Shown here: one piece after another, positions 1-45,242 of the stretch
Position numbering within the stretch: the stretch's first letter is position 1
Layout of the letters: every line of letters begins with the position of its first letter
DNA from: Bacteroidales bacterium
Lineage (GTDB): Bacteria > Bacteroidota > Bacteroidia > Bacteroidales > VadinHA17
DNA length: 45,242 nucleotides
Direction: 5' to 3'
Assembly (NCBI GenBank): GCA_016936435.1
Contig: JAFGXX010000189.1
Location: 1-45,242, forward strand
The notes under the pieces: model-generated
Seen by the model: only the letters and a program-made list of their open reading frames with translations
Database searches by the model: none
What the model was told of the DNA's origin: nothing
Made by a program: the position numbers and the translations under genes

Positions 1-696
1 ATGTCGGAATACCAGGAACGGCATTCGGTGTCGAGGCTTATTGGTGCTCCTCCCGGATATATAGGATACGACGAGGGAGGTCAGCTTACCGAGGCGGTAA
101 GACATAAACCCTATTCAGTGGTGCTGCTTGATGAGATAGAAAAAGCACACCCCGATCTTTTTAACCTCCTTCTGCAGGTCCTCGATGAAGGAAGGCTTAC
201 CGACAACAAGGGCCGGACAGTGAACTTCAGGAACGTAATAGTTATAATGACATCTAACCTGGGATCGGATATAATCCGTGACAGGATGGACAGCTGGAAC
301 AACACCATGCCTGAGGAGGAGGAAGAAAAACTGCGAAGCGACATCTTCAGCCTTCTGCGAAAATCCCTCAGACCTGAGTTTCTGAACAGGATTGATGAGA
401 TTGTTATGTTCAGACCCCTGGATCAGGAACAGATATCAGAGATCGTCAGGATACAGCTCAGAGCTGTAGGCAAGATGCTTGAAGCACAAAATATTAAACT
501 GGAAATAAGCGATGACGCCATAGCATGGCTCAGTGAAAAAGGCTATGATCCGCAATCGGGTGCCAGGCCTGTTAAAAGGCTGATCCAAAAGGAGATAGTG
601 AACGAACTTTCAAAGGAATTGATTGCCGGCCGGATAAGCCGCGATTCGGTTGTGAAAGTAAACGTGAGCCAGGGAAGGCTGGTATTTAAAGCCTGA
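1..696 (+). CDS. clpB: ClpB disaggregase, C-terminal part (truncated by window start)
   Basis: This is the 3' end of the AAA+ protein disaggregase ClpB, which works with DnaK to pull apart aggregated proteins after stress. The reading frame is open from base 1, and the first Met in the window is internal to the second AAA+ module, not the real start. Visible landmarks are SRLIGAPPGYIGY after the missing Walker A, the Walker B LLDEIEKAHP (about residues 42-51), the sensor-like IVIMTSNLG, the arginine-finger region RPEFLNRIDE, and the C-terminal D2 small domain ending in GRLVFKA. ClpB is usually about 860 residues, so roughly 630 lie outside the window. The next gene is convergent, only 10 bases past the stop, and no clear terminator hairpin was seen between them. 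The identification is secure. Confidence 0.96.
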   Translation: MSEYQERHSVSRLIGAPPGYIGYDEGGQLTEAVRHKPYSVVLLDEIEKAHPDLFNLLLQVLDEGRLTDNKGRTVNFRNVIVIMTSNLGSDIIRDRMDSWNNTMPEEEEEKLRSDIFSLLRKSLRPEFLNRIDEIVMFRPLDQEQISEIVRIQLRAVGKMLEAQNIKLEISDDAIAWLSEKGYDPQSGARPVKRLIQKEIVNELSKELIAGRISRDSVVKVNVSQGRLVFKA

Positions 697-706
697 CTGC
701 ATGGCT

Positions 707-1042
707 TCAGGCCAGCGACCTTACACATTCGTCCAGATCTTCGTGTATCTCCATGATGGTGTGAAGGTTCAGTGTTTTCAGAACTTCCAGAACCTGTGCT
801 TCAGGAGATGCCACTTTCATTGAGCAGTAATGATTGCGTGCGGTCTTCATGATGGAAAGCAGACATCCGAATCCTGAGCTGTCGATATATTGTACGCCTT
901 TCAGGTTGATAACCAGCCTTGTACTTCCGGAATGCAGCAGGGATTCTATACCCTTCAATAACTCTTCGGTGCCAAGTGCGTTGATCCTGTCGCCTGTAAA
1001 GCTTACGATGTCAACTTTATCCCTTTTCTCGGTCCGGAACAT
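707..1042 (-). CDS. STAS domain protein (anti-sigma factor antagonist type)
   Basis: A 111-residue single STAS-domain protein of the SpoIIAA/RsbV family. Such proteins bind a partner-switching kinase or another signalling protein and are usually controlled by phosphorylation of a serine. The family core is visible as RLVINLKGVQYIDSSGFGCL, with the acceptor motif DSSG at residues 54-57. The start ATG overlaps the stop codon of the upstream Hpt gene by one base (TAATG on the minus strand), so the two are probably translationally coupled. No anti-sigma kinase, phosphatase or sigma factor adjoins it, so the partner is unknown. Family assignment is firm; the pathway is inference. Confidence 0.88.
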   Translation of the reverse strand: MFRTEKRDKVDIVSFTGDRINALGTEELLKGIESLLHSGSTRLVINLKGVQYIDSSGFGCLLSIMKTARNHYCSMKVASPEAQVLEVLKTLNLHTIMEIHEDLDECVRSLA

Positions 1043-1404
1043 TAAAGCTTTTTTTTGATATTTTCAACAAGATCGTTCAGTTCCGTCGCAGCAGCGGTGG
1101 TCTCATAATGGTATCTTTCGACATAGGATCCGTATAGTGCCGTTTCAACACCCTCTTTTGCCTGAAGCTCAAATGTCTTAAGCATTGCAGCCAGATCAGC
1201 CATGCCCATTATTGCCACCGACGATTTAGCCTTGTGTGCGAGTAAACCGAGATTATAATAATCCTTGTCTTCAAGCAGGGTTTTCATTTCAGTATAAATT
1301 TCTCCGGCCTGTTCAATAAACATTGCGACGATCTCCAGCGTAACGCTGTAATCACCGCCCGATACCGAATCGAGATATTCAGTATTTATGTACTTGTAGG
1401 TCAT
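1042..1404 (-). CDS. Hpt (histidine phosphotransfer) domain protein
   Basis: A stand-alone 120-residue Hpt-domain protein. Hpt proteins carry a phosphoryl group on histidine between response-regulator receiver domains in multistep phosphorelays. The acceptor motif is LLAHKAKSS, with His57 as the likely phosphorylated residue, in a mostly helical protein. A longer reading frame begins at 1452, but the ATG at 1404 gives the normal Hpt N-terminus (MTYKYINTEYLDSV), so I chose it. The gene is first in a two-gene unit and overlaps the STAS gene by one base. No receiver or kinase is adjacent in the window. Calling it an Hpt domain is well supported; the relay it serves is unknown. Confidence 0.83.
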   Translation of the reverse strand: MTYKYINTEYLDSVSGGDYSVTLEIVAMFIEQAGEIYTEMKTLLEDKDYYNLGLLAHKAKSSVAIMGMADLAAMLKTFELQAKEGVETALYGSYVERYHYETTAAATELNDLVENIKKKL

Positions 1405-1503
1405 GCTTATAAGACTGCATTTAGAATAAAAAGGATGCAAAGAATAGAACAAATATAGATTTTTTTTCTTTCCCGTCTTCCTCTGCCTCTTTGAAAAGGT
1501 ATT

Positions 1504-1532
1504 TTGAATACGGGAAATTAGTGCTACTTTTA
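1504..1532 (+). promoter_or_regulatory. Candidate Bacteroidota promoter for the PorE-like gene
   Basis: A TTG at 1504-1506 is followed after 18 bases by TACTTTTA (1525-1532), one mismatch from the Bacteroidota -7 consensus TAnnTTTG. Transcription would start near 1538, giving a leader of about 15 bases before the ATG at 1554. Not tested. Confidence 0.4.
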
Positions 1533-1553
1533 TAGTGATAAAAACCGACCTTT

Positions 1554-3674
1554 ATGAGACATTCCCTGTTCATTATCTCAGGTACTATTCTTTTCCTGGC
1601 TTCTTCTGCTTTTGGTCAGACGGATGTAAAGATAACGAAGAAGAGTTTCAGAAATGACCAGCCCGGATTCGAATCGGCATGGAGTTATGTTGTCACCGGA
1701 GATGCCTTTTTTAAAAAAGGTGGCCCGGAATATTCAGCCGCTTACCAGAATTATCTGAAAGCCTCTTTCTATAACAGTGTTAATCCGGAGTTGAACTACA
1801 AAACCGGTGTCTCTGCTTTGCTGTCAGATAATAAGGAAAAAGCGCTGCCCTTTTTCCAGAAGGTACTGGAGGAAAAACCTGACCTTACCGACGATCTCAT
1901 GTTTTTTACAGGCAGGGCACTTCAGTTCGAAGGTAAATACGATGAGGCAGGCGATAAACTGGAAAAATATCTTAATTCGGAAGGTAAAAAGGACAAGAAG
2001 CTTGTTGCTTCTGCAGAAAAATACCTCGAAGAATGCAGGTCGGCAAAGAGTTTACTGACCGATACCCTCAGGGTGGAGATAAAAAATATCGGCACCGGGA
2101 TAAACTCAAATGCCGATGAATATGCAATTCTCCTCTCACCCGATTCCAGATCCCTCTATTTCACATCACGGCGCCAGTTGTCAAAACAAAGCAATGAATT
2201 TGACGATGGCTGGTTCGATGAGAATATTTATGTCTCTACACTTGTGAATAACAGCTGGGACATGCCTGTTACAGCCGGCGAAAAACTAATTACAAAATAC
2301 TGTGAGTCACCGCTATATATGTCTCCTTCAGGAGGAGAGCTATATATATACAGCGGCTACGAGAACAGGGGCGACATACGAAAATCAGTTCTTAAAAAGG
2401 GAGTATGGAGTAAACCTGCCGGAACAGGTTTTAAGATCAACTCGGGCGGGACCGAGACATCCATGACTTTTTCACCCGGGGCTGACGAGATATGGTTTGT
2501 TTCAGACCGTGGCAAAAAAGGGTTTGGAGGGAAGGATATCTGGTTTATAAGGAGGGAAGGTGAAAAAAAATGGTCAAAGCCTGTCAATGCAGGAGCTTCT
2601 TTCAACAGTTCTCTCGATGAAGAGTCGCTGAGGTTCAGTGAAAACGGCGACACCCTATGGTATGGTTCCAGGGGCCATGCAGGCATCGGTGGCTTCGATA
2701 TCTTCTACAGCGTCAGGGACTCAGCCGGAGACTGGAAACCGGCAGTAAATGCAGGATATCCTGTCAACACTCAGTGGGACGACCTCTTCTTTCTGCCACC
2801 GACAAGCACCGACAGCTCATTTTATCTTGTGTCCAACAGACCCGGGAGCATGGGCGGAATGGATATTTACACCGGACGTTATATTCCGGAAGAGCCGGTG
2901 ATAATACCTGAACCGGTTCCGGAACCCGAACCACCGCCTCCGCCTGAACCTGTAAAACCCGATACCGTGGTGGTAAGAGATACAGTGGTGGTGATTAAGG
3001 AGGTGATAAAAGAACCTGTCCCGGAACCTGTTCAAGCTGTAGCTCCTGAACCCGTCATTTATCTTATAGGCAGCGTTAAGGACTCGGAAACAAAAGAACC
3101 CGTGCTTGCAAGATTAGAAATTGTAGACATCTCAACCGACGCAGTGATAAACACGACAGCCAGCTCCGATGTTGACGGAAGCTTCAGGGTCAGGCTCCCG
3201 GGAAAAGGAACCTACATGGTCGATGTTAGGGGAACAGGCTTCCTGTCAGACATGAAAAGTGTAACCATAGCGGATAATTTTAGCGGAGAGGCTTATAATC
3301 TTGATATTGAACTTATTAAGGTGAAGGTGGGAAGAAAGGTAGTGTTGAACAATATACTTTTCGAGACAGGTAAGTCTGTGCTTACACCCGGGTCGGGTGA
3401 GGAACTCGACAGGCTTTACGGGATACTTAATGAAAATCCGCTGATGCGGATAGAGATCTCGGGTCACACCGACAAAACCGGAAGCGAGCCTCTCAATTTC
3501 AGGCTTTCAGAGAACAGGGCCCGGGCAGTGGTAGATTACCTGGTGAAAAAGGGAGTCGACAGCGGCAGACTTGAGTACAGGGGCTTTGGTTCTCTTCAGC
3601 CGGTTGCCGATAATGCAACAGCAGAAGGCAGGGCAAAGAACAGGAGGGTTGAATTTAAAATACTCGAATTCTGA
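1554..3674 (+). CDS. PorE-like envelope protein: TPR, PD40 propeller, CRD and OmpA domains
   Basis: A 706-residue exported protein. It starts with a Sec signal peptide (residues 1-21, ending SSAFGQ) without a lipobox cysteine. Next come a TPR-like helical part (about 45-165), PD40/WD40-like beta-propeller repeats (about 185-430), a Pro/Glu-rich linker (about 440-500), a carboxypeptidase-regulatory-like beta domain (about 503-590) and a C-terminal OmpA peptidoglycan-binding domain with SGHTDKTG and KNRRVEF. This domain order is that of PorE (PG1058), a type IX secretion component of Bacteroidota that links the complex to peptidoglycan. PorE is a lipoprotein, so absence of a lipobox is a difference, and related PD40-OmpA paralogues exist. 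No other por/gld gene lies nearby. Domain calls are firm; a T9SS role is inference. Confidence 0.85.
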   Translation: MRHSLFIISGTILFLASSAFGQTDVKITKKSFRNDQPGFESAWSYVVTGDAFFKKGGPEYSAAYQNYLKASFYNSVNPELNYKTGVSALLSDNKEKALPFFQKVLEEKPDLTDDLMFFTGRALQFEGKYDEAGDKLEKYLNSEGKKDKKLVASAEKYLEECRSAKSLLTDTLRVEIKNIGTGINSNADEYAILLSPDSRSLYFTSRRQLSKQSNEFDDGWFDENIYVSTLVNNSWDMPVTAGEKLITKYCESPLYMSPSGGELYIYSGYENRGDIRKSVLKKGVWSKPAGTGFKINSGGTETSMTFSPGADEIWFVSDRGKKGFGGKDIWFIRREGEKKWSKPVNAGASFNSSLDEESLRFSENGDTLWYGSRGHAGIGGFDIFYSVRDSAGDWKPAVNAGYPVNTQWDDLFFLPPTSTDSSFYLVSNRPGSMGGMDIYTGRYIPEEPVIIPEPVPEPEPPPPPEPVKPDTVVVRDTVVVIKEVIKEPVPEPVQAVAPEPVIYLIGSVKDSETKEPVLARLEIVDISTDAVINTTASSDVDGSFRVRLPGKGTYMVDVRGTGFLSDMKSVTIADNFSGEAYNLDIELIKVKVGRKVVLNNILFETGKSVLTPGSGEELDRLYGILNENPLMRIEISGHTDKTGSEPLNFRLSENRARAVVDYLVKKGVDSGRLEYRGFGSLQPVADNATAEGRAKNRRVEFKILEF

Positions 3675-3722
3675 CAGAAGTCAGCTTTTGACGAACAGCA
3701 AATTCATTTATTTGTGTTCCCC

Positions 3723-3756
3723 AAACCGGCCTTGAAGTATTTGATACAGCCGGTTT
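3723..3756. repeat. Inverted repeat between the PorE-like gene and gcvT
   Basis: An 8-base perfect inverted repeat, AAACCGGC (3723-3730) and GCCGGTTT (3749-3756), surrounds an 18-base loop in the 149-base gap between the PorE-like gene and gcvT. No T-run follows on either strand, so it is not a classical intrinsic terminator. It could still end the upstream transcript or lie in the gcvT leader. Confidence 0.45.
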
Positions 3757-3823
3757 CCGGATAAAAAGAAACCTGTTCCGCACACAGTTACTGAATTCAG
3801 ATTAATCTAAAAATGACAATTCG

Positions 3824-4942
3824 ATGAAAAATACTCCATTTACCAATTTACATGTTAAAGCCGGGGCACGAATGGTCCCTTTTGCAGGCTTTAACATGCC
3901 GGTTGAATATACCGGGATCACCGAAGAGCACCTTGTAGTCAGGCAGAAGATTGGTGTCTTTGATGTGTCGCATATGGGTGAGTTTGTGGTAAAGGGACCC
4001 CGGGCAACAGAATATCTTCAGTATATCACATCAAACGATGTGTCGGCCCTTTACGATGGCAAGGTACAATATTCATGCTTTCCCAACGGAAGGGGAGGCA
4101 TCGTCGACGACCTTCTCGTTTACAGGTTCGATGCCGAAAAATATCTGCTGGTGGTCAATGCTGCAAATATCGAAAAGGACTGGGAGTGGTGTGTAAGTCA
4201 TTGTGCAAAATTCGGACTGACACCCGGTGAGGAACTCGTCAACGAATCTGATTCAATAGCCCAGCTGGCAGTTCAGGGCCCCTTAGCCCTAAAGGCAATG
4301 CAGAAGCTTACAGGTGCCGGGGTGACTGACATGGAATATTATACCTTCAGGGAAATTGAATTTGCGGGCATCAGCAATGTGCTGTTTTCAACAACAGGCT
4401 ATACAGGAGCAGGAGGTTGTGAGTTATATGTAAGGAACGAAGATGCTCTGAAATTATGGGATGCTGTTTTTGAGGCAGGACAGGAATTCGGGATAAGACC
4501 TGTCGGACTTGGTGCCCGTGATACCCTGAGACTCGAAATGGGCTATTGCCTTTACGGAAACGACATCAACGACCAGACCTCACCGATAGAGGCCGGTCTG
4601 GGCTGGATAACCAAATTCACTCCCTCGAAGGATTTTATCGACCGTGAGCTTCTTCTTAAGCAGAAGACAGAAGGAGTTGAAAGGAGACTGAAAGGATTCG
4701 TAATGATCGACAGAGGTATACCGCGACAGCACTACCCCATCGTTGATGCAGAGGGCTTAACCATTGGAGAGGTGACATCAGGAACGATGTCGCCCTGTCT
4801 GAAGCTTGGAATTGGCATGGGATATTTGTCGAAGGGATTCTGGAAGACAGATACTGAAATATATATACGTATAAGAAACAAAGATCTGAAAGCAAAGATC
4901 AGCGACCTTCCTTTTTACAGTGATGAAAGCAAGAAAGCTTGA
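3824..4942 (+). CDS. gcvT: Aminomethyltransferase, glycine cleavage T protein
   Basis: GcvT takes the aminomethyl group bound to the lipoyl arm of H protein, releases ammonia and transfers the carbon to tetrahydrofolate in the glycine cleavage system. The 372-residue length fits the family. Recognisable stretches are [14 protein letters not shown] near the N-terminus, [25 protein letters not shown] (folate-site region), [12 protein letters not shown] and [15 protein letters not shown]. The ATG at 3824 begins the conserved [17 protein letters not shown]. GcvP and GcvH are not in the window. The 3' end overlaps comB by about 20 bases, suggesting co-translation. Together with the serine genes downstream, the locus is rich in serine/glycine and C1 metabolism. 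Confident call. Confidence 0.96.
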
Positions 4943-5642
4943 GACATGTTTATCGCCGGCACTTTATGATGCTGAGTATCATAAAGGTTCGATAGTTGTC
5001 GTAATTGACATATTTCGTGCCACATCGGCTATATGCACTGCCTTTGAGCACGGGGTTAAATCCATAATCCCCGTTGCCGGAGTGGAAGAAGCCAGGGAAT
5101 ACAAGGAACGGGGTTATCTTGTGGCAGCGGAACGCGACGGATTTGTTCTCGACTTTGCCGATTTCGGCAATTCCCCTTTTAACTTCAGCCGTGAGACTGT
5201 AGAGGGTAAGACGATCGTATACAGTACAACGAACGGGACAGGCATAATTAAAAAGGCATCTTCGGCCTATGCAATAATAATAGCCTCTTTTCTTAATATT
5301 TCGGCTGTCACCGAATGGCTCCTGAACCAGAACAGGGATGTGGTTCTTTTCTGCTCAGGCTGGAAAAACAGGTTCAATCTCGAAGATACCGTCTGTGCCG
5401 GAGCACATGCCGAAAGACTGATGAACAGCGGCCTCTATTCAGCCGACTGCGATTCGACACAAGCGGCACTGGATCTCTGGTCTCTGGCAAAGAACGATCT
5501 CCCGCGATATATGGAAAAAGTGGCACAACGTTCAAGGCTTCGCGAAAAAGGCCTTGACGATTGTATCAGCTTCTGCCTCGGATATGATTATACAAGGAAA
5601 ATACCTATAATTAAAGACGGGATTCTTGTTGATAATATTTGA
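4923..5642 (+). CDS. comB: ComB-family 2-phosphosulfolactate phosphatase
   Basis: A 239-residue member of the ComB family, named for the Mg-dependent phosphatase that turns 2-phospho-3-sulfolactate into sulfolactate in coenzyme M synthesis. Typical stretches are [44 protein letters not shown] and [17 protein letters not shown]. An in-frame GTG at 4920 directly precedes the ATG at 4923, and I prefer the ATG. It starts inside the end of gcvT. Coenzyme M is not expected in Bacteroidota and no ComA is present, so the true substrate is unknown. Its position just upstream of serC-serA, in a window without serB, raises the possibility that it acts on another phosphorylated C3 acid. Family call is firm; substrate is open. 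Confidence 0.87.
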
Positions 5643-5694
5643 TAATTAACATAAAATGGTGTTAAATAATTAACAATAGCGCTTGTTTAATTAA

Positions 5695-5702
5695 TAAATT
5701 TG
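5695..5702 (+). promoter_or_regulatory. Candidate -7 element of the serC operon promoter
   Basis: TAAATTTG matches the Bacteroidota -7 consensus TAnnTTTG exactly and is followed by CAAAG. It would place the transcript start near 5708, about 40 bases before the serC ATG. No convincing TTG lies at the expected -33 distance. It sits in the 107-base, A/T-rich gap after comB, suggesting that serC begins a new transcription unit. Confidence 0.45.
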
Positions 5703-5749
5703 CAAAGGGATTAAATATTGGGTAGTATTTAAAAAGAAAAATAATCATT

Positions 5750-6820
5750 ATGAAAAAACACAACTTTTTTGCAGGTCCTTCAATTCTTCCTCAGTACACT
5801 CTCGACAGGACAATTGAAGGAATAAGGGATTTCAGCGGCTCCGGACTGTCGGTTCTGGAGATTTCACACCGTAGCAAGGAATTCATAGCTTGCATGAACG
5901 ACACGATCGCTCTTTGCAAAGAGCTTCTTGAAATTCCATCAGGCTACCAGGTTATATTCCTGGGAGGAGGTGCGAGCCTTCAGTTTGCAATGATACCCAT
6001 GAACCTGATGGATACCAAATCAGCATACCTCGTTACCGGAGAATGGGCAACAAAGGCATTCAAGGAGGCAAAGATATATGGTGAAGCTGTTGAAGTGGCT
6101 TCTTCCAAAGACAAAAATTTCAGTTACATTCCAAAGAATTATAGTATCCCTTCCGATGCCAGCTACTTCCATATAACCACCAACAATACGATTTACGGAA
6201 CCGAGCTTAAGAAGGATCCGGATGTACAGATACCTCTTATTGCCGACATGTCGTCTGACATCTTCAGCCGGCCGGTAGATGTTTCAAAATATTCACTTAT
6301 ATATGCCGGAGCCCAGAAAAATTTGGCGCCGGCAGGTGTCACCCTGGTAATCATCAGGGAAGATATCCTGGGAAAGGTGAACAGGACGATACCAACAATA
6401 CTCGACTACAGAACGCATATTAAAGCTGAGTCGATGTTCAATACTCCTCCGGTTTTCGCTGTCTTTGCAGCACAGCAGACGCTCAAATGGCTTAAGGAAC
6501 TCGGTGGGGTAGAGGCTATTCAGAAAAAGAACATGGAGAAAGCCGGAATGCTCTACGACGAAATAGACAGGAACAGGCTTTTTGTTCCCACAGTTAAAGA
6601 TGTGGAAGACAGGTCTTTTATGAACGTATGCTTTGTGATGGCTGAAGATTACAGGGAGCTTGAACAACCTTTCTCTGATTTTGCCAAGTCAAAAGGAATG
6701 GTGGGTATTGCAGGTCACAGGTCGGTCGGAGGATTCAGGGCTTCGACTTACAACGCACTTCCGGCCGAAAGTGTCGCAGCCCTCATTGAGGTGATGAAAG
6801 AATTTGAAAAGACAATTTAA
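5750..6820 (+). CDS. serC: Phosphoserine aminotransferase
   Basis: SerC is a class V PLP aminotransferase that makes O-phosphoserine from 3-phosphohydroxypyruvate and glutamate, the second step of serine synthesis. The protein has 356 residues, normal for the family. Diagnostic features are [11 protein letters not shown] at the N-terminus, the phosphate/PLP loop LGGGASLQF, the conserved [11 protein letters not shown], the aspartate in IADMSSDI, and the PLP lysine Lys190 in [12 protein letters not shown]. It ends with a region resembling the substrate arginine-His loop ([14 protein letters not shown]). serA follows after 10 bases, so the two are one operon. Confident. Confidence 0.97.
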
Positions 6821-6830
6821 AAACACTGTT

Positions 6831-7751
6831 ATGAAAATACTTGTTGCTACTGAAAAGCCCTTTGCGCCGGTTGCCATCAGCCTCATACGCGATGTGACCG
6901 ACAGTACAGGTCATGAACTTACACTTCTGGAGAACTACAAGGATGTTTCGGAACTGCTGGCCGCAGTGACTGATGCCGATGCCCTTATCGTCCGCAGCGA
7001 CAAAGTTACGGCAGATGTACTGGATGCAGCAAAAAAACTCAGGATTGTGGTCCGTGCCGGAGCCGGCTACGACAATCTTGACCTTGAAGCATGTACTGCA
7101 CACAATGTGGTGGCTATGAATACCCCCGGTCAGAATTCAAACGCGGTTGCCGAACTGGCCTTCGAAATGATGCTCTACCACGCCAGAGGTGGCTTCGGCG
7201 GGAAATCCGGCACAGAACTCAGAGGCAAATCCCTTGGTCTTCATGCTTTTGGCAATGTAGGTAAATACATGGCTGAGATAGGAAAGGGTTTCGGGATGGA
7301 ACTTTTTGCTTTCGATCCCTTTGTTGGCGACGAAGATATGAAAATGGCCGGCGTGACACCCTGTAAAAGCCCGGAGGAACTTTACTCAAAATGCCGTTAT
7401 ATTTCACTGCATATGCCTGCCAACGAAAAGACAAAAAAATCGATAGGATATGATTTTTTTAAAATCATGCCTGAAGCTGCAGTCCTCGTCAATACGGCCC
7501 GTAAAGAAGTTATCGATGAAGAAGCCCTGCTTAAGATATTTGAAGAAAGGAACGATTTCAGCTACCTCTCCGATGTGGAGCCTGATTCCAAAGCTGTCTT
7601 CGAAGAAAAATACAAGGGCAGGTTCATCTTTACCGCAAAGAAAATGGGAGCCCAGACAGAAGAGGCAAATATCAATGCCGGAGTTGCCGCAGCAAAACAG
7701 ATAGTCGATTATTTCAGCACCGGTAACGAAAAATTCCGGGTCAATAAGTAA
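6831..7751 (+). CDS. serA: D-3-phosphoglycerate dehydrogenase (short form, catalytic His replaced)
   Basis: SerA oxidises 3-phosphoglycerate to 3-phosphohydroxypyruvate with NAD, the entry step of serine synthesis. The frame is open from 6804, but the ATG at 6831 begins the normal MKILVATEKP and lies 10 bases after serC. The 306-residue protein lacks the C-terminal ACT or ASB regulatory domains of longer SerA forms. A Rossmann-type loop (LHAFGNVGKY, about 138-146) and Arg224 in NTARKEVID are present. Where most family members have the catalytic His in PHxGAxT, this protein reads AKKMGAQT, putting Lys271 at that position. I recall the same change in the short type III enzymes of Entamoeba histolytica, which are related to Bacteroidetes SerA. 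The role is strongly supported by the adjacent serC. Confidence 0.93.
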   Translation: MKILVATEKPFAPVAISLIRDVTDSTGHELTLLENYKDVSELLAAVTDADALIVRSDKVTADVLDAAKKLRIVVRAGAGYDNLDLEACTAHNVVAMNTPGQNSNAVAELAFEMMLYHARGGFGGKSGTELRGKSLGLHAFGNVGKYMAEIGKGFGMELFAFDPFVGDEDMKMAGVTPCKSPEELYSKCRYISLHMPANEKTKKSIGYDFFKIMPEAAVLVNTARKEVIDEEALLKIFEERNDFSYLSDVEPDSKAVFEEKYKGRFIFTAKKMGAQTEEANINAGVAAAKQIVDYFSTGNEKFRVNK

Positions 7752-7779
7752 CATAAGAAATACTGTAACAACATAATAT

Positions 7780-9030
7780 ATGGCAGTTGTTAAACCTTTC
7801 AGGGGACTGAGACCTCCCCGTGAGATTGTTAAAGAATTGGCCTCCCTTCCCTACGACGTTATGAATACCGAAGAAGCCCGTGTGATGGCCGGGGAAAAGG
7901 AAAGCTCGCTTCTGCATATTACAAGGGCCGAGATAGACCTGCCTCCCGATACCGATGTGCATTCGGAAACTGTTTATTCAAAATCGGCAGAAAATTTTGC
8001 CCTGTGGCAGAAAAGGGGATGGCTTGTACCGGACGAAACTCCGATGTTTTATATCTATGCCCAGACCATGGCGGGCAGAACACAATACGGCATCGTCGGT
8101 TGTGCTTCAGTGGATGACTACCTGAACGGTGTTATTAAAAAACATGAACTTACCAGACCTGACAAGGAACAGGACAGGATGGTTCATGTGAGGGTAAACA
8201 ATGCAAACATCGAACCTGTGTTCTTTACTTATCCTGCAGTGAAAGAACTTGATACGATAGTAAAAAAAATAGTCAGGAAGCAAAAACCCGAATATGACTT
8301 CACAGCCGAAGATGGTTTCGGACACCACTTCTGGGTTGTGCGCGACGCTGCGACTACTGAGTCCATCGAAAAGCTTTTTGCAACGAAAGTACCTTATACC
8401 TATGTTGCCGACGGTCATCACAGAACAGCTGCCGCAGCGCTGGTGGGAAAGGAAAAACGTGACAAGAACCCGCATCATAACGGAGCCGAGGAGTATAATT
8501 ATTTTCTTGCCGTACACTTCCCCGACGACCAGCTCAGAATAATCGATTACAACAGGGTGATCAGGGATCTCAACGGTCTGAGCGAAACAGATTTCATTAA
8601 AAAACTGGAGGAAAATTTCACGGTCCGCGATAAAGGTCAAAAGATTTTCAAACCACGAAAGCTGCATAACTTTTCAATGTACCTTTCCGGCCGGTGGTAC
8701 AGCCTTACCGCTAATAAAGACACTTACGATGACGATGATCCGATAGGTGTTCTGGATGTCACCATTCTTACCAAACAGATACTTTCGCCTATCCTTGATA
8801 TCCAGGATCTTCGCACATCGAAGAGGATCGATTTTGTCGGAGGAATAAGAGGTCTCGGTGAGCTGAAACGCAGAGTCGACAGCGGTGAGATGAAAGTCGC
8901 TTTTGCCATGTATCCTGTGTCGATGAAGCAGTTGATAAATATTGCCGATTCAGGAAACATAATGCCTCCTAAAACAACGTGGTTCGAACCTAAGCTAAGA
9001 AGCGGACTGGTTATTCACCTGCTCGATTAA
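7780..9030 (+). CDS. DUF1015 family protein in the serine operon
   Basis: A 416-residue soluble protein of the DUF1015 family. It begins with KPFRGLRPPREIVKEL and LPYDVMNTEEAR, has a middle motif KHELTRPDKEQDR (about 121-133) and the signature ADGHHRTAAAA (Asp211-Arg215 = DGHHR), followed by an acidic/aromatic stretch and a C-terminal DVTILTKQILSPIL region. No signal peptide or membrane segment is seen. It lies 28 bases after serA, in a row serC-serA-DUF1015-yggS. The DGHHR motif resembles that of ParB/sulfiredoxin-fold proteins, including free-serine kinases such as SerK and SbnI, and a phosphoserine-related reaction would fit the context. This is inference; family membership is confident, function is unproven. 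Confidence 0.88.
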   Translation: MAVVKPFRGLRPPREIVKELASLPYDVMNTEEARVMAGEKESSLLHITRAEIDLPPDTDVHSETVYSKSAENFALWQKRGWLVPDETPMFYIYAQTMAGRTQYGIVGCASVDDYLNGVIKKHELTRPDKEQDRMVHVRVNNANIEPVFFTYPAVKELDTIVKKIVRKQKPEYDFTAEDGFGHHFWVVRDAATTESIEKLFATKVPYTYVADGHHRTAAAALVGKEKRDKNPHHNGAEEYNYFLAVHFPDDQLRIIDYNRVIRDLNGLSETDFIKKLEENFTVRDKGQKIFKPRKLHNFSMYLSGRWYSLTANKDTYDDDDPIGVLDVTILTKQILSPILDIQDLRTSKRIDFVGGIRGLGELKRRVDSGEMKVAFAMYPVSMKQLINIADSGNIMPPKTTWFEPKLRSGLVIHLLD

Positions 9031-9068
9031 AAAGAAAGGCCTGACACTTCAATTCTAAAATTTTATTG

Positions 9069-9740
9069 ATGTCACAGATCGCACAGAATTTAATTAATCT
9101 TAAGAAAAAAGTTCCTGACCATATAAAAATTGTCGCGGTATCGAAGACAAAACCGGTATCAGACATTATGGAAGCATATAATGCCGGGCATAGAATTTTC
9201 GGAGAGAACCGTGTGCAGGAACTACTGGATAAAAAAGACAGGATGCCTGCCGATATCGAATGGCACATGATAGGTCATCTCCAGTCAAACAAGGTTAAGT
9301 TTATAGTGCCTTTCATTAGCATGATACACTCGATCGATTCCTTTAAACTACTCAGGGCCGTGGACTCGGAGGCACAAAAAACAGGAAGGACTATCGACTG
9401 TCTTCTTCAGTTTCATATAGCAGATGAAGAGACAAAGTCGGGATTCAGCCGGGAAGAGGTTGAAGAAATGTTAAGAAGCAATGATTTCAGGAAGCTTGAG
9501 CGGGTTAACATTTGCGGTGTTATGGGGATGGCAACTTTCACCGGTGATATGGACAAAGTAAGGCTGGAATTCAGAAGTCTTGCAGGTATTTTCAGGGAGC
9601 TCAGGAAGAGTTATTTCAGTCATTCAGATGATTTCAGGGAAATATCAATGGGAATGTCGGGTGATTATAATGTTGCGATTGAAGAAGGGACTACAATGAT
9701 AAGGATTGGAAGTATTATATTTGGAGAGAGGAAACATTGA
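9069..9740 (+). CDS. yggS: YggS/PROSC family PLP homeostasis protein
   Basis: A 223-residue member of the YggS/PLPBP family, which binds pyridoxal phosphate and buffers its level without known catalysis. PLP would be held by Lys26 in VAVSKTKPV, followed by FGENRVQELLDK, EWHMIGHLQSNKVK, IHSIDS, GVMGMAT, and the C-terminal SMGMSGDYNVAIEEGTTMIR and GSIIFGER. A TTG at 9066 precedes the ATG at 9069; the ATG is the likely start. The gene sits 38 bases after the DUF1015 gene, in the same operon as the PLP enzyme SerC, which makes functional sense. Confident. Confidence 0.95.
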   Translation: MSQIAQNLINLKKKVPDHIKIVAVSKTKPVSDIMEAYNAGHRIFGENRVQELLDKKDRMPADIEWHMIGHLQSNKVKFIVPFISMIHSIDSFKLLRAVDSEAQKTGRTIDCLLQFHIADEETKSGFSREEVEEMLRSNDFRKLERVNICGVMGMATFTGDMDKVRLEFRSLAGIFRELRKSYFSHSDDFREISMGMSGDYNVAIEEGTTMIRIGSIIFGERKH

Positions 9741-9757
9741 TCAGCTAATTTGTTATT

Positions 9758-10735
9758 ATGGGAAAATTATCGGTTAAATATCTGGGGCTGGACCTGAAAA
9801 GCCCGATTATCGTTAGCAGCAGCAGACTGACCTCAACGGCTGGCTACCTTAAGGAAGCTGCCGACAGCGGAGCCGGAGCTGTCGTTCTGAAGTCCCTTTT
9901 CGAGGAACAGATAAATCAGTATGTACATAATATAAAATCAACTCATAGTTACCCTGAAGCTGACGATTATGCAGCATACTATACTAAATCTCATTCGGTG
10001 GATGAATATCTCACACTGATAAAAAAGGCAAAGGATATTCTCGACATTCCTGTTATTCCCAGTATAAATTGCTATAGCTCCGAAGGCTGGACTGATTTTG
10101 CGTTGAATATCCAGGAGGCCGGTGCCGATGCGCTGGAAATCAATGTCTTCCTGCTGCCTTCGGACCGTAAGAAAACAGCAGCTGAATATGAGAAGATATA
10201 TCTTGATCTCATAGAAAAACTTAAACGTAAGATCACAATACCTCTGGCTATAAAGATAGGTTACAGATTTACCAACATTTTGAATATCATTGACCATTTT
10301 TATATGCGAAAAGTTGAGGGTGTGGTAATGTTCAACAGGTTCTATGAACCCGATATCGACATTAAGAACCTTGAGGTGGTGCCTGCATCGGTGTTCAGTC
10401 ACGAAAATGAAAGAAGATTAGTGCTGAGATGGATAGCCATGGCCAGTGCCCAGGACATAAAAATAGATATTTCAGCATCAACAGGTGTCCACAGCGGGGC
10501 AGATGCAATAAGATATCTGCTTGCAGGAGCCAGTTCAGTACAGGTTTGCTCAGTTCTCTACGAAAAGGGAATGTCCTTCCTCAGTAAAATTAATGAGCAG
10601 ATCGAAGCATGGATGGAACAGAAGGGATTCTCGTCGGTTGACGATTTCCGGGGAAAGCTGAATTACAGGAACTATAAGCAGGCTGTCGTTTTCGAGCGGA
10701 CACAGTTTATGAAATATTTTGCTTCTGAAGACTGA
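9758..10735 (+). CDS. Dihydroorotate dehydrogenase-like flavoprotein, catalytic loop altered
   Basis: A 325-residue TIM-barrel protein of the class 1 dihydroorotate dehydrogenase superfamily, probably an FMN enzyme. Family-like parts are LGLDLKSPIIVSS, AGAVVLKSLFEEQI (the FMN-site lysine region), IPVIPSINCY, PLAIKIGYRF and the phosphate-binding end STGVHSGADAIRYLLAGASSVQVCS. In true class 1 enzymes the barrel holds a catalytic Cys or Ser in a loop of the type LNxSCPN; here the same place reads INVFLLPSD (about 128-136), so that residue and the Asn are missing. It therefore probably does not make orotate. It follows yggS by 17 bases and is the last gene of the row. Superfamily call is firm; reaction unknown. 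Confidence 0.85.
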   Translation: MGKLSVKYLGLDLKSPIIVSSSRLTSTAGYLKEAADSGAGAVVLKSLFEEQINQYVHNIKSTHSYPEADDYAAYYTKSHSVDEYLTLIKKAKDILDIPVIPSINCYSSEGWTDFALNIQEAGADALEINVFLLPSDRKKTAAEYEKIYLDLIEKLKRKITIPLAIKIGYRFTNILNIIDHFYMRKVEGVVMFNRFYEPDIDIKNLEVVPASVFSHENERRLVLRWIAMASAQDIKIDISASTGVHSGADAIRYLLAGASSVQVCSVLYEKGMSFLSKINEQIEAWMEQKGFSSVDDFRGKLNYRNYKQAVVFERTQFMKYFASED

Positions 10736-10770
10736 TCCTGTTCTCTCTTTTCTTTTTCACATTCTGAAAA

Positions 10771-11286
10771 TTAATTTCTGAGCATCGCAAGCAGCTCCAG
10801 CGTCAGAGGGTTTTTTTCGTGCATGAAGGCATGGGGGCTGTCCATGATAAGTTCTATAACCTTGTCTTTAACATTCCTGCTGCTTTTTTCTACCGATTCT
10901 TCGATAACGGTCATGCATTCGATAGCTGTGGCATAATCAGCTTCCAGGAAAATCCTGGCAATATCCTCAATGTATGCTGAATAATCGAGTCCCGACTGCC
11001 AGCATGATGCTACCAGCATGCTTGTTGTCGCCGGATTTCTGGCTTTTCTGATCTCTGCCATAACCTCGGACCTTGCCGACTGATCTTTTATGTCGTTGAA
11101 AAAATTCCCGATGAGCTTCATCAATGCCCTGTCGTTACAGTCGTCATAATACGATGCCAGGAGTACTATGGCTCCTTCATAGGGTTCTTCTTCCCTCAGC
11201 TGACTGACAGCTTCTTCAATACGTTTTGTATCATCGCCTTTCAGAATTGCTGAAAGTTCACGCAGTTTCTTTTCCGATCTGTTCAC
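10771..11286 (-). CDS. Helical HEAT-like hypothetical protein
   Basis: A 171-residue, probably all-helical cytoplasmic protein with no signal peptide. I do not recognise a named family. Helical pairs repeat through the sequence (for example EEPYEGAIVLLASYYDDC, DKSARSEVM-like helix, and SYIEDIARIFLEADYATAIE), which suggests a small HEAT- or TPR-like scaffold. It is convergent with the dihydroorotate-dehydrogenase-like gene, 35 bases away, and divergent from the lipoprotein gene at 11405. A -7 box at 11303-11310 fits its start. It is probably a real gene, given its codon pattern and own promoter, but its role is unknown. Confidence 0.7.
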   Translation of the reverse strand: MNRSEKKLRELSAILKGDDTKRIEEAVSQLREEEPYEGAIVLLASYYDDCNDRALMKLIGNFFNDIKDQSARSEVMAEIRKARNPATTSMLVASCWQSGLDYSAYIEDIARIFLEADYATAIECMTVIEESVEKSSRNVKDKVIELIMDSPHAFMHEKNPLTLELLAMLRN

Positions 11287-11302
11287 CTTTAATTAATTTT
11301 TG

Positions 11303-11310
11303 CAAAGGTA
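11303..11310 (-). promoter_or_regulatory. Candidate -7 element of the 171-residue protein gene
   Basis: On the minus strand this reads TACCTTTG, an exact TAnnTTTG match followed by CAAAAA. Transcription would begin near 11296, only about 10 bases before the ATG at 11286. The -33 region has no clear TTG. Confidence 0.42.
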
Positions 11311-11377
11311 GAAATCAACCCAATTACATTAAGCTGTTTTTGAAAAATAAAAATAAAATACTAATTTAGTCGGTAAT

Positions 11378-11385
11378 TAAGTTTG
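11378..11385 (+). promoter_or_regulatory. Candidate -7 element of the lipoprotein gene at 11405
   Basis: TAAGTTTG matches TAnnTTTG exactly and puts a transcript start near 11391, about 14 bases before the ATG at 11405. No clear TTG lies at the usual -33 distance. The 118-base gap would thus hold two divergent promoters. Confidence 0.38.
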
Positions 11386-11404
11386 ACAATTAAACATTTA
11401 AACC

Positions 11405-12322
11405 ATGAATAAAAATTACGGGATCAGCTCACTTGTTATGATGGTATTTATTCTGGTATTCAGTATTGTTACCGGATGTAAAAGCGGGACCAAAGCTCCG
11501 AAGGAGGACGAAGAGGTTAAGTTGCCTGAGAACATTAGCGAGATAAAAGAGGATATAGATCAGGCAAAGAAAATATTCAATGCCCTTCCTTCGCCCCTTG
11601 AATCGGCACAGCTGATTAAATCTGCCGGAGCCGAATTCGACGGAAAACTTCTCAATCCGGTTTCTAAGGTAAATTCCTATGTAACGAACAAAGCCATGGC
11701 ACTCAACCTTGGCGTTTATACATGCGACCTGAGCTTTGCAAGTCTGTATGAGCAGACTCAGCTTCTTATCGACTACATGAATGCGGCAAAAAAGATGGCC
11801 GACGGGCTAGGGATCCTTGAAGCCATAGAACAGGAACATATCGACAGGCTGGAGGAGAACATAAACAACAGTGAGGTGATAATGGAAGTGGTTTCACAGA
11901 CTTTCATGAATTCAAATTCATATCTTGAAGACAACGATCAGCCGGCAACAGCTGCAACAGTGCTTGTAGGAGGCTGGATCGAAGGGCTGTACATTTCCAC
12001 ACAGCTTGTGGAGCTGGATGATTTCAACAGCAATAAGCTTGTAGGCCGTATAATCGACCAGAAACTTTCTATCGATATCCTGATAGACCTTCTCAAAAGG
12101 AACCAGGGTAATCCCTTCGTTGATGAACTGACAGGACAGGTTCAGAAACTGAAAGCCGTTTTCGACAAGATAACACTTACTACCGGAGCAGTGAGACCGG
12201 AATACGACCAGGCCTCGAACACCACCATTCTAAAATCGGAGGTGAAATCGGACATGACAAAGGAGACTTTCCTGGAGCTGAAAAACGTTGTGGCTGAGAT
12301 CAGAAATTCATTCGTAAACTAA
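11405..12322 (+). CDS. Lipoprotein of unknown function
   Basis: A 305-residue lipoprotein precursor. The N-terminus has a hydrophobic stretch and the lipobox IVTGC, so Cys25 should be lipidated and the protein anchored in an envelope membrane. The mature part is acidic and helical, with repeated heptad-like segments (for example ENISEIKEDIDQAKKIF, IEQEHIDRLEENINN, and GNPFVDELTGQVQKLKAVFDKI). A motif-like stretch NLGVYTCDLSFASLYEQT is the most distinctive part, but I do not recognise a family. A small secreted protein gene follows after 7 bases, so the two are almost certainly co-transcribed and may act together at the cell surface or in the periplasm. Confidence 0.82.
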   Translation: MNKNYGISSLVMMVFILVFSIVTGCKSGTKAPKEDEEVKLPENISEIKEDIDQAKKIFNALPSPLESAQLIKSAGAEFDGKLLNPVSKVNSYVTNKAMALNLGVYTCDLSFASLYEQTQLLIDYMNAAKKMADGLGILEAIEQEHIDRLEENINNSEVIMEVVSQTFMNSNSYLEDNDQPATAATVLVGGWIEGLYISTQLVELDDFNSNKLVGRIIDQKLSIDILIDLLKRNQGNPFVDELTGQVQKLKAVFDKITLTTGAVRPEYDQASNTTILKSEVKSDMTKETFLELKNVVAEIRNSFVN

Positions 12323-12329
12323 GAAGACT

Positions 12330-12773
12330 ATGAGACTCTTCAAGACTATTTCCGTAACCGCGTTACTATTCTTTTCTTTGAGCATCAGTGCCGGCGCACA
12401 GTGCAAGGCATTTGCCAAGAAAGAATGTCTTCCCCAACTCCAGAACTATACCCACGACGGAAACTATCATGCAGCTGTGCTCGTGGAAGGAGAGGAAGCT
12501 GAACTCTACAAGACATTCTATTCCGATATGGAATACCGTGTAGCCATTGTTGGCGAAGATAAGCTTCCTGATGTCGAATTCATGGTCCTCGATGTTAACA
12601 AGAATGTACTTTATTCCAACAAGGATAAGGATTACGCTTCAACCTGGGATTTCAAGCTTCAATCGAGCCAGCAGCTCAAGATCGTCGTTAAGGTAAGCTC
12701 TTTCAACAGACCGGGAGAGACACCCGCAAGCGGTTGTGTTGCTATAATGTTCGGATTCAAGATGAAGAAGTAA
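12330..12773 (+). CDS. Small secreted protein of unknown function
   Basis: A 147-residue exported protein with a Sec signal peptide (residues 1-23, ending SAGAQ). The mature domain looks beta-rich, with three Cys (two near its N-terminus in CKAFAKKEC and one near the C-terminus in SGCVAIMFGFKMKK) that could form a disulfide. It includes YRVAIVGEDKLPDVEFMVLD and a run of strands typical of a small beta-sandwich. I do not recognise a family. It starts 7 bases after the lipoprotein gene and is most likely its co-expressed partner. Downstream there are only 48 bases before the convergent end of uvrA, with no clear terminator. Confidence 0.78.
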   Translation: MRLFKTISVTALLFFSLSISAGAQCKAFAKKECLPQLQNYTHDGNYHAAVLVEGEEAELYKTFYSDMEYRVAIVGEDKLPDVEFMVLDVNKNVLYSNKDKDYASTWDFKLQSSQQLKIVVKVSSFNRPGETPASGCVAIMFGFKMKK

Positions 12774-12821
12774 AGCTTCCCTGTATTTGCTCCTCTGATA
12801 TCTCAAAGAAATCTTATATAT

Positions 12822-15608
12822 TCAGGATATAAGCCTGGAAGCCAGGTATTTCCCGGTATATGATCTTTTGCATTCTGCCAGATCTTCCGGTTTGCCTTCA
12901 AATACTACATATCCTCCTTCTTCGCCTCCCTCCGGACCCAGATCGACGATCCAGTCACAGCTCTTGATGATCTCCTGGTTATGTTCGATAAGAAGCACCG
13001 AATGACCATGTTCAACAAGAGCATTCAGCGATTTCAGAAGCTTGTTTATATCGTGAAAATGAAGACCGGTGGTAGGTTCATCGAAAATAAAAAGGATATG
13101 CCCGTCATTTTTTTCCTGGCTGAGGAAGTAAGCCAGCTTGACACGCTGACTCTCACCACCTGAGAGCGTGCTCGACGACTGACCCATCTTTATATAGCCA
13201 AGGCCCACATCGGACAGAGGCTTTAGTTTATCAATGATCCTGTTTTCAGTTTTGCCGGGATGAGCCGAAAAGAAGGCCAGCGCGTCATCAATGGTCATCT
13301 CGAGCATCTCGTATATATTAATGCCATGGTATTTTACTTCCAGTATTTCCTTTTTGAATCTCATCCCCTTACAGGCTTCACATGTAAGCTCCACATCGGC
13401 CATGAACTGCATCTCAACCCTTATTATTCCCTCACCCTGGCATTCCTCACATCTTCCTCCGTCGACATTGAAGGAAAAGTGCGAGGCCCTGAAGTTGTTC
13501 TGTACCGAAGCCTGCTGTTCGGCATATAATTTTCTTATCTCATCGTAAGCTTTGAGATAGGTGACAGGGTTGGAGCGGCTAGACCTGCCTATGGGATTCT
13601 GATCGACCATCTCCACGCCCGTAAGCGAAGCCGTATCACCGCTAATGGCAGTGAATTGTCCCGGCCTGACATTGTTGCCGTTAAGCTTTCCTGAAAGGTA
13701 TTTGAAAAGTATTTCCGATACCAGGCTTGACTTTCCCGATCCGCTTACACCTGTAACTGCAGTTATGGTATGTAAAGGGAAACGAACATTAATTTCTTTC
13801 AGGTTGTTTTCCCTGGCACCCTTCACTTCAATAAAACTATTCCATTTTCTTCTTTTTACGGGAACGGGAACGCTGAGTCTTCCGCTCAGATATGCAGCAG
13901 TAAGTGATCTGTTTGCTTCCGAAATGTCGAGGCCTCCCTGGTAAACGACCTCTCCCCCGAGCCTTCCGGCACCAGGCCCCATGTCTATGATCTCATCTGC
14001 TGCCCTCATTATTTCCTCTTCATGCTCAACAACAATCACCGTGTTGCCCAGGTCGCGAAGCTCTTTTAATACTTTTATCAGAAGATTGGTATCACGCGGA
14101 TGAAGACCGATACTGGGTTCATCGAGAATATACATTGATCCTGTCAGGTTGCTGCCCAGCGATGTTGATAGATTTATCCTCTGTGATTCCCCTCCCGACA
14201 GGGTGGAGGAAGGTCTGTCGAGTGTAAGATAGGGAAGGCCTACATCGACGAGGAAACGCAGCCTGATAGTGATCTCTTTTAAAAGCCTTTCAGCAATCTG
14301 TTCTTCAGCAGGTTCAAGATGAAGGTTGGAGAAATGTTCATATAACTTTCCCACAGGCATTGTTACAAGTTCCTGTATACTCGTTCCGGCTATCTTTACA
14401 TATCCTGCTTCCTTCCTCAGCCTCGACCCTTTACAGGCCGGACATGTTGTTTTACCTCTGTAACGGCTCAGTAAAACACGGTACTGGATCTTATACTTTT
14501 TCTCTTCAAGGTGTTCAAAAAATCTGTTTATGCCGTAGAAATACCTGTTACCTTTCCACAATGTTTCTTTTTGTTCTTCGCTGAGCTGATAGTAAGGTTT
14601 GTGAACGGGGAAGCTGAATTTGTCGGCGTTGAGTATCAGTCTTTCTTTCCACTTCTTCATCGTTTCGCCTTTCCAGCACACTATTGCATCGTCGTATACC
14701 GACAGGTTCCGGTTAGGGATAACCAGGTTCTCGTCGATGCCTATTATTTTGCCGTAACCTTCACACAGAGGACAGGCACCAAGAGGATTGTTAAAGCTGA
14801 AAAGGTATTCCGAAGGCTCTTCAAACAGTATCCCGTCTTCTTCAAATTTATTTGAAAAATTTTCTCTCTCAAATTTGTCATCCGACAAAATGATTACCTG
14901 ACAATATCCCTGACCCGTCTGGAAGGCTGTCTGCGCTGAATCGGCAGCCCTGCTGAAATTGTCGGCTGAATGACTTATTACAATCCTGTCGATAACAATA
15001 TTTATACGTTTTCCGGGCCTGAACTCACTGAAATCGTCTATTTCATCTGTCCTCAAAATTTTACCGTCAGATTCGATCCTGTCGAAACCCTGCTTCGAGA
15101 GAAACTTAAAGTATTCCTCTGAGCCAAGCTTTTCGGGAATCATACCTGCCGACGTTATCACCACTTTTGTGCCCTCAGGGAGTGAAGCCAGAAAATCAAT
15201 AATATCGTCGACACTGTGTTTCTTCACTTCTTTTCCTGAAACCGGCGACCATGTTCTTCCGATACGGGCATATAGCAGTCTGATATAATCGTATATCTCT
15301 GTTGAAGTTCCGACAGTTGATCTGGGGTTTCGGGAGTTGACCTTCTGCTCGATGGCTATTGCCGGAGGGATACCACTAATGAAATCAACCTCCGGCTTGT
15401 TCATCCTTCCCAGGAACTGACGGGCATAGGACGAAAGGCTTTCCACATATCTTCTCTGCCCTTCGGCATATATAGTGTCAAAAGCGAGCGACGATTTCCC
15501 TGAACCCGAGACTCCGGTGATAACCACAAGACTGTCACGCGGGATCTTTACATCTATATTCTTAAGATTATGTACCCTGGCCCCCCTTATTTCTATACTC
15601 CCGTCCAT
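12822..15608 (-). CDS. uvrA: Excinuclease ABC subunit A
   Basis: UvrA is the damage-recognition ATPase of nucleotide excision repair; a UvrA dimer loads UvrB at lesions. The 928-residue protein shows both ABC modules: Walker [16 protein letters not shown] (about 31-45) and [14 protein letters not shown], signature [11 protein letters not shown] and [11 protein letters not shown], and Walker B regions [13 protein letters not shown] and [13 protein letters not shown]. Zinc-finger cysteine pairs appear in [18 protein letters not shown] and [18 protein letters not shown]. The N-terminus [18 protein letters not shown] supports the chosen start. It is divergent from the ECF sigma gene. Length and motifs leave no doubt. 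Confidence 0.98.
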
Positions 15609-15648
15609 CAGTCAAAATGTCGTTTTTTGTGAATTTTTTGTTAAAATC

Positions 15649-15656
15649 CAAAAGTA
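15649..15656 (-). promoter_or_regulatory. Candidate -7 element of the uvrA promoter
   Basis: On the minus strand this reads TACTTTTG, an exact match to TAnnTTTG, placing a start near 15642 and a leader of about 34 bases before the uvrA ATG. The expected -33 position is only T-rich. No LexA-type operator was recognised by eye. Confidence 0.42.
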
Positions 15657-15708
15657 GTGTTTTAAGATCAAAAAAAATTCTTTTAATTTGTATCAGGTTT
15701 AAACTAAT

Positions 15709-15762
15709 AAGGAGGATCGCCTATAGAAATAACTCTACTCTTTTTAACTATAAGAGTGAGCT
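15709..15762 (+). promoter_or_regulatory. Structured leader of the ECF sigma gene: AAGGAGG plus hairpin
   Basis: A strong Shine-Dalgarno-like AAGGAGG (15709-15715) lies 47 bases upstream of the sigma-factor ATG, too far to serve it directly. Between them a hairpin can form: CTC-T-ACTCTT (15733-15742) pairs with AAGAGTGAG (15752-15760), 9 pairs with one bulged T and a 9-base loop. Its right arm ends 2 bases before the ATG, so ribosome access to the start could depend on opening it. Regulation is inference. Confidence 0.4.
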
Positions 15763-16350
15763 ATGAGCAAAATGATAACCGATTATGAACTTATCGAAAG
15801 GTTCATAAAAGGCGACGAATCCTGTTTTGACCAGATAATCCGACGCCATAAGAATAAAGTTTTCGCGTATATAAGTCTTTATATTCGCGATCAGGCCCTT
15901 GCCGAAGACCTTTTCCAGGATACTTTCATGAAGGTAATCCAGTCGGTGAGGAGCGGAAAATACCAGGACAACGGTAAATTTGTATCGTGGGTTATGAGAA
16001 TAGCACATAATCTTGTTATCGACCATTTCAGAAGGCTGAAACAGATCAATACAGTTTCAAACGATGATTATGAGTCAGATCTTTTTAATTCCAGGAAGCT
16101 TGCCGAAGCCACTGTTGAAGACGATATGATCAGAAAGCAGATTCTGAAAGATGTTCGCAAAATGATAAGCTGCCTTCCCGACGATCAGCGTGAAGTTGTT
16201 ATACTCCGTCATTATTCGGGGCTCAGTTTCAGGGAAATCGCCGAGATAACAGATGTGAGCATAAATACAGCCCTTGGAAGAATGCGTTATGCTCTGATAA
16301 ATATGCGTAAGATGATGGAGGATAAGAAGATATCTCTTACACTGAACTGA
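15763..16350 (+). CDS. ECF-type RNA polymerase sigma-70 factor
   Basis: A 195-residue sigma factor with only regions 2 and 4, the ECF layout. Region 2 is seen as IRRHKNKVFAYISLYIRD and AEDLFQDTFMKVIQS, with the -10 recognition part WVMRIAHNLVIDHFRR. Region 4 is LPDDQREVVILRHYSGL followed by the helix-turn-helix FREIAEITDVSINTALGRMR. No FecR-like or zinc anti-sigma gene is adjacent, unlike many Bacteroidota ECF loci. Instead a 64-residue protein gene lies 113 bases downstream before a terminator. It is divergent from uvrA and has a hairpin just before its ATG. Target promoters are unknown. Family call secure. Confidence 0.95.
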   Translation: MSKMITDYELIERFIKGDESCFDQIIRRHKNKVFAYISLYIRDQALAEDLFQDTFMKVIQSVRSGKYQDNGKFVSWVMRIAHNLVIDHFRRLKQINTVSNDDYESDLFNSRKLAEATVEDDMIRKQILKDVRKMISCLPDDQREVVILRHYSGLSFREIAEITDVSINTALGRMRYALINMRKMMEDKKISLTLN

Positions 16351-16463
16351 CAGACTCCAGGCTCCTGCAATTGTCAGAAAAGCTGACTCCTTACGGAAAA
16401 ATCGTCTCTTTTTTCGTATTAAATATGCAATAATAATACACAGGTATCGTTTTTAAATAAAAA

Positions 16464-16658
16464 ATGGTGCCTATGGATTTAAATTCTACTCCCTTTCTTT
16501 CATATCGAGACATTCATACTGAAAACACCGACCTTATCGGTGATGCTTTTGGCATTTATGCCCAATACGATGATGTTTTCGCTATGCTGAATGTTCTGAA
16601 ACCTGAGCCCTCTAAACGGCTGACAAGCAGGGTTTTGAGGGCCTGCAGGAAACATTGA
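16464..16658 (+). CDS. Small protein downstream of the ECF sigma gene
   Basis: A 64-residue protein with no signal peptide and no membrane segment. The N-terminal half is acidic and aromatic (HTENTDLIGDAFGIYAQYDDVFA), and the C-terminal end is basic (SKRLTSRVLRACRKH). I do not recognise it. A second ATG at 16473 is possible. The gene lies between the sigma factor and a strong terminator on the same strand, so it may be the last gene of that transcript. Position and size make it a candidate anti-sigma or sigma-modulating protein, but nothing in the sequence proves that. It could also be a chance reading frame, though the downstream terminator placed 8 bases after its stop argues for a real gene. 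Confidence 0.6.
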   Translation: MVPMDLNSTPFLSYRDIHTENTDLIGDAFGIYAQYDDVFAMLNVLKPEPSKRLTSRVLRACRKH

Positions 16659-16665
16659 GGATTTT

Positions 16666-16704
16666 AATCACCGGAATATCTTTCTTTTTCCGGTGATTTT
16701 TTTT
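16666..16704 (+). terminator. Rho-independent terminator
   Basis: AATCACCGG (16666-16674) and CCGGTGATT (16690-16698) form a perfect 9-base stem with a 15-base loop, followed by an uninterrupted T-run through 16704. It lies right after the 64-residue gene and would end the sigma-factor transcript. This is the clearest intrinsic terminator in the window. Confidence 0.85.
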
Positions 16705-16733
16705 GTTTATTTCGATTTAAAATACTATCTTTA
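16703..16733 (+). promoter_or_regulatory. Candidate promoter of the SPFH operon
   Basis: TTG at 16703-16705 is followed after 20 bases by TATCTTTA (16726-16733), one mismatch from TAnnTTTG. Transcription would start near 16740, about 19 bases before the ATG at 16759. The -33 box overlaps the end of the preceding terminator T-run. Confidence 0.4.
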
Positions 16734-16758
16734 TAATATTAAACTAATATCAATAAAC

Positions 16759-17613
16759 ATGAAAAAGGAATTTTCCGTCAAACCCGTTTCGGGTTACTTT
16801 GCACTGCTGATGGCTTTTCTTATGCTCTGCGGCAGCATTGCCGGATTTGCATTTGAAATAATCTGGCTTGGTGTTACTCTGATGCTGCTCCTGATCTTTA
16901 CCATGATCGGGTTTACCGTTGTCAATCCTAACGGTTCCTGCGTTATGGTTCTGTTCGGTGCCTACAAAGGTACCATACGGGAGAATGGTTTTTTCTGGGT
17001 TAATCCTTTTTACGTTAAGCGCAAGATCTCGCTGAGGGCCAGGAACTTTGACAGCGAACCCATCAAGGTTAACGATAAGGTAGGTAACCCCATCAAGATA
17101 GGATTTGTACTTGTATGGAGGGTGCTCGATACTTACAAGGCTGTTTTTGATGTAGACGATTACCAGCATTTTGTTCTCGTTCAGAGCGACGCAGCCCTGA
17201 GAAAACTTGCCGGGTTGTATCCCTATGATAATTTTGAGGATCATGAAGCAGAGATTGCACTTCGCAGCGGGGGAGAGGAGATAAATGAGGAGCTGGAGAA
17301 GGAGATACGTGAACGACTAGTGATAGCCGGTATAGAGGTTATAGAAGCCAGAATAAATTACATTGCCTACGCTGAAGAGATCGCCAACGCGATGCTCAGG
17401 AGGCAACAGGCTACAGCAGTTGTTTCGGCAAGATTCAAGATAGTGGAAGGAGCAGTGTCGATGGTTCAGATGGCTCTCGAACAGCTTTCTGACAAAAACA
17501 TTGTCGAACTCGACGAAGAGAAAAAAGCTGCCATGGTAAGTAACCTTATGGTAGTATTATGTGGCGACAAGGACGCAACGCCTGTTGTCAATGCCGGTAC
17601 TTTACACGCATGA
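16759..17613 (+). CDS. SPFH/Band 7 domain membrane protein
   Basis: A 284-residue membrane protein of the SPFH (stomatin/prohibitin/flotillin/HflK) superfamily. Two hydrophobic segments (about residues 14-31 and 34-56) precede the SPFH domain, which begins near GFTVVNPNGSCVMVLFGAYKG and continues with WRVLDTYKAVFDVDDYQHFV and the helical EIRERLVIAGIEVIEARINYIAYAEEIANAML. The frame is open from 16693, but the ATG at 16759 begins the conserved MKKEFSVKPVSGYF. SPFH proteins form membrane-bound oligomeric cages or microdomains. The next gene, an Arc-like protein, starts two bases after its stop, and a zinc-ribbon gene overlaps that one. Family call firm; function unknown. Confidence 0.9.
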   Translation: MKKEFSVKPVSGYFALLMAFLMLCGSIAGFAFEIIWLGVTLMLLLIFTMIGFTVVNPNGSCVMVLFGAYKGTIRENGFFWVNPFYVKRKISLRARNFDSEPIKVNDKVGNPIKIGFVLVWRVLDTYKAVFDVDDYQHFVLVQSDAALRKLAGLYPYDNFEDHEAEIALRSGGEEINEELEKEIRERLVIAGIEVIEARINYIAYAEEIANAMLRRQQATAVVSARFKIVEGAVSMVQMALEQLSDKNIVELDEEKKAAMVSNLMVVLCGDKDATPVVNAGTLHA

Positions 17614-17614
17614 T

Positions 17615-17806
17615 ATGAGTTCAAAAAAACCATTTGTTCTAAGGATTGATCCGGAGAAGCTGAAATCGCTTGAGAAGTGGGCTGCTGATGAATTCCGCAG
17701 CACCAACGGGCAAATTGAATTCATTCTCGATCAGGCTCTCAGGACATCGGGCAGGTGGAAAACACGAAACAAGAACCAAACCAGTAATCCTGATAAAAAT
17801 GAATAA
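17615..17806 (+). CDS. Small Arc-like ribbon-helix-helix protein
   Basis: A 63-residue protein with the ribbon-helix-helix pattern of Arc-family regulators: a short strand KPFVLRID, then helix PEKLKSLEKWAADEFRS and helix NGQIEFILDQALRTSG, ending in a basic, polar tail. An earlier in-frame start at 17561 lies inside the SPFH gene and is unlikely; the ATG at 17615 is one base after the SPFH stop codon. The tight spacing between a membrane SPFH protein and a zinc-ribbon gene suggests it works with them, perhaps regulating the operon. DNA binding is inferred from fold similarity only. Confidence 0.82.
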   Translation: MSSKKPFVLRIDPEKLKSLEKWAADEFRSTNGQIEFILDQALRTSGRWKTRNKNQTSNPDKNE

Positions 17807-18011
17807 GCCTATAAAATATGTATGTCCGAAATGCGGTTGCAGATTATGTACAACAGGTGAAATCAGAACGACAGGTAGTTTTGTGACCAAGATCTTCAAT
17901 ATTCAAAACAAGCGATTCACTTCTGTGACATGTAACGATTGCAAGTACACCGAATTCTACAGCATGCCGTCGAAAATGATCGGTAACGTACTGGATTTCT
18001 TTACGAATTAA
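17799..18011 (+). CDS. DUF2082-type zinc-ribbon protein
   Basis: A 70-residue protein with one zinc ribbon: CPKC (Cys9, Cys12) and CNDC (Cys45, Cys48), with the family-typical GEIRTTGSF, NIQNKRFTSVTC and YTEFY. This matches the DUF2082 nucleic-acid-binding zinc-ribbon family. The reading frame extends upstream to 17670, but that part is an out-of-phase overlap of the Arc-like gene; the ATG at 17799 overlaps its end by 8 bases, a typical coupled start. It is convergent with rsmE, 6 bases away. Zinc binding is well supported, the ligand nucleic acid or partner is not known. Confidence 0.87.
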   Translation: MNKPIKYVCPKCGCRLCTTGEIRTTGSFVTKIFNIQNKRFTSVTCNDCKYTEFYSMPSKMIGNVLDFFTN

Positions 18012-18017
18012 TACCTG

Positions 18018-18725
18018 TTATTGATTCAGCATATATACGGAAAGGCAGGCAGCAATGCCTGCTGTTTCTGTTCTGAGCCTGCTCTTACCAAAAGATATCT
18101 CAGAGAAATTTCTGTTTATGGCCTCATTCACCTCATCCCGGGTAAAATCACCTTCAGGACCTATAAGGATAAGGGCATCATCACCCCTGTTATATATATC
18201 CGGGACCTTTTTCCTTTCACTGTCGTCGTAACAGTGGGCTATCATCAGCTTGCCACTGTGCGGGGTATTTAAAAATTCGGAAAAGGTAACAGGTTCATTA
18301 ATAATTGTTTCCCTGGCTTTGAGCGACTGTTTCATTGCCGAGATCATAATATTTCTCAGCCTTTGCAACCTGACATTTGCTTTTTCCGTATTTCTGCAGA
18401 TGATCACGCTGATCTCGTCGATGCCTGTTTCAACGGCTTTCTCGACGAACCATTCAAAACGCTCAGGATTTTTTAACGAAGATATTGCCACATGGAGCCT
18501 GTAATTTCTTTTTTCAAAATCAGGTGTCACCGAGGTAATTGCGATACGGCAGCCGTTCTGATCGGGGTCCTCGATGACCCCGTTGTACAGATTTCCTATA
18601 CCGTCGATCAGGAAAACAGGTGCTCCCTTTTTCATTCTCAGCACCCTCACAAGGTGTCGCGATTCACTGGTGTCAAGAATATGGTGGTCGTGGCCCTGTA
18701 TCCCTGGAGCATAGTATACCTGCAT
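18018..18725 (-). CDS. rsmE: 16S rRNA m3U1498 methyltransferase
   Basis: RsmE is a SPOUT-class methyltransferase that methylates N3 of U1498 in 16S rRNA. The 235-residue protein has the N-terminal PUA-like part (HHILDTSESRHLVRVLRMKKG) and the SPOUT motifs WFVEKAVETGIDEI, LMIAHCYDD, LIGPEGDFTRDEV and SFGKSRLRTETAGIAA. Length is a little below the usual 240-250. It is the last gene of the minus-strand row that starts with tmk, following the large secreted protein by 17 bases; a CTGAAA/TTTCAG repeat (18731-18746) lies in that gap. Confident. Confidence 0.95.
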   Translation of the reverse strand: MQVYYAPGIQGHDHHILDTSESRHLVRVLRMKKGAPVFLIDGIGNLYNGVIEDPDQNGCRIAITSVTPDFEKRNYRLHVAISSLKNPERFEWFVEKAVETGIDEISVIICRNTEKANVRLQRLRNIMISAMKQSLKARETIINEPVTFSEFLNTPHSGKLMIAHCYDDSERKKVPDIYNRGDDALILIGPEGDFTRDEVNEAINRNFSEISFGKSRLRTETAGIAACLSVYMLNQ

Positions 18726-18742
18726 TTTTTCTGAAATTTTTT

Positions 18743-21700
18743 TCAGCGCAAAGGCTCAGCTTCATTAAAAACATCTTCCATCGTCATTCGCTGGATGAAT
18801 TTCTCCATCCTTTCTTCAACCGATATCATGTAGATATAGGGATTTTGGTTTGTTGATTCAGGGTGCCGCCTTTCGTTAAGTTTTTTGGTTGCAATCAGCG
18901 TGTTATAGTTGTTGTTCCCCGCCTGCGTCATGAGGTTGCCTGTCAGATATGAAAAGTAAAAGTAATTTGAGTTATCGGCTTTGAGATAGATGTCAAAAAG
19001 ATCGCCCGAGCGCCTTCTCTGTATCTCTATGTAGCCGTCTACGTACAGGTTAACAGGTTGCTTACCAATGAATCCTATACCAATCCGGCCTTCTGAACGG
19101 AACGATGAAGTTGCATCATTCCAGTATAGGTTTACGTCGTTGAGTACCAGTTCATAATTAAATTCCTTTGGCAGGCCCCCCGTAGTTCCGAACAGGCTCA
19201 TTTCTTCATTTATTCTTGTCGCTGTTTCTTCTCCAAGAAGGTCTTTCATCCCCTTTCTGTATAACTCGCTGTTAAGGTTTACAGGCTTGAGGGTTGTCAG
19301 AAGTTTGATGTCATTGCTCATTATTGCAAGTGCTTCTTCATCGAAGAAGAAATCAAAAGCCAGGATGGCATTCATTCTTACTTTCCCGGAGTCGATATTA
19401 TGGGTTATCTTCCCGGCAGCAGCCATTCGTGCCAGGTTGAAATCTGTGCCCAGGTCAAGTCTGCCTTCTCCCGATAGTACGCACATGTTCCTGTCGAAAG
19501 CCACCATATTTCCGTGGCGTGTCGGGTCGGCGATTTTTTCGAGGGAAGCTATAAGATAACGATTTTTGACTTTTTCAAAATAAAGATAACCACCTGGCTT
19601 AACTACAGCCACATCAGTCCAGGATTTCTGTGCCGAAAGGAAAGCGGGATATATATGGATAGAATCGAGGTTGATGAACGATCCGGTGAACACCATATTG
19701 TCGTTAATATCGCGTGGTTTTTCGCTTACCGGTATCATGACGTTCTCAGGATCGATCAGCGAGCTGAATTTGATTGTATAGGATCTCAATCCTCTGCAGT
19801 CATGTACGACACCTGCTCCCCCGCTGAAAAAAAGGTGTTCTTCGGGGGCGCTGAGTGTGACATCGCCTGTGAAGGAGAATGCCGGACTGAGCATGAATTT
19901 TGCGTTTGCAGGAATATAGCCTTTTGCCGTTGTAACCATTGAATCCACGGTTATCTCCGGGAAACTGATCTTTTGAATTTCATTGTTTTCATCGGTATAA
20001 TCGTACACAGCACTGCCTGAATAGCGTTTTGTCGATTCAATGTTTATTGAGGCGCTGTTGAGGAGGTGGCGGTTGTTCACAGCCACTATTGCATTTTCGA
20101 GCTTATCGATCCTTCCTCTTCTGCGTATTGTTATCTTCCCGTTGCCGGGCTGAATGAGAGCGTCAGCAACAGGTATGTAATTTATATTCTCTGCTTCAAT
20201 ATATTCATCGTCAAGAAAATATCTGCCCTTCCACGACGAAAATGAAATAGTATCACCTATAACATTAGTAGCCAGGAATGTAGGCCGGTCGGGGTTGTTC
20301 CGGTCAACATCCAGGAGCTTATCTGGCGTCAGCAGCGGCGTTTCGGATTTGCCTTCCTGCTCCATCCCGAGTATGCGGGTGTCCATGTTGTATGTGAAGT
20401 TGGTCATTTTGCATACGTACTGCACTTCCGGAAATTTTACAACAGAGCTGTCGGTATTCAGACGGAAACTGGTCTTCCTGAGTCCGAAGTCGACATCGGT
20501 CCTCGCATTCTCAGCGATAAAAGAATAGCCGCTCGTGGTCTTTGAAAGAAGGTTATAGTCGGAAGTGTCGGCATGGATAGATTGCGAGGTGAAGCTGAAC
20601 AGGTCAGATGTGATCCTCGAATCAGGTGTCCCTATTATTCCCGATCCCTTCAGTGAACCCGGAGTAAGAACAAGGTCTCCTGCCAGCATAGTGCCGTTAC
20701 CAAACATATCGAAGTTCTTGTCTTCTGTATTCCGTGCAATAAGTTCGTCATTTGTTGTAAGCCATTTTATATCCACATTTTCGGCTTTCAGTCCGGGGTA
20801 TATTCCAGTACCGTCGTCGTCGATAGTAAATGTTTCTGCCAGTGCAACCATTGAATCGGGGAAGAACCTGAATTCGTCCGACTTAACTGTCGCTGTCAGG
20901 TGCTTCAGTGTCCCGCTTCCGGTCATTCCGTCGCTGCTCATCACCAGGTTGTCAAACATACTCCCTTTGGAACCATATACCTCAAGTCCTTCTTCAGGAA
21001 TATTCATGTTGAATCCAAGTGAATTGTTTTCCTGTACGGTCAGATACTGGGGCATCGGCTCAAGAATGTTACCCCCGCTAAATTCTCCCGACAGTTTTAT
21101 TTCCTCTGTCCTGAAATGGTCGATGTTCTCATAATTGAAAGGATCCACCCTGAAGAAGAAATTTTCCCTGGCGTATACACCTTCAAGTCCTGGTATATCG
21201 TCATAAAAGATATATGAATATGTCAGGGCATTGAAGATCGGATACTGCTTCAGGCTTTTTAGTCCTGACTTATTATCGGGATGGTCAATAAAAAGTTCGG
21301 CTGTGCCGAGCTGAATGAGGTTCTCAATTTCTTTGATGAGAGACCTCCCGTTTTCATCTTTTTCGTCTGTCTCAACAGCCAGCCTGATTGAATCAATTTT
21401 CTGAAGATCAATCCTGAAAGTGTCGTAATCAAAATCAAATTCATGTCCGAATATAGTAAAAAGACCTGCCTGCACGACACCGTCAAACTGAATTTTCCTG
21501 TTTCGGCCTATTACCACTCTCTGATCATATGGATAGATGGCAACACGTTGTGAATCACTAAGATAAATTGCCTGTACTCCATTCACCGTGATCAGGTTGT
21601 CCTTCAGATCCAGGATCGCATTATCGACAGGAGCTTTCGTTTCGCTGGAAAAATAAAGTACATCGTAATCTTTCTTTTTCGCAAAAGCAGTAAGGAAGTC

Positions 21701-23239
21701 ATCAACTTTTTTCTTGAGGGTTATTTCATTGAAGGTTCTGTTATAGAATACGAATCCTTTGTTAGCCATGTCGATACACATTGAGGTTACAGCCTCAAGA
21801 GGTTTTTTCATCCATTTGGCAAGTTCTTCGACAGGGAAGGTGTCGGAATAATACCAGTCGGCAAATTTTCTCAGGCGGTTAAGAGGATGGTACTGATCAA
21901 TACCCGAAAGTCTCAGGAAATAGTTTGCATCGAAATATGATGCTGACTCAAAAGCAGCCATTCCGAGCGCTGCTCCCCTTGGTCTTGTCATTTTGATCTT
22001 TGATTCATTCATGTTCCACGACAGAAGCTCAAAATACATGTCGAGGTTATGGAAAGAGTTGAAATAGGGACTTTTGGAGACGGGATTGGCAGCCCTGTAA
22101 AGGTTAACGAGTCTTTCTCCGGCATTATATGAGAAACCCAGGTTGGAATGGTATATCGAGTCCTCTCCCAGATAAAGTGTAGCTGCCGTTTCAGCGCTTG
22201 CCAGGCCGTTCTGGTCGAACAGGTACTCGGTGGACGTAATGTTGAGATAAAGGGTGTCATTACGGTAAAGTGTCACACGTGCAGGGATTGCGCTGGTTCC
22301 GGTACCCTTGATGGCAGCTCCTTCAATTGTCATCCCTCCTTCGTAGTTAACACCTTCATATATATTTTCGAGTTTGAATTCCTTCATGTAGGTCTCAAAT
22401 TTCGGGAAGTTTGCATTTTGTTTGTTCCTGAAGCTGATGGCCTGATCTGTCAGTACTCCCCTCACAGGTTCCCTGAAATAGGTTTTATGTGTAAGCCATG
22501 CCGAGTCGATGGTAAAGTTGTTCCTTGAGGTGTTTATTATGAAGTCTTCAATTTCGGCATATACCTCAGCGGCTGGATAACCTGCTTTTTCCCATGTGAC
22601 TTTGCCCTTTTTACCATGGAACTCCATTATCTCCGGGAAATAGACTCCTGAGACATCATATATTTCGGTGCTGTCTCTTAATGAGAAGCAGGTAAGTGTC
22701 GCGTTTTTTATTTCTGCGGTAAATGAGGTGTCGTGGCTGAATACCGGCAGGCTGTTCTTGACCTGCCATCGCAGTGAAGGTGTTTCGGACAGGATGTTGT
22801 CGCTTACCATCATACTGGTGTTCTTTACATACCTGTCGACAATTTCATTGTTTAATCTCGGATTGAATAGTATCTCGCTAAGTCCTGCCAGCCAGTCGCC
22901 GAGGAGCTGATCTCCGGAATTTTTATCGATGAAGACGTTGAGGGCTTTTATCAGGTTATGGTAATGAGGAACCGTTCGCATCGACCTGCCGTGATACTGG
23001 CTTGTGATGTCGATTATCCTGACCATGTTAATTTCTCCGAAAGAAGCGCTGTCCCACCTGGCAAAAAATGTGTTCAACCCGGCCTTTTGTACATCGTTCA
23101 TGTTGGCTCCGAGGAAGGTTGTGAGTTCCGTTTTGAACTTTTCAGGATCGCCGGTGAAAGGAGACCGCACCTGGCCCATTGCCCTGCAGGGCAAAAGCAA
23201 CAGGAGAATAAATGCGGAGATATACAGTTTGTTTTTCAT
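18743..23239 (-). CDS. Very large secreted protein of unknown function (1498 residues)
   Basis: A 1498-residue exported protein with a Sec signal peptide (MKNKLYISAFILLLLLP, cleavage near RAMGQ). Two starts are possible, 23257 or the ATG at 23239 that begins the signal peptide directly; I use the latter. The N-terminal ~330 residues look partly helical. The middle and C-terminal parts are strongly beta, with repeated units; for instance SLKGSGIIGTPDSRITSDLF and GMTGSGTLKHLTATVKSDEF have the same GSG-hydrophobic-SD-aromatic pattern. No catalytic motif or known domain could be recognised. It lies between tpiA and rsmE in a housekeeping operon, suggesting a conserved envelope role in Bacteroidota rather than accessory DNA. 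Real gene, function unknown. Confidence 0.88.
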   Translation of the reverse strand: MKNKLYISAFILLLLLPCRAMGQVRSPFTGDPEKFKTELTTFLGANMNDVQKAGLNTFFARWDSASFGEINMVRIIDITSQYHGRSMRTVPHYHNLIKALNVFIDKNSGDQLLGDWLAGLSEILFNPRLNNEIVDRYVKNTSMMVSDNILSETPSLRWQVKNSLPVFSHDTSFTAEIKNATLTCFSLRDSTEIYDVSGVYFPEIMEFHGKKGKVTWEKAGYPAAEVYAEIEDFIINTSRNNFTIDSAWLTHKTYFREPVRGVLTDQAISFRNKQNANFPKFETYMKEFKLENIYEGVNYEGGMTIEGAAIKGTGTSAIPARVTLYRNDTLYLNITSTEYLFDQNGLASAETAATLYLGEDSIYHSNLGFSYNAGERLVNLYRAANPVSKSPYFNSFHNLDMYFELLSWNMNESKIKMTRPRGAALGMAAFESASYFDANYFLRLSGIDQYHPLNRLRKFADWYYSDTFPVEELAKWMKKPLEAVTSMCIDMANKGFVFYNRTFNEITLKKKVDDFLTAFAKKKDYDVLYFSSETKAPVDNAILDLKDNLITVNGVQAIYLSDSQRVAIYPYDQRVVIGRNRKIQFDGVVQAGLFTIFGHEFDFDYDTFRIDLQKIDSIRLAVETDEKDENGRSLIKEIENLIQLGTAELFIDHPDNKSGLKSLKQYPIFNALTYSYIFYDDIPGLEGVYARENFFFRVDPFNYENIDHFRTEEIKLSGEFSGGNILEPMPQYLTVQENNSLGFNMNIPEEGLEVYGSKGSMFDNLVMSSDGMTGSGTLKHLTATVKSDEFRFFPDSMVALAETFTIDDDGTGIYPGLKAENVDIKWLTTNDELIARNTEDKNFDMFGNGTMLAGDLVLTPGSLKGSGIIGTPDSRITSDLFSFTSQSIHADTSDYNLLSKTTSGYSFIAENARTDVDFGLRKTSFRLNTDSSVVKFPEVQYVCKMTNFTYNMDTRILGMEQEGKSETPLLTPDKLLDVDRNNPDRPTFLATNVIGDTISFSSWKGRYFLDDEYIEAENINYIPVADALIQPGNGKITIRRRGRIDKLENAIVAVNNRHLLNSASINIESTKRYSGSAVYDYTDENNEIQKISFPEITVDSMVTTAKGYIPANAKFMLSPAFSFTGDVTLSAPEEHLFFSGGAGVVHDCRGLRSYTIKFSSLIDPENVMIPVSEKPRDINDNMVFTGSFINLDSIHIYPAFLSAQKSWTDVAVVKPGGYLYFEKVKNRYLIASLEKIADPTRHGNMVAFDRNMCVLSGEGRLDLGTDFNLARMAAAGKITHNIDSGKVRMNAILAFDFFFDEEALAIMSNDIKLLTTLKPVNLNSELYRKGMKDLLGEETATRINEEMSLFGTTGGLPKEFNYELVLNDVNLYWNDATSSFRSEGRIGIGFIGKQPVNLYVDGYIEIQRRRSGDLFDIYLKADNSNYFYFSYLTGNLMTQAGNNNYNTLIATKKLNERRHPESTNQNPYIYMISVEERMEKFIQRMTMEDVFNEAEPLR

Positions 23240-23347
23240 GTTACCTTTTTTTACCATTCATTCTCCTGTTATTTACCGGTGTATTTATCCGGTGGATGTC
23301 CGGCTCTTGCAACCGGAATTATTTATCTGGTATCCGATGCGGGGATG

Positions 23348-24106
23348 CTATACAGCTTCCACTATGGCAGCGAAATCTTCCAGTTTAAGCGAAGCACCAC
23401 CTATAAGTCCGCCGTCGACATCGGGTTTCGAGAATATCTCAGCGGCATTTGAGGGTTTGCAGCTTCCTCCGTAAAGTATGGTCATCGCAGCGGCTATATC
23501 TTTACCGTATTTCTCCTCTGTCAGGCTTCGGATATAACTATGCATTTCCTGGGCCTGATCGGGTGTTGCGGTAAGGCCTGTGCCGATTGCCCATACCGGT
23601 TCATAGGCTATGACAACATTCTTTAATTCCCCTGCAGGCAACGAAAAAAGTCCTTCTTCGAGTTGCCTCTTCACTACCTCATGGTGTATGGCAGCTTCAC
23701 GTTCTTCTTTAACTTCACCGCAGCAGAAGATAACCTTCAAATCGTTGTCGAGAGCCAGTCTTGTTTTCCTGTTAAGCAAAGCGTTATTTTCATGATAATA
23801 AGTTCTTCGCTCAGAATGCCCTATGATGACGTATTGTGTTCCGGTGCTCCTGATCATGGCAGCCGATACCTCTCCCGTAAAGGCTCCGGAAGCTTCGGAA
23901 GCACAGTTCTGTGCTCCTGACTTCAGCTCAGTGTTTTTCAGCAGTTCGGGTAAAGCAGCGAGATGAATAAAAGGAGTACAGATGATAACTTCAGCGCCAG
24001 GAGAAGGCTTTTCATTAAAATATTTTACCAGTGATGCGGCAAAACCAAGGCCTTCCTTTAGGTTCATATTCATCTTCCAGTTGCCGGCAACTATTTTCTT
24101 TCTCAT
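23348..24106 (-). CDS. tpiA: Triosephosphate isomerase
   Basis: TpiA interconverts dihydroxyacetone phosphate and glyceraldehyde 3-phosphate in glycolysis and gluconeogenesis. All active-site groups are visible: GNWKMN with Asn9 and Lys11, electrophilic His97 in IIGHSERR, catalytic Glu169 in [11 protein letters not shown], and the phosphate loop [10 protein letters not shown] and GGLIGGASL. At 252 residues it is normal size. It is 11 bases downstream of the DoxX-like gene in a minus-strand row, an arrangement seen in other Bacteroidota. Confident. Confidence 0.98.
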
Positions 24107-24117
24107 AATGTTTCTTT

Positions 24118-25236
24118 TTAATTCTGATTAGTATTTAGTACGATCTGTATAATTTCCTCTTCATCCGGCAGACCGGCCCACGACCATTTGTGGAGTATAG
24201 TTCCTTTTTTCAGCATCAGGTAGCCGGGATTTGAACGTATCATTGTTTTCAGGGTTATTTCATCAACCATAAGAAAGGTAAGATCATTACGGATTGATAA
24301 AAGTTCCTGGGATGCTGAAGCCGTAAGTATATAGAAATCAATAGAATTTTCTTTACAAAACCTGCCCAGGGCGTAACCCTGCTCCAGAAGAACCGGATCT
24401 GTTTCCGGTATTTTCCTGGCTACCATAAGTATGGTATGCCTGTCTGAATTGAGGACCTGCTCCGTAATATCTTCATTATTGAGAGTTGTCAGGATGAAAT
24501 CGTGAATCGGGGGTTCATAACCTTTTGATAACAGGACACTCTTCTGATCGACAAATTTCCACGCCGTGTCACCGGCAGGGTAGTTTGTCAGGTCGAACTC
24601 CTGCTGAACACCGTCTTTTTCATAGATAAAGGTTGTTTCATATTTATCGACGGGTTTTCCTTCGGGGATCACCATCTTGTCAGGAATATAGGTTCCGGTT
24701 TTATATGGGCGGAAATCGATGACAGGCAGATATCTCAGGTTATAAAACAGGAACATGATGAACAGTAAGGCAATGCTTCCCATGGTAACTAAATCCCTTA
24801 TCAGAGAAGCTCCGAGAAGGTATTTTTTCCTGTTTATAAAGAGCCAGACGGAAGGTATGAGAAGGATGATGTTTTTCAGGAAGGTCTGCCAGTTGGTGAG
24901 TACGATCGCATCGCCGAAACAACCACAGTCAGAAACCGGATTTGTAAGGGCAAGAACAAGTGTCAGCGGTGTAAATACCGCCATCATGATGATAATAAGC
25001 CATATCCCGTAACGGAACCTGACGTTGAACAGCACGGAAATTCCTGCGAGCAACTCTGCACTGCATAAAACAATAGTAAAGAGAAGACTGAAGTCGTTGA
25101 GGAAAGTAAGCCCGAAAGCATAGAAATAATCATGGAACTTGATAACCGATCCGACAGGATCGATTGCTTTAACAATTCCGGAAAAAATAAATACAATTCC
25201 GACAATAAATCTCGATATAAAATTTAAAATCTTCAT
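24118..25236 (-). CDS. DoxX-like membrane protein (BT_3928 family)
   Basis: A 372-residue inner-membrane protein with about four transmembrane segments in the DoxX/MauE-like N-terminal half ([41 protein letters not shown], and two more), a fifth segment near residue 155, and a soluble C-terminal domain. A CGCFGD motif (about residues 104-109) is typical of MauE/DoxX-like proteins and could take part in thiol or quinone redox chemistry. The C-terminal domain, with [12 protein letters not shown] and [15 protein letters not shown], resembles a thioredoxin-like fold but lacks an obvious CxxC. It sits 2 bases after tmk and 11 before tpiA. Family call good; function not established. Confidence 0.83.
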
Positions 25237-25238
25237 TC

Positions 25239-25925
25239 TCAGACAAGATCCCTTTCTTTAATTAAATTTATTATTAATGCAGATATTTTTTCTTTTGGTA
25301 ATATGCTTTCTTTTCTGTCGCTGCAATTTATTACCTGCAGCCTCTCGTCCGTTTCTGCCACCCTGAGATACATATCCCTCACCTTTTCCTGGAAAGGGAT
25401 AGATTCTTCATGGATATCCTTTGTGCCGTTTAGGTAGTTTCTGTCGCTGCCTGTCCTTGAAGCTGCCAGTTTATGGTGCGTGAAAGAAACAGGGACGTCG
25501 AGGAGGATATTAAGATCGGGAACAGGTATTCCAAAATGCCTGAATTCAAGGTCGAGGATCCAGTTCATAAGCCTGTCCTGATCGTCGCGGCTGTCGAGTT
25601 TGGCACACTGGTATGCTATGTTTGAGTATGTATACCTGTCGAGAAACACCATCCTGCCATCATTAAGCCAGTTTCTTATTTTATCTCCTGCATCCTTTCT
25701 GTCGCCTGCATAAAGCATTGCCACCAGCCACGGATCGACGTCGTTAAGGGAGCCGAATTCGCCTCTCAGGAATCTTGCGATCAGTTCCCCGAAATATGGT
25801 TCATCAGTTCTCGGAAAGTGAAGATATTCGCATCCGAATCCCATTCCTGAGAAGTATTGCCTCAACAGGTCAATCTGTGTAGATTTGCCTGCTCCGTCGA
25901 TACCTTCAATAACAAAAAGTTTCAT
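25239..25925 (-). CDS. tmk: Thymidylate kinase family protein
   Basis: A 228-residue nucleoside monophosphate kinase of the thymidylate kinase family, which makes dTDP from dTMP and ATP. The P-loop is EGIDGAGKST (about residues 7-16), followed by the DR motif in FLDRYTYSNIAYQ and a lid-like segment with RTGSDRNY. The reading frame extends upstream to 25970, but the ATG at 25925 starts the normal MKLFVIEGIDGAGKS and lies about 17 bases from a probable transcript start. The protein is somewhat longer than classical Tmk (about 210) with an acidic insertion before the C-terminus. It leads the minus-strand row that includes tpiA. A second thymidylate kinase elsewhere in the genome cannot be excluded. 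Confidence 0.9.
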   Translation of the reverse strand: MKLFVIEGIDGAGKSTQIDLLRQYFSGMGFGCEYLHFPRTDEPYFGELIARFLRGEFGSLNDVDPWLVAMLYAGDRKDAGDKIRNWLNDGRMVFLDRYTYSNIAYQCAKLDSRDDQDRLMNWILDLEFRHFGIPVPDLNILLDVPVSFTHHKLAASRTGSDRNYLNGTKDIHEESIPFQEKVRDMYLRVAETDERLQVINCSDRKESILPKEKISALIINLIKERDLV

Positions 25926-25947
25926 ACCTGCCTGTTGCCAAACATTG

Positions 25948-25955
25948 CAAATGTA
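25948..25955 (-). promoter_or_regulatory. Candidate -7 element of the tmk operon promoter
   Basis: On the minus strand this reads TACATTTG, an exact TAnnTTTG match followed by CAATG, giving a start near 25942 and a leader of about 17 bases to the tmk ATG. The -33 region lacks a clean TTG. It lies in the 193-base gap divergent from folP. Confidence 0.45.
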
Positions 25956-26069
25956 ATAACACGGGGCCAATTCAGAAAATATGACCGGACATATTACGAA
26001 CGTATTATCAACCTTTGTTTATTATACCTGCCGGCATAATTTTTTCAATTACCTTAAGCCTCAATGTTG

Positions 26070-26101
26070 TTGACAGGTATCAGAAAAATTTACTACTTTC
26101 G
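26070..26101 (+). promoter_or_regulatory. Candidate promoter of folP
   Basis: TTG at 26070-26072 and TACTTTCG at 26094-26101 (one mismatch to TAnnTTTG) are 21 bases apart, slightly more than the usual 19. Transcription would begin near 26107, about 12 bases before the TTG start codon at 26119, so the folP mRNA would have a very short leader. Confidence 0.32.
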
Positions 26102-26118
26102 GCAATAATTCGTCACAA

Positions 26119-26982
26119 TTGACAGACAAGCCTAAATATATCAATGTTGGCGGCAGGCTTCTCGATCTGTCGGTTCAAAAGGTGATGGGCATCATTAACG
26201 TCACCCCCGATTCGTTTTACGAAGGCAGCAGGGTCGAAAGCGAAAGGCAGATCATTGAGACGGCTGAGAAAATGACACGCGACGGAGCCTCGATCATCGA
26301 TGTCGGAGGTATTTCCACACGACCTTATTCAAATGAGATAACAGCTGAAGAGGAGGAAAAGAGGGTTCTTGGCGCCATTCGTTATATCATCAGGGAGATG
26401 CCCGACACAGTGATATCCGTAGATACCTACAGGGCTTCAGTAGCCAGGAAGGCTGTAGAAGAGTGCGGGGCTCTGATAATTAATGATATTTCGGGAGGAG
26501 AAGCTGACAGCAAAATGTTCAGTTTAGTTAAGGAACTGAATGTACCGTATATCATGATGCATATGCAGGGAACTCCCCGTACCATGCAGGAAAATCCTGT
26601 TTACGAAGATGTTGTCGCTGATATTCTGAAGTGGTTCAGTGTTAAGATCTCCGACCTGCAATCGGCGGGGGTGAAGGATATTATTCTTGATCCGGGAATA
26701 GGCTTTGGAAAGACAATAAATCATAACTTTGAAATTGTGCGCCGCTTTTCGGATTTTTCAATCGCTGGTCGTCCTCTTGTAGCAGGCATTTCGCGCAAAT
26801 CGATGATCTGGAAGACCCTGGGAATAACTCCGGGTGAAGCTCTTAACGGAACTTCGGTGCTTAATGCCGTAGCCTTAATGGGAGGAGCCGATATTCTGAG
26901 GGTTCACGATGTTAAAGAGGCAGTGGAGAGTGTTAAGCTCATAAGCATGTTGATGAGCCGTGAGAATGAAACAAAGAAATAA
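26119..26982 (+). CDS. folP: Dihydropteroate synthase
   Basis: FolP joins 6-hydroxymethyl-dihydropterin pyrophosphate and p-aminobenzoate to form dihydropteroate in folate synthesis. The TIM-barrel motifs are clear: MGIINVTPDSF (about 23-33), GASIIDVGGISTRP, VISVDTYRASVARKA, IINDISGG, YIMMHMQGTPRTMQ, DIILDPGIGFGKT, GISRKSMI and a C-terminal DILRVHDV. No ATG lies between the upstream in-frame stop at 26071 and the MGIINV core, so the TTG at 26119 is the most likely start; it gives 287 residues, normal for the family. cdaA follows after 11 bases. Confident product, start slightly uncertain. Confidence 0.96.
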   Translation: MTDKPKYINVGGRLLDLSVQKVMGIINVTPDSFYEGSRVESERQIIETAEKMTRDGASIIDVGGISTRPYSNEITAEEEEKRVLGAIRYIIREMPDTVISVDTYRASVARKAVEECGALIINDISGGEADSKMFSLVKELNVPYIMMHMQGTPRTMQENPVYEDVVADILKWFSVKISDLQSAGVKDIILDPGIGFGKTINHNFEIVRRFSDFSIAGRPLVAGISRKSMIWKTLGITPGEALNGTSVLNAVALMGGADILRVHDVKEAVESVKLISMLMSRENETKK

Positions 26983-26993
26983 CCAACTCGAAA

Positions 26994-27770
26994 ATGATCG
27001 TTCCCATTACAGTCCTGGATATTATTGACATTCTGCTTGTTGCCTTTATCTTTTACCAGCTGTACAGGATAATAAAAGGTACGGCTGCTCTGAGCATTTT
27101 TATCGCAATCTTTCTGATCTATCTCTTCTGGCTTCTGGTAAAGGCTCTTAATATGGAGCTTGTGAGCTCGATAATCGGACAGGTTACCGGTGTGGGCGTT
27201 ATCGCCCTTATTGTGGTATTCCAGCAGGAGGTGCGACGTTTTTTGCTTATGCTGGGTAACAGGTACATGAGAAACACCAGGTTCACTCTGAAGCGCTTTT
27301 TCAGTAATCTGGACGAAAATATCCTTGCTCCTGTACTGGTGGAAGAGCTTGTGGCAGCCGCTGTTTCGATGTCGGAGAAAAAATCAGGAGCTCTCATAGT
27401 CATTGGCCGGCAGACAAGGCTTGCAGCTTATACCGAAGAAGGCCAGATCATCAAAGCCCAGATAAGTGCGGAGTTGCTTGAAACATTGTTTTTTAAGAAT
27501 TCACCTCTTCACGACGGTGCTGTCCTGATAGAGGACGGACTTATACTTGCTGCAAGATGTCCACTGCCGGTAACCGACCAGTTCAAACTGCCACCGAACC
27601 TGGGTATGCGCCACAGGGCTGCCATAGGCATGTCGGAACATACCGATGCCATCGTGGTTGTGGTTTCTGAAGAGACGGGAAGGATATCGTACTCTGAGTC
27701 GGGAATTTTGCGTGAAGGGCTTAAACCTAATGAACTGAGAAACCTGCTTCTCGCGGAAAAAGTCTGGTAA
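26994..27770 (+). CDS. cdaA: Diadenylate cyclase CdaA
   Basis: CdaA makes the second messenger cyclic di-AMP from two ATP. The 258-residue protein has three N-terminal membrane helices (about 6-27, 31-52 and 58-77) and a DAC domain with its two signature motifs, Asp-Gly-Ala (174-176, in SPLHDGAVLI) and Arg-His-Arg (206-208, in LGMRHRAAIG). The later stretch IVVVVSEETGRIS is also typical. Its regulator CdaR and the usual glmM are not adjacent; instead it follows folP, an order found in Bacteroidota. An amidohydrolase gene follows after 32 bases. Confident. Confidence 0.97.
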   Translation: MIVPITVLDIIDILLVAFIFYQLYRIIKGTAALSIFIAIFLIYLFWLLVKALNMELVSSIIGQVTGVGVIALIVVFQQEVRRFLLMLGNRYMRNTRFTLKRFFSNLDENILAPVLVEELVAAAVSMSEKKSGALIVIGRQTRLAAYTEEGQIIKAQISAELLETLFFKNSPLHDGAVLIEDGLILAARCPLPVTDQFKLPPNLGMRHRAAIGMSEHTDAIVVVVSEETGRISYSESGILREGLKPNELRNLLLAEKVW

Positions 27771-27802
27771 ATATCTGATATATAAACATAAAAGAAATTT
27801 TA

Positions 27803-29137
27803 ATGGCTGAAAGGTTCTATGATGTCCATTATCATTTGTTCGATCTGAGCCATCCCAATCTGCTGGCATTTGTTCTTCGTGATGACCTGATCGACACGAA
27901 AACAACAAGGAAAATACTCGGCAGTTTTCCATTCATTCTTAAAATACTGCCTTTATGGATGGTAAATCTTTTCCCTGCAAGAGTGACAAGGAAGGTAAAG
28001 GAATACATAAAGAATGATGCTAAAAACCTGCGTAACCTCCTGTCGGTAATGGAGGGTGCAATTGAATATCATTTTCTGTATACGGAATATTTCCTGCTGC
28101 GTGAAAAAAAGCACTTCGGGACTTTCCGGGGAGCACAATACCGTAAGCTTGCCGTTTGTCCCCTGCTTATGGATTTCGGTTATAAAAACCTCGGACTCGA
28201 CGATTGCTTCTATAACCTTCCTCCTGCAAAACCCATTATAAACCAGGTTGTTGACCTGTTAAATGCTGTCTGGTTCTATTTTAATTTTGATCTGATACCT
28301 CATCCCGACAAACAGGGCAGGCTGAAACTGGTCCGCACTGTAACACCTCCGGATGAAAAACTCTTTGAGATATATCCTTTTCTGGGGCTGAATCCGCAAA
28401 ACTACGATCTTACGGAGATAGCAGAACTGTTTGATAAGTACTTCAGAAACTATGAACATGATGAAGATCCCGAAAAAAGGAGGGGAAAGATACTCAGTAA
28501 AATGGGGACGGTAAGAGCCGACCTTGAGGATATGATAACCCGGAGCAGGGAGAAGGAGGATGCAGATTATTATTCATATATTTTTGCCGGTATCAAGCTT
28601 TATCCTCCGCTCGGATTTGATCCCTGGCCTGACGACAGCACAGAACTTGAAAAGGTGAGGTTCCTTTACAGCGAGTGTGTAAGGAAGAGGATCCCGCTTA
28701 CCGTCCACTGCAGCGGAAGAGGTTATATTACATCACCTCATGCCAGTGAATTTACCGACCCTTCAAAACGGTGGAAGAAAGTCCTGTCGCGTCCTGAATA
28801 CAAAGACCTGAAAATAAATTTCGCTCACCTCGGAACACAATTTGACGGAAGTGAGGACTGGCAGAAAACGGTAGTTGATTACATCAGGGACAATGGCAAT
28901 GTATATACCGACTGCTCATGCCAGACAACCGATAAGGATGATTACCGGAAGGTAGCCCGCATAATGGATTCGCAGACGGAAGCTAACATTCTGTTTGGAG
29001 CCGATTACCTTATCAACCTTATCTGGTCGCGATCCTATAACGAATATCTCGACAATTTCCTTACCACGCCTCACCTTACAGAGAGACAGAAAAAACTGAT
29101 GTGTGAAATAAATCCGGAGAATTTCCTGTTCGGATGA
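27803..29137 (+). CDS. Amidohydrolase-family metal-dependent hydrolase
   Basis: A 444-residue soluble protein of the amidohydrolase-2 (TIM-barrel) superfamily. The metal-site residues can be followed in order: His9-x-His11 in YDVHYHLF, a lysine in FAGIKLYPPLGFDP, His in LTVHCSGRGY, His in NFAHLGTQF and an acidic residue in ILFGADYL. A long insert (about residues 60-270) between the first motif and the lysine is unusual for the family and suggests a specific substrate. It has no signal peptide. It starts 32 bases after cdaA, and an SDR gene follows directly. Substrate cannot be told from sequence; decarboxylases also belong to this superfamily. Confidence 0.85.
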   Translation: MAERFYDVHYHLFDLSHPNLLAFVLRDDLIDTKTTRKILGSFPFILKILPLWMVNLFPARVTRKVKEYIKNDAKNLRNLLSVMEGAIEYHFLYTEYFLLREKKHFGTFRGAQYRKLAVCPLLMDFGYKNLGLDDCFYNLPPAKPIINQVVDLLNAVWFYFNFDLIPHPDKQGRLKLVRTVTPPDEKLFEIYPFLGLNPQNYDLTEIAELFDKYFRNYEHDEDPEKRRGKILSKMGTVRADLEDMITRSREKEDADYYSYIFAGIKLYPPLGFDPWPDDSTELEKVRFLYSECVRKRIPLTVHCSGRGYITSPHASEFTDPSKRWKKVLSRPEYKDLKINFAHLGTQFDGSEDWQKTVVDYIRDNGNVYTDCSCQTTDKDDYRKVARIMDSQTEANILFGADYLINLIWSRSYNEYLDNFLTTPHLTERQKKLMCEINPENFLFG

Positions 29138-29167
29138 TTGTTAATTGTATATGTGCATGAGCTGAAC

Positions 29168-29983
29168 ATGACAGGATCATCTGAACAGAAAACGATACTT
29201 ATTACCGGAGGCACCTCAGGTCTGGGGCTTCATCTTGTCAGAATATTCCTTTCTGAAGGATACCATGTTGTGACGACAGGAAGGAAAGCAGTGTTCTTTC
29301 CCGGATACGAAAAGAGCTTCTCATTCTACAGAGTTGACTTCAGCAATCTCGGAATGACTGCTGAGGTAGTTAAGGCGCTTTGTTCAGAGCATGAAATTGA
29401 TGTTCTGATTAACAACGCCGGAGTGCTGAGCCCCAAAGAGAAAGTAGTTACTGACGATAATCTGGAGTATACTTTCCAGGTCAACTTCCTTGCTCATCTG
29501 CTTCTGGATATACTGGTCCTGAAGAACAGGAAAAGGAAAAGACCGTTAAAGATAGTGTCTGTAACTTCTCCGGTATACCGTTATGCCAGCCTGCAAAAGG
29601 CCAATGACACTATGACTTACAGCGCTGCAAAAGCATATTCGCAATCGAAGCTTTATCTGGCTTTAATGTGTGGTCATCTTAACAGCCTGTTCCCTCAGGG
29701 CAACTTTCGGTGCTTCAGTTTCGACCCGGGGATATTTGGATCAGGTATTTACAGGATGAGGGGCAGATTCTTCTCCTTTCTCTACAGGATTGCCTCACCT
29801 TTCATGAGAAGACCTTCAAAAGTTGCCGGACGGCTTGCTGAATGCATCCTGAAGGATGAATCCCTGAATGGTATAATAATAGATTTCAGGAAAAGAATAA
29901 GAAAATTGCCCGTGTTCCCGAAGGAAATTGAAGATCATTTCCGGGATGATTGTCAGGCCTTAGTCTCAGGGTTTATCAGCTAA
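29168..29983 (+). CDS. Short-chain dehydrogenase/reductase
   Basis: A 271-residue NAD(P)-dependent SDR enzyme. The nucleotide-binding motif TGGTSGLG (about 13-20), the NNAG motif in DVLINNAGVL, and the catalytic YxxxK in AKAYSQSKLYLAL are present, with a nearby serine in VSVTSPV. The YSQSKL form is like that of retinol-dehydrogenase-like SDRs. The reading frame extends to a TTG at 29138, but the ATG at 29168 fits the normal spacing before the Rossmann fold. It follows the amidohydrolase closely and ends the plus-strand row. Substrate unknown. Confidence 0.9.
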   Translation: MTGSSEQKTILITGGTSGLGLHLVRIFLSEGYHVVTTGRKAVFFPGYEKSFSFYRVDFSNLGMTAEVVKALCSEHEIDVLINNAGVLSPKEKVVTDDNLEYTFQVNFLAHLLLDILVLKNRKRKRPLKIVSVTSPVYRYASLQKANDTMTYSAAKAYSQSKLYLALMCGHLNSLFPQGNFRCFSFDPGIFGSGIYRMRGRFFSFLYRIASPFMRRPSKVAGRLAECILKDESLNGIIIDFRKRIRKLPVFPKEIEDHFRDDCQALVSGFIS

Positions 29984-30033
29984 GTGATTTTTTGACTGAT
30001 TTACAGTCCTGATACCGCTGACTTTTTGTAATT

Positions 30034-30057
30034 TTACCGGCGTTTTAAAACCGGTAA
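30034..30057. repeat. Palindrome ahead of the YhcH-like lipoprotein gene
   Basis: TTACCGG (30034-30040) and CCGGTAA (30051-30057) form a 7-base inverted repeat with the spacer CGTTTTAAAA. It overlaps the end of a -7-like TAATTTTA (30029-30036), so it could be a repressor operator for the gene at 30102. It could alternatively form a hairpin ending the upstream SDR transcript, but no T-run follows. Confidence 0.4.
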
Positions 30058-30101
30058 TTTGTTCTCAGGCCGGATTCGCATACTAAATTATTATTCAGGA
30101 T

Positions 30102-30716
30102 ATGAAAAACTTATTATTTAAAGTCATGGTATTTACTGGTATACTTGGTTTCCTGGGCTGTAAAAGCTCAACGGATCCTTCTTCATGGAGTGATAAACAA
30201 ATCGATACCTGGTTTGAAAAAGGCGAATGGCTGAACGGATGGAATGTCAAACCCGACGCCTCAATAAACCGCAAAACCTTTGCTCTTTCGTATTTTAAGC
30301 ATAAGGACAGGTGGGACAAGGCTTTCAGTTTTATGAAGGAAAGCGATCTGGAAAATCTGGAACTAAAACGTTATGAAATTGACGGAGATCTTGTCTATGC
30401 ACCTGTAAGTGAATATATCACCAAGAACGAGGAGGATGCCAGATTTGAGTCGCATCGCAAATACATTGATCTTCAGTATGTTGTAAGTGGGAGAGAGCTT
30501 ATAGGTCACGCTCCTGCCTCAGAGCAGGGAGAAATCCTTGAACCATACAGCGAAGCAAACGACATTATGTTCATGACTGTCGGCAGCTCCAAAAAGCTGG
30601 AGGCTATTCCCGACAGGTTCTTTCTCTTCTTCCCCGACGATCTTCATGCTCCGGGTATGAAGGACGGTGAAAATTCGCCGGTGCGAAAAGTTGTGGTCAA
30701 GATCAGGATAGACTAG
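30102..30716 (+). CDS. YhcH/YjgK/YiaL family protein with a lipoprotein signal
   Basis: A 204-residue protein of the YhcH/YjgK/YiaL (DUF386) cupin-like family, linked in other bacteria to sugar-acid and sialic-acid use. The family core is FESHRKYIDLQYVVSGRE, with Glu, His, Asp and Gln suited to metal binding, then IGHAP and the C-terminal DDLHAPGM with a further His. Unusually, an N-terminal signal with lipobox LGFLGC places lipidated Cys20 at the start of the mature protein, so this member is envelope-anchored rather than cytosolic. It stands alone between a palindromic site and the feoAB leader. Family call firm; substrate unknown. Confidence 0.9.
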   Translation: MKNLLFKVMVFTGILGFLGCKSSTDPSSWSDKQIDTWFEKGEWLNGWNVKPDASINRKTFALSYFKHKDRWDKAFSFMKESDLENLELKRYEIDGDLVYAPVSEYITKNEEDARFESHRKYIDLQYVVSGRELIGHAPASEQGEILEPYSEANDIMFMTVGSSKKLEAIPDRFFLFFPDDLHAPGMKDGENSPVRKVVVKIRID

Positions 30717-30742
30717 CTTAATTCAGAATTTGTCAGGCTGGC

Positions 30743-30804
30743 GGTAACTGCTGCCGGTGAACACAGGCACTGTGATTGAACATTTTCCTGTTTCAGCAGT
30801 TACC
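30743..30804 (+). promoter_or_regulatory. Nested inverted repeats in the feoAB leader
   Basis: GGTAACTGCTG (30743-30753) and CAGCAGTTACC (30794-30804) are a perfect 11-base inverted repeat. The 40-base interval contains a second, smaller hairpin CACAG-GCA-CTGTG (30762-30774). The outer right arm ends 21 bases before the feoAB ATG. This could be a structured 5' leader RNA or a split operator. No Fur-type GATAATGATAATCATTATC box was seen. Confidence 0.5.
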
Positions 30805-30825
30805 CGGTTATACGCTTAAAATTAG

Positions 30826-33312
30826 ATGATAACACTATACGATCTTGCCGAAGGAGAAGAGGGGATCATTATTAAGATCAAGGGAAGAGGTCAGTTCAGG
30901 CGGAGGCTCATGGAAATGGGCTTCATCGCCGGCAAGAGAGTGACAGTAATAAGAAAAGCTCCCCTGAGAGATCCCATAGAATATTTTGTTATGGGGTATA
31001 ATGTTTCACTCCGTAACAGTGAAGCAAAATTGATCGAGGTTGACCGAAATCTTTTACGCGATCATCCATATAATTACACTGAAGTTCTTCAGGCAGAAAA
31101 GGAAAGCACCGCCTGGATCGAGAAGAGCAAGAATCTCAACATAGCCCTTGTCGGCAATCCGAATTCCGGTAAGACCACTCTTTTTAATTTTGCCTCGGGT
31201 GCCAGGGAGAAAGTGGCAAATTATGCAGGGGTAACCGTCAACTCAAGCGAAGCCACCTATAGACAGTCAGGGTATACCTTTTCAATCGTGGACCTTCCCG
31301 GTACTTATTCTCTCCAGAGTTATTCGCCCGAAGAGGTCTATGTACGAGATTATATTTTCGATAATAAACCCGACATAGTCATCAACATTGTTGATGCTTC
31401 AAACCTTGAAAGAAACCTCTATCTCACAACCCAGCTTATCGATATGGGTATTCAGGTGGTGATTGCCCTTAACATGTATGATGAGCTTATCAGAAAGGGC
31501 GATTCACTCGATTATAAAACCCTGGGAAAACTTCTGGGTATACCAGTCGTCCCTACCGTAAGTTCGAGAGGTAAGGGTATAGCCAGGCTCTTTGAAAAGG
31601 TTATCAAAGTATACGAGAACCGTGAACCATCGGTAAGGCATGTTCATGTAAATTACGGCACCGAGATCGAGAATTCGGTGTGCGCCATTCAGTCGAAAAT
31701 AAAAATAGAAGAGAACAGATGCTTTACAGACGTAGTGGCAGCGCGTTACCTGGCTCTCGAACTGCTTTCAAAAGATAAGGTATTCCTCAATAGTATAAAA
31801 TGCTGTGTCAATTCCGATGAGATAATAGCCACAGCCAGGAATGAGGCTGACAGACTCGACAAACTATACACCGAATCGGCAGAGACAGCAATTACCGACA
31901 TGCGCTACGGATTTATTGCCGGCGCCCTGAAGGAGACCTTGAAGATAAGTGAGAAAAAACGCCTCAGAAAGACACAGATAATTGATAACTATTTAACCAA
32001 TAAATATCTTGGTATTCCTCTTTTTATTCTTTTTCTGTGGCTTACATTTTTTACAACCTTTCGTCTCGGAGGCTACCTGCAGGACTGGATGGAGATGGGT
32101 GTGAACTGGTTGTCTGACATAATCAGGAAAACATCAGATCCCGGATTGCTGAGAGATTTTATGGTGGACGGAATAATAAGCGGTGTAGGCGGGGTACTGG
32201 TCTTCCTCCCCAACATAATTATCCTGTTTCTGTTTATCTCCTTCATGGAAGACACAGGCTATATGGCCAGGGCTGTTTTCATCATGGACAAGCTTATGCA
32301 CAGCATGGGGCTGCACGGCAAGTCGTTCATACCCCTGTTCATGGGCTTCGGATGCAATGTGCCGGCCATTATGGCCACAAGGATAATAGAAAGCCGCCGC
32401 GACCGGCTGGTGACCATGCTTATCATACCTTTTATGTCGTGCAGCGCACGGCTACCGGTGTACATCCTTTTCATAAGTGCATTTTTTGACAGGAATCATG
32501 GCCTCATCCTGCTGATCCTGTACATGATAGGAGGTATTCTTGCCATCATTTCAGCCATCCTTCTTAAAAAAGTATATTTCAGAACCCGCGATATACCCTT
32601 TGTAATGGAACTTCCTCCATACAGGGTCCCGACGGCCAGGAGCATCATCAATCATGTGTCGTTCAGAACAGGTCAGTACCTCAGGAAGATAGGAGGTGTT
32701 ATCCTTATAGCTTCCGTTTTGATCTGGTTTTTAAGCAATTTCCCCAGGAATATAAATTATTCAAAGGATTATGATGACCAGATTGCCGTTCTGGAGAAGC
32801 AGATGGAAGAGAATATTCAAAGCGGCAGCATGAGTATAGCCGGTCTTAATTCCATCGAAAGTGAGATCAGTCATCTCACCATGGAAAAGAAAAGCGAACA
32901 TCAGGCGAAATCGATAATCGGATCCCTGGGCCGCGCCCTGGATCCGGTAATGAATCCTCTCGGGTTTGAATGGCGGCTTACCGTAAGCATCATTTCAGGT
33001 CTTGCAGCCAAGGAGGTTGTAGTGAGTACCCTGGGGATACTTTACCTCGCTGAGACCGGTGAAGGAGACAATTCACTCACCGAAAAGCTACAGGAAGCTG
33101 ATTCTTTTACAGGCAGGGAGGCCATAACGCCCCTGGTGGCTTTCTCTTTCATGTTGTTCATTCTCACCTACTTCCCTTGTATAGGTGTGGTGGCTGCCAT
33201 CAGGAAGGAAGCAGGCGGATGGAAATGGGCTATGTTCGTGGTGTTCTATACCACATCGGTGGCCTGGCTGCTGTCATTCATCGTCTACCAGGTGGGCAGT
33301 CTGATAGTATAG
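30826..33312 (+). CDS. feoB: Fused FeoA-FeoB ferrous iron transporter
   Basis: FeoB imports Fe2+ across the inner membrane using a GTPase domain; FeoA is a small SH3-like helper. Here both are one 828-residue protein, as is common in Bacteroidota. FeoA covers about residues 1-75 (IKGRGQFRRRLMEMGF, IRKAPLRDPIEY). The G domain follows with G1 GNPNSGKT (110-117), G3 DLPGTYSL (156-163) and G4 NMYD (216-219). The transport part has the Gate motifs FMGFGCNVPAIMATR and FSFMLFILTYFPCIGVVAAI with conserved cysteines. No FeoC is seen. A structured inverted repeat lies in the leader. It is convergent with GH92, one base between stops. Confident. Confidence 0.97.
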   Translation: MITLYDLAEGEEGIIIKIKGRGQFRRRLMEMGFIAGKRVTVIRKAPLRDPIEYFVMGYNVSLRNSEAKLIEVDRNLLRDHPYNYTEVLQAEKESTAWIEKSKNLNIALVGNPNSGKTTLFNFASGAREKVANYAGVTVNSSEATYRQSGYTFSIVDLPGTYSLQSYSPEEVYVRDYIFDNKPDIVINIVDASNLERNLYLTTQLIDMGIQVVIALNMYDELIRKGDSLDYKTLGKLLGIPVVPTVSSRGKGIARLFEKVIKVYENREPSVRHVHVNYGTEIENSVCAIQSKIKIEENRCFTDVVAARYLALELLSKDKVFLNSIKCCVNSDEIIATARNEADRLDKLYTESAETAITDMRYGFIAGALKETLKISEKKRLRKTQIIDNYLTNKYLGIPLFILFLWLTFFTTFRLGGYLQDWMEMGVNWLSDIIRKTSDPGLLRDFMVDGIISGVGGVLVFLPNIIILFLFISFMEDTGYMARAVFIMDKLMHSMGLHGKSFIPLFMGFGCNVPAIMATRIIESRRDRLVTMLIIPFMSCSARLPVYILFISAFFDRNHGLILLILYMIGGILAIISAILLKKVYFRTRDIPFVMELPPYRVPTARSIINHVSFRTGQYLRKIGGVILIASVLIWFLSNFPRNINYSKDYDDQIAVLEKQMEENIQSGSMSIAGLNSIESEISHLTMEKKSEHQAKSIIGSLGRALDPVMNPLGFEWRLTVSIISGLAAKEVVVSTLGILYLAETGEGDNSLTEKLQEADSFTGREAITPLVAFSFMLFILTYFPCIGVVAAIRKEAGGWKWAMFVVFYTTSVAWLLSFIVYQVGSLIV

Positions 33313-33313
33313 G

Positions 33314-35491
33314 TCAGTCAATAAAATCATAAACCAATTCACCCCCCTTTATTACCTGGCTGTGAGAGATATTATTGTTTTTTATCTTTTTGCCGTTTAT
33401 GTTTACTGACCTGATCAGCGTGCTGCCGTTATTACGACCTGTGGACATGATCGAAAAATATCTTCCCCCGGAGAGTTCAATCTGTATTTCATCAAATGCC
33501 GGGCTTGTAAGAATATAATCGCCTGAAGCAGGACAGACAGGATAGAATCCCATCATCGAAAAGACCAGCCATGCAGACATCTGACCTGCATCTTCATTAC
33601 CACTCAGGCCGCCGGGTCCTGTTCCGTATTCTTCATTGTTAATCCTGAGAGTAAGGTCGGCGCTGCTCTGAAGGTCACCGGCCATGGCATACATAAATGG
33701 CGCCTGCTGATCAGTCTCATTTCCATGCCAGTAGTGGCCATCGTCGAAAAACTCATCCAGTCTGGCCAGGAAGGCTTTTCGTCCACCCATTAAACGAATC
33801 AGTCCCGGTACATCATGAGGTACATACCAGGTATATTGAAAAGGTGTTCCCTCGCAGATGAAACGGGCTTTTATATTGGGATTGAAAGGTTCGTACCAGG
33901 TTCCGTCCGCATATCTTCCCCGTACATAACCCGATTCCTTGTCAAAAACATTCTTGTAATTTAATGATCTCTTCTTCAGTATCTTATAATCTTCTGTTTT
34001 CCCCATGGCTTTCGACACCCGGGAGAGGGCATAGTCATCAAATGCATATTCCAGTGTTCTGGATACCTGTTCCCGTTTATGAAAAGCATCCCATACACTG
34101 TCTTCAAGAGGAATATAACCGTAATTCATGTAGCTTTCCAGGGCTCTTCTTCCCTTTCCGTCGACATATTCTCTGCGGGGAGGAGTTTCAAAGGCGTTCC
34201 GGCGCATGAAGGTGTAGGCTTTCTCTGTATCAGGTACCTTTATCCCTTTTATATAAGCATCACATATCGTTGTGCTTACATGATCTCCTATCATGGCAGC
34301 AGTATAACTTGCCCAGGCCGGGAATATTGGCATCCAACCTCCCTGTTCTGCTTTCAAAACGAGCGATCTCATCATATCCGATGTTTTATCGGGTTCAAGG
34401 ATGGTCACAAGGGGATGCAAGGCCCTGTATGTATCCCACATTGAGAAGTCATCGTAATAATCGAATCCTTTAGCCCGGTAGATTGCTGTGTCTTCCGCGA
34501 AGCCCTGGTAACTGCCGTCGACGTCGCTGGTTATCCTGGGCAGCTGGTAACAATGGTACAGAGCCGTATAAAATTTGACAAGATCATCCCTGCTGCCACC
34601 ACTGACCTTGACCTTGCCGAGAGTCTTATTCCATACGCCGGCGGTTTCGTTCCTGAGCAGATCGAAATCGCGGTCAGGAATCTCTGCTTCAAGGTTTTTA
34701 AGGGCTGCTTCTGCACTTGTGAACGATGTTCCTATGAAAACGGTAACGTTTTTCTCGTCGCCGAATGAGATTATCATTTTCTGGCTTCCCGGCTCATTCC
34801 TGATGACGGTAAAAGGCTTATTGAATTTAATAGCGAACCACCCGCTGAAACCTGCCGGTTTACCGTTTCCCTGGTAAATCCTGTGTACCGGGTTACATCC
34901 GGTGATCATATCTCCCGTAATGCTGAAATGTCCTTTTTTTTCATCGCTGTTGACTCTCAGACAAAGGCAGCTCTGAAGGTCTCCGGGAAATGTGAACCTC
35001 ATGATACCTGAACGCACAGAAGCGGTAAGTTCGGCTTCAACCTGGTATTCATCGAGGAAGACCCTGTACCATTCTGGTGTCGATATTTCATTGGCGTGAC
35101 TGAATGATGATGATGGAGATTCGGTTATGGAAGCCGGATTTGCAGATGTGAAAGGCATTATCGTCATGCTGCCATAGTCCTGTGTGCAACTGCCGCTCAT
35201 CCAGTGGCTTCCCCTGAAGCCGGTGATCAGTTTGTCGTTGTAGTAGTAAGGTGAGATACACTTGATCTCCGTGGTACGGGTCTCAGGTGTCCATTGTGTC
35301 ATGCCGAAGGGTCGGCCTACAGCCGGGAAAGTCTGCCCTTTATCTTCCGATACCGACTCGCTGTGGCGGAGTGCACTGATGGTGGCAGCCGGTGCTGTTC
35401 CTATAAGAGGATCGACATAGCTTAGAGGATCCTGGCCCGATACAGCCAGTTGGATACATGAGAAAAAACAGAGAATAAAATTTATCTTCAT
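33314..35491 (-). CDS. GH92 alpha-mannosidase family glycosidase
   Basis: A 725-residue exported glycoside hydrolase of family GH92, Ca-dependent exo-alpha-mannosidases. A signal peptide (residues 1-19, ending LAVSGQ) is followed by YVDPLIGTAP. Conserved segments include AVGRPFGMTQWTPET, GFRGSHWMSGS, MWDTYRALHPL, the catalytic region with ICEGTPFQYTWYVPHD (about residue 545), the HGNETDQQAPF stretch and SGNEDAGQMSAWLVFS with the acidic pair. The motif at the catalytic Glu is ICE, closer to the VCE of alpha-1,2-mannosidases than to the HCE of mannosyl-phosphate-cleaving members. No SusC/SusD pair is nearby, so this is not a full polysaccharide locus. Specific linkage cannot be told. Confidence 0.92.
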   Translation of the reverse strand: MKINFILCFFSCIQLAVSGQDPLSYVDPLIGTAPAATISALRHSESVSEDKGQTFPAVGRPFGMTQWTPETRTTEIKCISPYYYNDKLITGFRGSHWMSGSCTQDYGSMTIMPFTSANPASITESPSSSFSHANEISTPEWYRVFLDEYQVEAELTASVRSGIMRFTFPGDLQSCLCLRVNSDEKKGHFSITGDMITGCNPVHRIYQGNGKPAGFSGWFAIKFNKPFTVIRNEPGSQKMIISFGDEKNVTVFIGTSFTSAEAALKNLEAEIPDRDFDLLRNETAGVWNKTLGKVKVSGGSRDDLVKFYTALYHCYQLPRITSDVDGSYQGFAEDTAIYRAKGFDYYDDFSMWDTYRALHPLVTILEPDKTSDMMRSLVLKAEQGGWMPIFPAWASYTAAMIGDHVSTTICDAYIKGIKVPDTEKAYTFMRRNAFETPPRREYVDGKGRRALESYMNYGYIPLEDSVWDAFHKREQVSRTLEYAFDDYALSRVSKAMGKTEDYKILKKRSLNYKNVFDKESGYVRGRYADGTWYEPFNPNIKARFICEGTPFQYTWYVPHDVPGLIRLMGGRKAFLARLDEFFDDGHYWHGNETDQQAPFMYAMAGDLQSSADLTLRINNEEYGTGPGGLSGNEDAGQMSAWLVFSMMGFYPVCPASGDYILTSPAFDEIQIELSGGRYFSIMSTGRNNGSTLIRSVNINGKKIKNNNISHSQVIKGGELVYDFID

Positions 35492-35601
35492 TTGTTCATA
35501 TTATTTTGAGCTAATCCCTAAATATAGATCATTTTGGCGATTCGCGATTTGTAATTAAAAAAAAACGTAATATTGAATGTTAACCGGAAATACTGTTCAG
35601 A

Positions 35602-37305
35602 ATGAAAAAATTTATGCCTTTATTTTTCGTCTGCCTGTTTCTTTTAACTGAAACGGGCCGTACCCAGAACAATTTCACTGAAAAAATCGACAGGGGCGTA
35701 GTAGCCCTAACGATCGATGGTACGCATGCCTATATCGGCTGGCGGCTTCTGAAAGACGATCCTGATGATATAGCATTCAATGTTTATCGTATGGAAGTCG
35801 GGTCTTCGGATTTCATCAGGGTTAACAAAACACCCCTTACTTCAACCACCGATTTCACCGACAACACGGTAAAGGCAGGGATGGCCTACAGATACAGGGT
35901 CAGGACATTGATAAACGGAAGGGAACAGGAGGCTCCCGGTGAGGCGACTGTCTTCATGCTTGCCGGCAATAAGCCGTGGTATTCACTGAAACTTAACACG
36001 GATGCCCGTCTTAAGAGGCTGGGAGTAGGTGACCTGGACGGCGACGGAGCTTATGATTTCATTATCCAGTTTCCTGATTTTAATGTTGATCCTTATCATA
36101 TGCCCGGCTATTGGCAGAGAAGCCCTGAACCCTATACCCTGCATGCATATAATTCAAAGGGCAGGTTTATGTGGAGTTATGACATGGGCTGGTCGATAGA
36201 AACCGGAACATGGTATTCTCCGTACATGGTCTATGATGTTGACGGCGACGGACTTGCTGAAATATATGCCAAAGCAGGTGAGGGGGATCCGCGGGAAACT
36301 GACGGACATGTTCTGGAAGGGCCTGAATATCTTGTCAAGATAGATCCCCGCACAGGTAAGATCATCAGCAAGAGGGACTGGCTTTCGAAAGATGGCTTTC
36401 TCAACAACTACAACTACTGGAGCAGGAATTTTCTGACAGTTGCATACCTCGACGGCAAGGATCCTTCTCTGATCATGCAAAGAGGAACATACACAATAAT
36501 TAAAACCGAGGCCCTGGATAAATACCTGAAAAGGGAATGGTACTGGGAAAGTACAGGTGAATATGAAAAATACAAGGGACAGGGTCAGCATGGGATCATG
36601 CAGGGAGATATCGATTTTGACGGTAAGGATGAACTGGTAATTGGTACCTTCGCTCTCGACGACGACGGGAAACCGATATGGTATACCGGTCTTAAACACA
36701 ACGATGCCGGATACCTTGCCGATATAGATCCATTACGACCCGGTATGGAAATATTCTATGGGATTGAATCACGATCTCCGAAAAACGGAGTATGTCTTGT
36801 AGAAGCCGCGACAGGTAAAATAATATGGGGATTCGAAGGCCCTACAACTCATGTTCACAGCCAGGGGATGGTAGGAGACATAGATCCTGATTTCCCCGGT
36901 ATGGAATGTTACGCGGGTGAAGCCAAGGGTGGTGACCAGTATTTTATGTACAGCGCAGCAGGAAAAAGGCTATCCGACAAAGACATGGGTTCTCTTAACC
37001 CACGACCGGTATGGTGGGATGCTGATGATCTTAAGGAGCTTAATATCAATCAACTGCTATTTAAATATAAAGGCGACACCTTATTGAAGATCGAGGGTAA
37101 GGTGGTAATGGTAGGCGACATTATTGGTGATTGGAGGGAAGAGATAATTACCAGTCTCCCGGGCGAACTGAGGATTTATTCCACCAATATACCAGCGTCG
37201 GGCAGGAAGACATGTCTGATGCAAAACCGCCAGTACAGACTTGGTATTGCCAATTCAACAATGGGATATTTTTATCCTCCCCAGATGGGAGCTGACCGCA
37301 GGTAG
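35602..37305 (+). CDS. Rhamnogalacturonan lyase-like protein (PL11)
   Basis: A 567-residue secreted protein of polysaccharide lyase family 11, whose known members cut rhamnogalacturonan I of pectin. It has a signal peptide (about 1-21), an N-terminal fibronectin III-like domain (about 25-120) and a beta-propeller with Ca-binding-like acidic loops: GDLDGDGAYDF, YDVDGDGLAEI and GDIDFDGKDEL. The stretch WYSPYMVYDVDGDGLAEI matches the PL11 core. It differs from bacterial model enzymes in the early loops, so substrate may vary. A weak promoter-like TAATATTG (35568-35575) precedes it; it is divergent from GH92. No type IX secretion C-terminal domain was seen. Confidence 0.82.
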   Translation: MKKFMPLFFVCLFLLTETGRTQNNFTEKIDRGVVALTIDGTHAYIGWRLLKDDPDDIAFNVYRMEVGSSDFIRVNKTPLTSTTDFTDNTVKAGMAYRYRVRTLINGREQEAPGEATVFMLAGNKPWYSLKLNTDARLKRLGVGDLDGDGAYDFIIQFPDFNVDPYHMPGYWQRSPEPYTLHAYNSKGRFMWSYDMGWSIETGTWYSPYMVYDVDGDGLAEIYAKAGEGDPRETDGHVLEGPEYLVKIDPRTGKIISKRDWLSKDGFLNNYNYWSRNFLTVAYLDGKDPSLIMQRGTYTIIKTEALDKYLKREWYWESTGEYEKYKGQGQHGIMQGDIDFDGKDELVIGTFALDDDGKPIWYTGLKHNDAGYLADIDPLRPGMEIFYGIESRSPKNGVCLVEAATGKIIWGFEGPTTHVHSQGMVGDIDPDFPGMECYAGEAKGGDQYFMYSAAGKRLSDKDMGSLNPRPVWWDADDLKELNINQLLFKYKGDTLLKIEGKVVMVGDIIGDWREEIITSLPGELRIYSTNIPASGRKTCLMQNRQYRLGIANSTMGYFYPPQMGADRR

Positions 37306-37310
37306 CTTAT

Positions 37311-38372
37311 TTATTTATCGCGGGGATATTTGAATTCGTGATAGTATATATTCAGAGCAATATAGTCTACTACACGTTTGGCAAAGGTCATGTCGTGGAG
37401 TGAGTCGACGAGAGTACTGAGAACTTCCATTCCCGGCTTTATCATCTCACTGAGATTTGCTGTAGTGCCGTCGTCGAATGTCAGGAGAATGTCCCTCTTG
37501 CGGCAGATGGTACCGGTGGTATCGCTGTCGTCGATGATCCTGGCAGCGGCATTGGCCTGCAGAACACCGTCGAGCCAAACCTGAATGGAATCAAATTCCG
37601 AACTCCTTACAATATCTACATTTCCAATTGTTAGAATATAGGTTCTCTCGAAATCATCGTTCATACGGCTGCCGGAGAAGACTTTTTTCTCCATTAAAAG
37701 GATCTCATCTTCCTCGAGAAGTGCAAAAGAAAGAGAGATGGTGTCGTTATACCTTTCTTTTGCAACTCCTATGCTGTAACCTTCAGCAAACTCAAATTCT
37801 GAATTGTAGTTCCGGGTTTCATATCCTTCAGCCATCGACATCATATCGAGCGATCCTATGCTTTCATCATCAAGTGTAAAGTCTGCAAGCAAACGGTAAT
37901 CATATTTGTTGAAAAGAGAATAGTAGTAATGGTAGTCTGAAGCAGCTATAGTGAAATTGTTATCAGGTGTTGACTCCTTGAAAATATATTCATAAAGATT
38001 TCTCGGATGCAATGCCATGCTCTCCGGCATGTTCACTATCAGTGAATCGCTTTCTCCTGTCTTATGGAAAAACCTTACAGGGAAAGGGCACCAGTGATAC
38101 ATCTCACGATAAGGGCTGAAATCATATACTCCTGCAATCATGTCAAGGTCAATGCTATCCCTGAAACCTTCGTCATTCTTGCCGGGTTCAACGGTGACGG
38201 TCAGGAGTTCGTATCCGCCTGAAGCCGAAATATCATACGCAGCGTCATTGATTTTTGCAGCAGCAGTTTCGATTGAATTCCTGAGGCTCGTTCCGGAATC
38301 GAATTTGGAGCAGCCTGTCAGAGCTCCAATAAGCAATGCCATGATAATCAGAATTTTCCTTTTCATAATCAT
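37311..38372 (-). CDS. Lipoprotein of unknown function
   Basis: A 353-residue lipoprotein precursor. Two ATGs (38372 and 38366) allow the start MIMKRK or MKRK, followed by a hydrophobic stretch and lipobox GALTGC. The mature part is beta-rich, acidic and rich in Tyr/Asp, with stretches such as TIAASDYHYYYSLFNKYDYR and DDFERTYILTIGNVDI. I do not recognise a domain. The gene stands alone: convergent with the PL11 gene (5-base gap) and preceded by its own exact -7 box at 38414-38421, so it is not simply read through from the PKS operon upstream. Probably envelope-located. Confidence 0.8.
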   Translation of the reverse strand: MIMKRKILIIMALLIGALTGCSKFDSGTSLRNSIETAAAKINDAAYDISASGGYELLTVTVEPGKNDEGFRDSIDLDMIAGVYDFSPYREMYHWCPFPVRFFHKTGESDSLIVNMPESMALHPRNLYEYIFKESTPDNNFTIAASDYHYYYSLFNKYDYRLLADFTLDDESIGSLDMMSMAEGYETRNYNSEFEFAEGYSIGVAKERYNDTISLSFALLEEDEILLMEKKVFSGSRMNDDFERTYILTIGNVDIVRSSEFDSIQVWLDGVLQANAAARIIDDSDTTGTICRKRDILLTFDDGTTANLSEMIKPGMEVLSTLVDSLHDMTFAKRVVDYIALNIYYHEFKYPRDK

Positions 38373-38413
38373 GATATTTTATATTTTACCCGAATAACAT
38401 ATTTAATACTCTG

Positions 38414-38421
38414 CAAAGTTA
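38414..38421 (-). promoter_or_regulatory. Candidate -7 element of the lipoprotein gene
   Basis: On the minus strand this reads TAACTTTG, an exact TAnnTTTG match followed by CAGAG, placing a start near 38407 and a leader of about 35 bases. The rest of the 199-base gap up to 38571 holds only a small hairpin, ATAGCT-TTTGC-AGCTAT (38541-38557), without a T-run, just after the PKS operon. Confidence 0.42.
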
Positions 38422-38571
38422 TGATTTTTCATTCTTATGATAATAACTGAAGGGCACACTTCTTTATTGTATTTGACAGGAAGTGTTACATTTTTGACTC
38501 AGGTGTCTCAAAAATGGATAAAAGGATAAGATGCATATATATAGCTTTTGCAGCTATGAATTATAATCTTT

Positions 38572-38955
38572 TTACACTCTGAATTCGCCTTTGAAACTAC
38601 AGAAGACCGTTTTTTCAAAGTGTATAAGCGATGAACAAAGAAAGCTTCCCTGGTCCGTATTACTGAGCTCTATGCCGAAGTCAATAATATTGTTTTCAAC
38701 CGGATTTACGAAATTCAGGAATTTAATGACCGGCGCTTTAATTAACCTCGCTTCACTGTCAAGATGAAGTGTGATCAGTTCCCTTAGTATCTCAACAGTT
38801 GCCATACCCGGCAATACAGGATTACCCGGGAAATGTCCGCTGAATACAGGATGTTCCGGAACGATTTCAACTCTTATTGTTATTTTATTAACAGATTCTG
38901 TGCTTTTTTCCAGTACCCTGTAGAGTCCCTTTATTGACAAATCCTCAGTTTTCAT
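38572..38955 (-). CDS. FabZ-like 3-hydroxyacyl-ACP dehydratase
   Basis: A 127-residue hotdog-fold dehydratase that should remove water from 3-hydroxyacyl-ACP to give the trans-2-enoyl chain. The FabZ signature is present as HPVFSGHFPGNPVLPGMATVE with catalytic His41 and Glu55. It is the last gene of the PKS operon and overlaps the lipoprotein gene upstream by 11 bases. In aryl polyene pathways dehydratases of this kind produce the conjugated chain, often as heterodimers; only one is in the window. It may also be a general fatty-acid dehydratase paralogue, but the operon context argues for a pathway-specific role. Confidence 0.87.
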   Translation of the reverse strand: MKTEDLSIKGLYRVLEKSTESVNKITIRVEIVPEHPVFSGHFPGNPVLPGMATVEILRELITLHLDSEARLIKAPVIKFLNFVNPVENNIIDFGIELSNTDQGSFLCSSLIHFEKTVFCSFKGEFRV

Positions 38956-39580
38956 CTATTCTGGTCAGTTGTATGTCAAGCTTAATGTTTTTGTGTGAAA
39001 TCAATATCGAATCAGGAGCCTCCGGAGTGTTGCTGAAAAAACCGATCTTCAGTTTGTCGCATAATAATCCCGGACTGACAAGTTCTTCAACCTTACATGT
39101 ATTCGCGTTGATGAAACAGAAACGTTTTCCTGCATCGTCGGTCGATCTGATGATCGTCCGTGATCGGCTGTCGGTTAATACCTTTGAACGGGAATCGTCG
39201 GAGACACTGTAGAGCATGAGGGAAAAATCATTGCCCAGGGTTCTTATCAGCGCTTTCCTGTTAACAGCCTCCATACAATAATGTACTTCATAATTTTCAG
39301 GACTGAAAAACTCCAAATCGAACACCTTGATCCCTGTTTCTGTAATGAAAAGGATCCTGCGGCTTTCAGTTGTTGGCTTTATAAGTATTATCCCGCTGAA
39401 GTGATTGCGGTAGATACTGACCGAGCTCCGGAAAAGGAAGCGTCCTGTATCTTCCGTGAACCACGAAAATGATCCGGTTTTGCATTCAGGAGGGAGGGAT
39501 GTCGGTTTGAAACTGTTCAGGCTCATCGAACATCCGCTCAGCAAGATGATCAGCAGGCTGCTAAAAGCTAAATTTTTCAA
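38945..39580 (-). CDS. PKS-operon lipoprotein (TTG start)
   Basis: A 211-residue lipoprotein with signal LAFSSLLIILLSGC, lipidated at Cys17. The start codon is TTG at 39580; the in-frame stop lies only 15 bases upstream and a later Met (MSLNSF) would lose the signal peptide, so TTG is well supported. The mature protein is beta-rich with SFSWFTEDTGRFLFRSS and SGIILIKPT. Small lipoproteins following a LolA-like gene (the DUF3261-like type) occur in aryl polyene clusters, and this one may be the equivalent, but sequence similarity could not be tested. It overlaps LolA by 20 bases and the dehydratase by 11. Confidence 0.8.
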   Translation of the reverse strand: MKNLAFSSLLIILLSGCSMSLNSFKPTSLPPECKTGSFSWFTEDTGRFLFRSSVSIYRNHFSGIILIKPTTESRRILFITETGIKVFDLEFFSPENYEVHYCMEAVNRKALIRTLGNDFSLMLYSVSDDSRSKVLTDSRSRTIIRSTDDAGKRFCFINANTCKVEELVSPGLLCDKLKIGFFSNTPEAPDSILISHKNIKLDIQLTRIDEN

Positions 39581-40202
39581 TGGGTATTCCGGTATTCAGT
39601 TTCTTATTGACAAAATCAATTTTCGTGTAATCCTCACCCGACTCAAGCATCATAATTGACGCCACAGTAAAGTCTTTTTTGTCGAAGCGGATATGTACCT
39701 CATTCAGCATCTGCCTCATCTTTTCATTTTTTGGGACGAGCTTCACCAGGTAATGATCTGCACTCTCCAGAAACTCTGATGAATATTGTTCTTCATCCTT
39801 CAGAATGTCACCCCTGATGCAGCCTCCGATGAATTTGTTCATCTCGCTGAACATCCTGTTTGATTCAATATCATATACTTTACGGTTCCTTTCATCGCGG
39901 GTATACAACTGTCCGTTGCTGATTATTATCAGATACTTGTATGGCTGTGTGTATTCCCACCTGATATTGTTTTCCCTCCGGAAGCAAAAATGACCTTGTG
40001 AGATTATCTTTTCTGCCAGGACGCTGAGATTTTTTTCCTGTAAAAAGTCGCTTTCTATAGTTTCTGTTTCTGCCGACATCTTTTCAAGTCCCGACATAAA
40101 ATTCCGGGTGTCGGCTATGGGAACATAATTCTCCTGTGCCCTGACTGTGAGAACAGTAAAGAGCATAATGCACAGGAGCGCCAGATATTTAGTTTTTTTC
40201 AT
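39561..40202 (-). CDS. LolA-like outer-membrane lipoprotein carrier
   Basis: A 213-residue periplasmic protein of the LolA-like family, with a signal peptide (about 1-21, ending LTVRAQ) and a beta-rich body containing ETIESDFLQEKNLSVLAEKI and GHFCFRRENNIRWEY, typical of LolA folds that shield acyl groups. The frame is open to 40211 but the first three codons include a TTG; the ATG at 40202 is the better start and gives a 14-base overlap with the deacetylase gene. LolA paralogues in aryl polyene clusters are thought to carry the hydrophobic product across the periplasm. Good family call, cargo inferred. Confidence 0.83.
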   Translation of the reverse strand: MKKTKYLALLCIMLFTVLTVRAQENYVPIADTRNFMSGLEKMSAETETIESDFLQEKNLSVLAEKIISQGHFCFRRENNIRWEYTQPYKYLIIISNGQLYTRDERNRKVYDIESNRMFSEMNKFIGGCIRGDILKDEEQYSSEFLESADHYLVKLVPKNEKMRQMLNEVHIRFDKKDFTVASIMMLESGEDYTKIDFVNKKLNTGIPIEKFSF

Positions 40203-40968
40203 ACGCTTCAATACCTAAGTGTTTATCCAGTCTTTCAAATGAAAGATCATTTTGTCTGGCAAATTTTATGAATTTATCCGTAACATGTATTGTCCTTTCA
40301 AGAGTATCGTGGAACAGGACAATATCCCCGGGTTTTATTTTACCGGTTATCCGTGAAAGGATCTTATCCTGGTCTTTAGTTACAGTATCCAGGGAACGCA
40401 GGCTCCAGCCGGCTACATGATAATTTTTATGTCGGACGATATCGGCGAGGGGAGGATTTGTTACTCCATACGGAGGACGGAATATTTTTATTTTCTTGTT
40501 TATTAGGCTTCCGATCAGTTCTTCAGTCTTTTCGACCTCGGCAAGCATGGATGACCTGCTGAATATATCGAAGAAAATACTGTGTGACCAGCTGTGGCCT
40601 CCTATAATGTGGCCTTCCCTGTCGATCCTCCTGATAAGATCGGGGTTCTCAAGTGCTTTTTTACCCGTAACAAAGAAGGCAGCCTGAATGTTTTCCCTTG
40701 CAAGGATGTCAAGCAGGGCAGGTGTTACCCTCATGTCAGGGCCATCGTCAAATGTAAGGGCTACAGTTCTTTTTTCCACGTTACCACGGCAAAGGGCTTT
40801 AACAAACATACCTGATTTTATGTCGGCCGATCCCCATGCCAGCAGAACGATATATGCAATAATGATGCCGGCGTAAAAAAAAAGTGAAACACCAAGGAAA
40901 AAATCAGCTATTGCCAGTGCAGCAATAAGGCAAATAAAAATGACTGATATGGTCCTGTATTTCAGCAT
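40189..40968 (-). CDS. NodB-type polysaccharide deacetylase with membrane anchor
   Basis: A 259-residue protein with two N-terminal transmembrane segments (about 7-24 and 27-46) and a NodB domain. Catalytic landmarks are TFDDGPD (Asp74, Asp75), the zinc HxxxH in HSWSH (His125, His129), RPPYG, and a late VLFHDTL. Family 4 enzymes remove acetyl groups from N- or O-acetylated sugars. Its start overlaps the end of the chain-length-factor-like gene by 7 bases, so it is translationally tied to the PKS operon. A glycan deacetylase is not needed for polyene building, which suggests a role in linking or tailoring the product, or an esterase-like activity on the chain. Fold call secure. Confidence 0.9.
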   Translation of the reverse strand: MLKYRTISVIFICLIAALAIADFFLGVSLFFYAGIIIAYIVLLAWGSADIKSGMFVKALCRGNVEKRTVALTFDDGPDMRVTPALLDILARENIQAAFFVTGKKALENPDLIRRIDREGHIIGGHSWSHSIFFDIFSRSSMLAEVEKTEELIGSLINKKIKIFRPPYGVTNPPLADIVRHKNYHVAGWSLRSLDTVTKDQDKILSRITGKIKPGDIVLFHDTLERTIHVTDKFIKFARQNDLSFERLDKHLGIEAYEKN

Positions 40969-42020
40969 GATGACACCATGATCAGGCTATGGGCTCTGTT
41001 ATGGAATTGATTGTAAATAAGCAGCCTGTTAATATTTCCATATTGCAGGTCATCGAGTCTCATGATCTCCGGGATACGTTGTTCCCTGATAATGCCATCG
41101 GCCAGTGCAAGAGCGAAAGCTGCAGATGTCCAGTATTCGCCCGACAGATGCTTGTAATATGCAGCAGGTATGCTACTGAAGATTTTTTTCTGAAGGTTCC
41201 CGTATACGGAATCATTTGAGATGTCTCCGTTTATCCCCAGAAGAAGTACCTCAGGTCTGTTTCCGGCAGAGTCAGCGAAACTCTTCAGCCATTCTTCCGT
41301 TTCCCCCTTGCCTGAAGTGTTAAAAAATGTCTGAACCGAGGTGATTTTAGTCGTACAGTGCAGACCCTTCTCTTTTCCGAGAACAAAGAAGGTACTGCCT
41401 TCTCCGGCAATGGTACCCGGGGTCTTATATTCCCTGAGCCTGAGGCTGTCAACCTTCTCCTTCTTCCAGAATCCAAGTCTGTCGGTTATTTTGAAGAATT
41501 CAGGAGTCAGTTCGTCGAGTCCGCCTGCAAGGACATTCTTTGCTTCACCCTCGCTGATGAGCATCAACCCGTCTAAAAGGGCGTTTTCGAAAGAAAATAT
41601 CCTGTGACCGTAAGTGTTGTTGTAGTTATTGCATTTCAGCATCAGTGCTATTGATGAGCCAACGGTGTTATGTGTCGACTGGATAAAGGGAGTAGGGTTC
41701 AGAAGTTTTTCGTCATTTTCATATATAGTGGTCAGAAATCTCACAGTATCCTCAATACAACCGAAACCTGTTCCCGTAATAATGGCATCGGGTGTTTTTA
41801 TTTCAGCTGAACCAAGAGCTTTTAATGCAGCACAGCTTCCTGACTTGATGATGCGGCTCATCCGTCTTGCCACCATGGGATCCAAATATTCCGACCAGGG
41901 AGGGTCAGCTGATTTCAGAAATCTGACATCACGGTAGCCGACAGGAGTATCGGGCAAAATACCGGCAGAAAAGGTATTTTGTGGAGAAACAGCGCTAACC
42001 CCGTTTATATATGCCTCCAT
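40962..42020 (-). CDS. Chain-length-factor-like ketosynthase homologue, catalytically degenerate
   Basis: A 352-residue thiolase-fold protein like the beta-ketoacyl synthase N-terminal-like proteins called chain-length factors. Aligned by eye without gaps to the neighbouring ketosynthase, Ile141 (HRIFSFENALLDG) takes the place of the catalytic Cys, Asn264 (GINGDISND) that of the first His and Glu295 (HLSGEYWTSAA) that of the second. It therefore should not condense, but fits a partner subunit that shapes chain length, like ApeC beside ApeO. The frame is open to 42086, but the ATG at 42020 is one base after the ketosynthase stop and starts the conserved MEAYINGVSAVSP. Confident fold; role inferred. 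Confidence 0.87.
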   Translation of the reverse strand: MEAYINGVSAVSPQNTFSAGILPDTPVGYRDVRFLKSADPPWSEYLDPMVARRMSRIIKSGSCAALKALGSAEIKTPDAIITGTGFGCIEDTVRFLTTIYENDEKLLNPTPFIQSTHNTVGSSIALMLKCNNYNNTYGHRIFSFENALLDGLMLISEGEAKNVLAGGLDELTPEFFKITDRLGFWKKEKVDSLRLREYKTPGTIAGEGSTFFVLGKEKGLHCTTKITSVQTFFNTSGKGETEEWLKSFADSAGNRPEVLLLGINGDISNDSVYGNLQKKIFSSIPAAYYKHLSGEYWTSAAFALALADGIIREQRIPEIMRLDDLQYGNINRLLIYNQFHNRAHSLIMVSSC

Positions 42021-42021
42021 A

Positions 42022-43248
42022 TCAGCATTTTGAAAAAATAAGACTTGTGTTGTTCCCTCCGAAGCCGAAAGAATTGGAGAGCACATTTTTAAGTGTCACA
42101 CCTGTAATAAGGCTGCTTACAGGCTCGAAATCAAGTTCTGTCATCTTTGCGCTGAGCTCTTTGTTAGGCCAGATACTGTTGTTTTGAATGGCCAGCAGGC
42201 TGAAAACGGCCTCTATAGCACCTGCTGCTCCCAGTGTATGACCCGTAAGCGATTTTGTCGAACTGACAGGAGGTACCCGTTGACCGAATACCCTTTCAAC
42301 CGCTTTTCCCTCCGACAGGTCGTTGTTTTTTGTACCCGTGCCGTGAGCATTAATGTAGTCTATACTTTCAGGTCCGATACCTGCTTTCTCCAGGGCTCTG
42401 GTCATTGAGATTACGGCTCCTTCTCCTTCGGGAGAGGAGGCTGTCTGATGATATGCGTCACAGGCGTTACCGTAGCCTGTTATCATTCCGGCTGGTTTTT
42501 TACCTGTCGCTGAGACAATCTCTTCCGATTCCAGTACCAGATACGCAGCACCTTCTCCTAGGGTGAGACCGTTCCTGTCGTTATCGAAGGGCCTGCATCC
42601 TCTTTTATCGAGTATCATCAGACTGTTAAATCCGTTTATGGTAAACAGGGTGAGGGCATCGGTTCCACCTGCAATCACCCTTCCGAGAAAACCGTTGCTT
42701 ATCATCCTGGCAGCCAGGAGAATGGCGTTGGCTGATGATGAACATGCTGTGCTTATTGTGGAAACATGATCCCTGATGCCGAAAGCTTCGGCTATTTTTT
42801 CTGTATGGTCGCCGACGTCGTGGTTGATGACATATCTGAGTCGGCCGGCGGCATTGTTGTGCATGAACCTTTTGAAGAATTTTTCGGTATTGTCCATACC
42901 GCCCACAGTCGAAGCCGATATCAAACCCGTCGGAAATTCCCCGGTGTTTTCGATGCCTGCACTTTCAATTGCTTCACGTGCAGCTATAAGGCTTATGAGG
43001 GACGTGCGTGATAAATGTTGTTTCTTGCTGATACCAGCCATTTCCCTGAGACTGTCATTGGAGGCTTTTACTTCTGCTACAGGAATATCATCTGCATGTA
43101 TGGTGTCGATAAATGATATCCTGCCAATACCACTTGAAGAAGATCTCAGTGATGCCAGATTTTCCCCGGTATTAAATCCTGCGGCGGAGACAATACCTGC
43201 ACCTGTTATATAGACTTTTTGCAACACTTTTTTTAAATAGAATAACAT
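42022..43248 (-). CDS. Beta-ketoacyl-ACP synthase (KS, FabF-like)
   Basis: A 408-residue elongating ketosynthase. The catalytic triad is complete: Cys169 in STISTACSSSANAIL, His302 in INAHGTGTKNND and His337 in SLTGHTLGAAGA, plus GFGGNNTSL at the C-terminus. The open frame begins at a TTG (43269), but the ATG at 43248 gives the normal N-terminus shortly before VYITGAGIVSAAG, and a GAGG lies 11 bases ahead. It lies 34 bases after the ACP stop and one base before the degenerate KS partner, an arrangement like KS-CLF pairs of type II PKS. It likely extends the polyene chain. Confident. Confidence 0.94.
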   Translation of the reverse strand: MLFYLKKVLQKVYITGAGIVSAAGFNTGENLASLRSSSSGIGRISFIDTIHADDIPVAEVKASNDSLREMAGISKKQHLSRTSLISLIAAREAIESAGIENTGEFPTGLISASTVGGMDNTEKFFKRFMHNNAAGRLRYVINHDVGDHTEKIAEAFGIRDHVSTISTACSSSANAILLAARMISNGFLGRVIAGGTDALTLFTINGFNSLMILDKRGCRPFDNDRNGLTLGEGAAYLVLESEEIVSATGKKPAGMITGYGNACDAYHQTASSPEGEGAVISMTRALEKAGIGPESIDYINAHGTGTKNNDLSEGKAVERVFGQRVPPVSSTKSLTGHTLGAAGAIEAVFSLLAIQNNSIWPNKELSAKMTELDFEPVSSLITGVTLKNVLSNSFGFGGNNTSLIFSKC

Positions 43249-43282
43249 GACCGGAGAGACCTCAGACAAGCTCTTTCCCTCT

Positions 43283-43540
43283 TCAGTCCCTGTTGTTTTC
43301 GCTAATAAATACGGCCATCGATTTCACTGAATGGAGGATTTTTTTACCTTCTTCCGCCGTGTTTATTTTAAGACCATATTTTTTTTCCAGCAGCACTGTC
43401 AGTTCCAGTGCATCGATAGAGTCGAGTCCAAGTCCGTCGACAAATAAAGGCGCTTCTGCATCAATGTCTTCAGGCTTCATCTCTGACAGATTGAGGACTG
43501 ATATTATTTCTCCCTTAAGTTTTTGAACAAGCTCTTCCAT
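43283..43540 (-). CDS. Acyl carrier protein
   Basis: An 85-residue acyl carrier protein. The phosphopantetheine serine is Ser41 in GLGLDSIDALELTVLLE, in a helical, acidic context typical of ACPs. It lies 3 bases after the preceding gene and 34 before the KS start, so it is the operon's dedicated carrier. It should hold the growing chain; a second ACP, usual in aryl polyene clusters, is not in the window. Confident. Confidence 0.95.
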   Translation of the reverse strand: MEELVQKLKGEIISVLNLSEMKPEDIDAEAPLFVDGLGLDSIDALELTVLLEKKYGLKINTAEEGKKILHSVKSMAVFISENNRD

Positions 43541-43543
43541 AAA

Positions 43544-44182
43544 TTATCTCCTGTTATAAATTGACTCTGCAACTGAGGGCTCAAAATTAGCAATTCCCTC
43601 TACAGTTTCTTTTCTTTTTTCGATTAAATAAAGTACCGATTCGTAGTTATTGCCGTCAATCTCGGTCCAGCCGGCAAGGCAGCATTTAACTATATCACTG
43701 TAAAATAGTTGTGAGACATAGTTTACCAGGAAAACGGGATTGAAACTTTCTGTAACGAAAAAGTTTCCTTCACCGGTTATCTTATGTCTTATACATATCT
43801 CGCCGATTACGACGTTCGGGAGGGTGTAAACGAAAATGGAAGGACTGGGAAAATAATCTGATCTGTCGGAGATGGACTTCTGATGATTTCTGTCGGTGTC
43901 AAGTGAAGAGGAAGAATTCATAAGTATTATTCCTGTTTCGCTGCCTGCATACCGGTCGCTTATCTTTTTTTTATTTATCAGAATATCAGCAGTCAGGAAA
44001 CCTAGTCGCGAGAGCTTGTCCATTTTATGAAATTTAGGATAGTTGACCCCGAAATGCCGGTACACTCCCGTCGAAAACTCACTGAACAGGGCTTCGTTGC
44101 CCTTATACAGATGTTCACCATCCACGATGACAAGATTATCCCGTATGCAACAGTATCCCGTTATGACGATTTCTTCATTCAT
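43544..44182 (-). CDS. Short KS-like protein lacking the active-site cysteine
   Basis: A 212-residue protein that looks like the N-terminal half of a ketosynthase: EIVITGYCCIRDN, KFHKMDKLSRLGFLTADILI and a core ETGIILMNSSSSLD followed by PNVVIGEICIRHKITGEGN. Where KSs carry TACSS, it has FVTESFNP with Ser146 at the cysteine position; the C-terminal half with the two His residues is absent. It overlaps the partial KS gene by 4 bases (ATGA). It is too well coupled and too long to be debris, so it may be a structural partner. Fold assignment is by eye; function unknown. Confidence 0.72.
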   Translation of the reverse strand: MNEEIVITGYCCIRDNLVIVDGEHLYKGNEALFSEFSTGVYRHFGVNYPKFHKMDKLSRLGFLTADILINKKKISDRYAGSETGIILMNSSSSLDTDRNHQKSISDRSDYFPSPSIFVYTLPNVVIGEICIRHKITGEGNFFVTESFNPVFLVNYVSQLFYSDIVKCCLAGWTEIDGNNYESVLYLIEKRKETVEGIANFEPSVAESIYNRR

Positions 44183-45242
44183 TGTATCGAAAATGATATT
44201 ACAGCGTTACAGCCTCCGAAGCCCGAGGCAATTTTAAGGCATTTGCCGGTATTGACCTTAATTGCTGAACGCGTTATGTTCAGGGGATGGCTTACCCCCA
44301 TTTCGGTGAATCCCATAGTGGAAGGCACAACTCCGTTTATAAGCGACCAGATGCTCATTACGGATTCTAATATTCCCGCCGCTCCGAGTGTATGTCCCCA
44401 GTATCCCTTGAGGCTGTTGACCGGTATTTCCTGCAGTCCCGCCCTGGTAATTGCTATCGACTCCATTTCATCGTTATAGGGTGTGGCTGTTCCGTGTGCA
44501 GAAATGAATGCAATATCCTCCGGCTCTTTTTCGAGAAGCTTACTGATAGCAAGGTATAATCCTTCGCCGGTCCTTGAAGGCCCTGATATATGGTTCGCAT
44601 CGTTGCTTGAAAATCCGTGTCCCGCCTTCACAGGTTTTTTTTCTGTGCTGAAGGGTCTTGCTGACAGGATGAGGGTCCCTGAACCTTCTCCCAGCGAAAG
44701 ACCGTCCCTCGATTTATCGAAGGGCCTGCAGGGACCTGTGCTCAGCGATTTGAATGAATTGAATCCTGAGTAGACAAACTCCGTGATGATGTCGGTCCCG
44801 TTTATGATAACATGGTCGAAAAAACCGCCCCTGATCAGTCTTGAACCTGTAATAATGGCCTGAATACCGGAAATACAGGCGTCGGAAACAACCAGTGGCT
44901 CATTAGCGAAACCGAAATATCTCTGTATCTTTCTTGCTGTATGCCAGAGGTAGACATCTTTTAACTGCGGTGTCCCCCCGTGGTCACTTCGCAGCAGGTC
45001 TATATTTCCTTTGGTTGTAGATAAAATAAAGAGTGTACGTTCGTTATGAATTTCGAAACCTGTTTTTTCCAAAACATCGTTGATAGAAAGAACAGCCATC
45101 TTTTCAAGGCGCGAGTATAACCGTGGACTGGCGAGAGCTGAAAATTTATCATCCAGTAAGATGCTGTCTGCCAGTGAGGCATAGAATGGCTCAGGTGAAA
45201 TTGCGGTATCTTCATGCAGGCGGATACCTGTTTTTCCCTGCA
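44179..45242 (-). CDS. Beta-ketoacyl-ACP synthase, partial (runs off the right end)
   Basis: A ketosynthase with complete triad residues: Cys in VSDACISGIQAI, His in ISAHGTATPYND and His in GYWGHTLGAAG. An ATG at 45099 could be taken as the start, but the same frame stays open to the window edge and translates as a normal KS N-terminal region ending LYSRLEKMAVLSI, so the gene is cut by the window and 45099 is internal. At least 353 residues are visible; about 20-50 are missing. It may be the second KS (ApeR-like) of the pathway. Product confident. Confidence 0.92.
   Translation of the reverse strand, partial: QGKTGIRLHEDTAISPEPFYASLADSILLDDKFSALASPRLYSRLEKMAVLSINDVLEKTGFEIHNERTLFILSTTKGNIDLLRSDHGGTPQLKDVYLWHTARKIQRYFGFANEPLVVSDACISGIQAIITGSRLIRGGFFDHVIINGTDIITEFVYSGFNSFKSLSTGPCRPFDKSRDGLSLGEGSGTLILSARPFSTEKKPVKAGHGFSSNDANHISGPSRTGEGLYLAISKLLEKEPEDIAFISAHGTATPYNDEMESIAITRAGLQEIPVNSLKGYWGHTLGAAGILESVMSIWSLINGVVPSTMGFTEMGVSHPLNITRSAIKVNTGKCLKIASGFGGCNAVISFSIQ

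Follow-up and report, generated by a model that had tools for sequence, protein, structure and literature searches.

Conserved core of a flexirubin-type operon

The genes at the right-hand end of the window (the whole stretch of DNA analysed, 45242 nucleotides) represent, with a probability that we put at roughly 0.9, the conserved core of a Bacteroidota aryl polyene operon of the flexirubin type (flx), working broadly by the mechanism proposed below. A preliminary description had proposed a truncated aryl polyene/flexirubin-like type II PKS operon, and this was right: the flexirubin-specific NCBIfam models for LolA2 and LolB2 score above cut-off, which supports the flx identity, the gene order is conserved, and the contig ends at position 45242, cutting the operon. 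The locus is an ordinary, widespread pigment operon that holds half of the known gene set for yellow-orange pigments, while the initiation and export half would lie outside the contig. Its one oddity, a short ketosynthase-like gene lacking the active-site Cys, is a standard part of the flx set.

Gene content of the locus

Nine open reading frames are densely packed on the minus strand from position 45240 to 38572, with adjacent genes overlapping or separated by no more than 13 bases, and all nine are open across their full visible length. The reading frames, Pfam and sequence motifs agree with the earlier picture of nine mostly overlapping genes that include two complete-triad ketosynthases (KSs). 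Pfam and NCBIfam assign FabA/FabZ-like, LolA, polysaccharide deacetylase, KS N-terminal-2, KS (N and C, twice) and PP-binding families. Four proteins have a KS fold (KS1, sKS, KS2 and CLF), not the three given in the heading of the preliminary description, whose own text already implied four. The flx letters used here were assigned by position, from the published text and the Chitinophaga skermanii locus L059.

All coordinates that follow are on the minus strand. KS1 (44179..45240; Pfam KS_N/KS_C) has the full Cys-His-His set in the motifs DACIS, HGTAT and GHTLG; its 5' end is interrupted by the end of the contig, which is exactly 45242 bases long, and compared with relatives it is missing approximately 30 N-terminal residues. 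It is 65% identical to the copy in a genome of the same genus (G009) and by its position would be the equivalent of FlxI. The gene for sKS (43544..44182) encodes a 212 amino acid half ketosynthase with neither a nucleophile Cys nor a C-terminal half, and its position suggests FlxL. It is followed by the acyl carrier protein ACP2 (43283..43540; PF00550; NF006617, 77 bits, cut-off 70) and by KS2 (42022..43269), a complete-triad ketosynthase by Pfam and NCBIfam families and phmmer, with the motifs TACSS, HGTGT and GHTLG; KS2 is the predicted elongation KS and resembles ApeO. The KS-like protein CLF (40962..42086; PF13723) has no active-site Cys, and its translation probably begins at the ATG at 42020, overlapping the KS2 stop.

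The remaining genes encode a flxP-like polysaccharide deacetylase family protein (40189..40968; PF01522, E 4.2e-32), the flexirubin-locus periplasmic carrier LolA2_flexi (39561..40211; NF053544, 210 bits, cut-off 125), an outer-membrane acceptor-like lipoprotein (38945..39580) and a FabA/FabZ-like dehydratase (38572..38955; PF07977, 28 bits, cut-off 23). The lipoprotein gene had been described only as an extra envelope gene; the gene stands, and its label can be sharpened to LolB2_flexi (NF053540, 112 bits, cut-off 60, E 2.9e-32). The dehydratase, FlxS-like by position, is the final gene of the conserved set in related loci. Scans for promoters (22 promoter-like sites against 17.0 expected) and terminators (6 against 8.1 expected) gave nothing usable, and a tRNA scan found none.

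We propose that the starter, a coumaroyl unit derived from tyrosine and supplied by genes off this contig, would be elongated on ACP2 by a pair of KS-CLF couples lying on either side of the ACP. KS2 and CLF would form the iterative elongating pair, in the manner of ApeO-ApeC, and KS1 and sKS another condensing pair, with sKS serving as a half-size, catalytically dead chain-length factor. Ketoreduction would be carried out by a KR encoded elsewhere, after which the dehydratase would form the double bonds, and the deacetylase, LolA2 and LolB2 may help to attach the lipophilic pigment or carry it through the periplasm to the outer membrane.

Conservation of the gene order

The preliminary description could match the order of the genes to no cluster that it could name. 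This was wrong, as the order KS1-sKS-ACP-KS2-CLF-deacetylase-LolA2-LolB2-dehydratase found here is that of the usual flexirubin core in Bacteroidota. The same core order occurs on plasmids pAUEa of Aureispira and pPP6 of Persicobacter, where the cores adjoin ammonia-lyase, FabG and DUF2062 genes and where the pPP6 neighbourhood includes a 1267 amino acid protein with MMPL and acyltransferase domains. Annotation of these two loci gives the CLF counterparts as "chain length factor" and the sKS counterparts as "hypothetical" or "KS N-terminal-like".

Related loci were collected with sKS itself as the query, and the best 80 of 587 confirmed matches were compared; their gene lists consist of matches to the reference set alone, so that other genes may sit between those listed. 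After 21 of the 80 loci were left out for having too little contig room, the complete nine-gene set was present in order in 44 of the remaining 59. Recurrence of the same order in dozens of related loci rules out chance as the origin of the arrangement. KS1 was present in 75 of these best 80 loci and KS2 or CLF in 78, and among the reference matches KS1 lay immediately upstream of sKS in 65 of the 80. Loci fetched with sKS give no measure of flx clusters without it, and the unbiased test is a comparison of 60 related genomes, in which sKS and LolA2 were found in the identical eight. The core is patchy, being present in 3 of 36 genomes of the same genus; LolA2_flexi also exceeded its cut-off in one of 14 control genomes, that of Bacteroides ihuae.

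Three publications deal with such clusters: one reports the flexirubin cluster family in five of the six Bacteroidetes classes that were analysed (PMC9248904), another describes lolA2/lolB2 as always lying within flexirubin-like loci (PMC11885536), and in the third the Flavobacterium johnsoniae fragment Fjoh_1078-1089 restores a flexirubin-negative mutant by complementation (PMC3992019).

Nature of the product

True flexirubins are dialkylresorcinol esters, and DarB is required to make them. The chance that the product merely resembles a flexirubin, being an aryl polyene acid or lipid that lacks the dialkylresorcinol half, seems to us a little short of even; such a product would leave the identity of the core as it is. 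PF08541 alone is too broad to show DarB, so the Aquimarina latercula protein (NF053539) was used as the query, which matches Flavobacterium fluvii at 58% and Chitinophaga skermanii at 55%. A full-length match was found in none of the eight core-positive related genomes, three of which had no match at all. That in G023 covered 37 amino acids at 57%, and the remaining matches were partial (22-34%), those in G056 and in the present assembly (G000) falling at FabH-like genes. In G000, which is known to be gapped, no match exceeded 30% identity. PF08541, searched in five genomes, was found once each in G023 and G056 and not in G053, which is 99% complete. Two additional KSIII genes on contig C94 of G000 lie in an ole-like operon next to an alpha/beta hydrolase, an olefin-type AMP ligase and an epimerase/3-beta-HSD-type protein, and the pair was rejected as DarB. 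On the other hand, the assemblies are fragmented and the ketosynthase KS0 is also not found in G000, so DarB may be missing because of an assembly gap, and the G023 fragment may be a genuine DarB that has been cut.

sKS as a putative minimal chain-length factor

We consider sKS to be probably a minimal, CLF-like and catalytically dead partner, most likely of KS1. It had no Pfam match, but its AF2 model (pLDDT 92), Foldseek, VIA-align and an alignment of 48 sequences reveal a KS fold without the nucleophilic Cys. The KS nucleophile aligns near sKS position 146, and a Cys occurs at positions 145-150 in none of the 48 sequences; elsewhere there is one at position 144 in a single sequence and at 141 in six. 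An earlier count of the nucleophile column, with Cys in 21 of 48 rows, was discarded because the alignment was out of register and a conserved upstream stretch had been misread. An alignment in which, to judge from their low identities, most of the sKS rows had been misplaced onto the half belonging to KS1 was likewise replaced.

Several comparisons point towards a chain-length factor. The top Foldseek rows were KS/CLF complexes, and the sKS profile matched the CLF of the cluster with an E value of 1.6e-4 over 168 columns, at an HHalign probability of just 50%. All matches to the ketosynthases were weaker (KS0, E 0.025; KS2, 0.12; KS1, 0.17), the KS0 profile having 13 rows versus 40 each for CLF and KS2. 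In G023 a second, weak match of the sKS profile (E 4.4e-4) lands in the CLF gene. The VIA-align Z-scores of sKS for a CLF chain (15.9) and for FabF (15.8) were tied, and fold alone therefore does not make sKS a CLF. A role as minimal chain-length factor would be a testable one for a Cys-less half ketosynthase and, if true, would sort the five ketosynthases of the flexirubin set into functional pairs, leaving KS0 on its own.

The choice of KS1 as partner draws on gene fusions. KS1 and sKS are fused in three of the eight core-positive genomes (G053, G055 and G056) and in one of the best 80 of 587 sKS-matching loci (L052). A model of the L052 fusion, a relative of the gene pair here, built from an unpaired alignment, was confident throughout (pLDDT 95, pTM 0.95); VIA-align covered its KS1 half alone and is silent on the arrangement of the two halves. 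In a Mucilaginibacter locus (L087), a single open frame of 616 amino acids covers both sKS and KS2 with no ACP between them, which implies that fusions may partly reflect gene adjacency. The partner of sKS could then be KS2, or sKS could be a free-standing accessory subunit, an alternative that we find rather unlikely but take seriously: besides the L087 frame, 78 of the best 80 of 587 loci have no sKS fusion of any kind (two do), and in 10 of the 80 the reference gene closest to sKS on its upstream side encodes a methyltransferase or oxidoreductase. However, KS2 already adjoins CLF, KS1-sKS fusions are known in four relatives, and the model of the KS1-sKS fusion has high confidence along its whole length.

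Taken with the DarB searches, the arrangement that we propose for flexirubin-type pathways would have two KS-CLF couples around one ACP, the second made up of KS1 and a half-size CLF that is fused to it in several lineages, and pigments that in the Bacteroidales-like genomes examined mostly have no dialkylresorcinol arm and are not flexirubins proper. We had given this combined reading even odds and, in view of the sKS-KS2 fusion in L087, now hold it tentatively, at slightly less. Among the listed papers on flexirubin ketosynthases or chain length factors, no title or abstract opening names a pair of the KS1-sKS type.

Initiation and export genes

Starter and MMPL exporter genes had been noted as missing from the nine, and a ketoreductase gene had been named among those to look for. 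All of these are present in the relative G009, whose orthologous core is 54-82% identical with LolA2 and LolB2 above cut-off, and whose second contig carries FlxA (NF053541, 809 bits, cut-off 700), KR, KS0, ACP1, an acyltransferase, a GT2/DUF2062 glycosyltransferase and MMPL proteins; a further G009 protein, "hypA" (143 aa), has no Pfam family and was not called a dehydratase. They were not found in the present assembly, which is rated 98% complete, yet is fragmented. Searches for ammonia-lyases and NF053541 did not find FlxA. The sole lyase fragment (C14:2-526) scores as HutH, with 154 bits for the HutH type against 93 for FlxA (cut-off 700), and shares 29% identity with the TAL of Aureispira, compared with 52-58% to references for the cluster lyases in loci L141, L143, L144, L147 and L037; it was rejected as FlxA. 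KS0, present in all seven other core-positive genomes, was not found. Queries with the G009-type MMPL and DUF2062 glycosyltransferase gave partial matches alone, the best with an E value of 6.7e-8, at 23-41% identity over at most 230 query residues, and others at 26-31%. An 807 amino acid MMPL protein on C220 was rejected as the exporter, since its match to the flx MMPL is partial, at 23%, and its neighbours appear non-flx by eye. As searches of this assembly found neither KS0, FlxA and DarB nor an MMPL protein and glycosyltransferase of the G009 type, the source organism is no more than a candidate pigment producer.

The same absences, despite the 98% rating, could mean that the locus is a decaying remnant in which the core was kept, the second locus lost and no pigment is made. 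We regard this as improbable, as the nine genes are open over their visible length, the KS motifs are conserved, G009 holds its second locus on another contig, and the break inside KS1 places at least one assembly gap exactly here. That these are primary fatty-acid synthesis genes, to whose families the KS, ACP and dehydratase do belong, is contradicted by the patchiness of the core (unlike primary metabolism), the LolA2/LolB2_flexi genes, a separate KS on C15 and a FabH-like protein on C185, to the point that we give it almost no weight; fatty-acid genes only, the outcome that the preliminary description had set against itself, are not what we found.

Comparison with known systems

The flx clusters of Chitinophaga pinensis (Cpin_1853-1877) and F. 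johnsoniae (MIBiG BGC0000838, with BGC0000839 being a Chitinophagia cluster) have five putative KSs, compared with four KS-fold proteins here; the published account names them FlxC, I, L, N and O and describes flxP-U as export-type genes (PMC3992019). The deacetylase, LolA2, LolB2 and dehydratase genes are ordered here as in the Chitinophaga (L059) and Flavobacterium (L034) loci. Unlike those systems, the same-genus relative G009 has its initiation and export genes at a second locus. L012 and L013, two of the nearest loci among the best 80 of 587, have FAD-oxidoreductase, C45 and AMP-ligase genes upstream of TE.

Among solved structures, the aryl polyene KS/chain-length-factor pair ApeO-ApeC of Xenorhabdus doucetiae (6qsp) offers one comparison. 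KS2 matches 6qsp_A with a phmmer E value of 1.4e-58, behind eight FabF-type sequences that score higher. Chain B, which from its length and the matching of KS queries to chain A we take to be ApeC, is a weak match to CLF (E 4.3e-4, behind two FabF-type chains); this 238-residue chain is also the fifth Foldseek row of sKS, which at 212 amino acids is somewhat shorter. Unlike ApeO-ApeC, there are seemingly two such couples here around one ACP. In the Foldseek search with sKS the first three rows (best E 2e-8) all came from chain B of the ishigamide KS-CLF (6kxd/6kxe/6kxf), and with the sKS profile no other PDB sequence fell below E 0.02. This chain is presumably the CLF, given that KS queries match chain A, although it has about 360 residues, compared with 212 in sKS, and belongs to a different polyene pathway. 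Finally, in 7f28, "crystal structure of a bacterial ketosynthase", the 198-residue KS-fold chain C matches sKS (E 1.2e-5; TM-score 0.60 by target length) and the 400-residue KS of chain B is matched by KS1 and KS2, so that the structure of a half-size KS-fold chain next to a complete KS has already been solved.

Nine-gene core at the contig end

The window spans the whole of contig C8 (45,242 bases), one of 257 contigs in a source assembly of 3.21 Mb. At its right end nine minus-strand open reading frames head left, with neighbours overlapping or lying no more than 13 bases apart. In order, they encode a ketosynthase with an open 5' end (KS1, 45240-44179), a 212-aa Cys-less half ketosynthase (sKS, 44182-43544), an ACP (ACP2, 43540-43283), a second ketosynthase (KS2, 43269-42022), a chain-length-factor-like protein (CLF, 42086-40962, the real start probably being the ATG at 42020), a polysaccharide deacetylase (40968-40189), LolA2 (40211-39561), LolB2 (39580-38945) and a FabA/FabZ-like dehydratase (38955-38572). 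The Cys, His, His motifs are intact in KS1 and KS2, but not in CLF or sKS. Pfam assigned seven of the nine to families; LolB2 was recognized by NCBIfam only, and sKS had no match above cut-off in either collection. LolA2 and LolB2 scored above the cut-offs of the NCBI models "flexirubin biosynthesis/transport protein LolA2" and "flexirubin biosynthesis protein LolB2", respectively. Since KS1 is interrupted by the contig end, one assembly gap is proven at this point.

Right after the operon lies a 353-aa minus-strand frame (37311-38372) with an N-terminus that is lipoprotein-like by eye. It matches nothing in Pfam or NCBIfam, and the core-locus matches of a same-genus genome (G009) include no relative of it. 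Elsewhere in the window, a 1504-aa minus-strand frame (18743-23257) lacked a Pfam match at E 1e-5.

Conservation of gene order

A tblastn search with sKS retrieved two plasmid records, pAUEa of Aureispira anguillae and pPP6 of Persicobacter psychrovividus, both with all nine genes in an order identical to that of the window. In both, the core is preceded by genes for an aromatic ammonia-lyase, FabG, a KS, an ACP and a thioesterase (an acyltransferase is annotated only in Persicobacter) and followed by a DUF2062 gene, after which pPP6 encodes a 1267-aa MMPL/acyltransferase/methyltransferase-domain protein, an oxidoreductase, a C45 peptidase-family protein and an AMP ligase.

Scanning GTDB genomes yielded at least 587 confirmed sKS relatives, and the best 80 of these 587, with Flavobacterium, Aquimarina, Chitinophaga, Hymenobacter and Mucilaginibacter among the named organisms, were used for locus counts. 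For the source organism, the nearest named loci point to Bacteroidales. KS1 was present in 75 of the 80 loci and KS2 or CLF in 78; counting reference hits only, KS1 was directly upstream of sKS in 65, while ACP2 and KS2 were directly downstream in 72. Among the 59 loci with room on both sides, 44 had all nine genes in the window's order, 33 of them uninterrupted by any further reference gene, and the remaining 15 had one to five core members undetected. The preliminary description had found that this order matched no cluster it could name; its recurrence on both plasmids and in 44 of 59 loci makes it the normal one. The same description's reading of a truncated aryl polyene/flexirubin-like operon is borne out by the two flexirubin models, the conserved order and the cut KS1. 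The locus is an ordinary flexirubin-type core of an aryl polyene operon, cut short by the contig end and of a kind already known.

Some loci (L013, L016, L017, L020 and L047) carried a duplicated KS2-CLF pair; in L013 (774-3313) the extra pair has its own ACP, and other flx-type genes lie between it and the main core. Four Mucilaginibacter loci (L064, L070, L073 and L088) were variant clusters with KS1, sKS, KS2 and CLF, in which deacetylase, LolA2 and LolB2 were undetected, as was any ACP between sKS and KS2.

Second locus and distribution

In G009 the core lies on contig C265, with 54-82% protein identity to the window, and is immediately preceded by a thioesterase gene. Another contig, C50, encodes an ammonia-lyase that NCBIfam identifies as FlxA (809 bits against a cut-off of 700), along with FabG, a ketosynthase (KS0), ACP1, an acyltransferase of the lipid-A type and a 143-aa protein without a Pfam family; divergent from these are genes for a GT2/DUF2062 protein and for an MMPL/acyltransferase/methyltransferase protein of 1282 aa. 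Neither FlxA, KS0 nor the G009-type MMPL and DUF2062 proteins were found in the source assembly of 257 contigs, gapped at KS1; the other seven core-positive genomes have KS0 (60-66%). The sole lyase fragment of the assembly, on contig C14, is HutH-like and was ruled out as FlxA. A second locus may have gone unassembled here, or may have been lost.

As an unbiased test of co-occurrence, 60 related genomes were compared. The sKS profile was present in eight (3 of 36 within the genus, 5 of 24 outside), and LolA2_flexi exceeded its cut-off in exactly those eight. It also did so in one of 14 control genomes, Bacteroides ihuae; the sKS search covered the 60 related genomes. Such patchy presence of the core within one genus argues against primary metabolism.

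The short ketosynthase

Between 13 and 15 residues of sKS are invariant across 50 and 48 sequences. Its nucleophile column would be near position 146, and none of 48 sequences has a Cys at positions 145-150. The predicted structure is a compact half-KS (pLDDT 92, pTM 0.88), for which the best five Foldseek rows were chains of the ishigamide, AntDE:AntF and ApeO-ApeC complexes, with FabF next; from chain length and from which chains KS queries match, we infer that these are the CLF chains. CLF and FabF tied in VIA-align Z. The sKS profile matched the cluster's own CLF with a score of 37.6 (E 1.6e-4, probability 50%, 168 columns), above KS1, KS2 and KS0 (17-23); its second match in the related genome G023 was the CLF gene, and its only clear match among PDB sequences was ishigamide chain B (E 2.2e-5).

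A single open frame covers both KS1 and sKS in three of the eight core-positive genomes (G053, G055 and G056; 567-605 aa), and also in one of the best 80 of 587 loci (L052). A model of the L052 fusion, built from an alignment to which KS1 contributed 27 rows and sKS another 38, unpaired, reached pLDDT 95 and pTM 0.95, implying that the two halves pack in a well-defined way as modeled. Against pairing with KS1, however, sKS and KS2 form one 616-aa open frame in a Mucilaginibacter locus (L087, 3437-5284), where an ACP between them was undetected. Sequences and models together make KS1 the likelier predicted partner and KS2 the less likely one. Taking together the profile and structure matches, the missing Cys, the ketosynthase fusions and the fusion model, sKS is most probably a minimal chain-length factor without catalytic activity. 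This role is one modest, testable point in an otherwise ordinary cluster.

Predicted product

DarB, the dialkylresorcinol-arm enzyme required for a true flexirubin, was present in Flavobacterium fluvii (58%) and Chitinophaga skermanii (55%). A DarB query found no full-length copy in any of the eight core-positive relatives; G023 gave a 37-aa match that may be a cut copy. Judged from this DarB search, the window product may be an aryl polyene that lacks the dialkylresorcinol ester, tentatively so because of assembly gaps. Nor was DarB found in Cochleicola gelatinilyticus (G062, L080), a core carrier. G062, G036, G038, G053 and G056 thus have flexirubin-type cores but gave no DarB in this search, which suggests dialkylresorcinol-free pigments.

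Another contig of the source assembly (C94, L170, 438-5930) carries an ole-like operon with an alpha/beta hydrolase, two adjacent KSIII-type genes, an AMP ligase matching olefin beta-lactone synthetase models at scores below cut-offs, and an epimerase/3-beta-HSD-type protein. A doubled KSIII gene is also found in G009 (C147).

Comparison with published systems

Among the open-licence papers listed for flexirubin plus ketosynthase or chain length factor, no title or abstract opening names a KS1-sKS pair. ApeO-ApeC is described as a KS with a chain-length factor (PMC8253772). For flxA-flxY, Schoner 2014 (PMC3992019) lists FlxC, I, L, N and O as putative ketosynthases, five in all, FlxF and FlxS as dehydratases, and flxP-U as genes of export type; the paper also retells how a flexirubin-negative mutant is complemented by Fjoh_1078-1089. 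Flexirubin clusters are reported as 268, in five of six Bacteroidetes classes analysed (PMC9248904), and as 1,234 in a Flavobacteriaceae set (PMC10734526), and a flexirubin prediction is listed for groundwater Bacteroidales bins (PMC5383146). The genes lolB2 and lolA2 (Fjoh_1084-1085) lie within the flexirubin operon and are reported to be located always in loci of this type (PMC11885536).
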